NCBI GenBank assembly: GCA_015061465.1
Contig: SUWN01000002.1
Span: forward strand, 1 to 64,000
Origin: Treponema bryantii
Lineage (GTDB): Bacteria; Spirochaetota; Spirochaetia; Treponematales; Treponemataceae
Direction of reading: 5' to 3'
DNA: 64,000 nucleotides
This document shows positions 1 through 64,000 of the stretch, piece after piece. The position numbers and the translations under genes are program-made. The notes under the pieces were generated by a model. The model did no database searches and was not told where the DNA came from. It saw only the letters and a list, made by a program, of their open reading frames with translations. Each line of letters starts with the position of its first letter. Position 1 is the stretch's first letter.

Positions 1-25
1 CTTTATATGTTTAATTTAATCCTAC
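1..25 (-). repeat. End of a dispersed inverted-repeat element (copy at window edge)
   Basis: These 25 bases are an exact reverse-complement match to 33328-33352 and match 33873-33896 at 22 of 24 positions. All three copies have the GTAGGA end outermost. This copy begins 3 nt after the stop codon of the minus-strand transporter, much as the 33.9-kb copy begins 4 nt after the xerC stop. The rest of the element would lie to the left of the window. Confidence 0.7.
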
Positions 26-28
26 TAT

Positions 29-928
29 TTATTCTGCTTTTTTTGTTTCTGCTAAAATCACGGCAAAGAAAATCAAGACACAACCAATTATCATTCTAAA
101 AGATAATTGCTCTTTTAAGAAAATAGCGCTGAATAAAACACCAAAAACTGATTCAAAAGATAAAAGCAAACTTGCAAAAGAGGGTTGAACATATTTTAGT
201 CCAACATTTTGCAAACTAAACGCTATCATCGTACTGAACAAGCCCAAATAAAGCATAGAAAGAATTACTCTTCCATTTGTGAGCGCTGCCATTGGGAAAG
301 AAGGATTTCCGTTCAAAATGCTTTCGTAAATAGGAGCAACTATCCACGAAAAAATTGCCGCAAAGAAAAATTGTAAAATTGTAATTAATAATGGGTCATC
401 ATCATTTCTATAACATCTTTCTGTCCAAATTATGTGCAAAGCATAAAAAACACCACAAATTAATGTTAAAATATCGCCAATGTTCATTTTTAACAAAGAA
501 TCGTTTCCACCGCTTAAAGCTAACAATCCAATTCCTGTTAAAGACATAATTGCAGCAATAAAAACAAAAATCTGCGGACGTTTTTTATATAATGGCCAAC
601 TTATTAATGGAACTAAAATAACATAAATTGTTGTTAAAAATGCGTTTTTTCCGGCTGTTGTGTAATTACACCCGATTGTTTGAACTGCATACGCTAAAAA
701 CAAAAAAGCACCCGTAATTACGCCATCGATGAGTGTTTTTTTATTTAAAAGTTTTAATTTTTTTATAAAAATCAACGCAAGTCCAACTGCCGCAATTGTA
801 AATCTAAATGCCATCATCCAAATTGGTCCAACTGAATTAAGGCTGTCTTTTACAACAACAAACGCAAATCCCCAAATACAAGCGGTAAAAAGTAATCCCC
901 ACGCCGCAAAAAATGATTTTTTATTCAT
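29..928 (-). CDS. EamA/DMT-superfamily transporter (about 10 TM)
   Basis: A 299-residue integral membrane protein built of two EamA-type repeats of about five hydrophobic helices each, as in drug/metabolite exporters of the DMT superfamily. The N-terminal helix carries the typical WGFAFVVVKDSL segment and the second half has the SFASLLLSFESVFGVLFSA stretch that usually ends such repeats. The ORF track begins at residue -21. I prefer the ATG at 928 (MNKKSFFAAWG) because AGGGAT lies just upstream and the first helix starts there. The substrate cannot be told from sequence. It is downstream of glgP on the same strand, but about 130 bp away, so co-transcription is uncertain. Confidence 0.85.
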   Translation of the reverse strand: MNKKSFFAAWGLLFTACIWGFAFVVVKDSLNSVGPIWMMAFRFTIAAVGLALIFIKKLKLLNKKTLIDGVITGAFLFLAYAVQTIGCNYTTAGKNAFLTTIYVILVPLISWPLYKKRPQIFVFIAAIMSLTGIGLLALSGGNDSLLKMNIGDILTLICGVFYALHIIWTERCYRNDDDPLLITILQFFFAAIFSWIVAPIYESILNGNPSFPMAALTNGRVILSMLYLGLFSTMIAFSLQNVGLKYVQPSFASLLLSFESVFGVLFSAIFLKEQLSFRMIIGCVLIFFAVILAETKKAE

Positions 929-1056
929 AATTATCCCTAAAAAAAATACAAGGCTGTCTAAAAAATTGAAACATTCACTTTTACGCGACAAAAACTAATC
1001 ACGCAAAAATAACATTAAAATCTTATTAAACAGCCTTATTTCGTATAAAAAATATT

Positions 1057-3504
1057 CTATTTTACTTCGAGTTTTTTAATTTTCCAAATATCGCGAACAT
1101 AATCTTCGATAGTTCTATCAGAAGAGAATTTTCCACTGTTTGCAATATTGATAAGAGTTTTCTTTGCCCAAAGTTTTTTATCCATATATTCTGCAGCAAT
1201 TCTTTCTTGTGCTTTGCAATATGAATCAAAATCTGCAAGAACGTAGTAAACGTCTGCTCTCTGCCCTTCTACACCGTAAACTAAAGAATCATAAAGTTCT
1301 TTAAAAATTTGGTGAGTTGGGTCATAAGTTCCATCTACTAACTGTTCAACAACTCTTGCCAATGCAGGATTTGAATCAAGATATTGTTGTGGATTGTAGC
1401 TATGTTCTCTTTCCATTTGTTTGATTTCTTCTGTTAAGTGACCAAATACAAATGCATTTTCTTTTCCAGCTTCTTCTACAATTTCGATATTTGCTCCATC
1501 CATTGTTCCAAGTGTAAGAGCTCCGTTTACCATGAATTTCATGTTTGAAGTTCCACTTGCTTCGTATCCGGCTGTTGAAATTTGTTCAGAAACATCAGCT
1601 GCTGGGAAAATCTTTTCTGCAACAGAAACGCGATAGTTTTCTACAAATACTACGCGGATTTTTCCACGAACGCGTCTATCGTTGTTGATTCTTTCTGCAA
1701 CTGTGTTAATCAACTTAATAATTGTTTTTGCACGTCTGTAACCACTTGCTGCTTTTGCACCAAAGATGAATGTTCTTGCAGGTGGATTGTAATCAGGATC
1801 TTCTACAAGACGATTATACAAATACATTACGTGTAAAATATTCAAAAGTTGGCGTTTATATTCATGCAAACGTTTTACTTGAACGTCAAAAATGCTTTCT
1901 GGGTCAAGGAATTCATTCTGTGTATGTTTTAAGAAATCTGCAAGAACTTGTTTATTTTCCATCTTAATGTTTATAAGTTCATTTAAACTTTCATCATCAT
2001 CAACGAATTTTTCAAGTCCTTTTAATTTTGTTAAATCTTTTTCCCAACCATGTCCAATTCTTTTTGTAATAAATTCAGCAAGAAGTGGGTTTGCATTTAA
2101 CAACCAACGACGTTGTGTAATTCCGTTTGTTTTGTTATTAAATTTTTCTGGATACAAATCGTACCATTCTTTTAATTCAGCAGTTTTTAGCAATTCTGTA
2201 TGAAGTTCAGCAACACCATTTACGCTAAAACAAGAATGAATTGCAAGCCATGCCATATAAACTTTATCATTGTGAATAATAGACATTCTATGATGTTTAT
2301 CGTAATCATTTGGATATTTTGCTCTTAATTGAATAAGAAGACGTCTATTAATTTCTTCTACAATTTGGTAAATACGTGGCAACAATCCTTGGAAAATACT
2401 AATTGGCCATTTTTCAAGAGCTTCTGCAAGAATTGTGTGGTTTGTATATGCAAAAGTTTTTGTAACAACTGCCCAAGCTTCATCCCAACCGATGTTATAA
2501 TCATCCATAAGAATTCTCATAAGTTCTGGAATTGCAACAACTGGGTGTGTATCATTCAATTGAATTACGTGTAAATCTGCAAATTTTGAAAAATCTGTTC
2601 CATAATCAGCAACATAGTGACGAACTAAATCTTGTAAAGACGCTGAACTGAAGAAATATTGTTGTTTTAAGCGAAGAGCTTTTCCACTTGGCCCCGAATC
2701 ATTTGGATAAAGAACGCGGCTAATATTTTCTGCACTATTTTGTCTTTCTACAGCGCGATTATATTCCATATTGTTGAATAATTGTAAATCAAAACCGTTT
2801 GGTGAAGTTGCAGACCAAAGACGTAATGTATTTACAGTGTTTGTTCCATAACCAATAATTGGCATATCGTAAGGAGTTGCTGTAACTTCTTCTGCGTTTT
2901 CAATATAAAAACGAGGTTGTCCGTCTGGAGTTTTTCCGTAAGCGATATTTCCACCGAATTTTACTGTAACAGCCAAGTCGCTGCGTTTAATTTCCCATGG
3001 GTCGCGATGAGCAAGCCAATTATCTGGATATTCAACTTGATAACCATCTTGAATACGTTGTTCAAACATTCCGTATTCATAGCGGATTCCGTAACCGTGT
3101 CCAGGATAATCCAAAGTTGCCAAAGAATCTAAGAAACAAGCAGCAAGTCGACCTAAACCACCGTTTCCAAGCCCAGCATCTGGTTCTTCATCTTCAATCA
3201 TATCAAAATCGATATTCATGTCTTTAAGAACTTCTTTTACAGCGTCTTTAATTTGTGCATTGATAAGATTGTTGCTTAATGCTCTTCCCATTAAAAATTC
3301 TGCAGAAAGATAATACAACTGTTTTACAGGCTTTTTTTCATATTCTTGACGAGTTGCCATCCAGTTATTCATAATCAACTCTAATGCAGATGCTGAAACT
3401 GCATCAAAAAGGTCATGTTTATTTGCCTGCGAAATGTCTTTTCCATACTGTCTACGTAAACGAGCAGAAAGATTTTGTTTAAATTGTTCAGCATTAAATT
3501 CCAT
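1057..3504 (-). CDS. glgP: Glycogen/alpha-glucan phosphorylase
   Basis: GT35 phosphorylase of 815 residues, the usual bacterial length. It releases glucose-1-phosphate from alpha-1,4-glucan ends using pyridoxal phosphate. Visible family signatures include DAGLGNGGLGRLAACFLDS near residue 110, VIQLNDTHP in the middle, and the PLP-site segment EASGTSNMKFMVNGALTLGT near residue 650, whose lysine binds PLP. The ORF track begins at a TTG; the ATG at 3504 (MEFNAEQFK) is better because GGAGGA lies at the proper distance before it. It follows glgX by 23 bp on the same strand, so the two probably form a glycogen-breakdown operon in the cytoplasm. Confidence 0.96.
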   Translation of the reverse strand: MEFNAEQFKQNLSARLRRQYGKDISQANKHDLFDAVSASALELIMNNWMATRQEYEKKPVKQLYYLSAEFLMGRALSNNLINAQIKDAVKEVLKDMNIDFDMIEDEEPDAGLGNGGLGRLAACFLDSLATLDYPGHGYGIRYEYGMFEQRIQDGYQVEYPDNWLAHRDPWEIKRSDLAVTVKFGGNIAYGKTPDGQPRFYIENAEEVTATPYDMPIIGYGTNTVNTLRLWSATSPNGFDLQLFNNMEYNRAVERQNSAENISRVLYPNDSGPSGKALRLKQQYFFSSASLQDLVRHYVADYGTDFSKFADLHVIQLNDTHPVVAIPELMRILMDDYNIGWDEAWAVVTKTFAYTNHTILAEALEKWPISIFQGLLPRIYQIVEEINRRLLIQLRAKYPNDYDKHHRMSIIHNDKVYMAWLAIHSCFSVNGVAELHTELLKTAELKEWYDLYPEKFNNKTNGITQRRWLLNANPLLAEFITKRIGHGWEKDLTKLKGLEKFVDDDESLNELINIKMENKQVLADFLKHTQNEFLDPESIFDVQVKRLHEYKRQLLNILHVMYLYNRLVEDPDYNPPARTFIFGAKAASGYRRAKTIIKLINTVAERINNDRRVRGKIRVVFVENYRVSVAEKIFPAADVSEQISTAGYEASGTSNMKFMVNGALTLGTMDGANIEIVEEAGKENAFVFGHLTEEIKQMEREHSYNPQQYLDSNPALARVVEQLVDGTYDPTHQIFKELYDSLVYGVEGQRADVYYVLADFDSYCKAQERIAAEYMDKKLWAKKTLINIANSGKFSSDRTIEDYVRDIWKIKKLEVK

Positions 3505-3527
3505 AAATAATTCCTCCAAAAGAATTT

Positions 3528-5642
3528 TTATTTACTCATTAAAATTATTGAACTTCCAGAAACTAACACATATCTTCTTTGTTCTCTAAGAAGTTCTTCC
3601 ATTCCACTTTCTGTTATATCTTCAGGAGAGGAAAAAGAAGTATCTGCAACTCGATACCATTTTTTGCCTTCCGATAAAGCTGGTAAAGTAATTGTTAAAT
3701 CATAAATGTCTGTGTTTGTAGCAATATAATAATCTCTATTATCCGTTCCAGTCAATTTAAAACTTAAAAAACGCTTCATCTTGGACCAATCAGGAACTTT
3801 TGCGTTGTTGTCAAACCAAGTGATTTCTGGAACAAGCGATTTATCAAATTGTTCTTCAAAAAAAGTTTTTCTTGTAAAAACAGAATGATTTAATCTCAAC
3901 TTTATTAATTGTGAAGTAAATCTAATTAATCCTTCGTTTTTGTTTACTAAATCCCAATTTATCCAACTGATGTCGTTATCCTGACAATAAGCGTTGTTAT
4001 TTCCGTGTTGGGTTCTTCGCATTTCATCACCTGCAACAAGCATTGGAACTCCTTGCGAAATAAACAAATACAAAAGGAAATTTTTTATTTTTCTTAATCT
4101 GATATTTTCGATTTTAGGATTTACGCATTCTCCTTCATAACCATGATTATAACTCAAATTATCATCCGAACCATCACGATTTTCTTCGCCATTTTCTTGA
4201 TTATGTTTGTTATTATAGCTCACTAAGTCATTTAAAGTAAAACCGTCGTGTGCTGTAATAAAATTTATAGAAGATAAAGGAGAACGTCCACTTAATTTAT
4301 ACAAATCTGAACTTCCTGCAATTCTTGTTGCAGCAGCGTTAGAAATTGTATCATCACCACGAATAAATCTTCGGATATCATCACGGAATTTTCCGTTCCA
4401 TTCGCACCAACGTTTTCCGCCAGGGAATCCGCCAAGTTGGTATAATCCGCCGCAATCCCAAGGTTCTGCAATTATTTTTGTGTTTGCAAGAATTGGATCT
4501 TCGTTTATTGCGTGAGTTAATGGAGGCAAAGAAAGAGGAATTCCAATTTCATCGCGAGTCAAAATTGAAGCCAAATCAAAGCGGAAACCATCAACGTGCA
4601 TTTGCAAAACCCAATAACGCAAACTATCCAAAATAAATTCTCTTGTAATTGGATGATTACAGTTTACAGTGTTTCCACATCCAGAAAAATTCATATAATA
4701 TTGTTTTTCTCTTTGAGGAAGTTGGTAATAAACGTCGTTTTGCAAACCTCTAAATTCAAATGTATAACCGTGTTCGTTGCCTTCGGCTGTGTGATTATAA
4801 ACAACGTCCAAAATTACTTCGATTCCAGCTTTGTGAAGTTCTTTTACAAGTTGCTTAAATTCTTTTACCGAAGCGCCCGGAGTCAAATCTGCTGCGTATG
4901 AAGTTTTTGGTGCAAAAAAACCGATTGTACTATAACCCCAATAATTTACAAGTTTTTCGCCAGTTCTTGGATTAACGTTTCCATTTTCGTTTTCGTCAAA
5001 TTCAAAAATCGGTAAAAATTCAACACTTGTAATTCCAAGTTTTTTTAGATATTCAATTTTTTCTGCAAAACCTTTGTAAGTTCCTTTGTTTTTAACATTT
5101 GATGAATCAGAAGCGGTAAATCCTTTTAAGTGGGTTTCGTAAATTACAGTTTTTTCAAGTGGATAATTTAATGGTTTATCGCCTTCCCAATCAAAATCAT
5201 CATCATCAACAACAACGCATTTTGGAAAATCTGACAAATCAAATAATTCACCGTTTTGAATTCCAGCCAAACCAGCAGAACGTTGGTTGTTATAAGAGCG
5301 AAAAACAGAACCTTTGGAAAAAGCTTTTGCGTAAGGATCAAAAAGATATTTGTGATAATTAAAACGTAAACCTTTTGGTGGATTATATTCGCCATCAACA
5401 CGATATAGATAAAGTGCACCAGCTTTTAAGCCACAAAGAAATACGTGCCAAATATCACCAGTTTTATTTTTTACAGGATCGAACGTAATGCAAGTTGAAG
5501 GTGATTTATCATCGTCTTTTTCAAAAAGAACAAGTTCAACCTTTTTTGCATCTTTACTGTACAAAGAAAAATTTACACCTTTGTCAGTAACAATTGCTCC
5601 ATATTTTAATGGACATCCATCCTGAACAATAATTTCAGCCAT
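3528..5642 (-). CDS. glgX: Glycogen debranching enzyme, GlgX type
   Basis: GH13 isoamylase-type debranching enzyme of 704 residues. The N-terminal ~100 residues are a CBM48 fold (PLKYGAIVTDKGVNFSLYS). The catalytic barrel shows region I DVVYNHTAEG, region II DGFRFDLAS (nucleophile Asp), region III IIAEPWD (acid/base Glu) and region IV FITAHDGFTLNDLVSY. It hydrolyses alpha-1,6 branches left by GlgP, encoded directly downstream. The start codon has no Shine-Dalgarno, but a TAGAAT -10 with a TG extension lies 9 nt upstream of the ATG, so the message may have almost no leader. Confidence 0.95.
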   Translation of the reverse strand: MAEIIVQDGCPLKYGAIVTDKGVNFSLYSKDAKKVELVLFEKDDDKSPSTCITFDPVKNKTGDIWHVFLCGLKAGALYLYRVDGEYNPPKGLRFNYHKYLFDPYAKAFSKGSVFRSYNNQRSAGLAGIQNGELFDLSDFPKCVVVDDDDFDWEGDKPLNYPLEKTVIYETHLKGFTASDSSNVKNKGTYKGFAEKIEYLKKLGITSVEFLPIFEFDENENGNVNPRTGEKLVNYWGYSTIGFFAPKTSYAADLTPGASVKEFKQLVKELHKAGIEVILDVVYNHTAEGNEHGYTFEFRGLQNDVYYQLPQREKQYYMNFSGCGNTVNCNHPITREFILDSLRYWVLQMHVDGFRFDLASILTRDEIGIPLSLPPLTHAINEDPILANTKIIAEPWDCGGLYQLGGFPGGKRWCEWNGKFRDDIRRFIRGDDTISNAAATRIAGSSDLYKLSGRSPLSSINFITAHDGFTLNDLVSYNNKHNQENGEENRDGSDDNLSYNHGYEGECVNPKIENIRLRKIKNFLLYLFISQGVPMLVAGDEMRRTQHGNNNAYCQDNDISWINWDLVNKNEGLIRFTSQLIKLRLNHSVFTRKTFFEEQFDKSLVPEITWFDNNAKVPDWSKMKRFLSFKLTGTDNRDYYIATNTDIYDLTITLPALSEGKKWYRVADTSFSSPEDITESGMEELLREQRRYVLVSGSSIILMSK

Positions 5643-5651
5643 AATGCGCGA

Positions 5652-5660
5652 ATTCTACCA
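5652..5660 (-). promoter_or_regulatory. Extended -10 element of glgX
   Basis: On the minus strand TGGTAGAAT ends 9 nt before the glgX ATG. Only a weak -35 is visible. The predicted transcript would start within a few bases of the start codon. Confidence 0.45.
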
Positions 5661-5729
5661 TAATTTACGTCTTTTTTCTATAGATAACGCAATTTTAAAA
5701 TTAAAATAGATTTTATTATAAAAAAAATG

Positions 5730-5735
5730 TATAGT
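5730..5735 (+). promoter_or_regulatory. Candidate -10 of era (leaderless start)
   Basis: TATAGT lies 6 nt upstream of the ATG at 5742. An alternative -10, TATAAA around 5717, would instead place the start near the ATG at 5727. No Shine-Dalgarno is seen before either ATG. Confidence 0.4.
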
Positions 5736-5741
5736 GACATT

Positions 5742-6674
5742 ATGAGTGATAATTTTATTCAAAATACAAATGAAGATGACAAAGAATTAAAAACAGGAAT
5801 GGTTGCCATAATCGGTAGACCTTCTGCAGGAAAATCAACTTTTTTAAATACAGCTTGTCAGGAAGAAGTTTCCATTGTTTCTCCAATTCCTCAAACAACA
5901 CGCAACGCAATTAAAGGAATTGTAAACACATCTTTTGGGCAACTCATTTTTATTGATACCCCAGGATATCACGATTCAGATAAAAAACTAAATTTAAGAC
6001 TAAAAAATGTTACAGAAACTCAATTAGAAGATATTGATTGTGTTCTTTACGTTTTAGATTCTACAAGAGTTCCTGGAAACGAAGAAATTCACACTGCGCA
6101 ATTAATAAAAAAACACGCAAATAAAACTGTAATTGCAATAAACAAAATCGATTCCAAAGAATCAAAAATTCAGCCAATTAGACGTTTTATAAAAGATACA
6201 TTGCCTCAAATTCCACAAGAAAGAATTTTTGAAATGTCAGCACAAAAAGACATTGGAATTAATGAAGTTTTAAAAGCTTTGTATGATATCGCGCCAATTG
6301 CTCCTCCAATGTATTCAGAAGATGATTACACAGACCAAGATTTAGCATTCAGAATTGCAGAAGCGATTCGTGGCGAAGCAATAAATCGATTGGCAGATGA
6401 ACTTCCACACGCTGTTTACGTAGATATTGCGGACGTAGAAAAAAGAAACGAAGGTAAAAAACTTTGGGTTAGAGCATTTCTTTGTGTAGAACGTGAAAGC
6501 CAAAAAGGAATTGTAATTGGAAAAGGCGCAACAAAAATTAAAGAAATTCGTGCCGCCTCACTTAAAAAACTCAACAGAATTTTTATTTACAAAGTAGAAC
6601 TTGATTTACAAGTAAAAGTTGATAAAAATTGGCGCCAGAGAGATTACACTTTGAACAAATTGATTCCGCAATAA
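5742..6674 (+). CDS. era: GTPase Era
   Basis: Era GTPase, which binds 16S rRNA and assists 30S subunit maturation. Of 310 residues, the G domain shows G1 GRPSAGKST near residue 25, switch II DTPGYHDSDKKL and G4 NKID. The C-terminal KH RNA-binding domain carries GKGATKIKEIRAASLKKL. The ORF track starts five codons earlier at 5727. I chose 5742 (MSDNFIQN) because a TATAGT -10 sits 6 nt before it; 5727 remains possible. It diverges from glgX, with the two starts about 100 bp apart. Confidence 0.95.
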   Translation: MSDNFIQNTNEDDKELKTGMVAIIGRPSAGKSTFLNTACQEEVSIVSPIPQTTRNAIKGIVNTSFGQLIFIDTPGYHDSDKKLNLRLKNVTETQLEDIDCVLYVLDSTRVPGNEEIHTAQLIKKHANKTVIAINKIDSKESKIQPIRRFIKDTLPQIPQERIFEMSAQKDIGINEVLKALYDIAPIAPPMYSEDDYTDQDLAFRIAEAIRGEAINRLADELPHAVYVDIADVEKRNEGKKLWVRAFLCVERESQKGIVIGKGATKIKEIRAASLKKLNRIFIYKVELDLQVKVDKNWRQRDYTLNKLIPQ

Positions 6675-6682
6675 AAATCTAT

Positions 6683-6710
6683 TTGTTTAATATTTTTTTC
6701 GTGTTATAAT
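6683..6710 (+). promoter_or_regulatory. Promoter of the HD-GYP gene
   Basis: TTGTTT (6683-6688), a 16-bp spacer and a perfect TATAAT (6705-6710). The ATG follows 10 nt after the -10, so the predicted leader is about 4 nt and there is no Shine-Dalgarno. Confidence 0.6.
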
Positions 6711-6720
6711 CAAAGTTGAT

Positions 6721-8064
6721 ATGAATAAAGAAAAAAGTAATTTATATACTCCTAAAATCATTCTTTCCGCTAGTAGTATAATTAAATTGGCGCTAAGAAT
6801 GATGGCGAATATAAATAGAACAATTGCTACTCACAACGAACGAACAGCGTATCTTGCATTAAGACTTGTTCAACATCATCAAATGAATAGCAAATGTACA
6901 AATAAAAATTTATTACTTTTATCGCTTTTTCATACAATCGGATTTTTTAAGTACGACCCTCTTTTTAATCCAAATCCTTTTGAAAACGAAGTAAACCTTT
7001 TTTCTACAGAAAAAGAAACTGAATCAAAATATGTATACGGATATTATTATCTGGAAAATATGACTCCGTTAAAAGATTCTGCAATTGTTCTAAAATTTTT
7101 TAACAAAGATTACCAACCAGAGTTAATTAATTTTTTTCCACAAGCAGAATACAAATCAATTATTTATTTGTGTGCAAGAGTAAATGATTACATCACAAAC
7201 AATCCTGATAAAGAACTTCCAGAAGATTTAAATTCGCTTTTTCCCGAAAAATTAGACCCTCTTTATGTTCAAGTTTTTAACAAGGCAAACAAAGACAATA
7301 AACTTATAAAAAAATTAAATTCAGGAAAATATTCCGAAGAATTACTAAACATCGTCGATAGAATTCAATACAACGAAGAAGATACAAAACAATTGCTCAA
7401 ATTTGTAGTTTATATGTTGGACTTTAAAAGTACTTCTACATTTGCGCACACAATCAACACTTCTTGTTACGCTTGTTCACTTGCAATGCGACTTGGACTT
7501 TCGGAAGAAGAAATTGACATTCTTTTTGCAAGCGCTCTTCTTCATGACATCGGAAAAATTGCAATTCCGCACGTGATTTTGGAATTTCCGGGCAAACTCA
7601 GCGCAGAAGAAATGGGAATTATGAGAAGGCACGTTAATCACACAAAAAAAGTTTTACAAGGAATTGTAGACGATGAAATTTGTGAAAACGCGTTCCGTCA
7701 TCATGAAAAATTAAACGGTTCTGGTTATCCGCAACAATTAACAGCAGACGAAATCTCTTTAACACAAAGGATTCTTACAGTTGCAGATATTACTAGTGCT
7801 TTAAGCGACACGCGAAGTTATAAAGGTGAATTTTCAAAAGAGACAATGATTAATATCATGAACGAAATGACACAAAAAGGAGAATTAGATTCTTCTATCA
7901 CGCACATTTTAGAAACTGAATTTGAAGAAATTCACACAGAAGTTATACAACAACGAGAAGATTTACGCGTAGATTACAATAATGTATTTAATAAATTCTA
8001 TTCTTATTATATAACTGATACATCAGATTTTGCGACAGAAGAAGCAGAATTAGAAGAACTATAA
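6721..8064 (+). CDS. Tandem HD / HD-GYP domain protein, probable c-di-GMP phosphodiesterase
   Basis: A 447-residue soluble protein. The C-terminal half is a recognisable HD-GYP domain: HTINTSCYACSLAMRLG, ALLHDIGKIAIP (HD pair) and HHEKLNGSGYP (GYP). HD-GYP enzymes hydrolyse cyclic di-GMP. The N-terminal half looks like a decayed copy of the same fold, with THNERTAYLALRLVQHH in the matching place but LFHTIGFF where HDIG should be, so it probably lost its metal site and may be regulatory. There is no membrane segment or receiver domain. It sits 12 bp upstream of ychF. The phosphodiesterase activity is inferred from the family. Confidence 0.85.
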   Translation: MNKEKSNLYTPKIILSASSIIKLALRMMANINRTIATHNERTAYLALRLVQHHQMNSKCTNKNLLLLSLFHTIGFFKYDPLFNPNPFENEVNLFSTEKETESKYVYGYYYLENMTPLKDSAIVLKFFNKDYQPELINFFPQAEYKSIIYLCARVNDYITNNPDKELPEDLNSLFPEKLDPLYVQVFNKANKDNKLIKKLNSGKYSEELLNIVDRIQYNEEDTKQLLKFVVYMLDFKSTSTFAHTINTSCYACSLAMRLGLSEEEIDILFASALLHDIGKIAIPHVILEFPGKLSAEEMGIMRRHVNHTKKVLQGIVDDEICENAFRHHEKLNGSGYPQQLTADEISLTQRILTVADITSALSDTRSYKGEFSKETMINIMNEMTQKGELDSSITHILETEFEEIHTEVIQQREDLRVDYNNVFNKFYSYYITDTSDFATEEAELEEL

Positions 8065-8076
8065 GAGGAAATAAAT

Positions 8077-9207
8077 ATGGCTTTAGAATGTGGAATCGTA
8101 GGATTACCAAACGTAGGAAAATCAACAATATTTTCAGCTTTAACAGCAGCACCAGCCGCAGCAGAAAATTTTCCATTTTGTACAATCGATCCAAACGTAG
8201 GAATTGTAGATTTACCAGATGAACGTCTTGATTTTTTATCAAGCATTTTTAATCCTAAAAAGAAAACTCCAGCAGCAGTAAAATTTGTTGATATTGCGGG
8301 GCTTATTAAAGGCGCTTCTCAAGGTGAAGGTCTTGGAAATAAATTTTTGGCAAATATTCGCGAAACAAGTGTAATTGCTCACGTTGTAAGATGTTTTGAC
8401 AATCCTGACATTATGCACGTAAGAGACAACGCAAATACAGAAGCACCAATTGACCCAGAAAGTGACATCCTTACAATCAACTGGGAATTGGCACAAGCAG
8501 ATTTGGACACAATCGAAAAACGTCAAGACAAAGTTACACGCGCAATTCGTTCACTTGGAAAAGAAGAAGAAAAAAAATATGCACCTTGGATTAGTGCTGT
8601 TGCAAAAATCAAACCTTTACTTCAAGACGGAAAATGTGCAAGAATCGCAGATTTAACTGATGACGAAAAAGAAGCTGTAAAAGATATGTTCCTTTTGACA
8701 ATGAAACCAACACTTTATGTTGCAAACGTTGACGAAGATTCAATTGCTGACGGAACAAACAAATACGTAGAAATTGTAAAAAAATATGCAGCTGAAGAAA
8801 AATCAGAAGTTGTTGTAATTTGTGGAAAATTTGAAGCAGATTTGGCAGAAATCACAGATCCTGCAGACAGAAAAGATTTTATGGATTCAGTTGGCTTAAC
8901 AGAAAGTGGATTATCAACTCTTGCAAGAAAAACTTATCACTTAATGGGGTTAAGAACTTTCTTTACAGGCGGACCTGATGAATGTAGAGCTTGGACAATT
9001 AAATCTGGCGACACAGCTCCAAAAGCCGCAGGTGTAATTCACACAGATTTTGAAAAAGGCTTTATTCGTGCCGAAGCTTACACAATCGATGATTTACGCA
9101 CATACAAAGATGAAGCAGGAATTAAAGCAGCTGGAAAAATCCGTCAAGAAGGAAAAGAATATATCGTTCAAGACGGCGATGTTTTATTCTTTAAGTTTAA
9201 CGTATAA
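8077..9207 (+). CDS. ychF: Ribosome-binding ATPase YchF
   Basis: Obg-family P-loop ATPase of 376 residues, slightly longer than usual (~363). G1 is GLPNVGKST near residue 8, G3 is DIAGLIKGASQGEGLG, and the G4 position reads NVDE rather than NKxD, the change that gives YchF preference for ATP over GTP. The C-terminal TGS domain is present (FFTGGPDECRAWTI to the end, QDGDVLFFKFNV). It binds ribosomes in the cytoplasm and is linked to stress responses in other bacteria. AGAGGAAA precedes the ATG, a normal Shine-Dalgarno in contrast to the upstream gene. Confidence 0.97.
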   Translation: MALECGIVGLPNVGKSTIFSALTAAPAAAENFPFCTIDPNVGIVDLPDERLDFLSSIFNPKKKTPAAVKFVDIAGLIKGASQGEGLGNKFLANIRETSVIAHVVRCFDNPDIMHVRDNANTEAPIDPESDILTINWELAQADLDTIEKRQDKVTRAIRSLGKEEEKKYAPWISAVAKIKPLLQDGKCARIADLTDDEKEAVKDMFLLTMKPTLYVANVDEDSIADGTNKYVEIVKKYAAEEKSEVVVICGKFEADLAEITDPADRKDFMDSVGLTESGLSTLARKTYHLMGLRTFFTGGPDECRAWTIKSGDTAPKAAGVIHTDFEKGFIRAEAYTIDDLRTYKDEAGIKAAGKIRQEGKEYIVQDGDVLFFKFNV

Positions 9208-9282
9208 ATCATTATATTTAAATACATGTTTCTTTTTATAAAAAAGAACAAACGTAATTTTTTTGTACAAGGAATAAGTTTT

Positions 9283-10107
9283 ATGGCAGATTGTAATCAC
9301 AACTGTAGTAGTTGTAACGAAAAATGTGAAAAAAGAGATTTTCATGTTAATTTACACCCAAAAAGCAGTGTAAAAAAAGTAATTGGTATTGTTAGTGGAA
9401 AAGGTGGTGTTGGAAAATCATTAGTAACAAGCCTTTTAGCTAGTAAAATAAACAAAGCTGGTTTTAAATCAGCAATTCTTGATGCAGACATTACGGGACC
9501 TTCTATTCCAGAAAGTTTTGGCGTTGGACAAATGAGAGCCACAGCTGTTGATGGCGAAGAAGCATTAAATCCTGTAATTACAGACAGCGGAATTCAACTT
9601 ATGTCTATGAATTTCTTGCTTCAAAATGAAACTGACCCTGTAATTTGGCGTGGACCAGTTATTGCTGGCGCTGTAAAACAATTCTGGACAGATGTAATTT
9701 GGCAAGATGTTGATTTTATGTTTGTAGATATGCCACCAGGAACAGGTGACGTTCCTCTTACAGTTTTCCAATCATTACCAATCGACGGAATTATTGTTGT
9801 ATCTTCTCCTCAGCAATTAGTACGCGTAATTGTAGAAAAAGCTGTTAATATGGCAAATATGATGAATATTCCAATTCTTGGACTTGTAGAAAACATGAGT
9901 TACGTAAAATGTCCAGATTGTAACAAAGAAATTACTGTATTTGGCAAAAGTAACATTGACGCAATTGCAAAAGATTTTAATATTCCAGTTCTTGCTCGCA
10001 TTCCAATGGAAGAATCAACATCACAAGCTGTAGACGCTGGAGATATTGAAAGTGTTGAATGTCCATATCTTGATGTTGCAGTAGAAACTGTAAAAAAATT
10101 ACTCTAG
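9283..10107 (+). CDS. Mrp/NBP35-family iron-sulfur cluster carrier ATPase
   Basis: P-loop scaffold/carrier for Fe-S clusters, 274 residues from the preferred ATG (MADCNHNCSSCNEKC). The ORF track starts 19 codons earlier, but GGAATAA precedes 9283 and the cysteine motif begins there. Features: an N-terminal four-cysteine motif (C-x3-C-x2-C-x3-C) as in Nbp35-type proteins, the deviant Walker A GKGGVGKSLVTS, VDMPPGTGDVPLT in the middle, and a CPDC pair near residue 225 that binds the bridging cluster in the family dimer. It is followed after 3 bp by the C-GCAxxG-C-C gene, another cysteine-rich protein. Confidence 0.92.
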   Translation: MADCNHNCSSCNEKCEKRDFHVNLHPKSSVKKVIGIVSGKGGVGKSLVTSLLASKINKAGFKSAILDADITGPSIPESFGVGQMRATAVDGEEALNPVITDSGIQLMSMNFLLQNETDPVIWRGPVIAGAVKQFWTDVIWQDVDFMFVDMPPGTGDVPLTVFQSLPIDGIIVVSSPQQLVRVIVEKAVNMANMMNIPILGLVENMSYVKCPDCNKEITVFGKSNIDAIAKDFNIPVLARIPMEESTSQAVDAGDIESVECPYLDVAVETVKKLL

Positions 10108-10110
10108 AAG

Positions 10111-10578
10111 ATGGCAGAAGAAATAAACAAAATCAGAGAGCAAGCAACGGAGCATTTTAAAAATGGATACAATTGTGCTCAATCGGTTGCTCTCACTTTT
10201 GCAGATAGATTAAACATTTCACAAGACACATTGGCAAGTCTCGCCCAACCTTTTGGCGGCGGGGTTTGTCGTATGAGAGAAATCTGTGGAGCCGTGAGCG
10301 GAATGATGATTTGCCACGGTCTAAAAAACGGAAATAACAATCCTTCTGATAAAAAAAACAAAGACAATGTTTATACAACGGGCCAAGATTTGTGTAATGA
10401 ATTTATCAAACAAAACGGTTCAATTATCTGCAAAGAATTACTTGGTCTTAAAAAAAAAGGAGATTCGCCTATCAGTAGCGAACGCACAAAAGAATATTAT
10501 CAAAAAAGACCTTGCGCACAAATTGTAGCCGACGCAGCAGAAATTGTGGCGCGTAAAATATTCTTTATAGAAAACTAA
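10111..10578 (+). CDS. C-GCAxxG-C-C family redox-type protein
   Basis: A 155-residue protein of the family named for its spaced cysteines. GYNCAQSV appears near residue 20, GGGVCRMREICGAVSGMMICHG follows, then two further cysteines in LCNEF and ICKEL and a last one in RPCAQIV. The family is generally thought to bind a metal or redox cofactor and is often fused to or next to redox genes, but its reaction is not established. The gene begins 3 bp after mrp, so the two are probably one transcript, which fits a role in metal or sulfur handling (inference). Confidence 0.85.
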   Translation: MAEEINKIREQATEHFKNGYNCAQSVALTFADRLNISQDTLASLAQPFGGGVCRMREICGAVSGMMICHGLKNGNNNPSDKKNKDNVYTTGQDLCNEFIKQNGSIICKELLGLKKKGDSPISSERTKEYYQKRPCAQIVADAAEIVARKIFFIEN

Positions 10579-10591
10579 AAATCTATTTTTT

Positions 10592-10620
10592 TTGCAAAAT
10601 GCTATCTTTTTTGTTATACT
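10592..10620 (+). promoter_or_regulatory. Promoter of the TrpR-family gene (leaderless)
   Basis: TTGCAA (10592-10597), a 17-bp spacer and TATACT (10615-10620), with the ATG only 7 nt after the -10. A transcript would begin at or next to the start codon. Confidence 0.65.
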
Positions 10621-10627
10621 TGATACT

Positions 10628-10942
10628 ATGGATAGAAATGCAGAAGATGAAATCACCATTACACAAGAAACAATCCGTGAATTATGCAATATCGTAAATT
10701 CTGCAAATGATGAACAATTCATTTATGATTTTTTTGAATGCTTGTTTACAAAATCGGAACTAAAAGACATTGCAAATCGGTGGTTACTCGTAAAAGAAAT
10801 TGATAAAGGAACACCTCAACGCGAAATTGCAAAAAAATTCGGAATGTCTTTGTGTAAAATCACACGAGGTTCCAAAGAATTAAACAAACCAGACAGCGTG
10901 TTTAGAAAAATCTTAGACAAAAATCAAAACCACAAAGAATAG
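10628..10942 (+). CDS. TrpR/YerC-family DNA-binding regulator
   Basis: A 104-residue all-helical regulator. It aligns in layout with the Trp-repressor superfamily (YerC/YecD branch): a helical N-terminal dimerisation part containing FFECLFTKSELKDIANRW, then a helix-turn-helix QREIAKKFGMSLCKITRGSKEL. The ORF track starts 12 codons earlier inside the promoter, so the ATG at 10628 is chosen. Ligand and targets cannot be read from the sequence. No trp genes are nearby; the GH95 enzyme follows after 9 bp and is probably co-transcribed, so control of a sugar pathway is possible (inference). Confidence 0.88.
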   Translation: MDRNAEDEITITQETIRELCNIVNSANDEQFIYDFFECLFTKSELKDIANRWLLVKEIDKGTPQREIAKKFGMSLCKITRGSKELNKPDSVFRKILDKNQNHKE

Positions 10943-10951
10943 GAAAATAAA

Positions 10952-13375
10952 TTGACTACACCAAATAAGCTTTATTTTAAAAATCCAGCAAAAAATTGGG
11001 AAGAAAGTTTACCATTAGGAAACGGACGTCTTGGTGTTATGCTAAAAGCAGAACCTTGCGTAGAAACGTTGCAACTAAACGAAGAATCTATTTGGTCAGG
11101 TGGTCCACAAGATAGAATAAATCCTGATTCGTACAAATATTTAAACGAAGTAAAAAAATTAATCCGCGACGGAAAAATGAAAGAAGCACAGGAACTTGCT
11201 TTAGAAACACTTTGCGGAACATCTTTTAACGAACGCGTTTATCAAACAGCAGGAAATTTCAACATTGATTTTTTTACTTCACAAAATTACGGAATTGAAG
11301 GCCCTCTTCCTCCTCACAAAACTCCACAATGCGCTTTAGATTCATACAAAAGTTTTTTAGATTTACAAACTGCAACAGCCTTCGTTAATTACACTGACGA
11401 AAATCAAGCACAAATTACAAGAAAAACTTGGGTTTCGGCTGTAGACGATATGATTTATATGCACGTTAAATCTGACAAAATTGGTGCGTTAAATTTTAGA
11501 GGCGGCTTGGATAGAGGAATTTGGTCAGACAACATTTTTGCAGAAGACGGATTTATTTTTTTAGAAGATTCCCACGGAATTCCTTTTTGTGCAGGTTGTG
11601 GCGTTGTTTGTAAAAACGGTCAAGTTCAAACAAAAGGTCCATTTTTAGTAGGAAAAGATTGTGACGAAATCCTCTTTTTTATAGATATACAAACTTTTAA
11701 ATGTGATTACAAAAATATCGATAAAAAACAATACAACAAATTGATTCAAAAAAACACATGGACTTCTTCATGCAAAAATAAATTGCTAAAAATCAAAAAT
11801 AGATTTGAAAATTCAAATGATTTTTCAAATATTGTACAAAAGATTTATGATTCACATGTAGATGAATACAAATCCTTTTACAACAGATTACAATTTGAAT
11901 TAAATCCAGCTGAACAAGAAAGCGAACTTTCCACACCAGAACTTTTGCAAAACGTAAATAAAAACAATGCGCTTTTAGTTCAGCAATATTATAATTTTTG
12001 TAGATATTTGCTTTTATCTTCATCAAGAAAACCGGGAATTCTTCCAGCCACATTGCAAGGAATCTGGAATTGCTATATGGATCCGCCATGGGGAAGCAAA
12101 TACACCATCAATATCAACTTGCAGATGAATTATTGGGCTGCTTGTATGTGCAATATGGCAGAAACAGAAGAATCGATGTTTGAATTATTGGAGAGAACTT
12201 ACAAAAAAGGCGCTCAAACTGCAAAAAAAATGTACGGTTGCAATGGATACGTTGTTCATCATAACACAGATATTTGGGGAGATTCAGCACCACAAGATTG
12301 TTGGATGCCAGGAACTTTTTGGGTTTTAGGAAACGCGTGGCTTGCAACTCACATTTATGAACATTACGAATATACACAAAATATAGATTTACTTTCAAAA
12401 TATTATTATTTAATGCACGAAGCCTGCCGATTTTACACCGAATTTTTGGAACCTTGCGATTTACTCTCGCCAGATGGAAATCCTTATTTAGTTTTAAATC
12501 CGTCAGTTTCTCCAGAAAATTCTTATGTTACAAAAACTGGTGAAATTGGGGCTATTACTGCTGGTTGCCAAATGGATAATATGATTTTGGAACATTTATT
12601 CACAAGTTGTTTAAAATCGGCTAAAATTTTACAAGACAAAGCAAAAAATCCACAAGGAAAATCCTACAAAAAAAATGAATTTAAAAAAGATTTACAAAAT
12701 TTTGAATACGTTCTAAATCATCTAAATAAACCAGATTTAAACAAAGACGGTTCATTAATGGAATGGAACGAAGAAGTTGAAGAAGTAGAACCTGGACACA
12801 GACACGTTTCGCATTTATACGGACTTTTCCCAGGAATCTCAATCAACACAACAAAAAACGCACAATTTATGCAATCGTGTAAAAAAACACTAGAAAAACG
12901 TTTACAAAACGGAGGCGGTCACACAGGGTGGAGCCAAGCGTGGATTTTGAATTTTAGAGCAAGTTTACAACAAGGTGAAGAAGCGCTTGAAGGGTTAAAA
13001 AAACTCCTCACCCATTCTACTCTTCCAAATTTGTTAGACACTCACCCACCTTTCCAAATTGACGGAAATTTTGGAACTTTAGCTGCAATTACAAGAATGA
13101 TTGTTCAATCGCAATTAGTAAATGATGATGAATTGAATTTGTATTTATTGCCAGCAATTCCAAACGATGCAGAATGGAAAAACGGAAAACTTTTTGGCGT
13201 AAAAACAAAAGGTGGCTTACAAATTGATTTAGAATGGAAAGAAGGAAAAATCAACAAATTAAAAATATTTTCTTCTATAAAAAATCAAGTTGTAAAAAAG
13301 GTGAATATTTTTGAAAACAATGATTTATTAAAACAAATTACGCTAAATTCTTTAGAAGAATTTGATATTATTTGA
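10952..13375 (+). CDS. Glycoside hydrolase family 95 (alpha-L-fucosidase/galactosidase type)
   Basis: An 807-residue GH95 enzyme. The family opening (ESLPLGNGRLGVMLKAEP and ETLQLNEESIWSGGPQD) is clear, and the (alpha/alpha)6 barrel has GIWNCYMDPPWGSKYTININ, GYVVHHNTDIWGDSAP and RHVSHLYGLFPG. It inverts and releases alpha-1,2-L-fucose or L-galactose from plant or host glycans in characterised members. No signal peptide is seen, so it probably acts on imported oligosaccharides in the cytoplasm. Translation starts at a TTG (10952) preceded by AGGAAA. It follows the TrpR-family gene by 9 bp. Confidence 0.93.
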   Translation: MTTPNKLYFKNPAKNWEESLPLGNGRLGVMLKAEPCVETLQLNEESIWSGGPQDRINPDSYKYLNEVKKLIRDGKMKEAQELALETLCGTSFNERVYQTAGNFNIDFFTSQNYGIEGPLPPHKTPQCALDSYKSFLDLQTATAFVNYTDENQAQITRKTWVSAVDDMIYMHVKSDKIGALNFRGGLDRGIWSDNIFAEDGFIFLEDSHGIPFCAGCGVVCKNGQVQTKGPFLVGKDCDEILFFIDIQTFKCDYKNIDKKQYNKLIQKNTWTSSCKNKLLKIKNRFENSNDFSNIVQKIYDSHVDEYKSFYNRLQFELNPAEQESELSTPELLQNVNKNNALLVQQYYNFCRYLLLSSSRKPGILPATLQGIWNCYMDPPWGSKYTININLQMNYWAACMCNMAETEESMFELLERTYKKGAQTAKKMYGCNGYVVHHNTDIWGDSAPQDCWMPGTFWVLGNAWLATHIYEHYEYTQNIDLLSKYYYLMHEACRFYTEFLEPCDLLSPDGNPYLVLNPSVSPENSYVTKTGEIGAITAGCQMDNMILEHLFTSCLKSAKILQDKAKNPQGKSYKKNEFKKDLQNFEYVLNHLNKPDLNKDGSLMEWNEEVEEVEPGHRHVSHLYGLFPGISINTTKNAQFMQSCKKTLEKRLQNGGGHTGWSQAWILNFRASLQQGEEALEGLKKLLTHSTLPNLLDTHPPFQIDGNFGTLAAITRMIVQSQLVNDDELNLYLLPAIPNDAEWKNGKLFGVKTKGGLQIDLEWKEGKINKLKIFSSIKNQVVKKVNIFENNDLLKQITLNSLEEFDII

Positions 13376-13394
13376 TTAACTCTGCTTTGAAGTA

Positions 13395-13423
13395 TTGCCA
13401 AAACTCTCTATTTTTGGTAGTAT
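13395..13423 (+). promoter_or_regulatory. Promoter of rplU-rpmA with a long leader
   Basis: TTGCCA (13395-13400), 17-bp spacer, TAGTAT (13418-13423) with a TG-type extension. Predicted start near 13430, giving a leader of about 155 nt before rplU. Leaders of that length on L21 operons often carry autoregulatory structure, but I could not draw a convincing fold. The rest of the 210-bp gap holds nothing else that I recognise. Confidence 0.5.
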
Positions 13424-13585
13424 CTTTGATACGTGAAAAGTTTTTTTTGATTTTTTTATCTTTATCCCCGTTTAGAAAAGAAAATCGGACGATTCACTAG
13501 TTTTATGTAAATAGGATTTCTTGTTTCCTTTAATCCTTTACATCAAGCGCTTTATTTTCTGAATTCTTTTTGATAGAGGTATTAT

Positions 13586-13900
13586 ATGTACGCAACTATT
13601 GAATTTAAGGGCAAACAGTACAAAGCAGAAGAAGGTGTTGTCCTTACAGTAGATAAGCTTGACGCTGAACAAGGTTCAAAAATTGATATTGAAACAGTTC
13701 TTTTAGTAAGCGATGGAGACAAAATCAGTGTTGGAACACCTTATGTAAAAGGTGCAAAAGTACAGGTTGTTGTTGAAGAATCTTTCAAAGATAAAAAAGT
13801 TCTTGTATTCAAATTTAAATCAAAGAAAGATTATCACCGTCTTATTGGTCACAGACAACAGTATACAAAAGTACGTGTTGAAAAAATCATTTTAGCATAA
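13586..13900 (+). CDS. rplU: 50S ribosomal protein L21
   Basis: L21 of 104 residues, normal length, starting MYATIEFKGKQYKAEEG and ending with the signature KKDYHRLIGHRQQYTKVRVEKI. It binds 23S rRNA in the large subunit. GATAGAGG lies before the ATG. The rpmA gene follows after 22 bp, with no ysxB/prp protease gene between them, which agrees with the L27 protein lacking an N-terminal extension that would need cleavage. Confidence 0.98.
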   Translation: MYATIEFKGKQYKAEEGVVLTVDKLDAEQGSKIDIETVLLVSDGDKISVGTPYVKGAKVQVVVEESFKDKKVLVFKFKSKKDYHRLIGHRQQYTKVRVEKIILA

Positions 13901-13922
13901 GTGTTAAATATAGGAGCATATT

Positions 13923-14180
13923 ATGGGAAGAACTAGAGGCGGAAGCGGTGCTAAAAACGGCCGTGATTCAAATCCAAAAAATCTGGGTATCAAAAAATAT
14001 AGTGGAGAATTTGTAACAGCAGGTTCTATTCTTGTAAAACAGCGTGGTACAAAATTCTACCCTGGTAAAAATGTTCAAAGAGCTGGAGATGACAGTCTTT
14101 TTGCAACAGCTGACGGAAAAGTAGTTTACAGTGAAAGAATGAATCACAAATACATTTCTGTTGAACCAATTTCTGAATAA
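13923..14180 (+). CDS. rpmA: 50S ribosomal protein L27
   Basis: L27 of 85 residues. The N-terminus [19 protein letters not shown] is the flexible tail that reaches towards the peptidyl-transferase centre, without the cleavable extension found in Firmicutes. The body shows [25 protein letters not shown] precedes the ATG. It closes a two-gene operon with rplU, ended by the hairpin at 14201-14234. Confidence 0.98.
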
Positions 14181-14200
14181 TTAATTATTTAGTTATTAAT

Positions 14201-14234
14201 TACCCGGTTGATTATATCGCCGGGTATTTTTTTT
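14201..14234 (+). terminator. Intrinsic terminator after rpmA
   Basis: TACCCGG and CCGGGTA pair around a 12-nt loop, followed directly by a run of nine T. obg therefore probably relies on partial read-through or its own start signal, since only 14 bp separate the T-run from its ATG. Confidence 0.85.
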
Positions 14235-14247
14235 ATAGGGTTAATAT

Positions 14248-15381
14248 ATGATTCAATTTGCAGACGAAGCATTAATAGAAGTTCGCTCCGGAAACGGTGG
14301 AAACGGTTGTGTCGCTTTTAGACGAGAAAAATACATTCCGCACGGTGGTCCAAACGGTGGAGACGGCGGGAATGGAGGCGATGTAATTTTTTGTGTAAAA
14401 CGAAATCTTCGTACATTAGCTAAATTAAGACATAAACATTGCTTTAAGGCTAAAAACGGAGGGGACGGACAAGGTTGGAACAGACACGGTGCTGACGGAG
14501 AAGATATTGTAATTCCAGTTCCACCAGGAACAACAATCAGAGATGCAGAAACTGACGAAATTATTTACGATTTTACATCTGATTGTGACAACGAACAATT
14601 CACTTTATTAAAAGGTGGAAAAGGTGGTTGGGGAAACGTTCATTTTAAAACTTCTACAAACCAAGCACCTCGTTATGCACATCCGGGAACAAAAGGTGAA
14701 ACAAAAATGCTCAAACTCGAATTGAGTATTATGGCAGACGTTGGACTTGTAGGTTTTCCAAATGCCGGAAAATCTTCACTTTTGACAGCTTTTACAAACG
14801 CTCGTCCAAAAATTGCACCTTACCCTTTTACAACAAAAATTCCAAACCTTGGAGTTCTACGTATTGATGATGAAAGCGACATTATTATTGCAGATATTCC
14901 TGGAATTATTGAAGGAGCAAGTGAAGGTTTAGGATTAGGAGACCAATTCTTAAAACACATTACAAGAACTGCATGTTTAATTTTTATGATTGACTGTTCT
15001 GATCCAAATTATCTAACTGCATACGATACTTTGTGTAATGAACTTGCTTCGTATTCAGAAGAATTAATTCAAAAACCAAGAATTGTTTTGTGTAATAAAA
15101 TTGATGAACCAGGTGCTTTTGACAATGCAAAAGAGGTTTGTAAAAAAATTCAGCAAATTGACAAATCAATTCCAGCAATTCCTATTTCTGTAATGATGAA
15201 CAGAGGAATGGATAATGCAAAAAAAGAAATCGTTGCTTTAGTAAACAAACTTGAAAAAAGATTAAGCGATATTTCAATTGCACAAGATGGAAAATCTGAT
15301 TCATTTGGTTCTTCTTTTATGAAAGACCGCGAATTTATAGAAGATGATGATTTTACACAATATCCAGGAAGTGAAAATTGA
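14248..15381 (+). CDS. obg: GTPase Obg (CgtA)
   Basis: Obg GTPase of 377 residues, which binds the 50S subunit late in assembly. The glycine-rich Obg fold covers roughly residues 1-158 (GNGGNGCVAFRREKYIPHGG). The G domain has GFPNAGKSS, DIPGIIEGASEGLGLGDQFL and NKID. The C-terminus after ~330 is short and low-complexity and lacks a recognisable OCT domain. It overlaps nadD by 4 nt (TTGA), which indicates translational coupling. Confidence 0.97.
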   Translation: MIQFADEALIEVRSGNGGNGCVAFRREKYIPHGGPNGGDGGNGGDVIFCVKRNLRTLAKLRHKHCFKAKNGGDGQGWNRHGADGEDIVIPVPPGTTIRDAETDEIIYDFTSDCDNEQFTLLKGGKGGWGNVHFKTSTNQAPRYAHPGTKGETKMLKLELSIMADVGLVGFPNAGKSSLLTAFTNARPKIAPYPFTTKIPNLGVLRIDDESDIIIADIPGIIEGASEGLGLGDQFLKHITRTACLIFMIDCSDPNYLTAYDTLCNELASYSEELIQKPRIVLCNKIDEPGAFDNAKEVCKKIQQIDKSIPAIPISVMMNRGMDNAKKEIVALVNKLEKRLSDISIAQDGKSDSFGSSFMKDREFIEDDDFTQYPGSEN

Positions 15382-16034
15382 AAATTGCAATAATGGGTGG
15401 AAGTTTTAATCCTCTTCACAACGGGCACGCAATGCTTGCAGAAACTGTGGCGAAGGAATTGGGATACGATAAAATTTTATTTATTCCAACAAACATTCCA
15501 CCTCATAAAGTTATCAATGAAGAAATCTCTCCCGAACAAAGATTGGAAATGCTAAAATCTTTTTGCAAACAATCAAATGGTCTTTTTGAAGTAGAAGATT
15601 GTGAAATAAAAAGAGGCGGAATTTCTTACACAAGTGATACTGTAAAATTTATTTTGGAAAAATACAAAAATGAACTTAGCGGCAAAATTGGTTTAATCAT
15701 GGGTGAAGAAATTGCAGCTGAATTTCATAAATGGTACAACATTGAATTTTTGGCAGAAAATTGTCATTTAATCATTTCTCCACGGATAAAAGATTATGAC
15801 GAAGACGAAAATGTTAGTAAAAACAAACCAAGCGGAAATTTTCACGGAGATTTTTCTACAAAATTTGATAAAAACAATTTTCCTTATGATTTTACATTTT
15901 TATCTTCGCCAATGCTTCCAATATCTTCTACACAAATTAGAGAACGTGTAAAAAATGGAAGAAGTTTCCGATATCTTGTTCCTCAATCAATTTTTGAGTA
16001 TATTGATGAATATGAACTATATAGAAAAAATTAA
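15378..16034 (+). CDS. nadD: Nicotinate-nucleotide adenylyltransferase
   Basis: NadD of 218 residues, which makes deamido-NAD from nicotinate mononucleotide and ATP. It has the nucleotidyltransferase signature GGSFNPLHNGHAML at the N-terminus and the family's SSTQIRERVKNGRSFRYLVP near the end. The start is a TTG embedded in the obg stop (TTGA), giving a 4-nt overlap. The adjacent yqeK and rsfS genes are its usual neighbours in many bacteria. Confidence 0.95.
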   Translation: MKIAIMGGSFNPLHNGHAMLAETVAKELGYDKILFIPTNIPPHKVINEEISPEQRLEMLKSFCKQSNGLFEVEDCEIKRGGISYTSDTVKFILEKYKNELSGKIGLIMGEEIAAEFHKWYNIEFLAENCHLIISPRIKDYDEDENVSKNKPSGNFHGDFSTKFDKNNFPYDFTFLSSPMLPISSTQIRERVKNGRSFRYLVPQSIFEYIDEYELYRKN

Positions 16035-16599
16035 CGAAATTAATGATTATGCAAAAGCAAAATTAAGTACTTCTCGTTATAAACATTCTGTACAAGTTGC
16101 AACAATGTGCGAAGAGCTTTGTGTAAAAGCTGGTTATAAAAAGTTCAAAGGTTATCTTGCAGGAATTTCTCACGACATTTGTAAGGAAATTTCAGAAAAG
16201 AAAATGCTTAAACTTGCTCAAAAAGATGATTTACCAATTTGTAAACAAGAAAAAGACAAAACTTCGCTATTACACGGAAGAGCTGCGGCAATTTTATTAA
16301 AAGAAAAATTTAATATAGATGACGAAGACGTTATAAATGCTGTTAGATATCATGTTTCTGGAAATATAAAAATGAACGAATTTGCCATGTGTTTGTACAT
16401 AGCAGATAAAAGTGAACCTACAAGACCGCATATTACAAAAGAATATTTAGATAATCTTTTTTCTATGCCGATTATAAATATGATGGATTTTGTTTTAACA
16501 GAAAACATCGAATATTTAAAAAAGAAAAATTATACAATTTATGAACAAACTTTTCTTTTACAAAACGAAATTAAGGAACGATTAAGCATAAATGAATAA
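16012..16599 (+). CDS. yqeK: HD-domain diadenosine tetraphosphatase, YqeK family
   Basis: About 195 residues, HD-superfamily. It shows RYKHSVQVATMCEELC, GISHDICKEIS (HD pair) and LLHGRAAAILLKEKF and AVRYHVSG, the YqeK pattern. Characterised YqeK proteins cleave Ap4A symmetrically to ADP using a di-iron centre. The track ORF begins at 15955; the real start is more likely ATG 16012 or 16006, overlapping the end of nadD by about 25 nt. The next gene overlaps its end by 8 nt, so the whole set reads as one coupled operon. Confidence 0.88.
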   Translation: MNYIEKINEINDYAKAKLSTSRYKHSVQVATMCEELCVKAGYKKFKGYLAGISHDICKEISEKKMLKLAQKDDLPICKQEKDKTSLLHGRAAAILLKEKFNIDDEDVINAVRYHVSGNIKMNEFAMCLYIADKSEPTRPHITKEYLDNLFSMPIINMMDFVLTENIEYLKKKNYTIYEQTFLLQNEIKERLSINE

Positions 16600-17806
16600 A
16601 ATACGTGACGAACAAAAAGGAATTATCTTTATTGCAGCAATTTTTGTAATAATCATTTCTTTGGGAATATTTTTTTCTGTTTCTCTAAAAACAAACAAAG
16701 TTGAAGAAACTCTAAAAACAACAGATATGTTGCGCGTCCTTTATGTTGTAGAGGATGAAAATACAGAAATGTTATTTTCTTCTGTACTAACATTTTATCC
16801 TAAATCAAATAAAGGTGCGTTAATCAATCTTCCTTCATATACAGGGGCAATTTATAATACTCTTGGACGCGTAGACAGACTTTCTACAGTTTATAATGCG
16901 ACTGGAATTGCAGGCTTTAAACAAGAAGTAGAAAAAATGCTTGGTATTCAAGTTCATTTTACAAGTACAATTTCATTAACAAATTTTATTAAACTTTGTG
17001 ATATTGTTGGCGGTGTAAGAGTATTTATTCCAAATCCTGTTGACTACGTTTCTGAAGAAGGAGAACGTTGGCTTTTACCTTCTGGAGCTGTAAATTTAGA
17101 TGGTGACAAAGTTAGAGTTTATCTTAAATACAAATTAGATGACGAAACAGAAACTGATGTTCAAGAAAGATACCAAAATATTATGGCCGCTTTTTTAACT
17201 GGACTTCATGATAAAAACTTTATTTTATTCAACAACAACACATACCAATTGATTAACAACTGTATCAACACTAATCTAAGAGAGGATGAAGAAGAAACTC
17301 TTTATTCAATGATTGCAGCCATTGATACAGAATCATTAATTCACCAAACAATCACAGGGTCGTGGCGTAACGTGGATAATCAGCAATTATTAATGCCATT
17401 AAACAACGGTGAATTTATAAAAGAAGCTGTTAAACAACTTACAAACATGTTAAAATCTGAAGATGGAACAATTACAAGCCGTGTTTATGTAATTGAAATT
17501 AAAAACGGAACAGAAATACAAGGCTTAGCAAGAAGAACGTCAACTTTATACAAAGATGCTAGTTACGATGTTCTTGCAGCAGTAAATGCAGATTCGCAAG
17601 ATTATGAACAAACTGTAATTATTGATCATATTGGAAACGAAACTGCAGCAAAAAATGTTGGCGAATTAATTCGCTGTACAAACATTAAACAAATAGATTC
17701 TACAACGGAGGTAAAAGATTATACATCAGAAGCTAAAGTTGACTTTACAATCATTTTGGGTAAAGACTTTAACGGACGCTATGTTGTAAAAAAATCTTCA
17801 AACTAA
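16592..17806 (+). CDS. LytR-CpsA-Psr family protein with LytR_C domain
   Basis: A 404-residue membrane-anchored protein with one N-terminal helix (IIFIAAIFVIIISLGIFF). The LCP-like domain follows: LRVLYVVEDENTEMLFSSVLTF, then LGRVDRLSTVYNATG and LCDIVGGVRVFIPNPVDY. The C-terminal part carries a LytR_C module (VIEIKNGTEIQGLARRTSTLY). In Gram-positive bacteria LCP enzymes attach polymers to peptidoglycan; in a diderm spirochaete the substrate is unknown. The position between yqeK and rsfS is conserved in several spirochaetes as far as I know. It overlaps yqeK by 8 nt. Confidence 0.8.
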   Translation: MNKIRDEQKGIIFIAAIFVIIISLGIFFSVSLKTNKVEETLKTTDMLRVLYVVEDENTEMLFSSVLTFYPKSNKGALINLPSYTGAIYNTLGRVDRLSTVYNATGIAGFKQEVEKMLGIQVHFTSTISLTNFIKLCDIVGGVRVFIPNPVDYVSEEGERWLLPSGAVNLDGDKVRVYLKYKLDDETETDVQERYQNIMAAFLTGLHDKNFILFNNNTYQLINNCINTNLREDEEETLYSMIAAIDTESLIHQTITGSWRNVDNQQLLMPLNNGEFIKEAVKQLTNMLKSEDGTITSRVYVIEIKNGTEIQGLARRTSTLYKDASYDVLAAVNADSQDYEQTVIIDHIGNETAAKNVGELIRCTNIKQIDSTTEVKDYTSEAKVDFTIILGKDFNGRYVVKKSSN

Positions 17807-17807
17807 G

Positions 17808-18170
17808 ATGAAAACATTAGAACAAAAAGCAATTGAAATTGCAAAATTGATGGAAGACGGTAAAGGGAAAGACGTAAAATTAATCAACATCAGAGAATTA
17901 AATAGTTGGGCTGATTATTTTATTATTGTAACAGTTACAAGTTCAACTCATTGGCAGGGACTTGCAAAACAAATTAAAGAATACATAAAAGATAATGATT
18001 TAGAGATTCATTTAACAAACAAAAAAAGTCCAGACGGAGATGACTGGAATTTGATTGATATTGGACCTATTGTAGTTCATTTGATGTCAGATGCTGCAAG
18101 AGAATTCTATGATTTAGAAAAATTGTGGCACGCTGGTACTTTTATTGATTTTAATGAAAGTCAAGAATAG
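17808..18170 (+). CDS. rsfS: Ribosomal silencing factor RsfS
   Basis: RsfS/YbeB of 120 residues, which binds L14 and blocks 30S-50S joining in starvation. Family hallmarks: SWADYFIIVTVTSSTHWQGLA, DWNLIDIGPIVVHLM and REFYDLEKLW. It begins 1 bp after the LCP stop and ends the obg-to-rsfS operon at the hairpin at 18188-18214. Confidence 0.97.
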   Translation: MKTLEQKAIEIAKLMEDGKGKDVKLINIRELNSWADYFIIVTVTSSTHWQGLAKQIKEYIKDNDLEIHLTNKKSPDGDDWNLIDIGPIVVHLMSDAAREFYDLEKLWHAGTFIDFNESQE

Positions 18171-18181
18171 TTGCTTTAAAC

Positions 18182-18221
18182 AAAAAAAACGACAGAATAT
18201 TTATTTCTGTCGTTTTTTTTG
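18182..18221. terminator. Bidirectional terminator between rsfS and the acidic-protein gene
   Basis: CGACAGAA and TTCTGTCG pair around a short AT loop, flanked by a run of A on the left and a run of T on the right, so it can end transcripts from both converging genes. Confidence 0.85.
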
Positions 18222-18247
18222 TTTAACATAAAAATTTTAGTTATAAA

Positions 18248-18544
18248 TTAATCATCAAATCCGTCGTAAGCTAAATCATCTTCTGTAAGAAGAATATCAT
18301 CATCATGCGAATGCATAGAAATATAACCATCTTCTGGTTCTACATCATCAAATGGTTCATCTTCATATTCTTCTTCTTTGAAAACATCATCGTACAATTC
18401 AACATCATCGTCAAAATCATCTAATGTGTTGTCATCTTCATAGTCAAAGTCATCATCAAAATCAGAATCATCGAACGCATCAAAATCATCAAAATCTTCA
18501 TCATATTCAAAAGAATCATCAAGAATATCGTTTGTTAAGGACAT
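18248..18544 (-). CDS. Extremely acidic small protein, function unknown
   Basis: A 98-residue protein in which about half of all residues are Asp or Glu (roughly 36 D and 12 E), with one Lys and no Arg. Short DDFD/DDD runs alternate with Phe and Tyr. It has no signal peptide, membrane segment or known fold, and is probably disordered. GGAGAA before the ATG and a shared terminator behind it support a real gene. Comparable acidic tails occur in the RNA-polymerase delta subunit and in nucleic-acid mimics, but there is no folded domain here to support either. It is monocistronic, between rsfS and the M18 aminopeptidase. Confidence 0.7.
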   Translation of the reverse strand: MSLTNDILDDSFEYDEDFDDFDAFDDSDFDDDFDYEDDNTLDDFDDDVELYDDVFKEEEYEDEPFDDVEPEDGYISMHSHDDDILLTEDDLAYDGFDD

Positions 18545-18640
18545 AAATTCTCCAAAAATTTATTGGTTGGTAAAGCTGATTTTATTCTCTAAAAAAGAAT
18601 TTAAATCACTAAAAAATTATTGTCAACTAGACTTTTGTTC

Positions 18641-19981
18641 CTAATTATCAATTTTTAAGAATGCTTTATAACATTCATAAATCTGGCAAATATCTTCTTT
18701 GCTTGTAATTTCCCAAGGTGCATGCATACTTAAAACAGCAACGCCCGCATCAATTACATTCATTCCGTACTTTGCAGCATGATAAGCGATTGTTCCGCCA
18801 CCTCCTTGGTCTACTTTTCCAAGTTCTGCCATTTGATAAACTACATTTGCATTGTCCATCTGATTACGAAGTTTTGCAATAAATTCAGGATTTGCATCAC
18901 TTGCACCAGATTTTCCTCGGCTACCTGTAAATTTTTGGAACGCTACACCACCACCAAGAACTGACGAATTTTCTTTATCAAATAGATTTGCATTCATTGG
19001 GTCGTATGCTGCATTTACATCGCTAGAAAGCATATAACTATTTGCAAGACAACGACGCAAAACTAATTCTGAATAATTTTGACATCGAGAAATTACTTCT
19101 GCCACCATATTTTCAAACAAATTAGAAGCCATTCCTGTTGCCCCTACACTTCCAATTTCTTCTTTATCTACACACAAACAACAGCAAGTTCGTTTTTCAG
19201 CCTGATTTTCCAACAACGCAGCAACCGAAGTAAAAGCACAAGAACGATCATCTTGACCATACGCAAGTATAAAAGAACGGTCTAATCCTAAATCACGTGC
19301 TTTTCCAGCTGGAACAATTTCTAATTCTGATGACAGAAAATCATCTTCTTCAATTTTGTACTTGTCTTTTAATAATTCAAGAATGATTTTTTTTGCGCTA
19401 TTTTTTTCTTTCTTTTTAGATTTTTCTTCTTTTTCTGGAACTTTACTTCCAAAAATCAAATCCAAATCTTCGCCAGTAATAAATTCACTTGCTTTGTTTT
19501 GCATTTGACTTTGAGCTAAATGTGGTAAAATATCAGAAATACAAAAAACAGGGTCATTTTCATCTTCGCCAATCACAATATTGATTTTTGTTCCATCTTT
19601 TTTGCAAACAATACCGTGAATTGCCAAAGGAATTGTTGTCCACTGATATTTTTTAATTCCGCCGTAATAATGTGTATTCATGTAAACAATATTGTCGTTT
19701 TCGTAAAGAGGTTTTTGTTTTGCATCCAAACGAGGGGAATCAATGTGCGCACCAAGAATATTCATTCCGTTTTCTATATTTTCAGTTCCAATGTTAAAAA
19801 GCGCAATAGCTTTGTCCATTTTTTTTATATAAACTTTATCTCCAGGTTTTAGACTTTCAACAGAATTAATGTCTTTGTAACCAATTTCTTCAGCCATTTT
19901 TGCAATTTGAACAACGCATTCACGTTCTGTTTTTCCGTTATCCAAAAATTTTTTGTAATCATCAATAAGTTTTTTATTCAT
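18641..19981 (-). CDS. M18-family aminopeptidase
   Basis: Zinc aminopeptidase of the M18 (aminopeptidase I) family, 446 residues from ATG 19981 (MNKKLIDDYKKFLD). That ATG is chosen over the track start because GAGGA lies directly before it. Metal-site and family segments: GAHIDSPRLDAKQKPL, the central CVDKEEIGSVGATGM, and DVNAAYDPMNANLF and VLSMHAPWEITSKEDI near the end. It trims N-terminal residues from peptides in the cytoplasm. It is 13 bp downstream of the CDF transporter and likely in the same transcript. Confidence 0.93.
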   Translation of the reverse strand: MNKKLIDDYKKFLDNGKTERECVVQIAKMAEEIGYKDINSVESLKPGDKVYIKKMDKAIALFNIGTENIENGMNILGAHIDSPRLDAKQKPLYENDNIVYMNTHYYGGIKKYQWTTIPLAIHGIVCKKDGTKINIVIGEDENDPVFCISDILPHLAQSQMQNKASEFITGEDLDLIFGSKVPEKEEKSKKKEKNSAKKIILELLKDKYKIEEDDFLSSELEIVPAGKARDLGLDRSFILAYGQDDRSCAFTSVAALLENQAEKRTCCCLCVDKEEIGSVGATGMASNLFENMVAEVISRCQNYSELVLRRCLANSYMLSSDVNAAYDPMNANLFDKENSSVLGGGVAFQKFTGSRGKSGASDANPEFIAKLRNQMDNANVVYQMAELGKVDQGGGGTIAYHAAKYGMNVIDAGVAVLSMHAPWEITSKEDICQIYECYKAFLKIDN

Positions 19982-19994
19982 AAAAATCCTCTTT

Positions 19995-21170
19995 TTATTC
20001 CATTTCCACGTACGGAGTATCAATTGTTATAACACAATTTGAATTTTTTATATAAGTTTGAACGTATTTTTGGATTTCAGATTTTAAATCTTCATCACAA
20101 AGTTTACAATCAAAAGATTTTACTACATCAAAAATAATATTTGTATGTGTAGGACCCGGTACAATTCTTACATCGTGCGAAGTTAAATTTGTATTAATTT
20201 TTTGTAATCCTGCATGAATTACATCTTTTATTTCTGATAGACGTTCATTTTTTGTATCAATCGGGTCCATATGAATAATTACGCTACAATTTAATTTTTG
20301 CGCAACAGAAACTTCGATATTATCAATAATATCATGCATTTCAAAAATATCTTTATCACCGGGAACTTCAACATGCAAAGAAATCATACGTCGCCCAGGA
20401 CCATAATCGTGAACAATTAAATCGTGAATTCCAACAACATGAGGAAATTTACACACTTCTTCTTCAATTTGATTTACAAATTCTTTAGAAGGAGGAGTTC
20501 CTAAAAGTGGCTTAATTGTTTCTTTTGCAGATTCAATTCCTGTGTACAAAATGAACAATGCAACAAAGATTCCGGCAAGAGCATCAGTAGGAAAAGTTGT
20601 AAATTTAGAACAAACAATTGAAACAATAACCACAAAAGTAGAAATCATGTCTGCAAAACTATCTTGCGCAGTCGCTTTCATAGAAACTGAATCAATTTTT
20701 TTTGCAATTCTACTATTGTAAAAATACATATAAAATTTAATTAAAATTGAAAAAATTAATATAATTATAGAAAAAAGACTGAAATTTACAGGGGAAGGAT
20801 TAAACAAACCTTCAAATGAAGATTTTAAAAGTTCTAATCCCATAAACAAAATTAAAAACGAGATGATTAAACCTGATATATATTCCAATCTTCCGTGACC
20901 AAAAGGATGTTCAATATCAGGTTTTTTGCAAGAAAGTTTAAAACCTAAAATAGAAACTAATGAAGCTGCAGCATCTGAAATATTATTAAATGCATCTGCA
21001 ATCATAGCAACAGAACTTGCTAGAATTCCAAAAATCAATTTTAAGCCAAATAACACGACATTTAAAAAGATTCCAAATACACCGCACAAAGTTCCATATT
21101 GCTGACGTACAAAAGGATTTGAATAATCAGCCCTATTTTTAATAAAAATTCTTGCAAGTAAATTAATCAT
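19995..21170 (-). CDS. Cation diffusion facilitator transporter, possibly Mn(II) efflux
   Basis: CDF transporter of 391 residues: about six TM helices, then a C-terminal cytoplasmic domain (VVGIHDLIVHDYGPGRRMISLHVEV). The helix-2 metal motif reads DAFNNISD, i.e. Asn-x3-Asp, and helix 5 has DSFADM. This N-D/D-D arrangement is typical of the Mn branch (MntE, MneP) rather than the His-Asp Zn branch, so Mn export is the best guess (inference). A second C-terminal extension after ~300 is longer than usual. It starts 1 nt after the nuclease stop, implying translational coupling. Confidence 0.88.
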   Translation of the reverse strand: MINLLARIFIKNRADYSNPFVRQQYGTLCGVFGIFLNVVLFGLKLIFGILASSVAMIADAFNNISDAAASLVSILGFKLSCKKPDIEHPFGHGRLEYISGLIISFLILFMGLELLKSSFEGLFNPSPVNFSLFSIIILIFSILIKFYMYFYNSRIAKKIDSVSMKATAQDSFADMISTFVVIVSIVCSKFTTFPTDALAGIFVALFILYTGIESAKETIKPLLGTPPSKEFVNQIEEEVCKFPHVVGIHDLIVHDYGPGRRMISLHVEVPGDKDIFEMHDIIDNIEVSVAQKLNCSVIIHMDPIDTKNERLSEIKDVIHAGLQKINTNLTSHDVRIVPGPTHTNIIFDVVKSFDCKLCDEDLKSEIQKYVQTYIKNSNCVITIDTPYVEME

Positions 21171-21171
21171 T

Positions 21172-22287
21172 TTAGTTTTCCAATTCGTCTTCTATAAGGT
21201 CAGGTAAAAGTTCAAAGAAATCGTATCCTGTAATTTGTTCGATGTAATCAATTGGTTTTTGATAAGCAGTCCAATCTCCACCTTTGTGAACACCTTTTTG
21301 ATTTGGAATACAAACTGAAATTATACGTGTATTTTCATCAATGCGATTAAAATCATCTTCACCCTTAGGAAGAACCATTACAACTTTCCATGTATATTCT
21401 GGAACATTCATATTATAAACTTGACCTGATTTTGTTTTGATTGGAATATAATCAAATGAACCTTTATCACCACTTCCACCAGAACCAACAGGACCTGCAA
21501 AAATATAAAGTTCATTTCCTTCGAGAGCCAAGTCTCTTTCGTATGCTTCTAAGTCTTTCCAAACAATTCTATTGCTATCAGGAGCTTGTGGAACCATATT
21601 TGTCATAAGGAATGTCATTTCATTATCTTCTACAGTTTTTGTTCTATCTGCCGAGGGACAAACGTGCCCTCTATCAAAACCGTAAGCATTGAATTGATAA
21701 TCTGCTTTTCTTACTCTGTAATATCCATCTGGTAAGTCTGTATCAGGGCGGAAATTATCAGCACGTTCTGCATCTCCAAAATCATCTGTTGACAAGTGCC
21801 AACCTACCCAGTTTGGACAAAGTGTTTCGTTATTATAAGACATTGTAAACTGACTTCTATCCATCAAATAGTTTTTATCGTTAGAAACATCTGTTGTTGC
21901 GTCAGAAGGATTTCCCAAATACATTGGATGATTTTCTGAATATTCAAAATTAACTTCTTGAGGTGTAGTTGATTTTTTTGCAACTGTTGTTTGTGTTGGC
22001 GTAGGTTGTTCATTTTGAACTTCAGTTACTTCAGGTTCAATACCACGAATTTGATCCCAATAAACTAAAATTAGCGGACGTTCTGTTTGTTCAAGTTGAA
22101 TTAATTTTCCATCAGAATTGATTTTAATTACAGGTTTTCCGTAAAAATACCAGCCAAGAGCAACTATAAGTACAATTACTCCGATTATAGAACGCAAAAT
22201 CTTTTGTGATTTTGACATTCTTTTTTTAGATTTGTTTTTTGTTTCTTTTGAAACAGGTTTCTTTTGATTTGATTTTTTTGTAGCCAT
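21172..22287 (-). CDS. Membrane-anchored DNA/RNA non-specific endonuclease (NUC1 family)
   Basis: 371 residues. A Lys-rich N-terminus (KKSNQKKPVSKETKNKSKKR) precedes one TM helix (ILRSIIGVIVLIVALGWYFYG), then a spacer and a beta-beta-alpha-metal nuclease domain with the catalytic DRGH in YGFDRGHVCPSADRT and FLMTNMVPQAPDSNR. The topology would place the nuclease in the periplasm, where family members degrade nucleic acid for uptake or defence. The start at 22287 replaces the track start because TTGCAT-17-TAAAAT ends 7 nt before it. It leads the nuclease-CDF-aminopeptidase run. Confidence 0.9.
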   Translation of the reverse strand: MATKKSNQKKPVSKETKNKSKKRMSKSQKILRSIIGVIVLIVALGWYFYGKPVIKINSDGKLIQLEQTERPLILVYWDQIRGIEPEVTEVQNEQPTPTQTTVAKKSTTPQEVNFEYSENHPMYLGNPSDATTDVSNDKNYLMDRSQFTMSYNNETLCPNWVGWHLSTDDFGDAERADNFRPDTDLPDGYYRVRKADYQFNAYGFDRGHVCPSADRTKTVEDNEMTFLMTNMVPQAPDSNRIVWKDLEAYERDLALEGNELYIFAGPVGSGGSGDKGSFDYIPIKTKSGQVYNMNVPEYTWKVVMVLPKGEDDFNRIDENTRIISVCIPNQKGVHKGGDWTAYQKPIDYIEQITGYDFFELLPDLIEDELEN

Positions 22288-22294
22288 AGTTTGA

Positions 22295-22323
22295 ATTTTA
22301 TCAGTATATATGTTTATATGCAA
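22295..22323 (-). promoter_or_regulatory. Promoter of the NUC1 nuclease gene (leaderless)
   Basis: On the minus strand: TTGCAT (22318-22323), 17-bp spacer, TAAAAT (22295-22300), then 7 nt to the ATG. The upstream ATG of the ORF track falls inside the -35, which rules it out if this promoter is used. Confidence 0.65.
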
Positions 22324-22330
22324 GTTAAAT

Positions 22331-22371
22331 AAAAAGTCATTCCTCTTAAAACAAGAGAAATGACTTTTTAG
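22331..22371. terminator. Bidirectional hairpin between gatA and the nuclease promoter
   Basis: AAAAAGTCATT-CTCTT pairs with AAGAG-AATGACTTTTT, about 16 bp. A- and T-rich ends on both sides make it a terminator for gatCA transcription. Confidence 0.85.
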
Positions 22372-22380
22372 ATTTAAATT

Positions 22381-23889
22381 TTATTTTTGTACAGGAACTC
22401 CGCACATTGGATGGTCAATTTCCCAATTCTGTGCAACTTTTAAGATTTTTGATTCACTGAACATTGGACCAGCAAACTGAACACCAACAGGCATTGAACC
22501 TGCTTTTTCGCTTGTTTTTCCAGCTGGAACTGAAATAGAAGGGATTCTAGCAAGGTTTACAAATGTAGTGAACAAATCGCTCAAATACATTTCAAGTGGG
22601 TCGTCAACTTTCTGCCCAAGTTTAAATGCAGGAGTTGGACAAACTGGACAAATAACTAAATCGTAAGATTCAAAAAGTTTTGACATTTCTTCTTGAATTC
22701 TTGCTCTTACAGTCATTCCTTTTTTGTAAGTATCACCACTAAATTGTTCAGATAAAACATAATTTCCAATAACAATACGACGTTTTACTTCTGGACCAAA
22801 GCCTTCAGAACGTGTTTGAACATATAATTCATCATAACCTTTGCCAGCATCAACGCGTCTTCCGTAACGAATTCCATCAAATCTGCTTAAATTACTAGCA
22901 GCTTCTGATAAAGCAATTACGTAATAACTTGCAATTGAAGCATCTAAGATTGGTAAATCAACAACATCGATTTTTGCACCTTTTGATTCAAACCATTTTC
23001 TTGTAGATTCAAAAACCGCACCTACATCAGCATCAAGTCCTTTTGTTTCCAAAAATTGTTGAGGAATTGCAACTTTTAATTTTGCAAATTCATCATCTGA
23101 TAATGCTGTAAGATTTTTTAATTCATCTACATTTGGCAAATCGCAAGATGTATCATCATACATATCTTCGCCAGCCATTACAGCCAAAGGTTGTGCAATA
23201 TCATTTGGTGTATGACCAATAATTCCAACCTGATCCAAAGAACTTCCGTAAGCCACAACTCCCCAACGAGAAAGAACTCCATAAGTTGGTTTTAATCCAT
23301 ATACACCACAATATGAAGCAGGAAGACGAACTGAACCACCAGTTTCTGTTCCAAGTCCAAACAATGCTTGATTTGCAGCAACAGCAGCTGTAGAACCACC
23401 AGAACTTCCGCCAGAAACGTATTCTCTGTTGATTGGATTACGTGTAGGTCCATAGCAGGAATATTCTGTACTTGAACCCATTGCAAATTCATCTTGATTA
23501 CAACGTCCAAGAGGAATTGCACCAGCTTCTTCAAGGCGATTAATTACAGTCGCATTATAAGGGGCAACGTATCCTTCCAAGATTTTACTTGCACAAGTTA
23601 AGTGTTGTCCTTTTACAGAAATATTATCTTTTACAGCAAATGGCAAACCTAAAAGTGGTTTTTTATTAAATAAATCATCTAGAGTACCGTCATTTTTTGC
23701 TTGTTCAATTTCTTTATCACAAGCTTCTGCTTTTGAAATTGCATTATCGTACATTTCCAAAAAGGCATTTAATGGTAAAGATGAGTTTTTATCGTTTTCG
23801 AATGTTTCTATAGATTCTTTTACAAGAGAAACGCTTGTAACTTCACCGTTTTTAAGGGATTCTCTTACTTCGTTTATTGTATATTTCAT
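22381..23889 (-). CDS. gatA: Asp/Glu-tRNA amidotransferase subunit A
   Basis: Amidase-signature enzyme of 502 residues, releasing ammonia from Gln for tRNA-dependent amidation in the GatCAB complex. The Ser-cisSer-Lys triad segments are visible: PFAVKDNISVKG (Lys), REYVSGGSSGGSTAAVA, and GTETGGSVRLPASYCG (nucleophile Ser). GAAGGAG lies at the gatC end before its ATG, 2 bp after the gatC stop. No gatB is in the window, so the third subunit must be encoded elsewhere. Confidence 0.96.
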   Translation of the reverse strand: MKYTINEVRESLKNGEVTSVSLVKESIETFENDKNSSLPLNAFLEMYDNAISKAEACDKEIEQAKNDGTLDDLFNKKPLLGLPFAVKDNISVKGQHLTCASKILEGYVAPYNATVINRLEEAGAIPLGRCNQDEFAMGSSTEYSCYGPTRNPINREYVSGGSSGGSTAAVAANQALFGLGTETGGSVRLPASYCGVYGLKPTYGVLSRWGVVAYGSSLDQVGIIGHTPNDIAQPLAVMAGEDMYDDTSCDLPNVDELKNLTALSDDEFAKLKVAIPQQFLETKGLDADVGAVFESTRKWFESKGAKIDVVDLPILDASIASYYVIALSEAASNLSRFDGIRYGRRVDAGKGYDELYVQTRSEGFGPEVKRRIVIGNYVLSEQFSGDTYKKGMTVRARIQEEMSKLFESYDLVICPVCPTPAFKLGQKVDDPLEMYLSDLFTTFVNLARIPSISVPAGKTSEKAGSMPVGVQFAGPMFSESKILKVAQNWEIDHPMCGVPVQK

Positions 23890-23891
23890 AA

Positions 23892-24200
23892 TTAAACTCC
23901 TTCACCAAGAACTTTAGGAACTTGAAAATATCCATCCATGAAGTCTTTTGAAACTTTTTTTACATCATGAATTTCAAGTCCTTGTACAATTTCATCTTCA
24001 CGAAGATTTTCTGCTTGTGTAGAAGGATAAGCGTCATAAGGATTTTTGCTGTCATCATATTTTGAAAGAATTTCAAAATAACCAACAATATCATCAACTT
24101 GTTTTTTTAAAATAGATAAATTTGTACTTTCTGGAGAAAGTCGTGATAAATATAACAAATTATCTAAAGTCTGTTCATCGATTTTTTTGTGAGTACTCAT
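23892..24200 (-). CDS. gatC: Asp/Glu-tRNA amidotransferase subunit C
   Basis: GatC of 102 residues, the small subunit that wraps and stabilises GatA. The N-terminus IDEQTLDNLLYLSRLSPE and the C-terminal LREDEIVQGLE...YFQVPKVL are typical. It is co-transcribed with gatA. No Shine-Dalgarno precedes the ATG; instead a textbook promoter ends 7 nt before it, suggesting leaderless translation. Confidence 0.93.
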   Translation of the reverse strand: MSTHKKIDEQTLDNLLYLSRLSPESTNLSILKKQVDDIVGYFEILSKYDDSKNPYDAYPSTQAENLREDEIVQGLEIHDVKKVSKDFMDGYFQVPKVLGEGV

Positions 24201-24207
24201 AATCTAT

Positions 24208-24236
24208 ATTATAGTAAACTGACAGAGAAAAATCAA
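24208..24236 (-). promoter_or_regulatory. Promoter of gatCA (leaderless)
   Basis: On the minus strand: TTGATT (24231-24236), 17-bp spacer, perfect TATAAT (24208-24213), 7 nt, ATG. The 92-bp repeat array begins about 15 bp upstream of the -35. Confidence 0.75.
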
Positions 24237-24241
24237 ATATC

Positions 24242-25184
24242 TAGCCTGAGCTTCTGAACATTCTTCTATGTTCATTAATTTTGCTCAGGCTTCCAGTTTT
24301 ACTTTGCGTAAAACTGGTACATCCTTTTTGTGCACAACCAAGCTTCTGAACATTCTTCTATGTTCATTAATTTTGCTCAGGCTTCCAGTTTTACTTTGCG
24401 TAAAACTGGTACATCCTTTTTGTGCACAACCAAGCTTCTGAACATTCTTCTATGTTCATTAGTTTTGCTCAGGCTTCCAGTTTTAGCTTGCGTAAAACTG
24501 GTACGTCCTTTTTGTGCACAACCAAGCTTCTGAACATTCTTCTATGTTCATTAATTTTGCTCAGGCTTCCAGTTTTACTTTGCGTAAAACTGGTACATCT
24601 TTTTTGTGCACAACCAAGCTTCTGAACATTCTTCTATGTTCATTAATTTTGCTCAGGCTTCCAGTTTTACTTTGCGTAAAACTGGTACATCCTTTTTGTG
24701 CACAACCAAGCTTCTGAACATTCTTCTATGTTCATTAGTTTTGCTCAGGCTTCCAGTTTTACGTTGCGTAAAACTGGTACATCCTTTTTGTGCACAACCT
24801 AGCTTCTGAACATTCTTCTTTGTTCATTAGTTTTGCTCAGGCTTCCAGTTTTACTTTGCGTAAAACTGGTACGTCCTTTTTTTGCACAACCAAGCTTCTG
24901 AACCTTTTACTATGTTCATTAATTTTGCTCAGGCTTCCAGTTTTACGTTGCGTAAAACTGGTACGTCTTTTTTGTGCACAACCTAGCTTCTGAACATTCT
25001 TCTATGTTCATTAATTTTGCTCAGGCTTCCAGTTTTACGTTGCGTAAAACTGGTACGTCTTTTTTGTGCACAACCAAGCTTCTGAACATTCTTCTATGTT
25101 CGTTGATTTTGCTCAGGCTTCCAGTTTTACGTTGCGTAAAACTGGTACGTCACTTTTGTGCACAACCTAGCTTCTGAACATTCT
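24242..25184. repeat. Tandem array: ten 92-bp structured repeats
   Basis: CTTCTGAAC recurs at 24251 and every 92 bp up to 25171, giving ten full units plus a 14-bp remnant that runs into the stop codon of the GH43 gene at 25183-25185. Units differ by only a few bases. Each contains TGAACAT/ATGTTCA (7-bp stem), CCAGTTTTAC/GTAAAACTGG (10-bp stem, 5-nt loop) and a GTGCAC site. Before unit 1, AGCCTGAG completes a 9-bp outer stem with GCTCAGGCT; later units have CCAAG or CCTAG there instead. The track shows a 67-residue ORF in most units, but 92 is not a multiple of 3 and they are read-through shadows. Confidence 0.95.
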
Positions 25185-26745
25185 ACTTTTCTTTGTGTAC
25201 TACATTTAGATTTGTAAAAGTTGCAACCGCGGAAGAATTGGAATCTACTGCATAAAAACCTAAATAAACTCCTGTAAATCCACCTGCAACTTCGCTTGAA
25301 AGATAACGTGTGTCTGCTTGAGAAAGCAAAATCATATCTTTTTCTGTTTGTAGAAATAATTGATAACAGTAAGCATTTGCTAAAATTTTAAAAGTTGCTT
25401 TATTCGAAGCAAGTTTTAGTTTTTCTTTTAGGGAGTCTGCCTGCCCTACACAAATTCTAGAATTTGCATAAAAATCATTACCTTCTTTTGTGATAAAAAT
25501 ATCGTAATGATGATTTTCGTCCATAAATAAAGAAAGGCCTGATTCTGCTGTAGAACCTTTTGACACTGTTTCAGATTTGGACAATTCCACCTGACAAGAA
25601 ATTTCTTCCTCAAAAGCACATTGTCTAATTCCTACCCAAGATGGAGAATCTTCAAGATTTTTTATAGTTTTATTTGTTGCTTTAACTTTTAAGAAATCTA
25701 TGCCAAATTCGTAATTTTCTTTATGAGGATTTCTTAAATAATTCCAATCATTTTTTGTTGTTAGATTTTGGAAATTTTTGTGATAATTAAAATTTTGTTG
25801 TTCAAATTTGTGTTCAAAAGGCAATTCAACTTCTAGCAAAGCTTCTCCATAGCCTTGTTTATCAAATAAACTGCAACATGGAGTTCCAATATAAAACCAA
25901 TCATCTTTCCAAATAACTGGTTCCATACAAGTTTCACGTCCTAAATGATGGAAAGGCATGTATTTATCAATTTGTCTAAACGCAAGATGACAAAACCACC
26001 AAGTTCCATCAGTTGCCTGAACAATATCGCCATGCCCCGCACCTTGAAGTTGATATCCGCCAAGATTTCTATTTGTTAAAACAGGATTTGCAGGACAAGG
26101 TTCAAATGGACCTTTTAGATTTTTTGAACGAGCGTAGTTTACCATGTGCCCGTACTCTGTTCCACCTTCGGCATTTAACAAATAATAATATCCGTTGAAT
26201 TTATACATGTGTGGCGCTTCGATGTATCTTCCGCCAGTTCCGTACCAAAGAGGTTCATTTTCTGAAAGTTTTTTTCCAGTTTCAATATCGATTTGGCTGA
26301 TTTGAATATATCCACGACCAGTTTTATCGTTCCCATTAGAAATAAAATAAACTTTTCCATCATCATCAAAAAATAACGATGGATCAATCCCGTCTTGTTC
26401 TACTTTAATTGGGTCTGACCATTCGCCATAAATATCATCTGTCCAAACATAAAAATTTCCGATATTAGAAACGTTTGTTACAACCATGTAAAATCGCCCA
26501 TTATTAAAGCGAATTGTTGGTGCGTAAATTCCTCCACCAGTTATGCTTGAATTTTCTAAAAGCAACTGACTTTTTCTTGTAAGACAATGACCAATTTGTT
26601 TCCAATTGATTAAATCATCGCTTTCAAAAAGTGGAACTCCAGGAAAATAACTAAAAGTTGAACAAACCATATAATATTTTCCATTTGCCGCACACATACT
26701 TGGATCTGGATACATTCCTCTTAAAACTGGATTGTGAAATTTCAT
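25183..26745 (-). CDS. GH43 family glycosidase (beta-xylosidase/arabinofuranosidase type), cytoplasmic
   Basis: A 520-residue GH43 enzyme. The five-bladed propeller begins NPVLRGMYPDPSMCAANGKYYM (catalytic base Asp in YPDPS) and has DGIDPSLFFDDDGKVYF and the acid Glu in GGRYIEAPHMYKFNGYYYL. About 200 C-terminal residues form the beta-sandwich usual for xylosidases of this type (SWVGIRQCAFEEEISCQVEL). No signal peptide is visible, so it likely cuts imported xylo- or arabino-oligosaccharides. GAAGGTG precedes the ATG. It lies 21 bp downstream of the second GH43 gene, and its stop codon touches the 92-bp array. Confidence 0.92.
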   Translation of the reverse strand: MKFHNPVLRGMYPDPSMCAANGKYYMVCSTFSYFPGVPLFESDDLINWKQIGHCLTRKSQLLLENSSITGGGIYAPTIRFNNGRFYMVVTNVSNIGNFYVWTDDIYGEWSDPIKVEQDGIDPSLFFDDDGKVYFISNGNDKTGRGYIQISQIDIETGKKLSENEPLWYGTGGRYIEAPHMYKFNGYYYLLNAEGGTEYGHMVNYARSKNLKGPFEPCPANPVLTNRNLGGYQLQGAGHGDIVQATDGTWWFCHLAFRQIDKYMPFHHLGRETCMEPVIWKDDWFYIGTPCCSLFDKQGYGEALLEVELPFEHKFEQQNFNYHKNFQNLTTKNDWNYLRNPHKENYEFGIDFLKVKATNKTIKNLEDSPSWVGIRQCAFEEEISCQVELSKSETVSKGSTAESGLSLFMDENHHYDIFITKEGNDFYANSRICVGQADSLKEKLKLASNKATFKILANAYCYQLFLQTEKDMILLSQADTRYLSSEVAGGFTGVYLGFYAVDSNSSAVATFTNLNVVHKEK

Positions 26746-26766
26746 TTACGCACCTTCAAAAAAAAA

Positions 26767-28299
26767 TTATTTATTAAATTTCCATTCTTTTAAACAAACG
26801 TCTTCGTTTCCAAAAAGAATGTAGAAGAAATGAACTCCTGTAAAATCTGTTGGAACATCAATTGTGACTTCTTGCCATTCATCGCTATCAACAACAAAAG
26901 AAGTTACTGGAGATTTTGCAACATTATCTAATTTAAGTTCAATTTTTCCGTGACCTTTTACTTTTGTTGTAAATGATTTTGCACCGTCTTCAAAATCAAC
27001 ATCTTTTATTACAAACCAAGCGCCATCTGCAACAGATTTTGAAGCCAATGTATTTTCTTCTGGAATTTTTTCATACCAAATATCAGCAGATGTACACATT
27101 GTAGTTCCAAGTGTTAATTTATATGGATTAAAATTTTCTATTTGTTTTACACCTGCAACTGTACCACTTCTTAATTCAATTTTTAAATTTTCTTCATCAA
27201 CTTGCAAAGTATCTACACAAAGACTTCTAAAACCACCATCTGTTCCCATTTTATCTTGAAGAATCATTGCATGATAAATCATGTAATATTCACCTTTATA
27301 TTTCATAAAGTGGCTGTGATTATTACTGTAATTCATGCCAGCTTCACCTGGATTTCTAAAATAATGACCTTTATATTCCCACGAATCCATATCAAGAGGT
27401 GTTTTACTTGTCATATAAGCCATGGAACAAGTAGATGGTTTTGGAATTCCTTTGAATTTTTCTGGCCATTCATCACGCTTATCCCAACTTGTGTTGAATG
27501 TATAAACATAAGTGTCATTTATATAATTTAATTCACTTGCTTCAAAGAAATATGGTGAAGGCATCACTTTGATTTCGCTAGCAAGAGAAAGCATATCGTC
27601 ACCCAATTGAACAATTCTTGCACTGTTTGGCCATAAATCAGTTCCACTTGGAGCTTTTCCGCATCCGCCAAAAGCAAGCCATGGAGTTCCGTTATCATCA
27701 ATACAAACACCAGGGTCAAAAGGAGCTGGACAATCTCCGAGCCCTTTTGTTTTGTGAGAAATTAATGGCTTTTTCAAAGGGTCTGTCCAAGGTCCTAGAG
27801 GACTTGTGGCTGTTATTACACCAACGCCCGCACCACTATTTGAAAAATACATATAAAAATGAGTTAATCCGTCATCTTCTACGCGAGAAACAATTGAAGG
27901 CGCCCAAGATGCATAAATCCATGGTGCAATTTTTTTTACGTTAATTTCTCCGTGATAAGTCCAGTTCACCATGTCTTCTGTAGAAAAACAAACTAATGAT
28001 TTGATGTGTTCATAAGTATTTTTTCCGTTTTTTCCAACAACTTCATATTGTTGATGGTCGCTTGTTCCGTAAATATAAAGTCTTCCTTCATATTCTACGC
28101 CTGTTGGGTCAGCACAAAAAACATTTGACGAAACAGGATTTGAATTGAACAAAGGTTTGCAAATGTTTTTGCTAGGTTGAATTTCAGCCATATTGATTTC
28201 CTTATTTGCATTATTGTTTGTATTTCCCATTGTTGAGCAAGAAGAAAAACAAATACAAACAAATACAAAATTTTTAATTAATTGTAATATTCGTTTCAT
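26767..28299 (-). CDS. GH43-type glycosidase lipoprotein with C-terminal CBM6-like domain
   Basis: 510 residues. A lipoprotein signal (IKNFVFVCICFSSCS) suggests anchoring in the envelope. The GH43 propeller shows NVFCADPTGVEYEGRLYIYGTSD (base Asp), FDPGVCIDDNGTPWLAFG and FFEASELNYINDTYVYTF (acid Glu). The last ~130 residues, with DGAWFVIKDVDFEDGAKSF, look like a CBM6 beta-sandwich. Enzymes of this layout release arabinose from arabinoxylan or cut xylan side chains; the exact substrate is not readable. A TATACT -10 ends 7 nt before the ATG with no Shine-Dalgarno. It heads a two-gene operon with the cytoplasmic GH43. Confidence 0.88.
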   Translation of the reverse strand: MKRILQLIKNFVFVCICFSSCSTMGNTNNNANKEINMAEIQPSKNICKPLFNSNPVSSNVFCADPTGVEYEGRLYIYGTSDHQQYEVVGKNGKNTYEHIKSLVCFSTEDMVNWTYHGEINVKKIAPWIYASWAPSIVSRVEDDGLTHFYMYFSNSGAGVGVITATSPLGPWTDPLKKPLISHKTKGLGDCPAPFDPGVCIDDNGTPWLAFGGCGKAPSGTDLWPNSARIVQLGDDMLSLASEIKVMPSPYFFEASELNYINDTYVYTFNTSWDKRDEWPEKFKGIPKPSTCSMAYMTSKTPLDMDSWEYKGHYFRNPGEAGMNYSNNHSHFMKYKGEYYMIYHAMILQDKMGTDGGFRSLCVDTLQVDEENLKIELRSGTVAGVKQIENFNPYKLTLGTTMCTSADIWYEKIPEENTLASKSVADGAWFVIKDVDFEDGAKSFTTKVKGHGKIELKLDNVAKSPVTSFVVDSDEWQEVTIDVPTDFTGVHFFYILFGNEDVCLKEWKFNK

Positions 28300-28306
28300 G
28301 AAGATT

Positions 28307-28312
28307 AGTATA
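28307..28312 (-). promoter_or_regulatory. -10 element of the GH43 operon (leaderless)
   Basis: TATACT on the minus strand, 7 nt before the ATG; the -35 is weak. The remaining gap to 28463 is very AT-rich and holds the divergent start region of the membrane-protein gene. Confidence 0.5.
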
Positions 28313-28463
28313 ATTTGATTAAAAATAATTTGATACGTGAAAAAGATTTAATAATTAGATGATAATTCTTTTATTATGAGATTATATTTTGGATAAAACT
28401 CGATTTATTGAATATATATATTTTTATATATATAATTAAAAAAAATGATTTAGAGGAAAAAAA

Positions 28464-29072
28464 ATGAACAAAAAACAAAAAATCGCAATTGGAATAAATA
28501 TTTTTACAGCAATTACACAACTTGTTGTTTCTTCAATTCTTATAATTAGACGCGGCTTTGCGGCTTTTGGATATTACACAATGGACAGTAATATTTTTGC
28601 AGCAGTAACTTCAATATTTTTAATAATTTCCCTTCTTACAAAAAAAGAAGTTTCAGAAAGAATTCATAACTTTAGATATTACTCAACTTGTTGTGTAACT
28701 CTAACATTTCTTGTTGTAATTACAATTTTAGTTCCAATGGATGGGTGGCACACGCTTCCAAACAGACTTTTTATGGGAACTGATTTGTGGCTTCATACAG
28801 TGGGACCATTACTAAACATTGTAAGTTTTATTTTCTTTGAAAGAGAAAACACATTAAGCAAAAAACAGCCACTTTTAGCAATTATTCCAACAATTATTTA
28901 TGCAATTTTTGCAATAATTTTAAATCTTTTAAAAGTTATTGATGGACCATATTTTTTCTTAAAAATATACGAACAACCAATTTGGGAAGTAATTATGTGG
29001 CTTGTAATAATTGGTATTTTAGTATTTATAATTGCATTTTTACTAAAAAAAGCTACATCTACTAAAAAATAA
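28464..29072 (+). CDS. Six-helix membrane protein, Pr6Pr-like
   Basis: A 202-residue integral membrane protein with about six hydrophobic helices and a short Lys-rich tail. The pattern YYTMDSNIFAAVTSIF, then RYYSTCCVTLTFLVVITIL and DLWLHTVGPLLNIVSFIFFE resembles the Pr6Pr family, which has no established biochemical role. AGAGGA lies before the ATG. It diverges from the GH43 operon and is followed by an acyl-CoA synthetase gene after about 110 bp. Confidence 0.6.
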   Translation: MNKKQKIAIGINIFTAITQLVVSSILIIRRGFAAFGYYTMDSNIFAAVTSIFLIISLLTKKEVSERIHNFRYYSTCCVTLTFLVVITILVPMDGWHTLPNRLFMGTDLWLHTVGPLLNIVSFIFFERENTLSKKQPLLAIIPTIIYAIFAIILNLLKVIDGPYFFLKIYEQPIWEVIMWLVIIGILVFIIAFLLKKATSTKK

Positions 29073-29184
29073 ATTTCATAAAAATCCTCTTAATATAGAA
29101 CATAAAATTTTGACTCTTGTATAATGACAAAAAAAGTGATAATGTCAGTAATATAATAACAAATTTTTATTAAGAGGATTCCAT

Positions 29185-31155
29185 ATGACAAAGTTTACAC
29201 TTGACAAAACCTTGCCAAAAAACTTGCCTTTACTTTTTAAGGAAAGGGCAAAAGCGAACCCAAATGAAGGGTTACAAGCTTCAAAAGATAAGGACGGTGT
29301 TTTCCAAACATTTACTTATCAAACTGTATATAAAAATGTTATATGTTTTGCACTTGCATTGCAAGAAATCGGAATCACTCGTGGAGAGAACGTTGCACTT
29401 ATTTCAGACAATCGCCGAGAATGGTTGATTTCAGACTTAGCAATTCAGACACTTGGTTGTGCTGATGTTCCTCGCGGATGTGACTCACTTGGAAATGAAA
29501 TACGTTTCATTATTTCCTTCGCAGACTGCCGTTATGGTTTCTTTGAAAACGCCCGCCAATTAAAAAAAGTAACAGAAAAAATTCAAGAAGTTCCTCTTTT
29601 AACTACAGCTATTTTGTTTGACCCACTTTCAAAAGAAGATGAAGAATTGGTGTCAGAATTCAAAAACTTAAAAATTTACACTTTTGAAGAATTGATGCAA
29701 AAGGGAGAAGCACTTTATTCAGCAAATCCAGAAGAAAACACAAAAAAAATTGAAGCAGAAATGGATTTAACACAACCAGATGATAACGCAACTATTATTT
29801 TTACATCAGGAACAACAGGCACTCCAAAAGGAGTAATGCTTACACATAAAAACTACACAGTTCAACTTTCTGCAATTCACAACTTTATTAAAGTTAAACA
29901 AGGCGACTGGTGGATGTCTATTCTTCCTGTTTGGCACAGTTTTGAAAGATTAATTCAATATGTAGCAATTTACTTTACAGCTGGTCTTGCATATTCAAAA
30001 CCTGTTGCTTCCATTTTACTTGCAGATATGGATGTTATTAAACCACAATGGATTTGTGGTGTTCCACGTCTTTGGGAAGCATTAGCTAACGGTGTAAACA
30101 AAGCAATGGTGAAAAAAGGAGGAATCACATTAAAATTATTTAGATTCTTCGTTGCTGTTGGAAAAGGTTATGCAAATGCAAAAGCAAAAGTTTTAGGACA
30201 TATCTGTCAGATAAAAAAACGTAACAAATTCTTTGATGCACTATGTGGTATTATTCCAATGATTTTATTATGGCCATTACATAAATTAGGCGATGTGCTT
30301 GTTTATAAAAAGATTCGTGCAAAATTTGGTGGAAGAATTAACATCGCAATCAGTGGTGGTGGTGCTTTACAAAAAGATGTTGACGATTTTTACAGAGCTA
30401 TTGGTTTAAACCTTTTGGAAGGATACGGTCTTACAGAATCAGCGCCAGTTATTTCTTTCAGAAATTATAAAGAACCTCGTCAAGGTTGTGTTGGTGCAAT
30501 TTTCCCAACAATGGAATTAAAAATTCTTCCTGAAGAAAACGGAGTTGCAACAAGTAAAGAACACATCGGTTATGGTAAAAAAGGTTTGATTTATATTCGT
30601 AGTGAACAAGTAATGAAAGGCTATTACAAACGTCCAGACTTAACTGCAAAAATCATTGATGAAGATGGTTGGTTAAACACAGGTGATCTTGGCCTTTTAA
30701 CATACGATGATGAAATCAAAATTACAGGGCGTGCAAAAGATACAATCGTTCTTTTAGGTGGAGAAAATATCGAGCCAGCAGTTATTGAAAGCGAACTTCT
30801 TACAAGTCCATACATCGAAAGTGCAATTGTTCTTGGCCAAGACCAGAAATATCTTGGTGCATTAGTTGTTCCATCAAAAGAAAATATTCTTGCATATGCT
30901 ACAGAAAACAATCTTGATACTTCAGATTATGAAGAACTTTTGAAAACAAAAGAAATCATTGATTTAATTGATAGCACAATTAAAGAAAAAGATTCTACAG
31001 CAAACGGATTTAGAGTTTGTGAAAAAATCTGGAAATTTGCATTACTTCCAAATAGTTTTACAGTTGGTGAAGAACTATCTGCAAAACAAGAAATGATGCG
31101 TTACAAGATTGTAGAAAAATATGCAGATGTTATAAAACCTTTGTTTGAAAACTAA
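29185..31155 (+). CDS. AMP-dependent synthetase / long-chain acyl-CoA ligase
   Basis: A 656-residue adenylate-forming enzyme. The ATP-binding A3 motif is IIFTSGTTGTPKGVMLTH near residue 205; further motifs are LLEGYGLTESAPVISF and WLNTGDLGLLTYDDEIKITGRAKD. The length and the ~60-residue insertion with RNKFFDALCGIIPMILLWPLHK fit long-chain fatty acyl-CoA ligases, including spirochaetal ones. It probably activates scavenged fatty acids for lipid synthesis at the inner membrane. AAGAGGA lies before the ATG and a strong hairpin follows the stop. No beta-oxidation genes are nearby. Confidence 0.92.
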   Translation: MTKFTLDKTLPKNLPLLFKERAKANPNEGLQASKDKDGVFQTFTYQTVYKNVICFALALQEIGITRGENVALISDNRREWLISDLAIQTLGCADVPRGCDSLGNEIRFIISFADCRYGFFENARQLKKVTEKIQEVPLLTTAILFDPLSKEDEELVSEFKNLKIYTFEELMQKGEALYSANPEENTKKIEAEMDLTQPDDNATIIFTSGTTGTPKGVMLTHKNYTVQLSAIHNFIKVKQGDWWMSILPVWHSFERLIQYVAIYFTAGLAYSKPVASILLADMDVIKPQWICGVPRLWEALANGVNKAMVKKGGITLKLFRFFVAVGKGYANAKAKVLGHICQIKKRNKFFDALCGIIPMILLWPLHKLGDVLVYKKIRAKFGGRINIAISGGGALQKDVDDFYRAIGLNLLEGYGLTESAPVISFRNYKEPRQGCVGAIFPTMELKILPEENGVATSKEHIGYGKKGLIYIRSEQVMKGYYKRPDLTAKIIDEDGWLNTGDLGLLTYDDEIKITGRAKDTIVLLGGENIEPAVIESELLTSPYIESAIVLGQDQKYLGALVVPSKENILAYATENNLDTSDYEELLKTKEIIDLIDSTIKEKDSTANGFRVCEKIWKFALLPNSFTVGEELSAKQEMMRYKIVEKYADVIKPLFEN

Positions 31156-31164
31156 TTATTAATT

Positions 31165-31215
31165 TGTTAAACAAAAAACTCCAAAGAATAAATCTTTGGA
31201 GTTTTTTTGTTTTAA
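31165..31215. terminator. Bidirectional terminator between acyl-CoA ligase and hslU
   Basis: AAAACTCCAAAGA pairs with TCTTTGGAGTTTT around a 4-5-nt loop, flanked by A- and T-tracts, between two converging genes. Confidence 0.85.
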
Positions 31216-31231
31216 ACTTTATATAGATTTA

Positions 31232-32701
31232 CTACAAAATATATCTTGTCAAATCTTCGTTCTTAGCAATTCCATCTAACTTTTGGTCGATGTAGTTTGC
31301 ATCGATTGTAATAGTTTCGCCAGAATGTTCATCTGCATCAAAAGCAATTTCGTCAAGAACTTTTTCCATAATTGTATGAAGACGTCTTGCACCAATATTT
31401 TCGCTTCTTGAATTTACGTCTTCTGCAATAAAACTCATTCTATCAATTGCATCTTCTGTAATATCTAATTTTACACCTTCAGTTTCTAACAAAGCTGTAT
31501 ACTGTTTGATAAGAGAATTTTTTGGTTCAGTAAGAATTCGTTTAAATTCATCTTTATGCAAACTATCCAATTCTACACGCAATGGGAAACGACCTTGTAA
31601 TTCAGGAATCAAATCACTTGGCGAAGACACACTGAATGCACCTGCTGCAATAAATAAAATGTGAGTTGTATCAATTACACCGTATTTTGTATTTACATTA
31701 CTTCCTTCAACAATTGGCAAAATATCACGCTGAACACCTTCTCTAGAAACATCCTGTCCATGACTTTCACCGTGAACAGCAATTTTATCAATTTCATCAA
31801 TAAAAATAATTCCGCTTTGTTCTACACGTTCTTTTGCTAAATCAGCAACTTTGTCATGATCAACCATTCCGTCTAAAGTTTCTTCTGTAAGGATTTTACG
31901 AGCTTCACGAATTGTGACAGAACGTTTTTTAGAACGCCCACCACCATTTATCATATTCATGATTCCTTGCATACTATTTTGCAAATCATCAATTGAACCA
32001 CCGGCAATAATTTCCATGCTTGGCATTTGTTGATGGCGATTTACAACCATATCAACTTCTCTGTCTTCGAGTTTGCCTTCTCTAAGCATTTGGCGGAATT
32101 TTTCTCTTGTGGAATTTTCTGTTGAAGATTGTTCTGTTTCTTGAGGTTTTTCTACCATTGCACCTAAATCAACTGTAGAATCTAAATTTGTTGGAGAAAT
32201 AAATCCAAGTGGATTTGTATCTTCATTTTTTGTTTTTTTAGATTTTTCATTTGTACCTGGCAAAAGTAAATCCAAAAGTTTTTCTTCTACAATGCTCACT
32301 GATTTTTCTCTAAGCTGTTCTTCCATTTCTGCTTTTACATCATTAAAACCAACAGCCATCAAATCACGAATCATAGATTCAACATCACGACCAACGTATC
32401 CAACTTCTGTATATTTTGTTGCTTCCACTTTTAAAAATGGTGCATTACAAAGTTTTGCCAATCTACGTGCAATTTCAGTTTTTCCAACTCCAGTTGGTCC
32501 AATCATCAAAATATTTTTTGGAGCAACTTCATCACGCATTTCTTCGCTTAATCTTAAACGTCTAAATCTGTTTCTAAGAGCAACAGCAACTGCTTTTTTT
32601 GCTTCGTGCTGCCCAATGATATATTGATCCAAACGTTCTACAATTTGTTTTGGAGTAAGATTTTCTTGTGTATTTTTTACTACAACTTGATTTTCTGACA
32701 T
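31232..32701 (-). CDS. hslU: HslU (ClpY), ATPase of the HslVU protease
   Basis: AAA+ unfoldase of 489 residues. Walker A is GPTGVGKTEIA near residue 70, Walker B is IIFIDEIDKIA, and the C-terminus ends in DLTRYIL, the tail that docks into HslV. It is longer than the E. coli protein (443) because the I domain carries a Lys/Asn-rich insert (GTNEKSKKTKNEDTNPLG). The ATG follows the hslV stop directly (TAAATG), with GGAGGAAA inside hslV, so the two are tightly coupled. Confidence 0.97.
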   Translation of the reverse strand: MSENQVVVKNTQENLTPKQIVERLDQYIIGQHEAKKAVAVALRNRFRRLRLSEEMRDEVAPKNILMIGPTGVGKTEIARRLAKLCNAPFLKVEATKYTEVGYVGRDVESMIRDLMAVGFNDVKAEMEEQLREKSVSIVEEKLLDLLLPGTNEKSKKTKNEDTNPLGFISPTNLDSTVDLGAMVEKPQETEQSSTENSTREKFRQMLREGKLEDREVDMVVNRHQQMPSMEIIAGGSIDDLQNSMQGIMNMINGGGRSKKRSVTIREARKILTEETLDGMVDHDKVADLAKERVEQSGIIFIDEIDKIAVHGESHGQDVSREGVQRDILPIVEGSNVNTKYGVIDTTHILFIAAGAFSVSSPSDLIPELQGRFPLRVELDSLHKDEFKRILTEPKNSLIKQYTALLETEGVKLDITEDAIDRMSFIAEDVNSRSENIGARRLHTIMEKVLDEIAFDADEHSGETITIDANYIDQKLDGIAKNEDLTRYIL

Positions 32702-33247
32702 TTAGATTTCCTCCACAGTGATATTTCCGTTTGTGTAAATACAAATATCACCGGCAATTTTCAAACTTTTTTGAGCAATTTCTTTTGCAGACAATGTTGA
32801 ACTATCCAAATATGCAAGCGCAGCCGAATAAGCATAATTTCCACCAGAACCAATTGCCATAACATCATTTTCTGGTTCAATTACATTTCCATCTCCACTT
32901 ATCAAAAGAATTTTAGAAGAATCTGCAACCAAAAGCATTGCTTCTAATTTTTGTAAACTACGTTCAGTTCTCCACATTTTTGCAAGTTCTACAGCAGCAC
33001 GTGTTAAATCACCATTGAATTCTTTTATTTTTGTTTCAAATTTGTCTAACAATGTAAAAGCATCTGCAACACTACCTGCAAATCCTGTTAAAATTTTTCC
33101 ATCATAAATTTTTCTAACTTTTCTAGCATTTCCTTTAGAAACTGTTTCTCCAAGAGTAACTTGTCCATCACCTGCCATTGCAACTTTGCCGTCTCTTTTC
33201 ACAGCAATTACAGTCGTACTTCTAATTTTTGGAAATTGACTTCCCAT
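32702..33247 (-). CDS. hslV: HslV (ClpQ), peptidase of the HslVU protease
   Basis: Proteasome-like threonine peptidase of 181 residues from ATG 33247 ([16 protein letters not shown]). It is cut to expose the nucleophile Thr of the STT segment; GDGQVTLG and [21 protein letters not shown] are family hallmarks. The track starts 25 codons upstream, but GGAGAT precedes 33247 and the alignment with family N-termini fits there. In many bacteria xerC (codV) lies directly upstream; here the two are separated by more than 600 bp of repeats. Confidence 0.96.
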
Positions 33248-33327
33248 TTTTACGATCTCCATCAAAAAATAATTAAAATATATAACGTTAAAGATAATAA
33301 ATATTTGGTTAATTTTCAACAAAAACG

Positions 33328-33586
33328 TAGGATTAAATTAAACATATAAAGAAAAACATCGAGCGAAAAAGGCTCACGTGAATAACCGTACTTATGCTCC
33401 GCCGAGAGATAGCACGGACTTTTGAACATCGTATAACGTTAGAATGTCTTGTCCGTGCTTCCAGTTTTGTAGTTTCTACAAAACTGGTGGCGCAGCAAGA
33501 TAATTTCGCAATAAAAATGTGCAGCTGCGCCAACGAACATTCACTACGCCTTTTTCAGACAATTTTTTTATATGTTTACTTTATCG
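33328..33586. repeat. Structured intergenic element A with terminal inverted repeats
   Basis: The left end GTAGGATTAAATTAAACATA is mirrored by TATGTTTACTTTATC at 33572-33586, and the inner GAAAAAGGC...GTGAAT (near 33365) recurs inverted near 33540-33558. Inside lie three perfect stems in a row: AGCACGGAC/GTCCGTGCT (33412-33420 with 33452-33460), CCAGTTTTGTAG/CTACAAAACTGG with a TTT loop (33462-33488), and GGCGCAGC/GCTGCGCC (33490-33497 with 33525-33532). The middle and the GAACAT and TGTGCA segments match the 92-bp array unit. Two ORFs of about 70 codons in the track overlap it on opposite strands and look spurious. Confidence 0.8.
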
Positions 33587-33659
33587 AATTTGCCCAAAAA
33601 TTTTAAAATAAACTTTACATATACAAACGTTCGTATTTTAGATATTTCCGCCCATTTTG

Positions 33660-33896
33660 ATAAATTAAACAATTATAAATAATTTAAAAAAAAATAGATT
33701 TTGCGCGAAGGAACGTAGATAGGGGAAAAAACACTCTGCTTGTGGCAGCCACACTAGTGGCTGGTTTTATAGTTTCTATACCACAAGCAGCGTGTAGCGA
33801 GTTATCGAGCGGTTTTGAACCAAGCTACGTGACTGGGAGCAATTATAAATTGTTTTTATTAATTCTTTGATTTTATATGTTTATTTTATTCCTACC
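33660..33896. repeat. Structured intergenic element B, related to element A
   Basis: The left end GATAAATTAAACAATTATAAA (33660-33680) is mirrored by TTTATATGTTTATTTTATTC (33873-33892). Inside, CTGCTTGTGG pairs with CCACAAGCAG (33737-33746 with 33782-33791) around two smaller hairpins, AGCCAC-ACTA-GTGGCT and TATAG-TTT-CTATA. The TAGTTTCTA loop is shared with element A, as is ATCGAGCG followed by ACGTGA. It ends 4 bp from the xerC stop. The 73 bp between A and B are AT-rich and hold nothing that I recognise. Confidence 0.7.
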
Positions 33897-33900
33897 ACTT

Positions 33901-34800
33901 TTATGAATGAGGATGGGCTTTGTTGTAGATTTCAATTAGTTTTTCTGTTGTGATATGTGTGTATCGTTGTGTGGTAGAGATGCTTGAGTGACCCAATAAT
34001 TCTTGCACAGCGCGAACATCAGCTCCATTTGATAAAAGTTGTGTTGCAAATGTATGTCTAAATGCATGTGGTGAAATATGATGATTTGTTCCTTCAACTC
34101 CAGAATATCTTGAAACAATCCAACGAATTCCAGCGGCAGAAAGACTATTGCCTTTTTGGTTTATAAAAATACATTCAGGTTCATTTTCAACTTTTTTTTC
34201 CTGCAAGATTTTTTTTCTGTCATCCAAATAAATTTTTAATGCGGCTTGTGCTTGTTTTGCAAAATAAACAACTCTATCTTTATTTCCTTTCCCTTTTACA
34301 ATCGCTTTAGAAAAACCTTCCATAAAATCAGAAAATCTCAAATTTGCAAGTTCCGAAACACGACACCCAGAAGAATAAAGCATTTCAAAAATTGCACAAT
34401 CTCTACTTGTCCACAAAAGTTCTTTTAATTCAGGTTGATTACAAAGCGAATTCATTTCATTTGCAGTTAAAAAGCGAGGGATTTTTTTAGGAATTCGAAC
34501 TGTTTTTAATTCAATTGCAGGATTTTTTGGAATATATTGAAACTTTTTACAATACGCAAAAAAAGTTCGTACAGCAGCGATAAATCTATTTATAGAAGTC
34601 GCTGCCATTTTTTTCTTGCTTAATTCGCCAATACAAAACAACAGATTTTCTTTTGTTACATCTTTTATATCAATGTCTTTTCCAACAAACAACATTAAAT
34701 AAACCAAATCTTTTTTATATCCGAGCACAGAATTTGCAGAAAGGCCTCTAACTGCGTCCAAATATAAAAGATATTCACTAATTGCACTATTTAATGTCAT
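33901..34800 (-). CDS. Tyrosine recombinase XerC-type
   Basis: A 299-residue site-specific recombinase. The N-terminal SAM-like domain (ISEYLLYLDAVRGLSANSVLGYKKDL) precedes the catalytic domain with Arg in SSGCRVSELANLRF, HAFRHTFATQLL (His-x2-Arg), LLGHSSISTTQRYTHI (His and nucleophile Tyr). Together with the paralogue at 38.8 kb it probably resolves chromosome dimers at dif. Its placement after topA and before hslVU corresponds to the codV position of other bacteria. AGGTA lies before the ATG. Which of the two is XerC and which XerD cannot be settled from the sequence. Confidence 0.92.
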   Translation of the reverse strand: MTLNSAISEYLLYLDAVRGLSANSVLGYKKDLVYLMLFVGKDIDIKDVTKENLLFCIGELSKKKMAATSINRFIAAVRTFFAYCKKFQYIPKNPAIELKTVRIPKKIPRFLTANEMNSLCNQPELKELLWTSRDCAIFEMLYSSGCRVSELANLRFSDFMEGFSKAIVKGKGNKDRVVYFAKQAQAALKIYLDDRKKILQEKKVENEPECIFINQKGNSLSAAGIRWIVSRYSGVEGTNHHISPHAFRHTFATQLLSNGADVRAVQELLGHSSISTTQRYTHITTEKLIEIYNKAHPHS

Positions 34801-34812
34801 TTGTACCTAAAA

Positions 34813-36927
34813 TTATTCTTCGTCTGCTGTATGTAAATAATCACAATCTGGATTTATACAACTTTTGTAACTTCCGTTTTTCTTGTCAAACTTTTCAACA
34901 AGGAACCAATTACATTTTGGACAATACTGGTCAATTGGTTTAAAGTGACTGATAAAATTACAAGTTGGATAATTTGTACATCCGTAGAATGCTTTTCCGC
35001 GTCCTTTTGTTTTGCGTTCAACAATTTCTCCGTTACAACCATCTACTGGACATTTTGCAAGAGAAATTGATTTTGTGTTATGACATGCAGGGAATCCAGA
35101 ACAAGCGAGGAAGAAACCAAATCTTCCAAGTTTTTTAATTAAAGGTTTTCCGCACAACTCACACTTTTCTTCCGTTTGTTCATCCAAGAAACCTTTTATA
35201 CTTTCTTGAGTTTCCATCACTTCATCCACTCGTTTTTTAAATGGACCAAAGAAATTTGCAATCATATCATTCCAAACTACAGTATCATTTTCTACTTCAT
35301 CAAGAATATTTTCAACTTCGGCTGTAAAACTTTCATTGATTACATTTGGGAATGATTCAACAAGGATTTTTGAAATCATTCGACCAAGTTGTGTTGGAAC
35401 TAATTGTTTATTGCTTCTTGTAACATAATATCTATCTAACAACACAGAAATGATTGGCGCATAAGTTGAAGGACGTCCAATTCCTTTTTCTTCCAACATT
35501 CTAACAATAGAAGCATCTGTATAACGCGCTGGACCTTGTGTAAAATGTTGCTCTGGATGGAATTTCTGTACAGCTAATTCTTCACCTTCTTTCATTGATG
35601 GTAAAGATGTAGATTTATCTTCTTTGGAAGAAAGAACTTTGATTACATTGTAAAAACCTTTTTCGCTTACTTTACTTGCACTAACTCTAAAAATTGCATC
35701 TCCTGCTTGAATTTCTACGCTTGTTGTAATCATTTTTGCATTATTCATTTGAGAAGAAACAAATCTTTCCCAAATAATTGAATACAATCTAAACTGGTCG
35801 TGAGTTAAATATTCTTTTACACTTTCTGGAGTATATTCTGTGTATGTTGGACGAATACCTTCGTGAGCATCTTGTGCACTTTTTCCCACAGCATAAGAAA
35901 TTGGTTCTGCAGGCAAATCTTCAGGATGATTTTTTGTAATCCAATTACGAACATCTAACAACGCTGTATCAGAAATACGAACAGAGTCTGTACGCATATA
36001 GGTAATAAGACCAACGCGTGATGAACCGATATTTATACCTTCGTAAAGTTGTTGTGCAATCTGCATTGTTTTTCTTGAAGTAAACGAAAGTTTATTTGCG
36101 GCAGCCTGTTGCAATTTAGAAGTTGTAAAAGGCGCTTTAGGTTTTACAGTTTTTTCAGTTTTTTTAATAGAAGTTACAACACATGGAGAATTTTTTATTT
36201 GTTCTACAATGTCATTTACAACGCTTTCATTTTTTAATTCTGGAGTTTCACCTTTATATTTTACCAAAGCGGCTGTAAATGTTGTTTTTCCTTTTTGAAA
36301 ATCAGCTTCAAGAGACCAATATTCTTCTGGCAAAAATTCTTCAACTTCTTTTTCTCTTTCACAAATTAATCTTAAAGCAACTGACTGAACACGACCTGCA
36401 CTTAATCCATTTTTTACTTTGCTCCACAAAATTGGACTTAAATTATAACCTACAAGTCTATCCAAAACACGACGAGCTTTTTGTGCATTAACTTTTGATT
36501 CTACAATTTCACCCGGTTTTTTTACAGCTTCGTTGATTGCAGTTGGTGTAATTTCGTTAAAAACAATACGACTTATTTGCCCGTCTGTTTTATCTTTTAG
36601 AGCATTTCGTAAATGCCAAGCAATTGCTTCTCCTTCGCGGTCATTATCGGATGCAAGAAAGATTCTGTCTGATTTTTTTGCATCTTTCTGTAATTCTTTT
36701 AATAATTTTGCACGACCACGAACAGTTATATATTCCGGCTGAAATCCATTTTCAATATCAATTGCCATTCTAGATTTTGGTAAATCAATTAAATGCCCCA
36801 TAGATGCCTTTACTGTGTATCCAGGCCCTAAATATTTTTCAATTGTGTGAGCCTTTGCTGGAGATTCTACAATTACCAATGTAGAAGGAGTTTTTGCTTT
36901 TTTTGATGTAGATTTTTTTTCAGCCAT
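34813..36927 (-). CDS. topA: DNA topoisomerase I
   Basis: Type IA topoisomerase of 704 residues, which relaxes negative supercoils. The Toprim domain is at the N-terminus (LVIVESPAKAHTIEKYLG, ASDNDREGEAIAWHL); the active-site Tyr is in VGLITYMRTDSVRIS near residue 305. The C-terminus holds three zinc ribbons (CELCGKPL, CPVDGCNGEI, CPKCNWFLV). The N-terminal SMAEKKSTSKKAK run is basic. AGAGGA lies before the ATG. It is between dprA and xerC, the same order as in other treponemes. Confidence 0.97.
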   Translation of the reverse strand: MAEKKSTSKKAKTPSTLVIVESPAKAHTIEKYLGPGYTVKASMGHLIDLPKSRMAIDIENGFQPEYITVRGRAKLLKELQKDAKKSDRIFLASDNDREGEAIAWHLRNALKDKTDGQISRIVFNEITPTAINEAVKKPGEIVESKVNAQKARRVLDRLVGYNLSPILWSKVKNGLSAGRVQSVALRLICEREKEVEEFLPEEYWSLEADFQKGKTTFTAALVKYKGETPELKNESVVNDIVEQIKNSPCVVTSIKKTEKTVKPKAPFTTSKLQQAAANKLSFTSRKTMQIAQQLYEGINIGSSRVGLITYMRTDSVRISDTALLDVRNWITKNHPEDLPAEPISYAVGKSAQDAHEGIRPTYTEYTPESVKEYLTHDQFRLYSIIWERFVSSQMNNAKMITTSVEIQAGDAIFRVSASKVSEKGFYNVIKVLSSKEDKSTSLPSMKEGEELAVQKFHPEQHFTQGPARYTDASIVRMLEEKGIGRPSTYAPIISVLLDRYYVTRSNKQLVPTQLGRMISKILVESFPNVINESFTAEVENILDEVENDTVVWNDMIANFFGPFKKRVDEVMETQESIKGFLDEQTEEKCELCGKPLIKKLGRFGFFLACSGFPACHNTKSISLAKCPVDGCNGEIVERKTKGRGKAFYGCTNYPTCNFISHFKPIDQYCPKCNWFLVEKFDKKNGSYKSCINPDCDYLHTADEE

Positions 36928-36948
36928 TTGTAATCCTCTAAATAAAGT

Positions 36949-38007
36949 CTAACTTTCAAAAAGTGAAAGTTGATTTTGTTTATCCATTTGTGTTTTGCGA
37001 GTTCCAGGATTTTCTACCAGACACTTGCAAAAATCTATATAATTTTCAATCACTGGAGCACCTGCTTCTAGGTATTTTTCCAGTGTATTTTCCCTTTTGT
37101 ATTTGCTTATCTTTTTTTGAGATAAGTCTTTATCAAGTTGTAATTCTACCGTTTTATTAAAAGATTTTGCATTTTCACACAAGGAAACTTTATGAAACAT
37201 AACGTCGCGCCCACTTTCTAAAGCAAAATCCGCAGTAATTAACGCACCACTTCCCGTAGGCGCTTGAATCACAACAGTTGAATCTGACAATCCTGCAATT
37301 ATTCTGTTTCTTGCCACATAATGCCATGTTGCCATATTCATTTTTGGTTCATATTCACTAAGAATACAACCACCTGTTTGTAAAATTTGTGATGCAAGTT
37401 TTCTATTTACAGCAGGAACTATTTCATCAATTGAAGAAGGAAGAACTGCAATTGTTTTTCCTAAATTTTCAACAGATGAAGACTTTTCCATCGCATCAAA
37501 AAATGCATCAACTGCACCACGATGAGCAACCCCATCAGCTCCAACCGCAAGCCCAGAAATTACATTACAACCATCCATTGCAGCTTGAAAAGCAAATTGA
37601 TGAGCAGCATCTTTTCCTTCTGGCGATAATCTTCTTGTTCCTACAACTGAAACAGATTTATTATTCAGAATAGAAACATTTCCTCTTGCAAATAAAACAA
37701 AAGGAGGATTATAAATTTGTAGTAATTTTTGCGGATAATCAGGATGTGAATAAGATAAAATTTTTATTCCCAATGACGCACATGCCATTTGAGAAATTTT
37801 AGCCATTCTTAAATTTTCCTGACTGTCCCAAAGCTTTGGTTTAACATCTCTGTTAATAATTTTACAAATATCTACTATAGACAGTAATGCAAGGTCATAA
37901 GAACTGTCAATATTTTTTTTTAAAATCTTTTTTTCTTCAAAGGATAAAAATGTAATTCTTGATATAAATAGGTCAACAAGAGTTTCTTTATCTATATCAG
38001 TTAGCAT
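36949..38007 (-). CDS. dprA: DNA-processing protein DprA
   Basis: DprA/Smf of 352 residues, which loads RecA on incoming single-stranded DNA in transformable bacteria. The Rossmann-like core carries VSVVGTRRLSPEGKDAAHQFA, GLAVGADGVAHRGA and RNRIIAGLSDSTVVIQAPTGSGALITADFAL. Conservation in treponemes is broad, so competence should not be assumed. The ATG overlaps the end of the TPR lipoprotein gene by 11 nt. Confidence 0.95.
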   Translation of the reverse strand: MLTDIDKETLVDLFISRITFLSFEEKKILKKNIDSSYDLALLSIVDICKIINRDVKPKLWDSQENLRMAKISQMACASLGIKILSYSHPDYPQKLLQIYNPPFVLFARGNVSILNNKSVSVVGTRRLSPEGKDAAHQFAFQAAMDGCNVISGLAVGADGVAHRGAVDAFFDAMEKSSSVENLGKTIAVLPSSIDEIVPAVNRKLASQILQTGGCILSEYEPKMNMATWHYVARNRIIAGLSDSTVVIQAPTGSGALITADFALESGRDVMFHKVSLCENAKSFNKTVELQLDKDLSQKKISKYKRENTLEKYLEAGAPVIENYIDFCKCLVENPGTRKTQMDKQNQLSLFES

Positions 38008-38722
38008 AAGCAGCCTCTAACGCAATTTTTTTATTTGCTTCTGCGTTTGCTTTTGTTTCTTCAGACTTTGATGTTGCTATTATTTTATCATACATTTGAA
38101 CAGCTTTATCAAATTCAAATGTTGAATAATATGCTCGTGCAAGAACAAACATTGCATCAATATGTTTTGTATCTATTGTCAAAAGTTTTTCAAGATAAGG
38201 AATTGCTTTTGCAGGTTCGTCCAATTCAAAAACATATAAAACTCCAAGTGCATACATACAACGTGTATATCTGTCATCAATTTGCAATGCTCTTAAATAC
38301 GCATCTTCTGCAAGTTTTAAATAATTGAATTTTTGTTCAGTAGAACCAGTTGCATTAAAATCTAACGCAGCATGACTCATATAACCTGCACAAACTCCAA
38401 CGTAATAATATAAATTCTGATTGTCAGGATAATATTTTAATGCTTCCTCAAAAGCTTTTAATGCCTCGCCATACATTTTATTATCTAAATAGCGAGTTCC
38501 CAAAATCTTATACCAAATTCCAACCTGTCCATTTGCCAATTGAATATCAGCAGCACGTTCGCTATATTTTTCAATTGCTTCTTTTAATTCTTCAACTGTA
38601 GTTGGATTTTGAACACCTTCTTCCAATTTTTGATATCTTAAAATTGTTTTATTTGAAACACCACAAGATGTTATAATCATAATAGAAACTAACAAAACAC
38701 AAAGAATTCTAATTTTTTTCAT
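37997..38722 (-). CDS. TPR-repeat lipoprotein
   Basis: 241 residues with a type II signal (ILCVLLVSIMIITSCG, lipobox ITSC) and several tetratricopeptide repeats (YGEALKAFEEALKYYPDNQNLYYYVG, AEDAYLRALQIDDRYTRCMYALGVLY, EFDKAVQMYDKI). Such proteins serve as assembly platforms in the periplasm, but no partner is evident. The leader TTTTTATGAGAGGTAA upstream of its ATG resembles those of the barrel and DegP genes. It is placed between xerD and dprA and overlaps dprA by 11 nt. Confidence 0.85.
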   Translation of the reverse strand: MKKIRILCVLLVSIMIITSCGVSNKTILRYQKLEEGVQNPTTVEELKEAIEKYSERAADIQLANGQVGIWYKILGTRYLDNKMYGEALKAFEEALKYYPDNQNLYYYVGVCAGYMSHAALDFNATGSTEQKFNYLKLAEDAYLRALQIDDRYTRCMYALGVLYVFELDEPAKAIPYLEKLLTIDTKHIDAMFVLARAYYSTFEFDKAVQMYDKIIATSKSEETKANAEANKKIALEAAYAN

Positions 38723-38772
38723 AAATTACCTCTCATAAAAAGTTATCGTAAAATCTATTTATAAATATTTTA

Positions 38773-39654
38773 TTAGCGAATAAAATATTTGTCATGCACA
38801 TTTTTTAGTTGGTCATCATTTATATGCGTATAAATTTGCGTTGTTGCTAAATCTGAATGTCCCAACAATTCTTGCACCGAACGTAAATCTGCTCCACCAC
38901 TAAGAAGATGCGTTGCAAAAGAGTGGCGCAAAGTGTGAACTTTTGCCTCCACACCAGAAAGCGCTTCTAATTCTTTAAACCGTTTCCAAACACCCTTACG
39001 TGAAATCGGTTCACCTTTATAATTTACAAAAACTTCTGCAATATTTCTACCTTTTGTAAAAATTGGTCGAGCTTCATTTATGTATTTTTGCAATTTTTCA
39101 GCCGCTCTATCTCCAAAAGGTACAATTCTTTCTTTATCGCCTTTTCCGTGAACTAAAATAATTCTTTCTTCCATGTGAAGATTAATGATTTTTAACTCAC
39201 ACGCTTCGCTAATTCGTAATCCACACGAATAAATCAATTCAAAAAGCGCATCATCTCTTATTCCATTGGGCTTTGTTTTATCTATTGATTCTAACAATTT
39301 ATCTACTTGTTCGATTGATAAAACTCTAGGAAGTGAACGAGTCGCCTTAGGTCTATCTAGTTGCAACGCCAAATTTTCTTGCCAAATTCCTAGTCGCACT
39401 AAATATTCACCTAACGCTCTTAATGCAGAAATATCTTTTGCAAGAGTAATTTCTGAACATCCGTTTGTTTTTCGCTTTATTAAATAATACATGAGATTCT
39501 GAACAGTAATTTCTCTTAATCTTAGTTTTTCTTCTTTACACCAAGTTAAGAATTCATTCGCGCTAATTTTATAAGTTAGCGCGGTTTGTTCAGAATCTCT
39601 TTTTACAAGAATCAAATCTGTATAAAACTGTGTTAATAGACTTTCTATCGTCAT
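38773..39654 (-). CDS. Tyrosine recombinase XerD-type
   Basis: A 293-residue Xer recombinase, the second in the window. The catalytic residues sit in YSCGLRISEACELKI (Arg), VHTLRHSFATHLL (His-x2-Arg) and LLGHSDLATTQIYTHI (His, nucleophile Tyr). It starts within 2 bp of the ftsZ stop, so it is probably translated from the division-cluster message, a sensible link between chromosome resolution and division. It is the likely partner of the protein encoded at 33.9 kb. Confidence 0.93.
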   Translation of the reverse strand: MTIESLLTQFYTDLILVKRDSEQTALTYKISANEFLTWCKEEKLRLREITVQNLMYYLIKRKTNGCSEITLAKDISALRALGEYLVRLGIWQENLALQLDRPKATRSLPRVLSIEQVDKLLESIDKTKPNGIRDDALFELIYSCGLRISEACELKIINLHMEERIILVHGKGDKERIVPFGDRAAEKLQKYINEARPIFTKGRNIAEVFVNYKGEPISRKGVWKRFKELEALSGVEAKVHTLRHSFATHLLSGGADLRSVQELLGHSDLATTQIYTHINDDQLKNVHDKYFIR

Positions 39655-39656
39655 AT

Positions 39657-41078
39657 TTATTTATCAGTTAAATCGATTGATTTACCAAATTTTCTATTTC
39701 TCTTCCAAATAGCTGGCTCGTCTAAATCCCCTTTATCAAAATAGTCATCAGGAGGATTAAATAAAGGTCTTCTTGTTGGAGGTACATTAGAAGAATCACC
39801 AAACAATGCATCCCCTAACAATCCAGATTTTTCTTCTTCAGTTACATTCATTAATGAAGAAGGAATTTTCTTTTCATTCTTTCCAAATAAAACACAATCA
39901 GGTTGTTGATTTTCAAACAAATCTTCTGTTGCTTTATTTTTACCAGATGTTGGAGTGTGTAACAAATCATCAAAAACGCCTTTTGGAAGAACATTATCAT
40001 CATAAACGTTTTTTTCTTCTTTTATTACAGTCTTTTGATTTTCTGTTATAATATCGTTTTCTTTTTTGTTTCCATTATCAAATCCAGCTGCAATTACAGT
40101 TACCTTTACTTTATCTTTCATTGTTGGATCAATTACTTGCCCCCAAAGAACAAGAGCATCAGGTGCACACTGACAAGTAATAAGTTTTGCAATCTCTTGA
40201 ATTTCTGTTGTTGTACAATCAGGTCCACAAGTAATATTAAACAGAATATTGCTTGCTCCATCAATTTTTGTATCTTCTAACAACGGATTGTTAATACTTG
40301 AAGTTGCAGCATCAATTGCACGATTTCCACCAGTTCCGACTCCAATTCCAAAAATTGCATTTCCTTTATCTTTGAGAGTTGTTTTTACATCATTAAAGTC
40401 TCGGTTAATATAACCAATTTTTGTGATGATTTCAGAAATACCTTGTACCCCCTGACAAAGAACATCATCACACATTTTAAATGTTTCTCCAAAAGGAAGG
40501 TCTGAATTCATTGGATCCATAATTTTTTGGTTTGGAATTACAATTAATGAATCTACGTTTTTACGAAGTTTTTCAATTCCTGCTAACGCATTTCTCATAC
40601 GTTGAGGGCCTTCAAATTCAAATGGTTTTGTAACAACTGCAACTGTCAAAGCACCAAGTTCTTTTGCAATTCTAGCAACAACAGGAGCAGAACCTGTTCC
40701 AGTTCCCCCTCCCATTCCTGCTGTTACAAAAACCATATCAGCGCCTTTTAACAAACCTTTAATTTTTTCAGCATCTTCTTCAGCGGATTTTTCACCAAGT
40801 GCAGGATCAGCTCCACACCCCAAACCTCTTGTAACTTCTTTACCAATAATAAATTTTGTTTGAGCTGCTGTTCCAGACAAGGCCTGTGCATCTGTATTTA
40901 ATGCGATAAATTCAACATTGTTAATATTTGAGTTCACCATTGTAGTAACAGCATTTCCACCCGCTCCACCACAACCTACAACTTTAATAACAGTTGGTGA
41001 TTCCACACCAGTTACAATATCTTTTTGTACGCCTTCAACAGTTGAAGTATTTTGTTCATCAATAATTGAAAAATTCAT
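39657..41078 (-). CDS. ftsZ: Cell division protein FtsZ
   Basis: Tubulin-like GTPase of 473 residues from ATG 41078 (MNFSIIDEQNTS), chosen over the TTG of the track because the GGGAGG Shine-Dalgarno lies between the two. The GTP-binding GVGGAGGNAV motif appears here as VVGCGGAGGNAVTTM, with the tubulin signature GGGTGTGSAPVVA and NADFNDV-equivalent RDFNDVKTTL. A long variable linker (340-450) leads to the conserved tail LDEPAIWKRNRKF, which binds FtsA. It is the last classical gene of the dcw cluster. Confidence 0.98.
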   Translation of the reverse strand: MNFSIIDEQNTSTVEGVQKDIVTGVESPTVIKVVGCGGAGGNAVTTMVNSNINNVEFIALNTDAQALSGTAAQTKFIIGKEVTRGLGCGADPALGEKSAEEDAEKIKGLLKGADMVFVTAGMGGGTGTGSAPVVARIAKELGALTVAVVTKPFEFEGPQRMRNALAGIEKLRKNVDSLIVIPNQKIMDPMNSDLPFGETFKMCDDVLCQGVQGISEIITKIGYINRDFNDVKTTLKDKGNAIFGIGVGTGGNRAIDAATSSINNPLLEDTKIDGASNILFNITCGPDCTTTEIQEIAKLITCQCAPDALVLWGQVIDPTMKDKVKVTVIAAGFDNGNKKENDIITENQKTVIKEEKNVYDDNVLPKGVFDDLLHTPTSGKNKATEDLFENQQPDCVLFGKNEKKIPSSLMNVTEEEKSGLLGDALFGDSSNVPPTRRPLFNPPDDYFDKGDLDEPAIWKRNRKFGKSIDLTDK

Positions 41079-41103
41079 AGCTCCTCCCAAACCATTTTTT
41101 TCA

Positions 41104-42333
41104 TTAGAAAAAAGTCTTAAAAAACGTAATCAATTTATTTTCCGCTTTTCGTTCTTTTTTATTAACAATGTGATTATTTGTAACAGGTTCCTTAAACGCG
41201 TTTTCAACAATTCCAATTACTGTTGCATATTCTGGACTTCTATAATCACTTGTTTCATTTCCTAAAATTTCAGGAATTCCAAGACGAACAGAAGAAGTTC
41301 TAAAAACGGATTTCGCTAAATCGACTACTCCATCCATTTTTGCGCCACCACCAGTCAAAATTATATTTCCTGATAATTGCTTAATCGATTCATTCGTTTC
41401 TCTTTTTATTTTATCACGAACCATTTCAAAAATTTGCTCTACACGAGCTGAAATAATTTCGCACAATTCAGATTTATAAATAACTTCAGGGCCTCTTCCA
41501 CCAACTCCTGGCAAAATTACATCTATATCTTCACCAATATCATCTTCAAAACAACAACCGGATTCAATTTTAATTCTTTCTGCTTCTGCAACAGGAATTC
41601 CTGCAACAACGGCAATATCATTCGTAACAGCATTACCACCCACAGGAATAGAAATTGTACAAATTGGAGCACTATCATAAATAACAAGAACATCCGTTGT
41701 TCCTGCTCCCAAATCAATAATAATTGAACCTAACTCCATTTCATCTTCATAACAAACAGATTTGGAAATAGCAAGAGACTTTTGCACAATTGATTCAAAT
41801 TGATATCCTGCTCTTTCGATACACGAAATAATATTTTTTACAATTGTTTTTGAAATTGTTGTAATATGAACGTCTGCTTCTAGCCGAACTCCAATCATTC
41901 CCATAGGTGATTTTATACCACCAACATTATCAACAGTATAATGCTGAGGAATTACATTTAATTTTTGTTTATCTTCAGGAATTTTAATTGCAGTAGCATT
42001 TCTGATTACTTGTTCTATATCACTTGAATTAATTTCACCTTTACGAGAGTCTTCCCCATGAACAGGAACAACTCCTCGTGAATTAATACTTTCAATTTGA
42101 GGTCCGCCAACCGCTGTATGAACACCAAAAATTTCTACACCAATAGATTGTTCCGTTTCTTCGATAGCTTCTTTTATTGCATTTTTTGCATCTTCAATAT
42201 TTACAACAGAACCGTTTCTTAAACCAGATGAAGCTTTTGTATATGTACCAACGATTTCTAATTTACCATCTTCATTTTCTTGAGCGACAGCAACTCTAAT
42301 ATTATTTGTACCAATATCTAGACCGACAATCAT
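41104..42333 (-). CDS. ftsA: Cell division protein FtsA
   Basis: Actin-like membrane tether of FtsZ, 409 residues from ATG 42333 (MIVGLDIGTNNIRVAVA); the upstream GTG of the track contains the Shine-Dalgarno GGGAGGAAG. Phosphate loops: GLDIGT at the start and IIDLGAGTTDVLV near 200; adenosine motif ILTGGGAKMDGV. The C-terminus KLITFFKTFF is the amphipathic membrane-targeting helix. It precedes ftsZ by 25 bp. Confidence 0.97.
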   Translation of the reverse strand: MIVGLDIGTNNIRVAVAQENEDGKLEIVGTYTKASSGLRNGSVVNIEDAKNAIKEAIEETEQSIGVEIFGVHTAVGGPQIESINSRGVVPVHGEDSRKGEINSSDIEQVIRNATAIKIPEDKQKLNVIPQHYTVDNVGGIKSPMGMIGVRLEADVHITTISKTIVKNIISCIERAGYQFESIVQKSLAISKSVCYEDEMELGSIIIDLGAGTTDVLVIYDSAPICTISIPVGGNAVTNDIAVVAGIPVAEAERIKIESGCCFEDDIGEDIDVILPGVGGRGPEVIYKSELCEIISARVEQIFEMVRDKIKRETNESIKQLSGNIILTGGGAKMDGVVDLAKSVFRTSSVRLGIPEILGNETSDYRSPEYATVIGIVENAFKEPVTNNHIVNKKERKAENKLITFFKTFF

Positions 42334-42357
42334 CTTTCTTCCTCCCACAAAAAATAA

Positions 42358-43191
42358 CTAGCGAATAGACACAGATTGATATCTTAAATCAACTTCTGAA
42401 ATAGTTTGTCCTAATTGTTGAACAACATCTAAAACTACCATCATATATTCTAACGAATCAATATTTAAACTTCTATCCATAAAGACACGCGTTTTTGATT
42501 GTGATGGAATTAATACAAGTTCATAACCACCTGAACTTTTTGGAACAACACAAATTTCTGACAAACATGCAAAATAACTGCTATCAGTAGCTGCGATTTT
42601 GGAAAGTTGGTTTAATAAAGGTCTATATGCACTTGGAACTGACATTCCGTCTGCAATATATTCTACAGGAATTCCTGAAATTATTGGTAGATTTTCGTAC
42701 GATATTTTTTCGTTTACGGGGAAAAAATATCCACTTTCATCAATTTGAATTGGATAACTTGAATTTCCATTTTGCACAAATGTAATAGCCACAGGAAGAC
42801 GTTCTTTAATTTCATAAAAAACTTTATTTGGAAATTTCTTCTCTACCATTACACTCGCAACAGAAGGATTTGCTTTTATTGTTTTTGAAGCATTTTCTAC
42901 ATCAAATTTAATCCAAGTAGTATAACTCAAATCTTTTAGTGTATTATTTACTTCTGTAGAATATGAAGCATCGCCAATATAATTGAATTTTGGGATTGAA
43001 AAACATGGTTTTATATATTTATAAATTATAAATTCCAAGAAAATAATAAAAACTAAAATAAAAAATAAAATTTTTACAACTTTCCAAGTTTTATCATCAT
43101 TCTGAGTTTTTTTTGATTTTTTTTCTTCGTAAAAAAGTTCACTTTCAATAAAATCAACTTTTCCGATTTTTAACGAATTCATGTTTTCCAT
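42358..43191 (-). CDS. ftsQ: Cell division protein FtsQ/DivIB
   Basis: 277 residues: a cytoplasmic N-terminus of about 40 residues with many Lys, one TM helix (VVKILFFILVFIIFLEFIIY), then a POTRA domain (YIGDASYSTEVNNTLKDLSY) and beta domain (VAITFVQNGNSSYPIQIDESGYFFPV). It links the FtsBL pair to the early divisome in the periplasm. The position between ftsW and ftsA supports the call, as sequence conservation in the family is low. AGGA lies before the ATG. Confidence 0.88.
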   Translation of the reverse strand: MENMNSLKIGKVDFIESELFYEEKKSKKTQNDDKTWKVVKILFFILVFIIFLEFIIYKYIKPCFSIPKFNYIGDASYSTEVNNTLKDLSYTTWIKFDVENASKTIKANPSVASVMVEKKFPNKVFYEIKERLPVAITFVQNGNSSYPIQIDESGYFFPVNEKISYENLPIISGIPVEYIADGMSVPSAYRPLLNQLSKIAATDSSYFACLSEICVVPKSSGGYELVLIPSQSKTRVFMDRSLNIDSLEYMMVVLDVVQQLGQTISEVDLRYQSVSIR

Positions 43192-43200
43192 ATTTTTATC

Positions 43201-44319
43201 CTAAAATAAACTTTTTTCTTCACAACGTGAAGTATTCAAAACAAATCCGCACATTGTCAGTACCATTAATTCCGAAGACCCACCTTTAGAAAAAAACGGC
43301 AGCGGTAAACCCGTTGAAGGAGCAACGCCTGCAACGACCATACAATGTAATAAAGATTGAATTACAATTATCGTAATTATTCCAAACGTACCATAAGCGG
43401 CAAATCGATTTGGACACTTAAAAGCTGCTAAATAACCACGCCAAGCAAAAAATGAAATTAATGCAGTGTAAAGAATCACACCAAAAAATCCTAATTGTTG
43501 CGCAATTACTACAAAAATATAATCTTCTGCAACAAAAGGAACTGATGCAAAACTAGCAAGCCCAGAACCGATTCCAGTTCCCCACATTCCACCACGATTT
43601 ATTACCATTTTTGCTTTATTTGCTTGATAATTTAGCGACATTTCATTTGCACTTGGATTAAAAAATCCAATAAATCTCTTTAAACGATATTCTTCTGTAA
43701 AAATCAATAAAATGATTAAAGGAATTACAATCAAAGAAACAGGTAAAATCCATTTCACTTTTGATTTTGAAACAACGAACATCATCAATCCAACAAAACC
43801 AATTAGTAAAGTTGTAGAAAGATTTTTTTGAATTACTACAGATCCAAGCATTAAGAAAAACATTGCTACTGCAGGTAAAACAAATTTATCTTCTTCTGGT
43901 TTATCGTATTCTTTGTCAAAGAAATTTGCCAAATATAAAATTACTGCTAGTTTTAATAATTCTGATGGTTGAAAAGAATTTCCGCCAGGTAAAGCAATCC
44001 ATCTTTTTCCACCGTTTTTTTCCACACTCAACGGACCATACGCTGCTAAAATACACAAAATTATTGCTACAAAAACAATCACAACAACAAGTTTTTGAAT
44101 GTGTTTCATATCAAGCAATGCAAAGAAAATCATTCCTGCAAAACCAATTGCAGAACAAATTAATTGAGTTTTTAATGCATTTGCACCATTAAGCACATAA
44201 GAAGAACAAATATATAAAGTACAAATACCAAATCCCCACAGCAAAATTACAGACACAATTAGCCAAACATCGCATTTATGAGAAGATTCAACTGGACGAG
44301 AAGTTGTAAAATTATACAT
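43201..44319 (-). CDS. ftsW: Septal peptidoglycan polymerase FtsW
   Basis: SEDS-family glycosyltransferase of 372 residues with about ten TM helices. It shows GGKRWIALPGGNSFQPSELLKLAVILY, with the family's conserved Pro-Ser-Glu, the catalytic-loop region ANKAKMVINRGGMWGTGIGSG, and VAGVAPSTGLPLPFFSKGGSS near the end. It polymerises lipid II at the septum with a class B PBP. The division-cluster location favours FtsW over RodA. The 5' end overlaps murF by 8 nt (GAGGAGG Shine-Dalgarno inside murF). No ftsI is in the cluster. Confidence 0.95.
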   Translation of the reverse strand: MYNFTTSRPVESSHKCDVWLIVSVILLWGFGICTLYICSSYVLNGANALKTQLICSAIGFAGMIFFALLDMKHIQKLVVVIVFVAIILCILAAYGPLSVEKNGGKRWIALPGGNSFQPSELLKLAVILYLANFFDKEYDKPEEDKFVLPAVAMFFLMLGSVVIQKNLSTTLLIGFVGLMMFVVSKSKVKWILPVSLIVIPLIILLIFTEEYRLKRFIGFFNPSANEMSLNYQANKAKMVINRGGMWGTGIGSGLASFASVPFVAEDYIFVVIAQQLGFFGVILYTALISFFAWRGYLAAFKCPNRFAAYGTFGIITIIVIQSLLHCMVVAGVAPSTGLPLPFFSKGGSSELMVLTMCGFVLNTSRCEEKSLF

Positions 44320-45769
44320 TTTTTTCCTCCTCTAAAACCAATAACGGAATCAACTTTTCTACAGCCATACTGTGAGAACCTTTTAATAAAATCACAGAAT
44401 CATCATCTTCAAAAGCTAAAATCTGATTTGCAATTTCTGCAAAATTTTCTTCAGAATTTTCATTAAAATAAAAAACATTTTGATTCGGATTTTTTACAAG
44501 CAATTCATTTTTTGCTTCTATCATATCGCTACCAATCAAGAAAATAATTGCTGAACCAACATTTGCAAGAATTCCGCCGATTTTTGAATGAAATTCTTTT
44601 GACTTTTCACCCAATTCTTTCATATCAGCCAAAACGAAGATTTTTTTTCCTTTATTTTCAATTCCGTTTGTAAATTCAATCGACGCTTTCATTGAGTCAA
44701 AATTTGCGTTGTAATAATCTTTTATTAAAGTCACACATTTTTTATTTTTTAGAGTTGCTTTTTGAATATTCAATCTACCAGAAAGATTTTTTACTTCTTC
44801 CAATCCTTTTTTGATTGATTCATCTTTCATTCCAAATTTCAACGCACAAGCAATTACACCAAGCGCATTTTTAAAATTATATTCACCACCCAAAGGAAAA
44901 TTCACAATTGATTCATTCAAGCGGAATTCACAACCTTGTGTTCCATTATTTTTTAGATACTCAATTTTTGCATCAGAAAGATGAGGCCCAAAACGCACAA
45001 CACTTCCTTTTACACCAGAACTCAAATATTCTACAAAATCATCATCTTCTGGAATAAATGCAAATCCATCTTTCATAACGTAATCAAAAACACGTTTCTT
45101 TTCGCGAGCAATATCTTCACGAGAACCTAATTTTCCAATGTGCGCAGTTCCAATGTTAGAAATAATTGCATAATTTGGTTTTAGAACAGAAGCTATTTCG
45201 GCAATTTCATTTTCTCTGTTCATACCCATTTCAAAAATTCCAACTTCATGTTCTTTTCTGATGTTAAATACAGAAAGAGGCAATCCTGTTTCAGAATTAA
45301 AATTTCCTTTTGTTGCAATTACATTAAATTCTTGTTTAAAAATTGAAATAGCAATTTCTTTTGTAGTAGTTTTTCCAGACGAACCTGTGATTGCAATCTT
45401 TTTTAATTTTGGAAATTTTTCTACATAAGCTCTTGCGGCATCTTGTAATGCACGTTTTGTATCAATCACAATTACAAAAGAAACATTTTTATACTTTTTT
45501 GCCAATGTAACATATTCATCTTTTGATTTTAAAAATTCTGCTTCATTTACAAAAACAACACTTGCACCTTGTTCCAATGCAGTCGGAATATATTTATGAC
45601 CATTTTGAGACAGTCCTACAAGAGGAACGAATAAAGAATTTTTGCAAACTTCTCTACTGTCAATGCAAACTGAAGTAAAATAAATTGGCTTTAGAATAGA
45701 AAAAAATAATTTGCCATTTACAGAGGAAAGTAACTGTTTTTTTGTAAGTAAAGATTTCTGTTTATTCAT
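44312..45769 (-). CDS. murF: UDP-MurNAc-tripeptide D-Ala-D-Ala ligase
   Basis: Mur ligase of 485 residues, the last cytoplasmic step of UDP-MurNAc-pentapeptide synthesis. The N-terminal substrate domain has VCIDSREVCKNSLFVPLVG; the ATP-binding P-loop is ITGSSGKTTTKE near residue 120; later ILKPNYAIISNIGTAHIGKLGSRE and GRLNIQKATLKNKK are typical. It overlaps ftsL by 8 nt and ftsW by 8 nt, so the section is translationally chained. Confidence 0.96.
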   Translation of the reverse strand: MNKQKSLLTKKQLLSSVNGKLFFSILKPIYFTSVCIDSREVCKNSLFVPLVGLSQNGHKYIPTALEQGASVVFVNEAEFLKSKDEYVTLAKKYKNVSFVIVIDTKRALQDAARAYVEKFPKLKKIAITGSSGKTTTKEIAISIFKQEFNVIATKGNFNSETGLPLSVFNIRKEHEVGIFEMGMNRENEIAEIASVLKPNYAIISNIGTAHIGKLGSREDIAREKKRVFDYVMKDGFAFIPEDDDFVEYLSSGVKGSVVRFGPHLSDAKIEYLKNNGTQGCEFRLNESIVNFPLGGEYNFKNALGVIACALKFGMKDESIKKGLEEVKNLSGRLNIQKATLKNKKCVTLIKDYYNANFDSMKASIEFTNGIENKGKKIFVLADMKELGEKSKEFHSKIGGILANVGSAIIFLIGSDMIEAKNELLVKNPNQNVFYFNENSEENFAEIANQILAFEDDDSVILLKGSHSMAVEKLIPLLVLEEEKNV

Positions 45770-46082
45770 TACTTTTCTCCCCCGACATTTCTACACGAAC
45801 AACATCTTCTGAGTCCGCTTTATGCATTCCCAGTTCATCAATCGCAATTTTTTCAATACGTTCTGGTTTTGCAAGTTCACTTATATCAGCAACCAAACGT
45901 TTATTTTCTTCAATCAATCTTTCTTGTTCTTTTTCAAGTCTAGCAATTTCTCTTCTCAAATCGTTACATTTATTTGAATGCATAGAATATAAAAAATAAA
46001 AAAATGGAATTAATGCGGCCAAAATACAAATAAGTAAAACTGAGAAAAATCTTTTAATGCCTGCTTTTAATTTTTTATTCAT
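45762..46082 (-). CDS. ftsL: FtsL-like small bitopic division protein
   Basis: 106 residues: short basic N-terminus (MNKKLKAGIKRFF), one TM helix (SVLLICILAALIPFFYFLY), then a coiled-coil (CNDLRREIARLEKEQERLIEENKRLVADISEL) and a short acidic tail. This is the FtsL/FtsB layout. Position after rsmH, where ftsL is normally found, decides between the two. The class B PBP gene that usually follows ftsL is missing and murF follows directly. Confidence 0.8.
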   Translation of the reverse strand: MNKKLKAGIKRFFSVLLICILAALIPFFYFLYSMHSNKCNDLRREIARLEKEQERLIEENKRLVADISELAKPERIEKIAIDELGMHKADSEDVVRVEMSGEKSNE

Positions 46083-46083
46083 A

Positions 46084-47070
46084 TTAAAAACCTATTACTC
46101 CTTCCAAATGAAATTCTGTTGCATCTTTAATTTTTCTTACAACGCGCAATTTTGCACTACGACTAGGAGAATTCATCTTAATTTCTTCTTCAGTAGGACA
46201 AATTGGTTTTCTAGTCAAATCTTCTGCACATGCGCGTCCACCACATCTACAAATTGCAACATTCGAAGGACAAACACATTTTTTAGAAAGATTTTTAAAA
46301 TAATGTTTTACAATTCTATCTTCTAATGAATGAAACGTAATTACGCCCATTTTTCCACCGTTTTCCAAAACATTAAAAGCAGCATGCAAACTTTCTGGCA
46401 AACGTTTCAATTCACTATTTACAGCAATTCTTAAAGCTTGAAATGTTCTTGTAGCAGGATGAATTGGACCGTATCTATAAGATGAAGGAACCGCATTCCA
46501 AATAATTTCTGCCAATTCTTTGCTTGATTCAATTTTTGAACCGTTTCTTGCATTTACAATGGCACTTGCAATTCTTCTACTTAACTTTTCTTCACCATAC
46601 AAATAAATTAAGTTTGCAAGATTTTCTTCTGAAAGATTATTTACCAAATCGGCTGCTGATTCGCCTTCATTTTGATTTAAACGCATATCAAGTTTTTCAT
46701 CATACCTAAAAGAAAAACCTCTATTTGATTCTTCATAATGAAAAACAGAAATCCCTAAATCAAAAAGAATCAAATTTGGTTTTCTTGAATCTTCAGGATA
46801 ATTTTTATAAAAATCATTAAACCAACCGTTATAAAAATTCATCCGTTCACCAAATTCAGCCAATCGAACTTTTGCTTTTGCCTGAATATTTGAATCTGCA
46901 TCCAAACCGATTATTTTTAGATTTTTATATTTAGATAAGAAATTAAAACTGTGCCCACCTTCGCCAAGAGTCGAATCAATCATGAGAGCATCATTTTCAA
47001 ATGACTCTCCCATTGGACTCAAAAATTCGAGACATTCATTTAATAAAACTGGCGTATGCACAATTTTCAT
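46084..47070 (-). CDS. rsmH: 16S rRNA m4C1402 methyltransferase RsmH
   Basis: RsmH (MraW) of 328 residues. It N4-methylates C1402 in the 30S decoding centre. The start MKIVHTPVLLNECLEFLSP, SAM motif DSTLGEGGHSFNFL, LFDLGISVFHYEES and C-terminal GVITFHSLEDRIVKHYFK are all present. GGGTGGAAA lies before the ATG. It follows mraZ by 37 bp. Confidence 0.97.
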   Translation of the reverse strand: MKIVHTPVLLNECLEFLSPMGESFENDALMIDSTLGEGGHSFNFLSKYKNLKIIGLDADSNIQAKAKVRLAEFGERMNFYNGWFNDFYKNYPEDSRKPNLILFDLGISVFHYEESNRGFSFRYDEKLDMRLNQNEGESAADLVNNLSEENLANLIYLYGEEKLSRRIASAIVNARNGSKIESSKELAEIIWNAVPSSYRYGPIHPATRTFQALRIAVNSELKRLPESLHAAFNVLENGGKMGVITFHSLEDRIVKHYFKNLSKKCVCPSNVAICRCGGRACAEDLTRKPICPTEEEIKMNSPSRSAKLRVVRKIKDATEFHLEGVIGF

Positions 47071-47107
47071 TTTTCCACCCTACATTAATTTCAGTTAAAA
47101 ACTAAAA

Positions 47108-47551
47108 TTAAAAACAAATATCGCTCAATTCTTTAGTTGCTTCAGCTAAAGATTCTTCACTTGCGTCCCAATACTCTTTATAAACAGAAGAATTCCACAA
47201 TTCAAAATACCTATCAACAGCAAGAATCGTACAATCTTTGTCCAACTTTGCATATTCGCGCAAACTTTGTGGGATAGAAATTCTGCCAGCTTTATCAAAC
47301 TCAACTTCTTGAGCTGGTGCAATAAAACGTCGCAATACCATCCTGTTCTTTTCATTAAACAAGGATGCAGAACTCATTAATTTATTTTTTAATTGAGTCC
47401 ATTCATCGGGAGTAAAGATCCATAAGCAGCAGTCCAAGCCACGAGTGATTACGAGTACATTTTGATTAATTTCAGAACGCAATTTTGCAGGAAACGAGAT
47501 GCGCCCTTTCTCATCTAACGTATTACCATATTCACCTGTCAACAAGTTCAT
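47108..47551 (-). CDS. mraZ: Transcriptional regulator MraZ
   Basis: MraZ of 147 residues, the first gene of the division and cell wall cluster and its repressor in characterised species. Two tandem AbrB-like repeats are visible: LTGEYGNTLDEKGRISFPAKLR and RRFIAPAQEVEFDKAGRISIPQSLREYA. The start is ATG 47551 (MNLLTGEYG) rather than the GTG of the track; the four GTGG repeats in the leader overlap both the Shine-Dalgarno region and that GTG. Autoregulation is expected. Confidence 0.96.
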   Translation of the reverse strand: MNLLTGEYGNTLDEKGRISFPAKLRSEINQNVLVITRGLDCCLWIFTPDEWTQLKNKLMSSASLFNEKNRMVLRRFIAPAQEVEFDKAGRISIPQSLREYAKLDKDCTILAVDRYFELWNSSVYKEYWDASEESLAEATKELSDICF

Positions 47552-47552
47552 A

Positions 47553-47588
47553 TCCACTTACTTCCACTTTTCTCCCACATTTTCCCAC
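47553..47588 (-). promoter_or_regulatory. MraZ-box operator: four phased GTGG repeats
   Basis: On the minus strand GTGGG, GTGGG, GTGGA, GTGGA begin at 47588, 47578, 47567 and 47557, spacing 10, 11 and 10. Direct repeats of this type, about one helical turn apart, are the known MraZ binding pattern. They lie between the predicted transcription start and the start codon. Confidence 0.8.
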
Positions 47589-47596
47589 TTAATTAC

Positions 47597-47625
47597 ATTT
47601 TATTTGCACAAAAGACTAAAGTCAA
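47597..47625 (-). promoter_or_regulatory. Promoter of the mraZ/dcw operon
   Basis: TTGACT (47620-47625), 17-bp spacer, TAAAAT (47597-47602). Predicted start near 47590, immediately before the first MraZ box. Confidence 0.8.
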
Positions 47626-47715
47626 TAATAAAAAATGCCGAAAATACTGCTAATGATTTTTTTTCTAAAATCTTAATATAAAAATGTATAGGTATTTATT
47701 ACTATCTCCATAAAA

Positions 47716-48435
47716 ATGATTAACACGTTTAATGAAAGTAATTTACACAACACATTAAAGGAACTTTACGCATACAAGCACAACGGAAAAACAGAATTTT
47801 TTGATGGAAAATATTATTACGATATCCTTACACCAAAAAACGAAGTAATAGAAATTCAAACAAAGAATTTAAGCAAACTCCTTCCCAAACTTTGTGCAAT
47901 TTTAGAATCTGGCAAAAAAATCACTTTAGTTCACCCCATCGTTATTACAAAAACAATAATCACCACAGATTGCAATAACAAAATTATTTCTAAAAGAAAA
48001 AGCCCAAAAAGAGGAAGTATTTACGATTTATTCAGTGAACTCACAGGAATTTATCCAATTTTATTAAATGAAAATTTCACATTGGAAATTTTAGAAATAA
48101 ATATGTCGGAAATCAGAACAAAAACAAACGAACTTGTTCAATCACAAAACAAAAAACGAAGAATAAAAAAAGATTGGAATAAAACAAACAAAAAATTAGA
48201 TGAAATTTTAAACACGCGAATTTTTAAAACAAAAGAAGATTATTTATCTTTATTGCCACAAAACTTACCAGAAGAATTTTCTGCAAAAGAATTATCACAA
48301 TGCTTTAAACAATCTGTTCTATTCAAAAAAAACACTCGCATAAATTCTCATTTAATCATTTGGGTATTAAAACACATGGAACTAATTGAATTTGTACAAA
48401 TAAAAAACAGGAGTCATTATTATAAAATCAGTTAA
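47716..48435 (+). CDS. Uncharacterised protein, possible PD-(D/E)XK fold plus winged helix
   Basis: A 239-residue soluble protein. The N-terminal part has an alpha-beta arrangement with YYYDILTPKNEVIEIQTKNL, i.e. an Asp followed 9-10 residues later by E-x-Q on a predicted strand, a variant of the PD-(D/E)XK nuclease signature. A basic centre (KSPKRGSIYDLFSELTGI, KKRRIKKDWNK) and a C-terminal winged-helix-like part (LPEEFSAKELSQCFK, IIWVLKHMELIEFV) follow. The layout recalls a widespread uncharacterised family; the reaction is unknown. It diverges from mraZ and ends at a hairpin shared with the flaA genes. No Shine-Dalgarno is obvious. Confidence 0.6.
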   Translation: MINTFNESNLHNTLKELYAYKHNGKTEFFDGKYYYDILTPKNEVIEIQTKNLSKLLPKLCAILESGKKITLVHPIVITKTIITTDCNNKIISKRKSPKRGSIYDLFSELTGIYPILLNENFTLEILEINMSEIRTKTNELVQSQNKKRRIKKDWNKTNKKLDEILNTRIFKTKEDYLSLLPQNLPEEFSAKELSQCFKQSVLFKKNTRINSHLIIWVLKHMELIEFVQIKNRSHYYKIS

Positions 48436-48478
48436 AAAAAAAAGCGTGATAATCTTTCAATTACCACGCTTTTTTTTA
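48434..48478. terminator. Bidirectional terminator between the nuclease-like gene and flaA
   Basis: AAAAAGCGTG pairs with CACGCTTTTT, with a further TAAT/ATTA step inside, flanked by A- and T-runs. Confidence 0.85.
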
Positions 48479-48528
48479 TTTATAAATTCTAATTTAGAAT
48501 TTTAATAAATTTTGCATTACTCAAAAAA

Positions 48529-49248
48529 CTACCAGTTATCAAGCATGTCATCTTCATCACGATTTTCCAAATCATAAAGATCTGTTACCGCTCTAAGATC
48601 ATCTAAATAAAGATAATATGAACCTTTTGCCTGCATAGGATTACAATCAACTCTAAAACCTAAAATTTTAAATCCAGGTTTATCACCATAATATGCACTA
48701 CTTTGAACAATACCATGTTCTCCATCAGGACTAGGCATAATTACAGCTGTCAATTTTTTCCAACCACTAAATCCAAGATTACCCATATAAACTTCATAGT
48801 TTCTTCCAAAATAATCTTGAATAAGAAGATACATATCATGTGACTGATTACGACCACAAACCCACATAGAAACAGTTTTTACAGTTCCTTCTACAGGCAT
48901 TGGACGACCAGCCATAATATTAAATGAATTAACACCACGTCTAAAGAAATCAACGCGTACACCTAATACTTGTGTATCTAAATCTTCTTTTCCTTCATCT
49001 TCAGGAAGAGGTTCTTTCATTGCAGGAGCACCTTTAAACAAACGTGCAGCAACTACACCATTATCTGGAGACATATGAACATTCCAAGAACCTTCACGTT
49101 CAAATTTATCTACAGAAACTTCTCTTAATGACATCATTGCAGAATCAGCACCAACAGTTTCAGGATTTGGTTCTGAAAGAGTCTGTGTCTGTGCAAAAAG
49201 AACACTAGCAAAAGCTAAAACAAAACAACAAGTTAATAATTTTTTCAT
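48529..49248 (-). CDS. Flagellar filament outer-layer protein, FlaA family (second copy)
   Basis: 239 residues with a type I signal peptide (LLTCCFVLAFASVLFAQ). The body has the FlaA pattern: VLGVRVDFFRRGVNSFNI, VKTVSMWVCGRNQSHDMYLLIQDYFGRNYEVYMG and KILGFRVDCNPMQAKGSYYLYLDDL. FlaA proteins sheath the periplasmic flagellar filament of spirochaetes. The last residues are acidic (NRDEDDMLDN). Its ATG overlaps the stop of the first copy (ATGA). It matches in size the short FlaA-like pair of T. pallidum rather than the 350-residue FlaA1. Confidence 0.88.
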   Translation of the reverse strand: MKKLLTCCFVLAFASVLFAQTQTLSEPNPETVGADSAMMSLREVSVDKFEREGSWNVHMSPDNGVVAARLFKGAPAMKEPLPEDEGKEDLDTQVLGVRVDFFRRGVNSFNIMAGRPMPVEGTVKTVSMWVCGRNQSHDMYLLIQDYFGRNYEVYMGNLGFSGWKKLTAVIMPSPDGEHGIVQSSAYYGDKPGFKILGFRVDCNPMQAKGSYYLYLDDLRAVTDLYDLENRDEDDMLDNW

Positions 49249-49988
49249 TTTGCATCTCCTACTTCTTGAACTTCATCATCTGAATCAGCAGAATCACCAA
49301 AATCTACATCTTTCAATTCATAACCGTCATAGATAACAGCTAAAGAATTTGTTGTATATTTAATTTGATCAAAGAAAACTACATAATCATCTACATATTC
49401 TTCTGCATCTGTACGAATTCTAAATCCAACAAAACGCATATTTTCTGGACCAGAACGCAAGTGAGAATGTTGTTGTAACCAACCAGGGATATTTACAACA
49501 ATATTTCTCCAACCATGGAAAGCTAAACTTCCTGCAGGAAGAACATGAACTCTATCAAGAGCATCTTTTACAAGAACTTCTAAATAGTAATTATAATTTG
49601 CACCCCAAACCCAGAAATCAATTTGTGAAACAGTTCCAATAAATGGTATTTCCATTGGTTTATCGTCTTTTGAAGGATAAACTTCAAACCAGTTGTCACC
49701 TTTACGATTGAATGCTGTTTTTACACCAAAAACTTTTGGATCTGGATCATTTGGTCTTCTCAATGGTTTTAAAGAATTTGGAATACCATCATAATATCCA
49801 GTTTTTGGATATCCTTCAGCAACAAAACGGCTAGAATTTACTTCCCATGTCCATTCATTGCTATCTGAACTGTCAAAATTGTCCAAAACAAATGTCTCTA
49901 CACTTTTTGAGCTTGGCTGACTAAATAATGGCAATCCAATCACAAAAAGACATGCAAGACTTACAAAGACTTTTAGTCCCCTTTTCAT
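49245..49988 (-). CDS. Flagellar filament outer-layer protein, FlaA family (first copy)
   Basis: 247 residues, signal peptide FVSLACLFVIGLPLFSQ. It carries KVFGVKTAFNRKGDNWFEVYPS, QIDFWVWGANYNYYLEVLVKDALDRVHVLPAG and MRFVGFRIRTDAEEYVDDYVVFFDQI, a FlaA arrangement with an acidic tail. AGGAG lies before the ATG. Two adjacent, diverged copies suggest the sheath is built of several FlaA proteins. No flagellin (flaB) or other flagellar gene is in the window. Confidence 0.88.
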   Translation of the reverse strand: MKRGLKVFVSLACLFVIGLPLFSQPSSKSVETFVLDNFDSSDSNEWTWEVNSSRFVAEGYPKTGYYDGIPNSLKPLRRPNDPDPKVFGVKTAFNRKGDNWFEVYPSKDDKPMEIPFIGTVSQIDFWVWGANYNYYLEVLVKDALDRVHVLPAGSLAFHGWRNIVVNIPGWLQQHSHLRSGPENMRFVGFRIRTDAEEYVDDYVVFFDQIKYTTNSLAVIYDGYELKDVDFGDSADSDDEVQEVGDAK

Positions 49989-50126
49989 GCAAAACTCCTA
50001 TATAGCTTAGTCTATATTCCCTAAAACAAAGAATACTTTATTTGATTATCGGAATAAATAAGCAAAATGATAACAGTTTAATTATATTTGTAGTGTTATT
50101 CTTTGTCAAATAATTATATACAAAAA

Positions 50127-51632
50127 CTAGTTTGCTTTTATGCTATTTTTTACAATAACATCGTGAGCAGAACCTTCACGAATACTTGCTGGTGAAAGCA
50201 AAGTAATTTTTGCATTTTGTTGTAATTCTGGAATTGTCAAAACACCACAGTTACACATTGTGTGAATAATTTTACTGATTGTTGTATTCAAGTTGTCGTG
50301 TAAACTACCAGCATAAGGAACGTAAGAATCAACACCTTCTTCAAAAGCCATTCCTTTTTTACCACCTAAATCATAACGTTGCCAGTTTCTAGCACGATTT
50401 GAACCTTCACCCCAATATTCTTTTACATAAGAACCATTTACAATCAATTTGTTTGTTGGAGATTCATCAAAACGAGCAAAGTAACGACCAAGCATTACAA
50501 AATCTGCTCCCATAGCCAAAGCCAATGTTACGTGATGATCATGAACAATACCACCATCAGAACAAATTGGAATATAAATACCTGTTTCTTTGTAATATTC
50601 ATCACGAGCTTTTGCTACTTCAATAGTTGCTGTTGCTTGACCGCGACCGATTCCTTTTTGTTCGCGTGTAATACAAATTGAACCACCACCAATACCGATT
50701 TTAATAAAATCAGCACCAGCTTCTGCCAAGAAACGGAATCCATCAGCATCAACAACGTTACCTGCTCCAACTTTTGCTTCTGGCCATTTTGCATGAATAT
50801 CTTGTAAAGCTCTTTTTTGCCATTCAGTAAATCCTTCAGAAGAATCAAGTGTCATAACATCAACACCAGCTTTTAGCAATGCAGGAACTCTTTCCATATA
50901 GTCACGTGTATTAATTCCAGCACCAACGATGTAGCGTTTTTCTGCATCCAAAAGTTCTAATGGATGTTCTGTATGACTTGCAGCATCTTTACGGAATACT
51001 AAATACATGAGATTTCCGTTTTTATCTACAATTGGAAGTTGGTTAATTTTATTTTTCCAAATAATTTCATTTGCTTCTTCTAAAGTAATTCCATCTTCAG
51101 CTTTAACTAAATCTTTTAAAGCTGTCATATATTCGCTAACTTTTGCACCTTCTGCACAGTGATTAATTCTATAATCTCTTTCTGTGATAATTCCCAAAAG
51201 TTTTCCGTTAGCTTCTCCATTTTCTGTAACAGCAACAGTAGAATGACCTGTTTGTTCTATAAGAGAAACTAATTCAACCAATGTTTGTTCAGGACGAATA
51301 TTTGTATCAGAAGTTACAAAGCCAGCTTTATACGCTTTTACTCTTGCAACCATTGCAGCTTGATTTTCAATTGTTTGTGAACCGTAGATAAACGAAATTC
51401 CACCTTCTTTTGCTAATGCTACAGCAAGTTTATCATCTGAAACAGATTGCATTACAGCAGAAGTGAACGGAATATTCATTGTAAGAGGACAAGTTTCGCC
51501 CTTCTTTTTATTATAACGAACAACTGGTGTTTTTAATGAAACATTTGCAGGAATGCAGTCAGGACCTGTGTAACCAGGGATTAGTAAATACTCATCGAAT
51601 GTGTGTGATGGTTCCTCAAAGAAATATGCCAT
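50127..51632 (-). CDS. guaB: Inosine-5'-monophosphate dehydrogenase
   Basis: IMPDH of 501 residues, converting IMP to XMP with NAD, the committed step to GMP. The start ATG 51632 ([20 protein letters not shown]) follows AAGGAG; the track starts nine codons earlier. CBS-domain pair at about 95-215 ([14 protein letters not shown]), catalytic Cys in [20 protein letters not shown], and phosphate loop [20 protein letters not shown]. It appears monocistronic. T. pallidum lacks this enzyme as far as I recall, so this is a fuller purine pathway. Confidence 0.95.
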
Positions 51633-51687
51633 AATTAAACTCCTTAAAAAAAAGCTCAACTAAAAATGAAAACATTAAAAGGGCTTT

Positions 51688-51725
51688 TTTTTTTGCTATT
51701 CCAAAAAATTTGGAACAGCAAAAAA
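51688..51725. other. Perfect-type hairpin downstream of the barrel gene
   Basis: TTTTTTGCTATTCCAAA pairs with TTTGGAACAGCAAAAAA (one mismatch) around a short loop. On the minus strand it lies after the barrel gene but is followed by A rather than T, so it may block RNA decay or act as a weak terminator. Confidence 0.5.
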
Positions 51726-51817
51726 TCTTTTTAAAAAGTTTACAACGAAACCTTATAGATATATTAGTCATTTACTATAACATAACATTTGAAATTATAC
51801 AAGTGAATTTCAAAATA

Positions 51818-53383
51818 TTAAAATAAGTTTTTCCAATCTGTAGTTAATGGATTACAAGAAAAACCTATTCCAATTTTGTAAGCATTCTTTTTATGTGTAA
51901 AGTCAAATTGCAAATCTAAGTCAGCAACAATTTTTAGAGAATCTTGTAAATAATATGCAAAATCTGTCTCAAAGAGCAAAACGCTAGTTTTTGCACCAGC
52001 AAGTTTTAACATATCAATTACGCCCATTTCATCAAGTTTATCCCTATCTCCATAAAAACTTTCGATTCCATATTCACCACGAGTCAAAAGTTCAGCAGCC
52101 ATTGTAATTTCAAAAGGTTTATCTATATATTCAGCAAATAATCTAAATAAACGAGCGTTTGGACCATATTTAAATCCTAAGAAATAAGCATCTTTGTCAT
52201 AAATATAATTTTCACCGCTTAAAGAAATAATCTGTGCAGGAACAGTAAATTTTCCTGCATAAAATCTATCTTTTGAAGTACGATTATACATCATTGGAGA
52301 TACAAAATACCATTCAAATCCAACATTCAAACCACTTTTATAATCAAAATTATCTTCTCTAAGAACATAGTCATTTCTTGTAAATTGTTCAGATTCTATA
52401 GGAGTTCCATCTAAAATATGATATTCGGCACCTGCTACAAACCCCATTGCCATTGGTTTGTCAGAGTGAGTTTCATGAGGAAGATCAAAATCATCCATAT
52501 TAAATGTTCCGTACATTCTAACAGGACCAACTTTTCCTTCTGCAGCAAGATAAAGAGCGACATTTACATAACCATCTTGATTTCCATTATGCCAAACAAT
52601 TAAAGGAGATAAATCAAATAAAGAAGGAGTTTTATTATAAACATTCGCAAATTCCCCCAAAGACAAACGAACATAATCATTATAGAACGAGAATTTATGT
52701 CCTATAAAAGTTTTTAAAATTTCATTTGGTTCTTCACCTTTATCTGCATCGTGATATTGCAACCAGAATTTTGGAGAAACAATTACATAATTAAAATTAA
52801 ATTTCCAGTTAGAATCGGCTTTCATTGGTGTTTTGTAATCAACCCAAAGATTATCCAAGTAAGGCTGTGAATTACTCAACATTGTATCATAGAACGCTGG
52901 TCCCCATTTTATTAAGCGACGGCCTAAAGAAACATACCAACTTTTGTCATTTGAAATAAAATCCATGTAAGAAACTCTAGGGAATGTCAAATCAAGCAAC
53001 CCACCAACAAATGGAATATTAGTTTTTACAGAACCAAAATCTTCCAAACAAGGAAGCAAATCTTGCATAATATCAACACGTAAAACTAAATCAAAATTAT
53101 TTGTATCTACTTCAAAACCAAAATCAAGGAAACTTGGATTATCATACGCTTGAAGCCAATAATCTTGACGTTTCATCCACCAGTTTGAATCTAAATTATT
53201 CCAAGTATCAGGATTTTGCACCTTCCACAAATAATCACTTTGTGCATCATCGTAATAAATTGGAGCTGCAGGATAATTATTTAGCAAAAAATACGGATTT
53301 ACAGATAAAATTGCATTTACATCCGCAAAACAAAACACCAAATTAAATAAAACTAGTAAAGGAAACAAAAATTTCTTTTTCAT
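51818..53383 (-). CDS. Predicted outer-membrane beta-barrel protein
   Basis: 521 residues with a signal peptide (MKKKFLFPLLVLFNLVFCFAD) and many alternating aromatic/polar strands, ending DLDLQFDFTHKKNAYKIGIGFSC. Segments such as WYVSLGRRLIKWGPAFYDTMLSN and GHKFSFYNDYVRLSLGEFANVYN recall the Wzi-like capsule-assembly barrel layout, but the similarity is only by pattern. The start at 53383 follows GGAGG; the track start lies 10 codons upstream. An IS110-family element ends 11 bp upstream of this start, separating the gene from its former upstream region. Confidence 0.65.
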   Translation of the reverse strand: MKKKFLFPLLVLFNLVFCFADVNAILSVNPYFLLNNYPAAPIYYDDAQSDYLWKVQNPDTWNNLDSNWWMKRQDYWLQAYDNPSFLDFGFEVDTNNFDLVLRVDIMQDLLPCLEDFGSVKTNIPFVGGLLDLTFPRVSYMDFISNDKSWYVSLGRRLIKWGPAFYDTMLSNSQPYLDNLWVDYKTPMKADSNWKFNFNYVIVSPKFWLQYHDADKGEEPNEILKTFIGHKFSFYNDYVRLSLGEFANVYNKTPSLFDLSPLIVWHNGNQDGYVNVALYLAAEGKVGPVRMYGTFNMDDFDLPHETHSDKPMAMGFVAGAEYHILDGTPIESEQFTRNDYVLREDNFDYKSGLNVGFEWYFVSPMMYNRTSKDRFYAGKFTVPAQIISLSGENYIYDKDAYFLGFKYGPNARLFRLFAEYIDKPFEITMAAELLTRGEYGIESFYGDRDKLDEMGVIDMLKLAGAKTSVLLFETDFAYYLQDSLKIVADLDLQFDFTHKKNAYKIGIGFSCNPLTTDWKNLF

Positions 53384-53431
53384 ATTTACCTCCCATAAAA
53401 AGTCAACGAACAAGTCGACTTTCTAAAATAC

Positions 53432-54541
53432 TTAATTCATGACAGTCAAAGCTTCTTCTGCAAGAGACATTGGTTTGTATTTGCCAATCATCTTTTGTGC
53501 ATCAAAATCTTTTTTGTCGCTGAGCATTGCCCAAACGATTTCTGCCATCTTTCTTGCAGCGGCTACAATTGATTTACCGCTGCCTTTATTTGTTTTCATA
53601 TATTCATAACGCTGCATCATTCTCCAGTTTGAAGTATCTTTGCAACGACGAATTCCCAACACTAACTGTACAAAACAGGTTCTCAATTCCTGAGGGCCTC
53701 GTTTTGTAATCTTTCCATGATGAATGGTCTCGTTCGAATCCTGTACCCAGGGAACAAGCCCATAGAAGGCAGCATATTTCTTTGCACTTGCAAATCTTGA
53801 TATGTCTTCTGTATAAGCTCTGATTGTCCATGCCGTGATTTTTCCACAACCACGAATAGTCAGAAGCCGGTTTACCATCTCATCGTCTTTTGTCAGTTCA
53901 ACCAGCTGTTTTTCAATTATCTTTACGCTTTCTTCAATTCGTTCTATAATTTCAAACATCAGTTTTACTGATTGTGCTTCGAGCACGTAGTCGTTATTCG
54001 ACTCAAGGGTGTCCAGAATTCTCTGGCGCCCTTTTTTACTTTGCAGGCTTCTAAGCTCGTCAGAAAGTCCTAAACTCACCAGTAATGCATGAATCTCGTT
54101 CTTCTGACCGACAGTTGAACGTACAAGTCTTTCCCTTGATTTCAACAAACGTCTGATATTCTCTGTCTCTTTTCCACAAAGATAGCTTTCTGGAAGCATA
54201 TCCTTTGAAAGAAATTCTGAAATTGTTGAAGCATCATGCTTGTCTGTTTTCTTAGTTGATTCATTGATTACCTTGAACTTCAGTGTATTGATTACAGTTA
54301 CTTCTGCACCTGCTTTCTCAACCTGGTTCTTGAAGAACCTTGTATTCCCCGTAGATTCAACTCCAATTTTTACATCAGCACCAGTTGCTTTGTATCTGCT
54401 TATTCTCGCAAGAAACTCCGCATAGCCGTCTGTTGTTGTCGGATACTGTCTAATCTGATCCAGAGATTCAGATTCTTCTTCGGTACGCACATGAACAGTA
54501 AACTGTGTCTTGTGCAAATCAACGCCAATAAAAAATGTCAT
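53432..54541 (-). CDS. IS110-family transposase
   Basis: 369 residues. The N-terminal RuvC-like DEDD domain has FIGVDLHKTQFTVHVRT (first Asp), KIGVESTGNTRFF (Glu), and KTDKHDASTISEF (two Asp). The C-terminal transposase_20 domain shows LLTIRGCGKITAWTIRAYTEDISRFASAKKYAAFYGLVPW, with the catalytic Ser expected in the SGKS near GSGKSIVAAARKMAEI or in the following region. IS110 recombinases use a Ser nucleophile guided by a bridge RNA. It reads as intact, with no frameshift, so it may be active. Confidence 0.93.
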   Translation of the reverse strand: MTFFIGVDLHKTQFTVHVRTEEESESLDQIRQYPTTTDGYAEFLARISRYKATGADVKIGVESTGNTRFFKNQVEKAGAEVTVINTLKFKVINESTKKTDKHDASTISEFLSKDMLPESYLCGKETENIRRLLKSRERLVRSTVGQKNEIHALLVSLGLSDELRSLQSKKGRQRILDTLESNNDYVLEAQSVKLMFEIIERIEESVKIIEKQLVELTKDDEMVNRLLTIRGCGKITAWTIRAYTEDISRFASAKKYAAFYGLVPWVQDSNETIHHGKITKRGPQELRTCFVQLVLGIRRCKDTSNWRMMQRYEYMKTNKGSGKSIVAAARKMAEIVWAMLSDKKDFDAQKMIGKYKPMSLAEEALTVMN

Positions 54542-54733
54542 GATGACCTCCGTCTGATTCTATCGCGGAAAGTCTTATCGGTAGTGTGTTCCAATCTCCC
54601 ATTCAGTCTCAATGGACTATAGTATGATGCGGCAAAAGCTCTTCATTCTCCTTACCAAGGATCTGTGTCCTTATTAAAAAATGGCGAACTGATGCCTGGG
54701 TTCCGCTGAATCACTTCAGCGTATCACATTACC
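54542..54733 (-). ncRNA. Candidate bridge RNA region (left end of the IS110 element)
   Basis: IS110-group elements encode a bridge RNA in the non-coding end preceding the transposase. This ~190-bp stretch has no ORF, is more GC-rich than its surroundings, and contains the stem CGCTGAA-GTGA-TTCAGCG (54704-54721) and a CCATT/AATGG hairpin (near 54599-54615). The 3' non-coding end is too short for such an RNA. The call is by analogy and no guide loops were mapped. Confidence 0.4.
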
Positions 54734-54778
54734 GCTTGTTCGTTTACCTTTTTATCATGCCTCTATAAATAAATTAGT

Positions 54779-54793
54779 TTGTAACACAAACCT
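54779..54793. promoter_or_regulatory. Small palindrome GTTTGT-AAC-ACAAAC
   Basis: It lies just outside the IS element; a near copy (CTTGTAACACAAAC) is at 56530-56543 upstream of degP. Both could be operator-like sites for two envelope genes, but matches of this length can arise by chance in AT-rich DNA. Confidence 0.3.
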
Positions 54794-54827
54794 TTATTCT
54801 ATCTTACATTAAATATCTTTTTTTTCA

Positions 54828-54884
54828 ACTTAAAAAAAAAGACTGTTCTACAAGTTTTATATTTTCAACTTATCGAACAGTCTT
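54828..54884 (-). terminator. Terminator of degP
   Basis: On the minus strand AAGACTGTTC pairs with GAACAGTCTT, with an inner AAGTT/AACTT step, followed by a run of nine T. Confidence 0.85.
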
Positions 54885-54922
54885 ATTACTCCTTAAGTAA
54901 AACTCAAGAATATTTTTATAGA

Positions 54923-56425
54923 TTAAAATTTATATGTACCAGTTGTAATTGTTCCTCCGTTTGAATAAATATCAAAATTGATGAATTTTGTTACTTTAGA
55001 AAGTTCTTCGTAAAAATCTTCCAAATTTTCTACAGAAACTCCGTTTACAGCAGTAATAATATCACCATTTTGAATTCTCAAAGCAGCTGCTGGAGAACGT
55101 TCTTGAACATTTGTAGCAACAACCCCTTTTATTTTTTTACTGTCAATTTTTAATTGGTCACGCACAGCATCTGTTAATGGACCAGCAATAAATCCTGGCC
55201 ACAATTTTTGGTTTGAATTTTCCACATCTGCAGCACGTTCTTCAATTTTTACAGTTACATCTGGAATACGTTTTCCACCACGAATAATTCCAAAGGTTGC
55301 ATTTGTACCGGCTTCCAAACCGCCAACATCTCTTACCAATTGATTTACTGTTTTTACAGGTTTTCCGTTTAATTCAACAATAAAGTCGCCTGGTTTAATT
55401 CCACCTTTAAATGCTGGTGAATCAATAAAGATTTCTGCTGCAAAAGCACCATTTGTATCTACGCCCAAATCTTTTTTATATTCATCACTAATATCTAAAA
55501 GAGAAACTCCTAACCAACCATAAGCAACTTTTCCATTTTTTATAAATGAATCAATTGCACTTTTTACATTATTAATAGGAATTGCAAAACCAAGACCTTG
55601 TGAACCGCCTGATTGTGACGCAATCCATGTGTTAATTCCGATTACTTCACCATAAATATTTACAAGTGGACCACCTGAGTTTCCTTGATTGATTGCTGTA
55701 TCTGTTTGAATAAAATCATTTATATTTGTAATTCCAGGTTCTGAACGACCAGTTGCACTTACAATTCCTTGAGTTACAGACTGACTATATCCCAAAGGAG
55801 CGCCCATTGCCAAACAAATATCACCAGTTTGAACTTCATCAGAATCACCTAAAACAGCAACAGGAATTGTTTTGTCTGAAGATTCAAATGAAAGCAACGC
55901 AATATCCATTCTTTCATCAGCCCCGATGATTTTTGCTTCAAATTCACGACCATCGTTCAATTTTACAGAAATTTTTGAAGCTTTACCTGCAACGTGATTG
56001 TTTGTAAGAACATACAACGTATTTCCTGTTCTACGAACAATTACTCCAGATCCGAGACCTTTTGCTTCATATTCTCTAGTTCCATCATCACCTTTTTTGT
56101 CATTTGGATTACCAAAAAAGAAGAAAGGAATATCTGCAAATGGATCTTTGTAAGTTTTTGTTTCTGTAACATCAACTTCTACAACAGATGGTAATAAAGT
56201 TTCACTTATAGAACGAAAAGACGTTTGCAACGCCTCTACAACTTTTAATGCTTCAGCAGGAGTTTGTCGTCTTGTTTCTGCATAAGCAACGCCAGCTGTT
56301 CCTTCTGCAAAAGTTGTTTCTGCAGAACCTTTAACTTTTGTTTTTCCACAAGAGAATGAAACCAAAGCAAAAGCAACAATCGCCATTGCAGAGATTCCTA
56401 AAATTCGTTTAGTCCATTTTTTCAT
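54923..56425 (-). CDS. DegP/HtrA-family periplasmic serine protease (lipoprotein)
   Basis: 500 residues. The N-terminal signal (ILGISAMAIVAFALVSFSCG) has a lipobox at Cys, suggesting a lipid anchor instead of a free periplasmic enzyme. The protease domain has the catalytic triad His in VLTNNHVAGKA, Asp in DERMDIALLSF, Ser in INQGNSGGPLVNIYGEV. Two PDZ domains follow (YGWLGVSLLDIS; FIAGPLTDAV...AALRIQNGDIITAVNGV). It degrades or refolds misfolded envelope proteins. GGGAGAT lies before the ATG. A cluster of hairpins precedes the gene. Confidence 0.95.
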   Translation of the reverse strand: MKKWTKRILGISAMAIVAFALVSFSCGKTKVKGSAETTFAEGTAGVAYAETRRQTPAEALKVVEALQTSFRSISETLLPSVVEVDVTETKTYKDPFADIPFFFFGNPNDKKGDDGTREYEAKGLGSGVIVRRTGNTLYVLTNNHVAGKASKISVKLNDGREFEAKIIGADERMDIALLSFESSDKTIPVAVLGDSDEVQTGDICLAMGAPLGYSQSVTQGIVSATGRSEPGITNINDFIQTDTAINQGNSGGPLVNIYGEVIGINTWIASQSGGSQGLGFAIPINNVKSAIDSFIKNGKVAYGWLGVSLLDISDEYKKDLGVDTNGAFAAEIFIDSPAFKGGIKPGDFIVELNGKPVKTVNQLVRDVGGLEAGTNATFGIIRGGKRIPDVTVKIEERAADVENSNQKLWPGFIAGPLTDAVRDQLKIDSKKIKGVVATNVQERSPAAALRIQNGDIITAVNGVSVENLEDFYEELSKVTKFINFDIYSNGGTITTGTYKF

Positions 56426-56436
56426 AATAATCTCCC

Positions 56437-56590
56437 ATAAAAAAAGCCAATGTGTAAAACTTTAGTTTTAGCAATTGACTTTTTACGCTATTTTGCAACG
56501 TAGTGAAAAATAGCTTTTTTATACATCAAGCTTGTAACACAAACTTTTAAAGATGAAAATCAACTATATTTCAGTTGATTTTCATCTTTA
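56437..56590. other. Hairpin-rich leader/intergenic region upstream of degP
   Basis: Within 155 bp: AAAAAGTCAAT pairs with ATTGGCTTTTT (G-U pairs included) next to the Shine-Dalgarno; GCTATTTT/AAAATAGC at 56487-56514; and a perfect 18-bp stem TAAAGATGAAAATCAACT / AGTTGATTTTCATCTTTA at 56548-56590 with a 7-nt loop. None has a T-run on the minus strand, so they are not plain terminators of map. The rest of the gap to 56686 is AT-rich and unremarkable. Confidence 0.6.
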
Positions 56591-56686
56591 TCCCATGAAA
56601 AAAGCCATTATTGTTATAACTAACTTTTTCTTATACTAAACAAGATAATAAAATAAATTAAAAAGTGTTACAAAAATAAAAAAAAA

Positions 56687-57445
56687 TTATTTTTTATAAT
56701 TTAAATCTGTCAAAACTTCTGTGTGATCTTCAAAAACAGCAACTGTATGTTCTACATGACAAGAAACTTGTCCGTCAGCTGTGGCAACTGTCCAACCATC
56801 ATCCAAAACTTCAACGTCTGGAACTCCAAGATTTATCATTGGTTCAATTGCCAAAACCATTCCAGGTTTAATTCTTGGATTCAATCCTTTAAACGGACAG
56901 TTTGGAACAGAAGGGTCTTCGTGAACATCAAGTCCTACACCGTGACCACAATAATCGTAAACTACGCCATAAAAATTCTTGTCCGCAATTTCATAAATAG
57001 CATTTGAAATATCTTTAATTCTGTTTCCTACTTTACAAGCAGCAATTCCAGCTTTTAAACATTCTTCTGTAACTTCTTTTAATTTTTTTACTTTTGGGTC
57101 AACTTCGCCAATTAAAACAGTATGTGTTGAATCACTGATATACCCATCTAAATCAATTCCGGCATCAATAGAAACTAAATCACCTTTACGAATTATACGT
57201 TTTTTAGAAGGAAGACCGTGAATTACTTCATCATTTACGCTGATACAAACAGCACCAGGAAATCCATTTCTATACCAAGCAGGTTTTCCACCATGACTTT
57301 CGATGTAATTTTTAAACATAATATCAACATCGTAAGTAGACATTCCTTCTTTTACTTTTGGCAAAAGTTCATTAAACATATCTGCTGTTAAATGACACGC
57401 TTTTCTAATTCCTGCAATTTCATCTTCATTTTTTAAACGAATCAT
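56687..57445 (-). CDS. map: Methionine aminopeptidase, type I
   Basis: 252 residues. It removes N-terminal Met from nascent proteins. Metal ligands appear in SIDAGIDLDGYISDSTHT (two Asp), GHGVGLDVHEDPSVPN (His), AIEPMINLG (Glu) and CHVEHTVAVFE (Glu). It has the family start MIRLKNEDEIAGIRKACHLTADM, with no N-terminal zinc finger. AGAGG lies before the ATG. It is transcribed after the J-domain gene with a 29-bp gap. Confidence 0.97.
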   Translation of the reverse strand: MIRLKNEDEIAGIRKACHLTADMFNELLPKVKEGMSTYDVDIMFKNYIESHGGKPAWYRNGFPGAVCISVNDEVIHGLPSKKRIIRKGDLVSIDAGIDLDGYISDSTHTVLIGEVDPKVKKLKEVTEECLKAGIAACKVGNRIKDISNAIYEIADKNFYGVVYDYCGHGVGLDVHEDPSVPNCPFKGLNPRIKPGMVLAIEPMINLGVPDVEVLDDGWTVATADGQVSCHVEHTVAVFEDHTEVLTDLNYKK

Positions 57446-57474
57446 AAAAAAACCTCTATATACAACTAATTATT

Positions 57475-58227
57475 TTAAATTAATTTATTTGCTTCTTCAA
57501 AACAGATTCTAGCAGTTGCTTCATCTCCAAGTTTTGAATAAATTCCTGCCATTTTTTTTAGAAAAAATGCATCATCTTTGTTTGAAAATCCCAAATCTAA
57601 CGCACGTTCCCAAACATCAAGGGCAAGTTCATCATTCATATACCCTTCTATATTACGTTTTAAAATATTTAAAGTAAATGTCATAACTTCTGGAAAAAAC
57701 AAACGAAAATATTGATAACTTCGTTCCATATTAATTATTTCTTCCAAAAGCAAAATTGCATCATAATATTCACCGCGTATAACTAATTCTTCGCAAAGAA
57801 TGTAGCCATAATCCATAAAATCTTCTCTTGTAAACCATTTTTTTAGAGAAAAATTTATATGCGACATTTTCATTCTTTTATATTCTTTTACAGCTTCGTC
57901 TTCGCGTTGTTGCATTAAACAGAAAAAAATCAATTTTGCACGACTTTCTTCATCCTGTCGTTCGCTTAACCATTTATAATAATCAAAAGAGTCGTATGAT
58001 TTTTTTTCGCGGCGGATTTTTATAAAATATGAATCGTCAAAAATAGAACGTTGATGTGAATCAGAAAGAACTCTATATGCATGAACGACACGACTAAATT
58101 CTTCGTTATCGGCAGATTTTCCTGTTGAATCAGGATGAAGATTTTTTACTTTCTCGCGATACGCTTTTTTTATTTCTGCAAGTGTAGCTTCGTTTCGCAC
58201 ACCTAAAACTGCATATAGATTTTCCAT
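57475..58227 (-). CDS. J-domain protein (DnaJ-like)
   Basis: 250 residues. The first 70 form a J-domain (MENLYAVLGVRNEATLAEIKKAYREKVKNLHPD) with the HPD tripeptide needed to stimulate Hsp70. There is no Gly/Phe region or zinc finger; the remainder is helical, with TPR-like repeats towards the end (LALDVWERALDLGFSNKDDAFFLKKM, ARICFEEANKL). It is therefore a specialised co-chaperone whose partner may be the envelope-protease neighbourhood. No Shine-Dalgarno precedes the ATG, and the secG terminator is just upstream. Confidence 0.85.
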   Translation of the reverse strand: MENLYAVLGVRNEATLAEIKKAYREKVKNLHPDSTGKSADNEEFSRVVHAYRVLSDSHQRSIFDDSYFIKIRREKKSYDSFDYYKWLSERQDEESRAKLIFFCLMQQREDEAVKEYKRMKMSHINFSLKKWFTREDFMDYGYILCEELVIRGEYYDAILLLEEIINMERSYQYFRLFFPEVMTFTLNILKRNIEGYMNDELALDVWERALDLGFSNKDDAFFLKKMAGIYSKLGDEATARICFEEANKLI

Positions 58228-58248
58228 AAAAAATTAGACAACCTTGTC

Positions 58249-58292
58249 AAAAAAAAATTAGCCGAACTGGTTTTATTCTACCACTTCGGCTA
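58249..58292 (-). terminator. Terminator of secG
   Basis: On the minus strand TAGCCGAAGTGG pairs with CCAGTTCGGCTA, followed by ATTTTTTTTT. A second small palindrome (GACAAGGTTGTC) follows directly. Confidence 0.85.
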
Positions 58293-58319
58293 CATAGTAT
58301 TTTAATTATTCTGCAAAAA

Positions 58320-58682
58320 TTATTCAGCAGATTCTTCTGAAGATTCCCACCAGTTAGAATCTGTTGTTTCTGTTGCAGTTGCTTCTTCTGAAGTTTGTGT
58401 TTCTGCTTGCATTTCTGTTGCAGTTGCTTCAAGTGATTCTTTTGCTTTTGGTTTTTTATTTACGATAGCAAGACCAATAGCAAGAACAAAAAACAAAGTA
58501 ACTAAAACAGCAGTTGCTTTTGTTAAAACGCTAGCAGAATGAGAACCAAAGGCAGCAGTTCCTCTTCCTCCCATAAGTCCACCCATTCCGTTTTCACCGT
58601 TATCTTGAATTACTACTAAAAGAACGAGTAAAACACAAACAATAATAAAAGCTACTAAAAGAACAATACCAATTGCACTCAT
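58320..58682 (-). CDS. secG: Preprotein translocase subunit SecG
   Basis: 120 residues. Two TM helices (IGIVLLVAFIIVCVLLVLLVVI and ATAVLVTLFFVLAIGLAIV) surround the conserved GLMGGRGTAAFGSHSASVLTKAT loop. The family is usually ~75-110 residues. The C-terminal ~40 are low-complexity and rich in Glu/Thr/Ala (SLEATATEMQAETQTSEE), probably disordered. Part of SecYEG in the inner membrane. Confidence 0.92.
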   Translation of the reverse strand: MSAIGIVLLVAFIIVCVLLVLLVVIQDNGENGMGGLMGGRGTAAFGSHSASVLTKATAVLVTLFFVLAIGLAIVNKKPKAKESLEATATEMQAETQTSEEATATETTDSNWWESSEESAE

Positions 58683-58845
58683 TATAATTCTCCAAAAAAT
58701 TTATTCAAATAAATACGCGGTACACACATATCAAAAATATATACAAGCGTCTTAATATATTAATGAAAATATTATATTTTGACAAGCAATCTTTTTAAGA
58801 AATAAAGATTTTATAAAATATTACTTGTTTTTTTTTCTTTCAAAT

Positions 58846-58851
58846 TATAAA
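58846..58851 (+). promoter_or_regulatory. Candidate -10 of the small TPR lipoprotein gene
   Basis: TATAAA ends 9 nt before the ATG at 58861; no Shine-Dalgarno is seen. Confidence 0.35.
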
Positions 58852-58860
58852 CTTTACAAT

Positions 58861-59247
58861 ATGAAAAAGATTATTTTTATTTCGGCAATATTTTTAACAT
58901 TAAATTTAATATCATGTAAAACAGTAAAAGAAATTCCTCAAGACCTAACAATTGCTCAATTAATTCAAAAAGGTCAAGACGCTTATGGAATTGCAAATTA
59001 TGAAGAAGCAGAAACTTATTATTTAACTGCAATCGAACGATTTGGTGACAACACAAACAATTATATAGAAGTAAAATACGAATTGGGGCACTTGTATCTA
59101 AAAACAAAAAATTATGATAAAGCTCATGCTGCATTTACAGAAATTTTAGAATTGTATGATTATGCTTCTACAGGAATGCTTCCTCCTGAATATAAAAAAC
59201 TTGCTCAAATCGGTTTATCAAAAATCCCAGAAAATAAAACAAATTAA
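58861..59247 (+). CDS. Small TPR-containing lipoprotein
   Basis: 128 residues from ATG 58861 (the track starts 12 codons earlier). Type II signal ending LNLISCK. Two TPR-like units follow: GQDAYGIANYEEAETYYLTAIERFG and KYELGHLYLKTKNYDKAHAAFTEILELY. Function unknown; likely a periplasmic scaffold. Its stop codon overlaps that of the converging vWA gene (shared TTAA). Confidence 0.8.
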   Translation: MKKIIFISAIFLTLNLISCKTVKEIPQDLTIAQLIQKGQDAYGIANYEEAETYYLTAIERFGDNTNNYIEVKYELGHLYLKTKNYDKAHAAFTEILELYDYASTGMLPPEYKKLAQIGLSKIPENKTN

Positions 59248-60446
59248 TCTTTTGGTAAAAGGATTGCATTTATTTTTATTTTTTTTGCATCAGCAAGTGA
59301 TTGCACATATTCTTTAGAATATTTTCCAGATTTTCTTGGAGTTGGATGAGGTTCTGCATCTCCAATTAAAATGATTCTTTTAAAAGAAGTAGTTCTCCAA
59401 TTGTAAAATTCACTTGCTGCAAACATCGCTTCATAAACAGCTTCCGGAGTATCACCACCTTCTAAACCATATATTCTAATTGAATTTAAATTTTTAGAGA
59501 ATGTTGTGATATTGGAAGTAAATCCAAACATTTTTACAGGCAAACCTTTATAATCAAAATTATCTGAATAATCACGATAAAATAACAAACCAATTCTTAC
59601 ATCTGGCGCAGAAGCAAAAATTTCTTCTAAAGCAGGCATTAAATCGGTTTTTAGTTTTTCAATGTCATTTTTCATACTTCCTGTTGCATCTATTGCAAAA
59701 ACAACATCTAAATTATTCTTATCTTTTTCTTGTTCTAAAATTTTTTTTATATCTTCAATAATTGTTTCTGGTCCTTTGGAATAAATTACATTTTCTGACA
59801 CTTCTTTAAATTTTTCACTAGCAAATGGGTTATATTCATCAGTCAAAACAAATTCTGGCTCTTTTTTAGGAAGTTTACGAGTTTCCAAATCAAACATAAA
59901 TGGATTATCCATAAAATTTCCTGAATAATCTGCATATGGTTTTTCAAAAGTTCTGATATTTATAAAAGTTCCTTTGCCGATTTGGATTTCACCATTTCTA
60001 GACCATTCATAGCCATAAATAATTGTACTTGGAATATAAAAATGAAATGCGGCACCAAAATCTTCCAAATATTCCACAGAGGAATCTACCAAACTATATT
60101 TTGCACCTTCTGAAACAAGTGGCTTTCCATCAAGGTACCTAACCTCATCACCATTAATTGGATTATATTCTTTTGTACGGTAAGCATAATTATCAGCTTT
60201 TCCATTCGGGTCTTTTGTAGTTTCTGTTAACAAAACTGACATAATTCTTGGTAATTTCTTTATATAAAGATGATAACCAATTATTTCTGAATCTTTTGTT
60301 TCTGTTTGAATTTTAATATCTTCTATTGCTATTCTCAAATTTTCCTGTTCTTGTGTATATAAAATCTTTTGTCCTTCTGCAGTTTGTGCAAAAACAAAAG
60401 TAGAACTCAAAAAAAATGTTAATAATATTTTAAAAATCTGTTTCAT
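59244..60446 (-). CDS. Exported von Willebrand factor A-domain protein
   Basis: 400 residues from ATG 60446 (MKQIFKILLTFFLSS), with a type I signal ending TFVFAQ. The vWA domain is C-terminal (about 250-400): VVFAIDATGSMKNDIEKLKTDL, a MIDAS-like D-x-T-G-S, then VRIGLLFYRDYSD and LEGGDTPEAVYEAMFAA and ILIGDAEPHP. The N-terminal 230 residues are an uncharacterised beta-rich part. Likely periplasmic protein binding; partner unknown. GATAAT ends 7 nt before the ATG and there is no Shine-Dalgarno. Confidence 0.85.
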   Translation of the reverse strand: MKQIFKILLTFFLSSTFVFAQTAEGQKILYTQEQENLRIAIEDIKIQTETKDSEIIGYHLYIKKLPRIMSVLLTETTKDPNGKADNYAYRTKEYNPINGDEVRYLDGKPLVSEGAKYSLVDSSVEYLEDFGAAFHFYIPSTIIYGYEWSRNGEIQIGKGTFINIRTFEKPYADYSGNFMDNPFMFDLETRKLPKKEPEFVLTDEYNPFASEKFKEVSENVIYSKGPETIIEDIKKILEQEKDKNNLDVVFAIDATGSMKNDIEKLKTDLMPALEEIFASAPDVRIGLLFYRDYSDNFDYKGLPVKMFGFTSNITTFSKNLNSIRIYGLEGGDTPEAVYEAMFAASEFYNWRTTSFKRIILIGDAEPHPTPRKSGKYSKEYVQSLADAKKIKINAILLPKD

Positions 60447-60453
60447 ATCTAAC

Positions 60454-60502
60454 ATTATCGGACAAAATTCTATTTCTATTAATTTATAAAATATGATAGA
60501 AT
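60454..60502. promoter_or_regulatory. Divergent leaderless promoters for the vWA and small lipoprotein genes
   Basis: Minus strand: GATAAT at 60454-60459, 7 nt from ATG 60446. Plus strand: TAGAAT at 60497-60502, 6 nt from ATG 60509. Both genes are thus served from a 62-bp gap with no Shine-Dalgarno on either side. Confidence 0.55.
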
Positions 60503-60508
60503 AAAAAA

Positions 60509-60958
60509 ATGCTTAAAAGAATTATTTATTTTGCTTGTATTTTTGTTATTTTTATAAATGTAAGTTGTGCATCAAAAACTTATGCTTCAAACTCTGAACA
60601 AATAGAAAAAAGTTCAGAAATTCTCACAGAAGAATCTAAAGAAAAAGAAGAAATTATTTTAATGTTTGATGATTGGAAATATAAAGGTTTTAATAACGAA
60701 TATCCTCTTTGGGCTGAATTTGCCATAAAAAATGATATTTCCAATTTGCAGAAAGTTTTAAATATCACTTCTGAAAACAACATAAACATAATTATCTATT
60801 CTGGAACAAATATTGACCAGTTGATTCATAAATTGGGAAATGAATTATCAAATGAATCTGAATTAATTCAAACTTGGGTTCACATCAATCCACAAATTAA
60901 TTGTAATTATAATGATTACGTTGCAATAAAAATTATTTTAACAAACGAGGTAAATTAA
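60509..60958 (+). CDS. Small lipoprotein of unknown function
   Basis: 149 residues with a lipoprotein signal (IIYFACIFVIFINVSCA). The mature part is a short acidic spacer then an alpha/beta-looking region (EIILMFDDWKYKGF, FAIKNDISNLQKVL, IIIYSGTNIDQLI). I do not recognise a family. galE begins directly at its stop codon (TAAATG), so the two are co-transcribed. Confidence 0.7.
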   Translation: MLKRIIYFACIFVIFINVSCASKTYASNSEQIEKSSEILTEESKEKEEIILMFDDWKYKGFNNEYPLWAEFAIKNDISNLQKVLNITSENNINIIIYSGTNIDQLIHKLGNELSNESELIQTWVHINPQINCNYNDYVAIKIILTNEVN

Positions 60959-61921
60959 ATGAAAGTTTTAGTTATTGGTGGCGCTGGATACATTGGAAGT
61001 CACGTTGTAAAAGCAATGATGAAAGCTGGACACAAAGTTACAGTTTTTGACAATCTTTCTAGCGGATTAAGATGCAATTTATTTAAAGAAAACGACTTTA
61101 TTCATGGAAATATTTTGATTCAATCTGAAATTGAAGCTGCTTTTGAAAAAGGATTTGACGCATTCGTTCATCTTGCAGCTTTTAAAGCAGTTGGTGAATC
61201 TATGGAAAATCCAGAAAAATATTCTGTAAATAATATCACAGGAACTTTAAACATTATGAATGCAGCTGTTAAATTCGGTTGTAAAAAAATGATTTTCAGT
61301 TCGTCAGCAGCAGTTTTTGGAGCTCCACAATATTTACCAATTGACGAAAACCATCCAAAAAATCCAGAAAGTTATTACGGATTTACAAAATTAGAAATTG
61401 AACGCTTTATGGCTTGGTACGACCAATTAAAAGGATTAAAATTTGCCGCTTTAAGATATTTTAACGCAGCGGGTTACGATCCTGACGGAGAAATCAGAGG
61501 ATTGGAACGTTCACCACAAAATCTTTTACCTAGAATTATGGAAGTTGCTTGCGGAATGCGTGATGAATTAAAAGTTTTTGGAACAGATTACGATACACGC
61601 GACGGAACATGTATTAGAGATTATGTTCACGTAACTGATTTAGCAAATGCACACGTTTTGGCATTGGAATATATTGCAAAAAACAACGAAAGTTTGACAG
61701 TAAATCTTGGAACAGAAAAAGGAACTACTGTAAAAGAATTGCTCGATGCTTCACGTCGCATTTCAGGCAAAGCAATTCCTTCTGAAGATGTTGAACGTCG
61801 TCCAGGCGACCCAGCTTGTTTGTACGCAACAAGTAAACATGCAAAAGAACTTTTAGGCTGGGAACCAAAATTCAGCGATGTTGATACATTAGTAAAAACA
61901 ACTTGGGAAGTTTACAAATAA
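60959..61921 (+). CDS. galE: UDP-glucose 4-epimerase
   Basis: Short-chain dehydrogenase of 320 residues, interconverting UDP-Glc and UDP-Gal using tightly bound NAD. NAD motif GGAGYIGSHVVKAMMKAGH at the N-terminus; Tyr-x3-Lys in YYGFTKLEIERFMAWY; LRYFNAAGYDPDGEIRG and DGTCIRDYVHVTDLANAHV. Sequence alone does not exclude the N-acetyl substrates. GAGG in the end of the preceding gene serves as Shine-Dalgarno. Confidence 0.95.
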   Translation: MKVLVIGGAGYIGSHVVKAMMKAGHKVTVFDNLSSGLRCNLFKENDFIHGNILIQSEIEAAFEKGFDAFVHLAAFKAVGESMENPEKYSVNNITGTLNIMNAAVKFGCKKMIFSSSAAVFGAPQYLPIDENHPKNPESYYGFTKLEIERFMAWYDQLKGLKFAALRYFNAAGYDPDGEIRGLERSPQNLLPRIMEVACGMRDELKVFGTDYDTRDGTCIRDYVHVTDLANAHVLALEYIAKNNESLTVNLGTEKGTTVKELLDASRRISGKAIPSEDVERRPGDPACLYATSKHAKELLGWEPKFSDVDTLVKTTWEVYK

Positions 61922-61943
61922 TTTTTTAACGGAATACGAAAAT

Positions 61944-63161
61944 ATGGAAAAAATAAAATCATTTTTAAATAATCAAAAATCTCAGATGATTGAATTACAA
62001 CAAATTTTAACAGCGATTCCTGCAATTTCACCAGAAAACGGAGGAATTGGAGAATCTGAAAAATGTGCAGCACTAGAAAAATGGCTTAAAGAAAATGGAT
62101 TTTCTGATATTCAAAAATTTTCTGCTCCAGATTCTCGTGTTCCGTCTAAAGAAAGACCAAGTTTAGTTGTAACAATTCCTGGTCAGAAGGATGATTACAG
62201 AATTTGGGTTATGGCTCACATGGACGTTGTTCCTACAGGAGAATTAAGCCTTTGGGAAACAGAACCTTTTGCAATGGTAGAAAAAGACGGAAAACTTTTT
62301 GGTCGCGGGGTTGAAGATAACCAACAAGGTTTAGTTTCATCTGTTTTTGCTTCACTTTATTACGTAAAAAACAATATAACTCCACTTCACACAATAAAAT
62401 TGCTTTTTGTTGCTGACGAAGAATGCGGAAGCGAATACGGAATTGTTTATTTGATGAAAAACTTTGATTTATTCAAAAAAACAGATTGCGTTGTAATTCC
62501 TGACGGTGGTGACCCAAAAGGTGAAACAATTGAAATTGCAGAAAAAAATCTTCTTTGGCTCAAACTTCACGTAATGGGAAAACAAACTCACGGTTCGCGC
62601 CCAGACAGTGGAAACAATGCTTGTCTTGCTGCAAACGATTTGTCTTTACGTTTGAATAAATTAGAATCATATTTTAATAAAAAAGACGATTTATTCCAGC
62701 CAAATTATTCTACATTCCAACCTACACTCAGACAAAAAAACGTTGATAGCATAAACATTATTCCTGGTGACGATGTTTTTTGCATGGACTGTAGAATCTT
62801 ACCTTGCTACAGCCTAAAAGAAGTAATTGCAAAAGTTGAAGAAGTTTGTAAAGAAATCGAAAAAGATTACGGTGTGAAAGTGGAATACACAATTCCGCAA
62901 AAATCAGAAAGCCCCGCAACTTCTCAAGATGCACAGATTGTAAAAAAACTAAGTCAAGCAATTTACAAAACACGCGGAATTAATGCAAAAACAATTGGAA
63001 TTGGTGGCGGAACAGTTGGTGCAGAACTAAGACGCGAAGGAATTGAAGCAGCTGTTTGGAGCACATTGGAAGATATGGCGCACCAACCAAATGAATATTG
63101 TGTTATTCAAAATATGATTGATGACGCCATCACTTTAGCAGTTTTATTTAACGAAGAATAA
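61944..63161 (+). CDS. M20-family metallopeptidase
   Basis: 405 residues. Zinc-dependent exopeptidase fold: VMAHMDVVPTGELSLW (His-x-Asp), FGRGVEDNQQGLVSS, VADEECGSEYGIVYL (catalytic Glu and ligand), CVVIPDGGD and GIGGGTVGAELRREGIEAAVWS at the end, where a last His sits in MAHQPNEYC. A dimerisation domain is inserted in the middle (LHVMGKQTHGSRPDSGNN). Probably a dipeptidase or aminoacylase-type hydrolase; the substrate is unknown. It follows galE by 22 bp. Confidence 0.9.
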   Translation: MEKIKSFLNNQKSQMIELQQILTAIPAISPENGGIGESEKCAALEKWLKENGFSDIQKFSAPDSRVPSKERPSLVVTIPGQKDDYRIWVMAHMDVVPTGELSLWETEPFAMVEKDGKLFGRGVEDNQQGLVSSVFASLYYVKNNITPLHTIKLLFVADEECGSEYGIVYLMKNFDLFKKTDCVVIPDGGDPKGETIEIAEKNLLWLKLHVMGKQTHGSRPDSGNNACLAANDLSLRLNKLESYFNKKDDLFQPNYSTFQPTLRQKNVDSINIIPGDDVFCMDCRILPCYSLKEVIAKVEEVCKEIEKDYGVKVEYTIPQKSESPATSQDAQIVKKLSQAIYKTRGINAKTIGIGGGTVGAELRREGIEAAVWSTLEDMAHQPNEYCVIQNMIDDAITLAVLFNEE

Positions 63162-63163
63162 AA

Positions 63164-64000
63164 CTAGCGAATCTTAAATATGATTCCCACGATAGCACAA
63201 GTGATTAATAATTGCATAATTACAAATTTTATTAATACTTGTGTTGGAGACCAGTTTCGGTTTACGCGCATATGGTCGTGAAGTGGGAATCTGATTTTTT
63301 CAAAAACTTTAATCTTAAAAAATCTAAGCAAGAAAACTTTTATAAGTCCCATTCCACCGTTTACAAAAATAATAGAAGATGTGGCAAAAATTAAAAATGG
63401 ATTTCCACTTACCATAACACAACTTCCAAGGAAAAATCCTAACGCGCGACTTCCAGCGTCACCCATCAAACATTTACTTGGAAAAGCATTATGCCATAAA
63501 TACCCCATTAACACGCCAGACAAAGCAAAAAGCATTACAGCCCATTGAGCACCTTCTTTAAAATGAGGAACAAGCAAGTACAAAGAAATATCTTTATGTC
63601 CTAAAATAAAATAAAAAATTGCTCCCAAAGTGATTAATCCAATCAAAACTAAAGAAGCAGAAAGCCCATCAACCCCATCTGTACAGTTTGTTGTATTAAT
63701 AGAGGCCCATAACATTATTGTACAAATAATTACGAACACAACAGGATTAACAATAATTTCACTAGAAACAAAAGGAAGCCAAAAACGAACGTTACCATCC
63801 GCAGAAAGATTTTTTAATCCATATAAAAGAACAAAAGAAGCTGCCACACTAATTACTAAATCTAAAGCTCCTTTTAAGTATTCACCCCAACTAGAAACAC
63901 TTTTATCATCTAAAAAACCAGTGAGCATTGTTACCCAAGTTAACAGAAGAATTAACGCTCTATTTAAGTTCATTGGAACAATTAAAAAACAAAGAATTAC
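63164..64000 (-). CDS. mraY: Phospho-MurNAc-pentapeptide transferase MraY (5' end outside window)
   Basis: The C-terminal ~278 codons of MraY; the reading frame stays open to the right edge of the window, so the 269-residue start in the track is internal and about 80 residues are missing. Family motifs: GFLDDKSVSS (Asp pair), NTTNCTDGVDGLSAS, AFPSKCLMGDAGSRALGFFLG and FPLHDHMRVN (His motif). It transfers phospho-MurNAc-pentapeptide to undecaprenyl phosphate, forming lipid I. It lies about 16 kb from the dcw cluster, where it is usually found. Confidence 0.93.
   Translation of the reverse strand, partial: VILCFLIVPMNLNRALILLLTWVTMLTGFLDDKSVSSWGEYLKGALDLVISVAASFVLLYGLKNLSADGNVRFWLPFVSSEIIVNPVVFVIICTIMLWASINTTNCTDGVDGLSASLVLIGLITLGAIFYFILGHKDISLYLLVPHFKEGAQWAVMLFALSGVLMGYLWHNAFPSKCLMGDAGSRALGFFLGSCVMVSGNPFLIFATSSIIFVNGGMGLIKVFLLRFFKIKVFEKIRFPLHDHMRVNRNWSPTQVLIKFVIMQLLITCAIVGIIFKIR

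Follow-up and report, generated by a model that had tools for sequence, protein, structure and literature searches.

A tandem array and a dispersed element in the genome of Treponema bryantii carry similar hairpins, which raises the question of what unit they share and what keeps its stems paired. Both lie in the window, the whole stretch of 64,000 nucleotides that we analyzed. The array is built of 92-bp copies, and the dispersed element is termed element A. An initial annotation noted that a stem in the two consists of different bases and is still fully paired. It took this as evidence of selection for structure, and suggested that the array is a local amplification of the element A core. 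Our analysis confirmed the observation, which extends far wider than stated, and partly supported its interpretation. The features of the two loci are as follows.

33411-33459, plus strand: stem S of the element A core, AGCACGGAC (33411-33419) paired with GTCCGTGCT (33451-33459) across a 31-nt loop
33461-33487, plus strand: hairpin H of the element A core, CCAGTTTTGTAG-TTT-CTACAAAACTGG
33488-33532, minus strand: second stem S2 of the element A core, TGGCGCAGC/GCTGCGCCA, with arms at 33488-33496 and 33524-33532
24243-24317, plus strand: array unit 1, with S formed by AGCCTGAGC (24243-24251) and GCTCAGGCT (24283-24291), followed by H, CCAGTTTTAC/GTAAAACTGG (24293-24317)
24335-25184, plus strand: array units 2-10 and a partial unit, in which H and the 3' arm of S are retained and the outer 5' arm is gone

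The element A core and array unit 1 have a common fold, composed of a 9-bp S stem, a 31-nt loop, one base and H, a 10-12-bp hairpin of the form CCAGTTTT...AAAACTGG. S and H are located as annotated, and the S bases differ between the two loci and are fully paired in both. The z-scores of the folds are -7.1 for the element A core and -7.8 for array unit 1, and in each case none of 200 shuffles was equally stable. S2 is an S-type unit on the other strand that has H in common with S; it lies in a minus-strand match (33449-33535) to R1, the family model described below. The real shared unit is S, H and the loop start TGAAC, which are general features of a larger family. The annotated alignment also included the TGTGCA and GAACATTC blocks, but these agreements are accidental. 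TGTGCA is present only in the window's copy of element A, its place being taken by TGAGCA in six other copies and by TGAACA in one. The closing GAACATTC is part of the element A frame and occurs as well in copies whose core is quite different.

The array (24249-25184) contains 10.2 copies of 92 bp. A GH43 beta-xylosidase gene, with its 3' end toward the array, lies on one side and gatC on the other. The paired stem that had been annotated at the start of the array is that of unit 1, the only one of the ten with a complete S, and is not found in units 2-10. These carry CAACC[A/T]AGC in place of the outer 5' arm, and four of its nine positions pair. The arrays at the C55 and C37 loci likewise have a full S in their first unit only. 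We also observed apparent copies of the last codons of the neighboring gene (MTAMK, IDA.., VVHK..) in array tails, at these positions:

L210 and L228: end of ilvC
L230 and L231: end of an rpsA-like gene
window 25160-25200: end of the GH43 gene

Copies of gene 3' ends are found inside array units as well, VVHKEK/VVHKKD of GH43 in the window and the ilvC and rpsA-like ends in other species; we presume the names ilvC and rpsA from the C-termini. They look like tandem duplications or target copies, and a search for a consistent rule among them found none. In addition, H is able to encode C-terminal residues and a stop, CCAGTTTTGTAA reading PVL followed by a stop codon.

The larger family is abundant. 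A hairpin search of the own genome (2.06 Mb in 87 contigs, 83% complete) identified 49 perfect sites, versus 2 for the reversed control pattern. The R1 model, built from 27 units of this genome, gave more than 100 matches in it (138 at E<=1, some of which are the two strands of one place). R1 matches are found in at least 67 of 196 genomes of the genus. In an order-wide sample of 197 genomes they are present in 16, which belong to three genera of the same bacterial family, and the order's other families gave none. The named genomes with exact matches are rumen Treponema MAGs. Units occur singly, as S-H-S2 composites, in tandem arrays and as convergent pairs. The S stem takes many forms in the own genome, including AGCGCAAGA, AGCGTGAGT, AGCGTAGGC, AGCACGGAC, AGCCTGAGC and GGCGCAAGT. 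The S loop is 29-33 nt long and contains TACCGAACG in many copies. H, which reads CCAGTTTTGY..., has the variants CCAGTTTTGC, CTAGTTTTGC and CAAGTTTTGC with matching 3' arms, and is followed by a tail, TACGTTGG/TTCATCG. High in copy number, palindromic, intergenic and near gene 3' ends, the units agree with the general description of REP-like repeats.

Covariation was examined in two wide alignments. A1 contains 27 units or loci of the own genome, chosen to have at least 7 of 9 pairs, and A2 contains 41 units from 29 loci in other Treponema genomes, fitted to the model. G-U pairs were allowed in selecting both. In A1, 98.4% of the 504 pair cells are paired, a percentage that the selection raises, and there are 62 double changes and a single one-sided change. 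Both sides change in eight of the nine S pairs and three of the ten H pairs. None of 500 shuffles did as well in covariation score or in pairing, and the paired share fell to 31-46% in slid controls. A2, in which the fitting likewise raises the percentage paired, has 139 double changes, and 16 of its 19 pairs covary. The near-absence of one-sided changes is not obviously inflated by the way the alignments were selected. Covariation is thus very strong in both, and the result that the initial annotation named as refuting it, a wider alignment lacking statistically supported covariation, was not obtained.

The pairs are almost purely Watson-Crick: among the paired cells, G-U accounts for 1 of the 496 in A1 and for 9 of the 722 in A2. 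Since there are almost no G-U pairs, it is probably at the level of DNA that the constraint or the mutational process works. Perfect stems can also be made and kept by template switching between inverted repeats, which is a source of compensatory changes (PMC8794818). The step from compensatory change to selection, as made in the initial annotation, has strong covariation behind it, but compensatory change alone does not prove selection for an RNA, because the pairs are so nearly pure Watson-Crick and template switching also yields perfect stems.

The units also have a characteristic position relative to genes, which were taken as the open frames called in the surroundings of each locus. At 19 of 44 S-side boundaries, a gene running inward has its stop codon within 6 nt, as against none of 25 H-side boundaries (36 clusters; Fisher p=4e-5). 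The first bases of S often fall within a TAA or TAG, and several stops lie 2 nt before S. Part of the excess may be stops supplied by the unit itself, because of this overlap. One S-H-S2 composite instead interrupts an open frame:

C58, 126-260 (L260): S-H-S2 composite within an open frame

The remainder of the frame has a weak match, below the Pfam cut-off, to the PD-(D/E)XK nuclease family transposases. In three species (own C82:774-790, L210 and L228), units are located at the 3' end of the putative ilvC in opposite orientations, which suggests that they arrived independently at the same gene end.

Our preferred reading, held with slightly more confidence than doubt, is that the array and the element A core belong to one dispersed REP-like family of Treponemataceae that is related to TD-2 and spreads, or is copied locally, as a non-autonomous element. 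Because of the mosaicism and copy number, we infer spread by an enzyme. The recognized entity would be a folded single DNA strand, identified by its stem shape, loop motif and H sequence. Its perfect Watson-Crick arms may be maintained by strand recognition and/or template switching during replication. The paired but changing arms, the near-fixed geometry, the conserved unpaired motif and the few G-U pairs together suggest such processes over RNA selection. Arrays could be the product of tandem duplications that run from within S as far as the tail, and a duplication starting inside S would leave only the first array copy with a complete S. Element A, which is transposon-like, has at least three interchangeable cores and may have gained one of them by taking up an S-H-S2 composite.

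A more specific proposal is tentative. The units may be mobile repeats that target stop codons, are recognized as folded strands by stem shape and loop motif and not by stem sequence, are moved by a non-RAYT enzyme and are exchanged as element cores. No Y1/RAYT gene was found in the own genome (83% complete), and the 20 Y1/RAYT loci examined across the genus have no R1 match nearby. Mobilization by RAYT/Y1 thus has no support. No consistent target duplication was seen. A search of GH43 orthologues for a pair of empty and filled sites yielded no clean one, as synteny is not conserved; genome G029 has a GH43 orthologue without the array, but the downstream synteny differs. Integron attC sites were considered and dropped, as there were no cassettes and no attC-like boxes by eye.

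The alternative that fares best, although we consider it doubtful, is that the units are 3'-UTR RNA elements under RNA-level selection, whose stem at the stop codon slows terminating ribosomes or blocks 3' exonucleases. An RNA role may be proposed because of the stop-codon position of S, which is in the sense orientation there. The RNA folds are very stable (z -7.1 and -7.8), and TD-2 is classed as RNA in Rfam. In E. coli, REPs located no more than 15 nt from a stop codon reduce translation (PMC12306157), an effect that lends this alternative some weight. However, there are almost no G-U pairs. The stop-codon position is not shared by the units within arrays, within element A or at C58, and array copies without S still retain H. 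Among 23 TD-2 loci examined, a co-directional stop within 6 nt of S is present at just two (L341 and L358).

Less probable still, and in our view unlikely, is that the perfect stems are a mutational by-product, with template switching homogenizing the arms of inverted repeats into a fold without function. Changes that are nearly always paired and Watson-Crick, without intermediates, are what this process would leave, and it is known to produce compensatory changes (PMC8794818). Yet stem length, S-H spacing and loop length are near-constant against a varying stem sequence, and the TACCGAACG motif of the loop is conserved. Mutation alone would hold neither the motif nor the geometry. In addition, array copies have lost the S stem although its 3' arm persists.

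That the array is a local amplification of the element A core, as annotated, is very improbable: the two have the same S-H fold and lie 9 kb apart, but in closeness to array unit 1 element A is only 12th of 26 relatives, no element A copy was returned at E<=1 when the array served as query in a DNA search, and the TGTGCA and GAACATTC blocks are accidental. The same search matched the C37 array (71-73%) and the C7 and C82 units. The closest relatives of array unit 1 in the family alignment are C7, C55, C37 and C14, and that of the element A core is the free-standing C58 composite. Because of this ranking and the lack of an element A match, the array is, as judged from sequence relationships, a fellow member of the dispersed family and not an amplified element A.

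The preferred reading of a dispersed, non-autonomous family also concerns element A as a whole, which has the following parts.

33328-33894, plus strand: whole element A, about 570 bp and dispersed, with terminal inverted repeats TAGGATTAAATTAAACATATAA/TTATATGTTTATTTTATTCCTA
33700-33844, plus strand: right module of element A, a separate structured module of about 140 nt

Element A consists of a left module with an exchangeable core and the structured right module. About 25 full or partial copies are present in the own genome. Across them, one and the same frame encloses at least three different cores, and copies exist both with and without the S-H core. Two core types in these copies are not S-H units, GAGCCC...GGGCTC and TTCGACC...GGTCGAA (window 33328-33894 and copies L009-L023). 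By eye, the inverted repeats of the copies end in TA. Empty sites for element A were not found, and no parent transposase of it was identified. The terminal repeat of element A recurs in inverted form at positions 1-30 of the window, with 93% complementarity to 33322-33351; a further copy of the element therefore probably begins just outside the left edge.

The right module is as strong a candidate as the S-H finding. It has 45 consensus pairs, 32 of which show compensatory double changes across the genus, and its G-U pairs are mostly confined to the outer helix. A search with element A as query recovered many copies, spread over 57 of the 196 genus genomes, the own genome included. Elsewhere the module stands alone between inverted repeats such as CAGGGCTTCCGCATTATAAA. 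It matched no Rfam family.

What began as one pair of similar hairpins is a genus-wide repeat family with strong covariation, tied to the unexplained TD-2 motif. The family is a test case for RNA-level selection versus DNA-level maintenance of perfect stems. Given its position at stop codons, an effect on translation or on mRNA 3' ends can be tested directly.

Several known systems resemble these repeats in part. MITEs, like element A, are dispersed and non-coding and have terminal inverted repeats; those of element A were judged by eye to end in TA, as in MITEs. Unlike MITEs, element A has structured, exchangeable core modules. Mycobacterial MIRU repeats, like the S-H units, are tens of bp long, overlap stop codons and form tandem arrays; to our knowledge, MIRUs are not built of covarying hairpins. 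REP/BIME repeats, which are GTAG-tagged and RAYT-associated, are short, palindromic and intergenic, and like the S-H units they are numerous and form inverted pairs as well as arrays. Some of them adjoin stop codons (PMC12306157, PMC3733652). In contrast to REP/BIME, S-H units have a large loop and a two-hairpin structure, no RAYT was found in the genome (83% complete) nor association with one at the 20 loci examined in the genus, and the GTAG foot is present in only 9 of 27 units.

The closest system is TD-2 (RF03162, clan CL00124). Searching Rfam at gathering and relaxed thresholds gave no family at cut-off, only weak matches to TD-2 and chance matches to miRNAs; the literature searched contained nothing on TD-1/TD-2. 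Sub-threshold TD-2 matches occur at many units, on the opposite strand. In the own genome, the best unit scores 34.9 bits and the window units at most 20.7, below the gathering score of 48.7. R1 and TD-2 matches overlap on opposite strands at G220:C1:852119-852216 and G149:C14:227692-227782, which links the families and not the window units directly. G149 belongs to the own genus. G220, in which 19 matches to TD-2 exceed the cut-off, comes from another genus of the family. The TD-2 stem is about 13-14 bp with a short CATCCNTG loop, versus 9 bp and a 29-33-nt loop, often with TACCGAACG, in the S-H family, and the TD-2 copies examined were rarely seen to abut stop codons, unlike S-H units. Like the S-H family, TD-2 is dispersed in Treponemataceae, with tens of copies in each genome. 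When it is read from the other strand, it has the same order of a variable paired stem followed directly by H (AGTTTTGC...GCAAAACT), and then a third stem. In our view, the S-H family is a diverged branch of the TD-2 superfamily.
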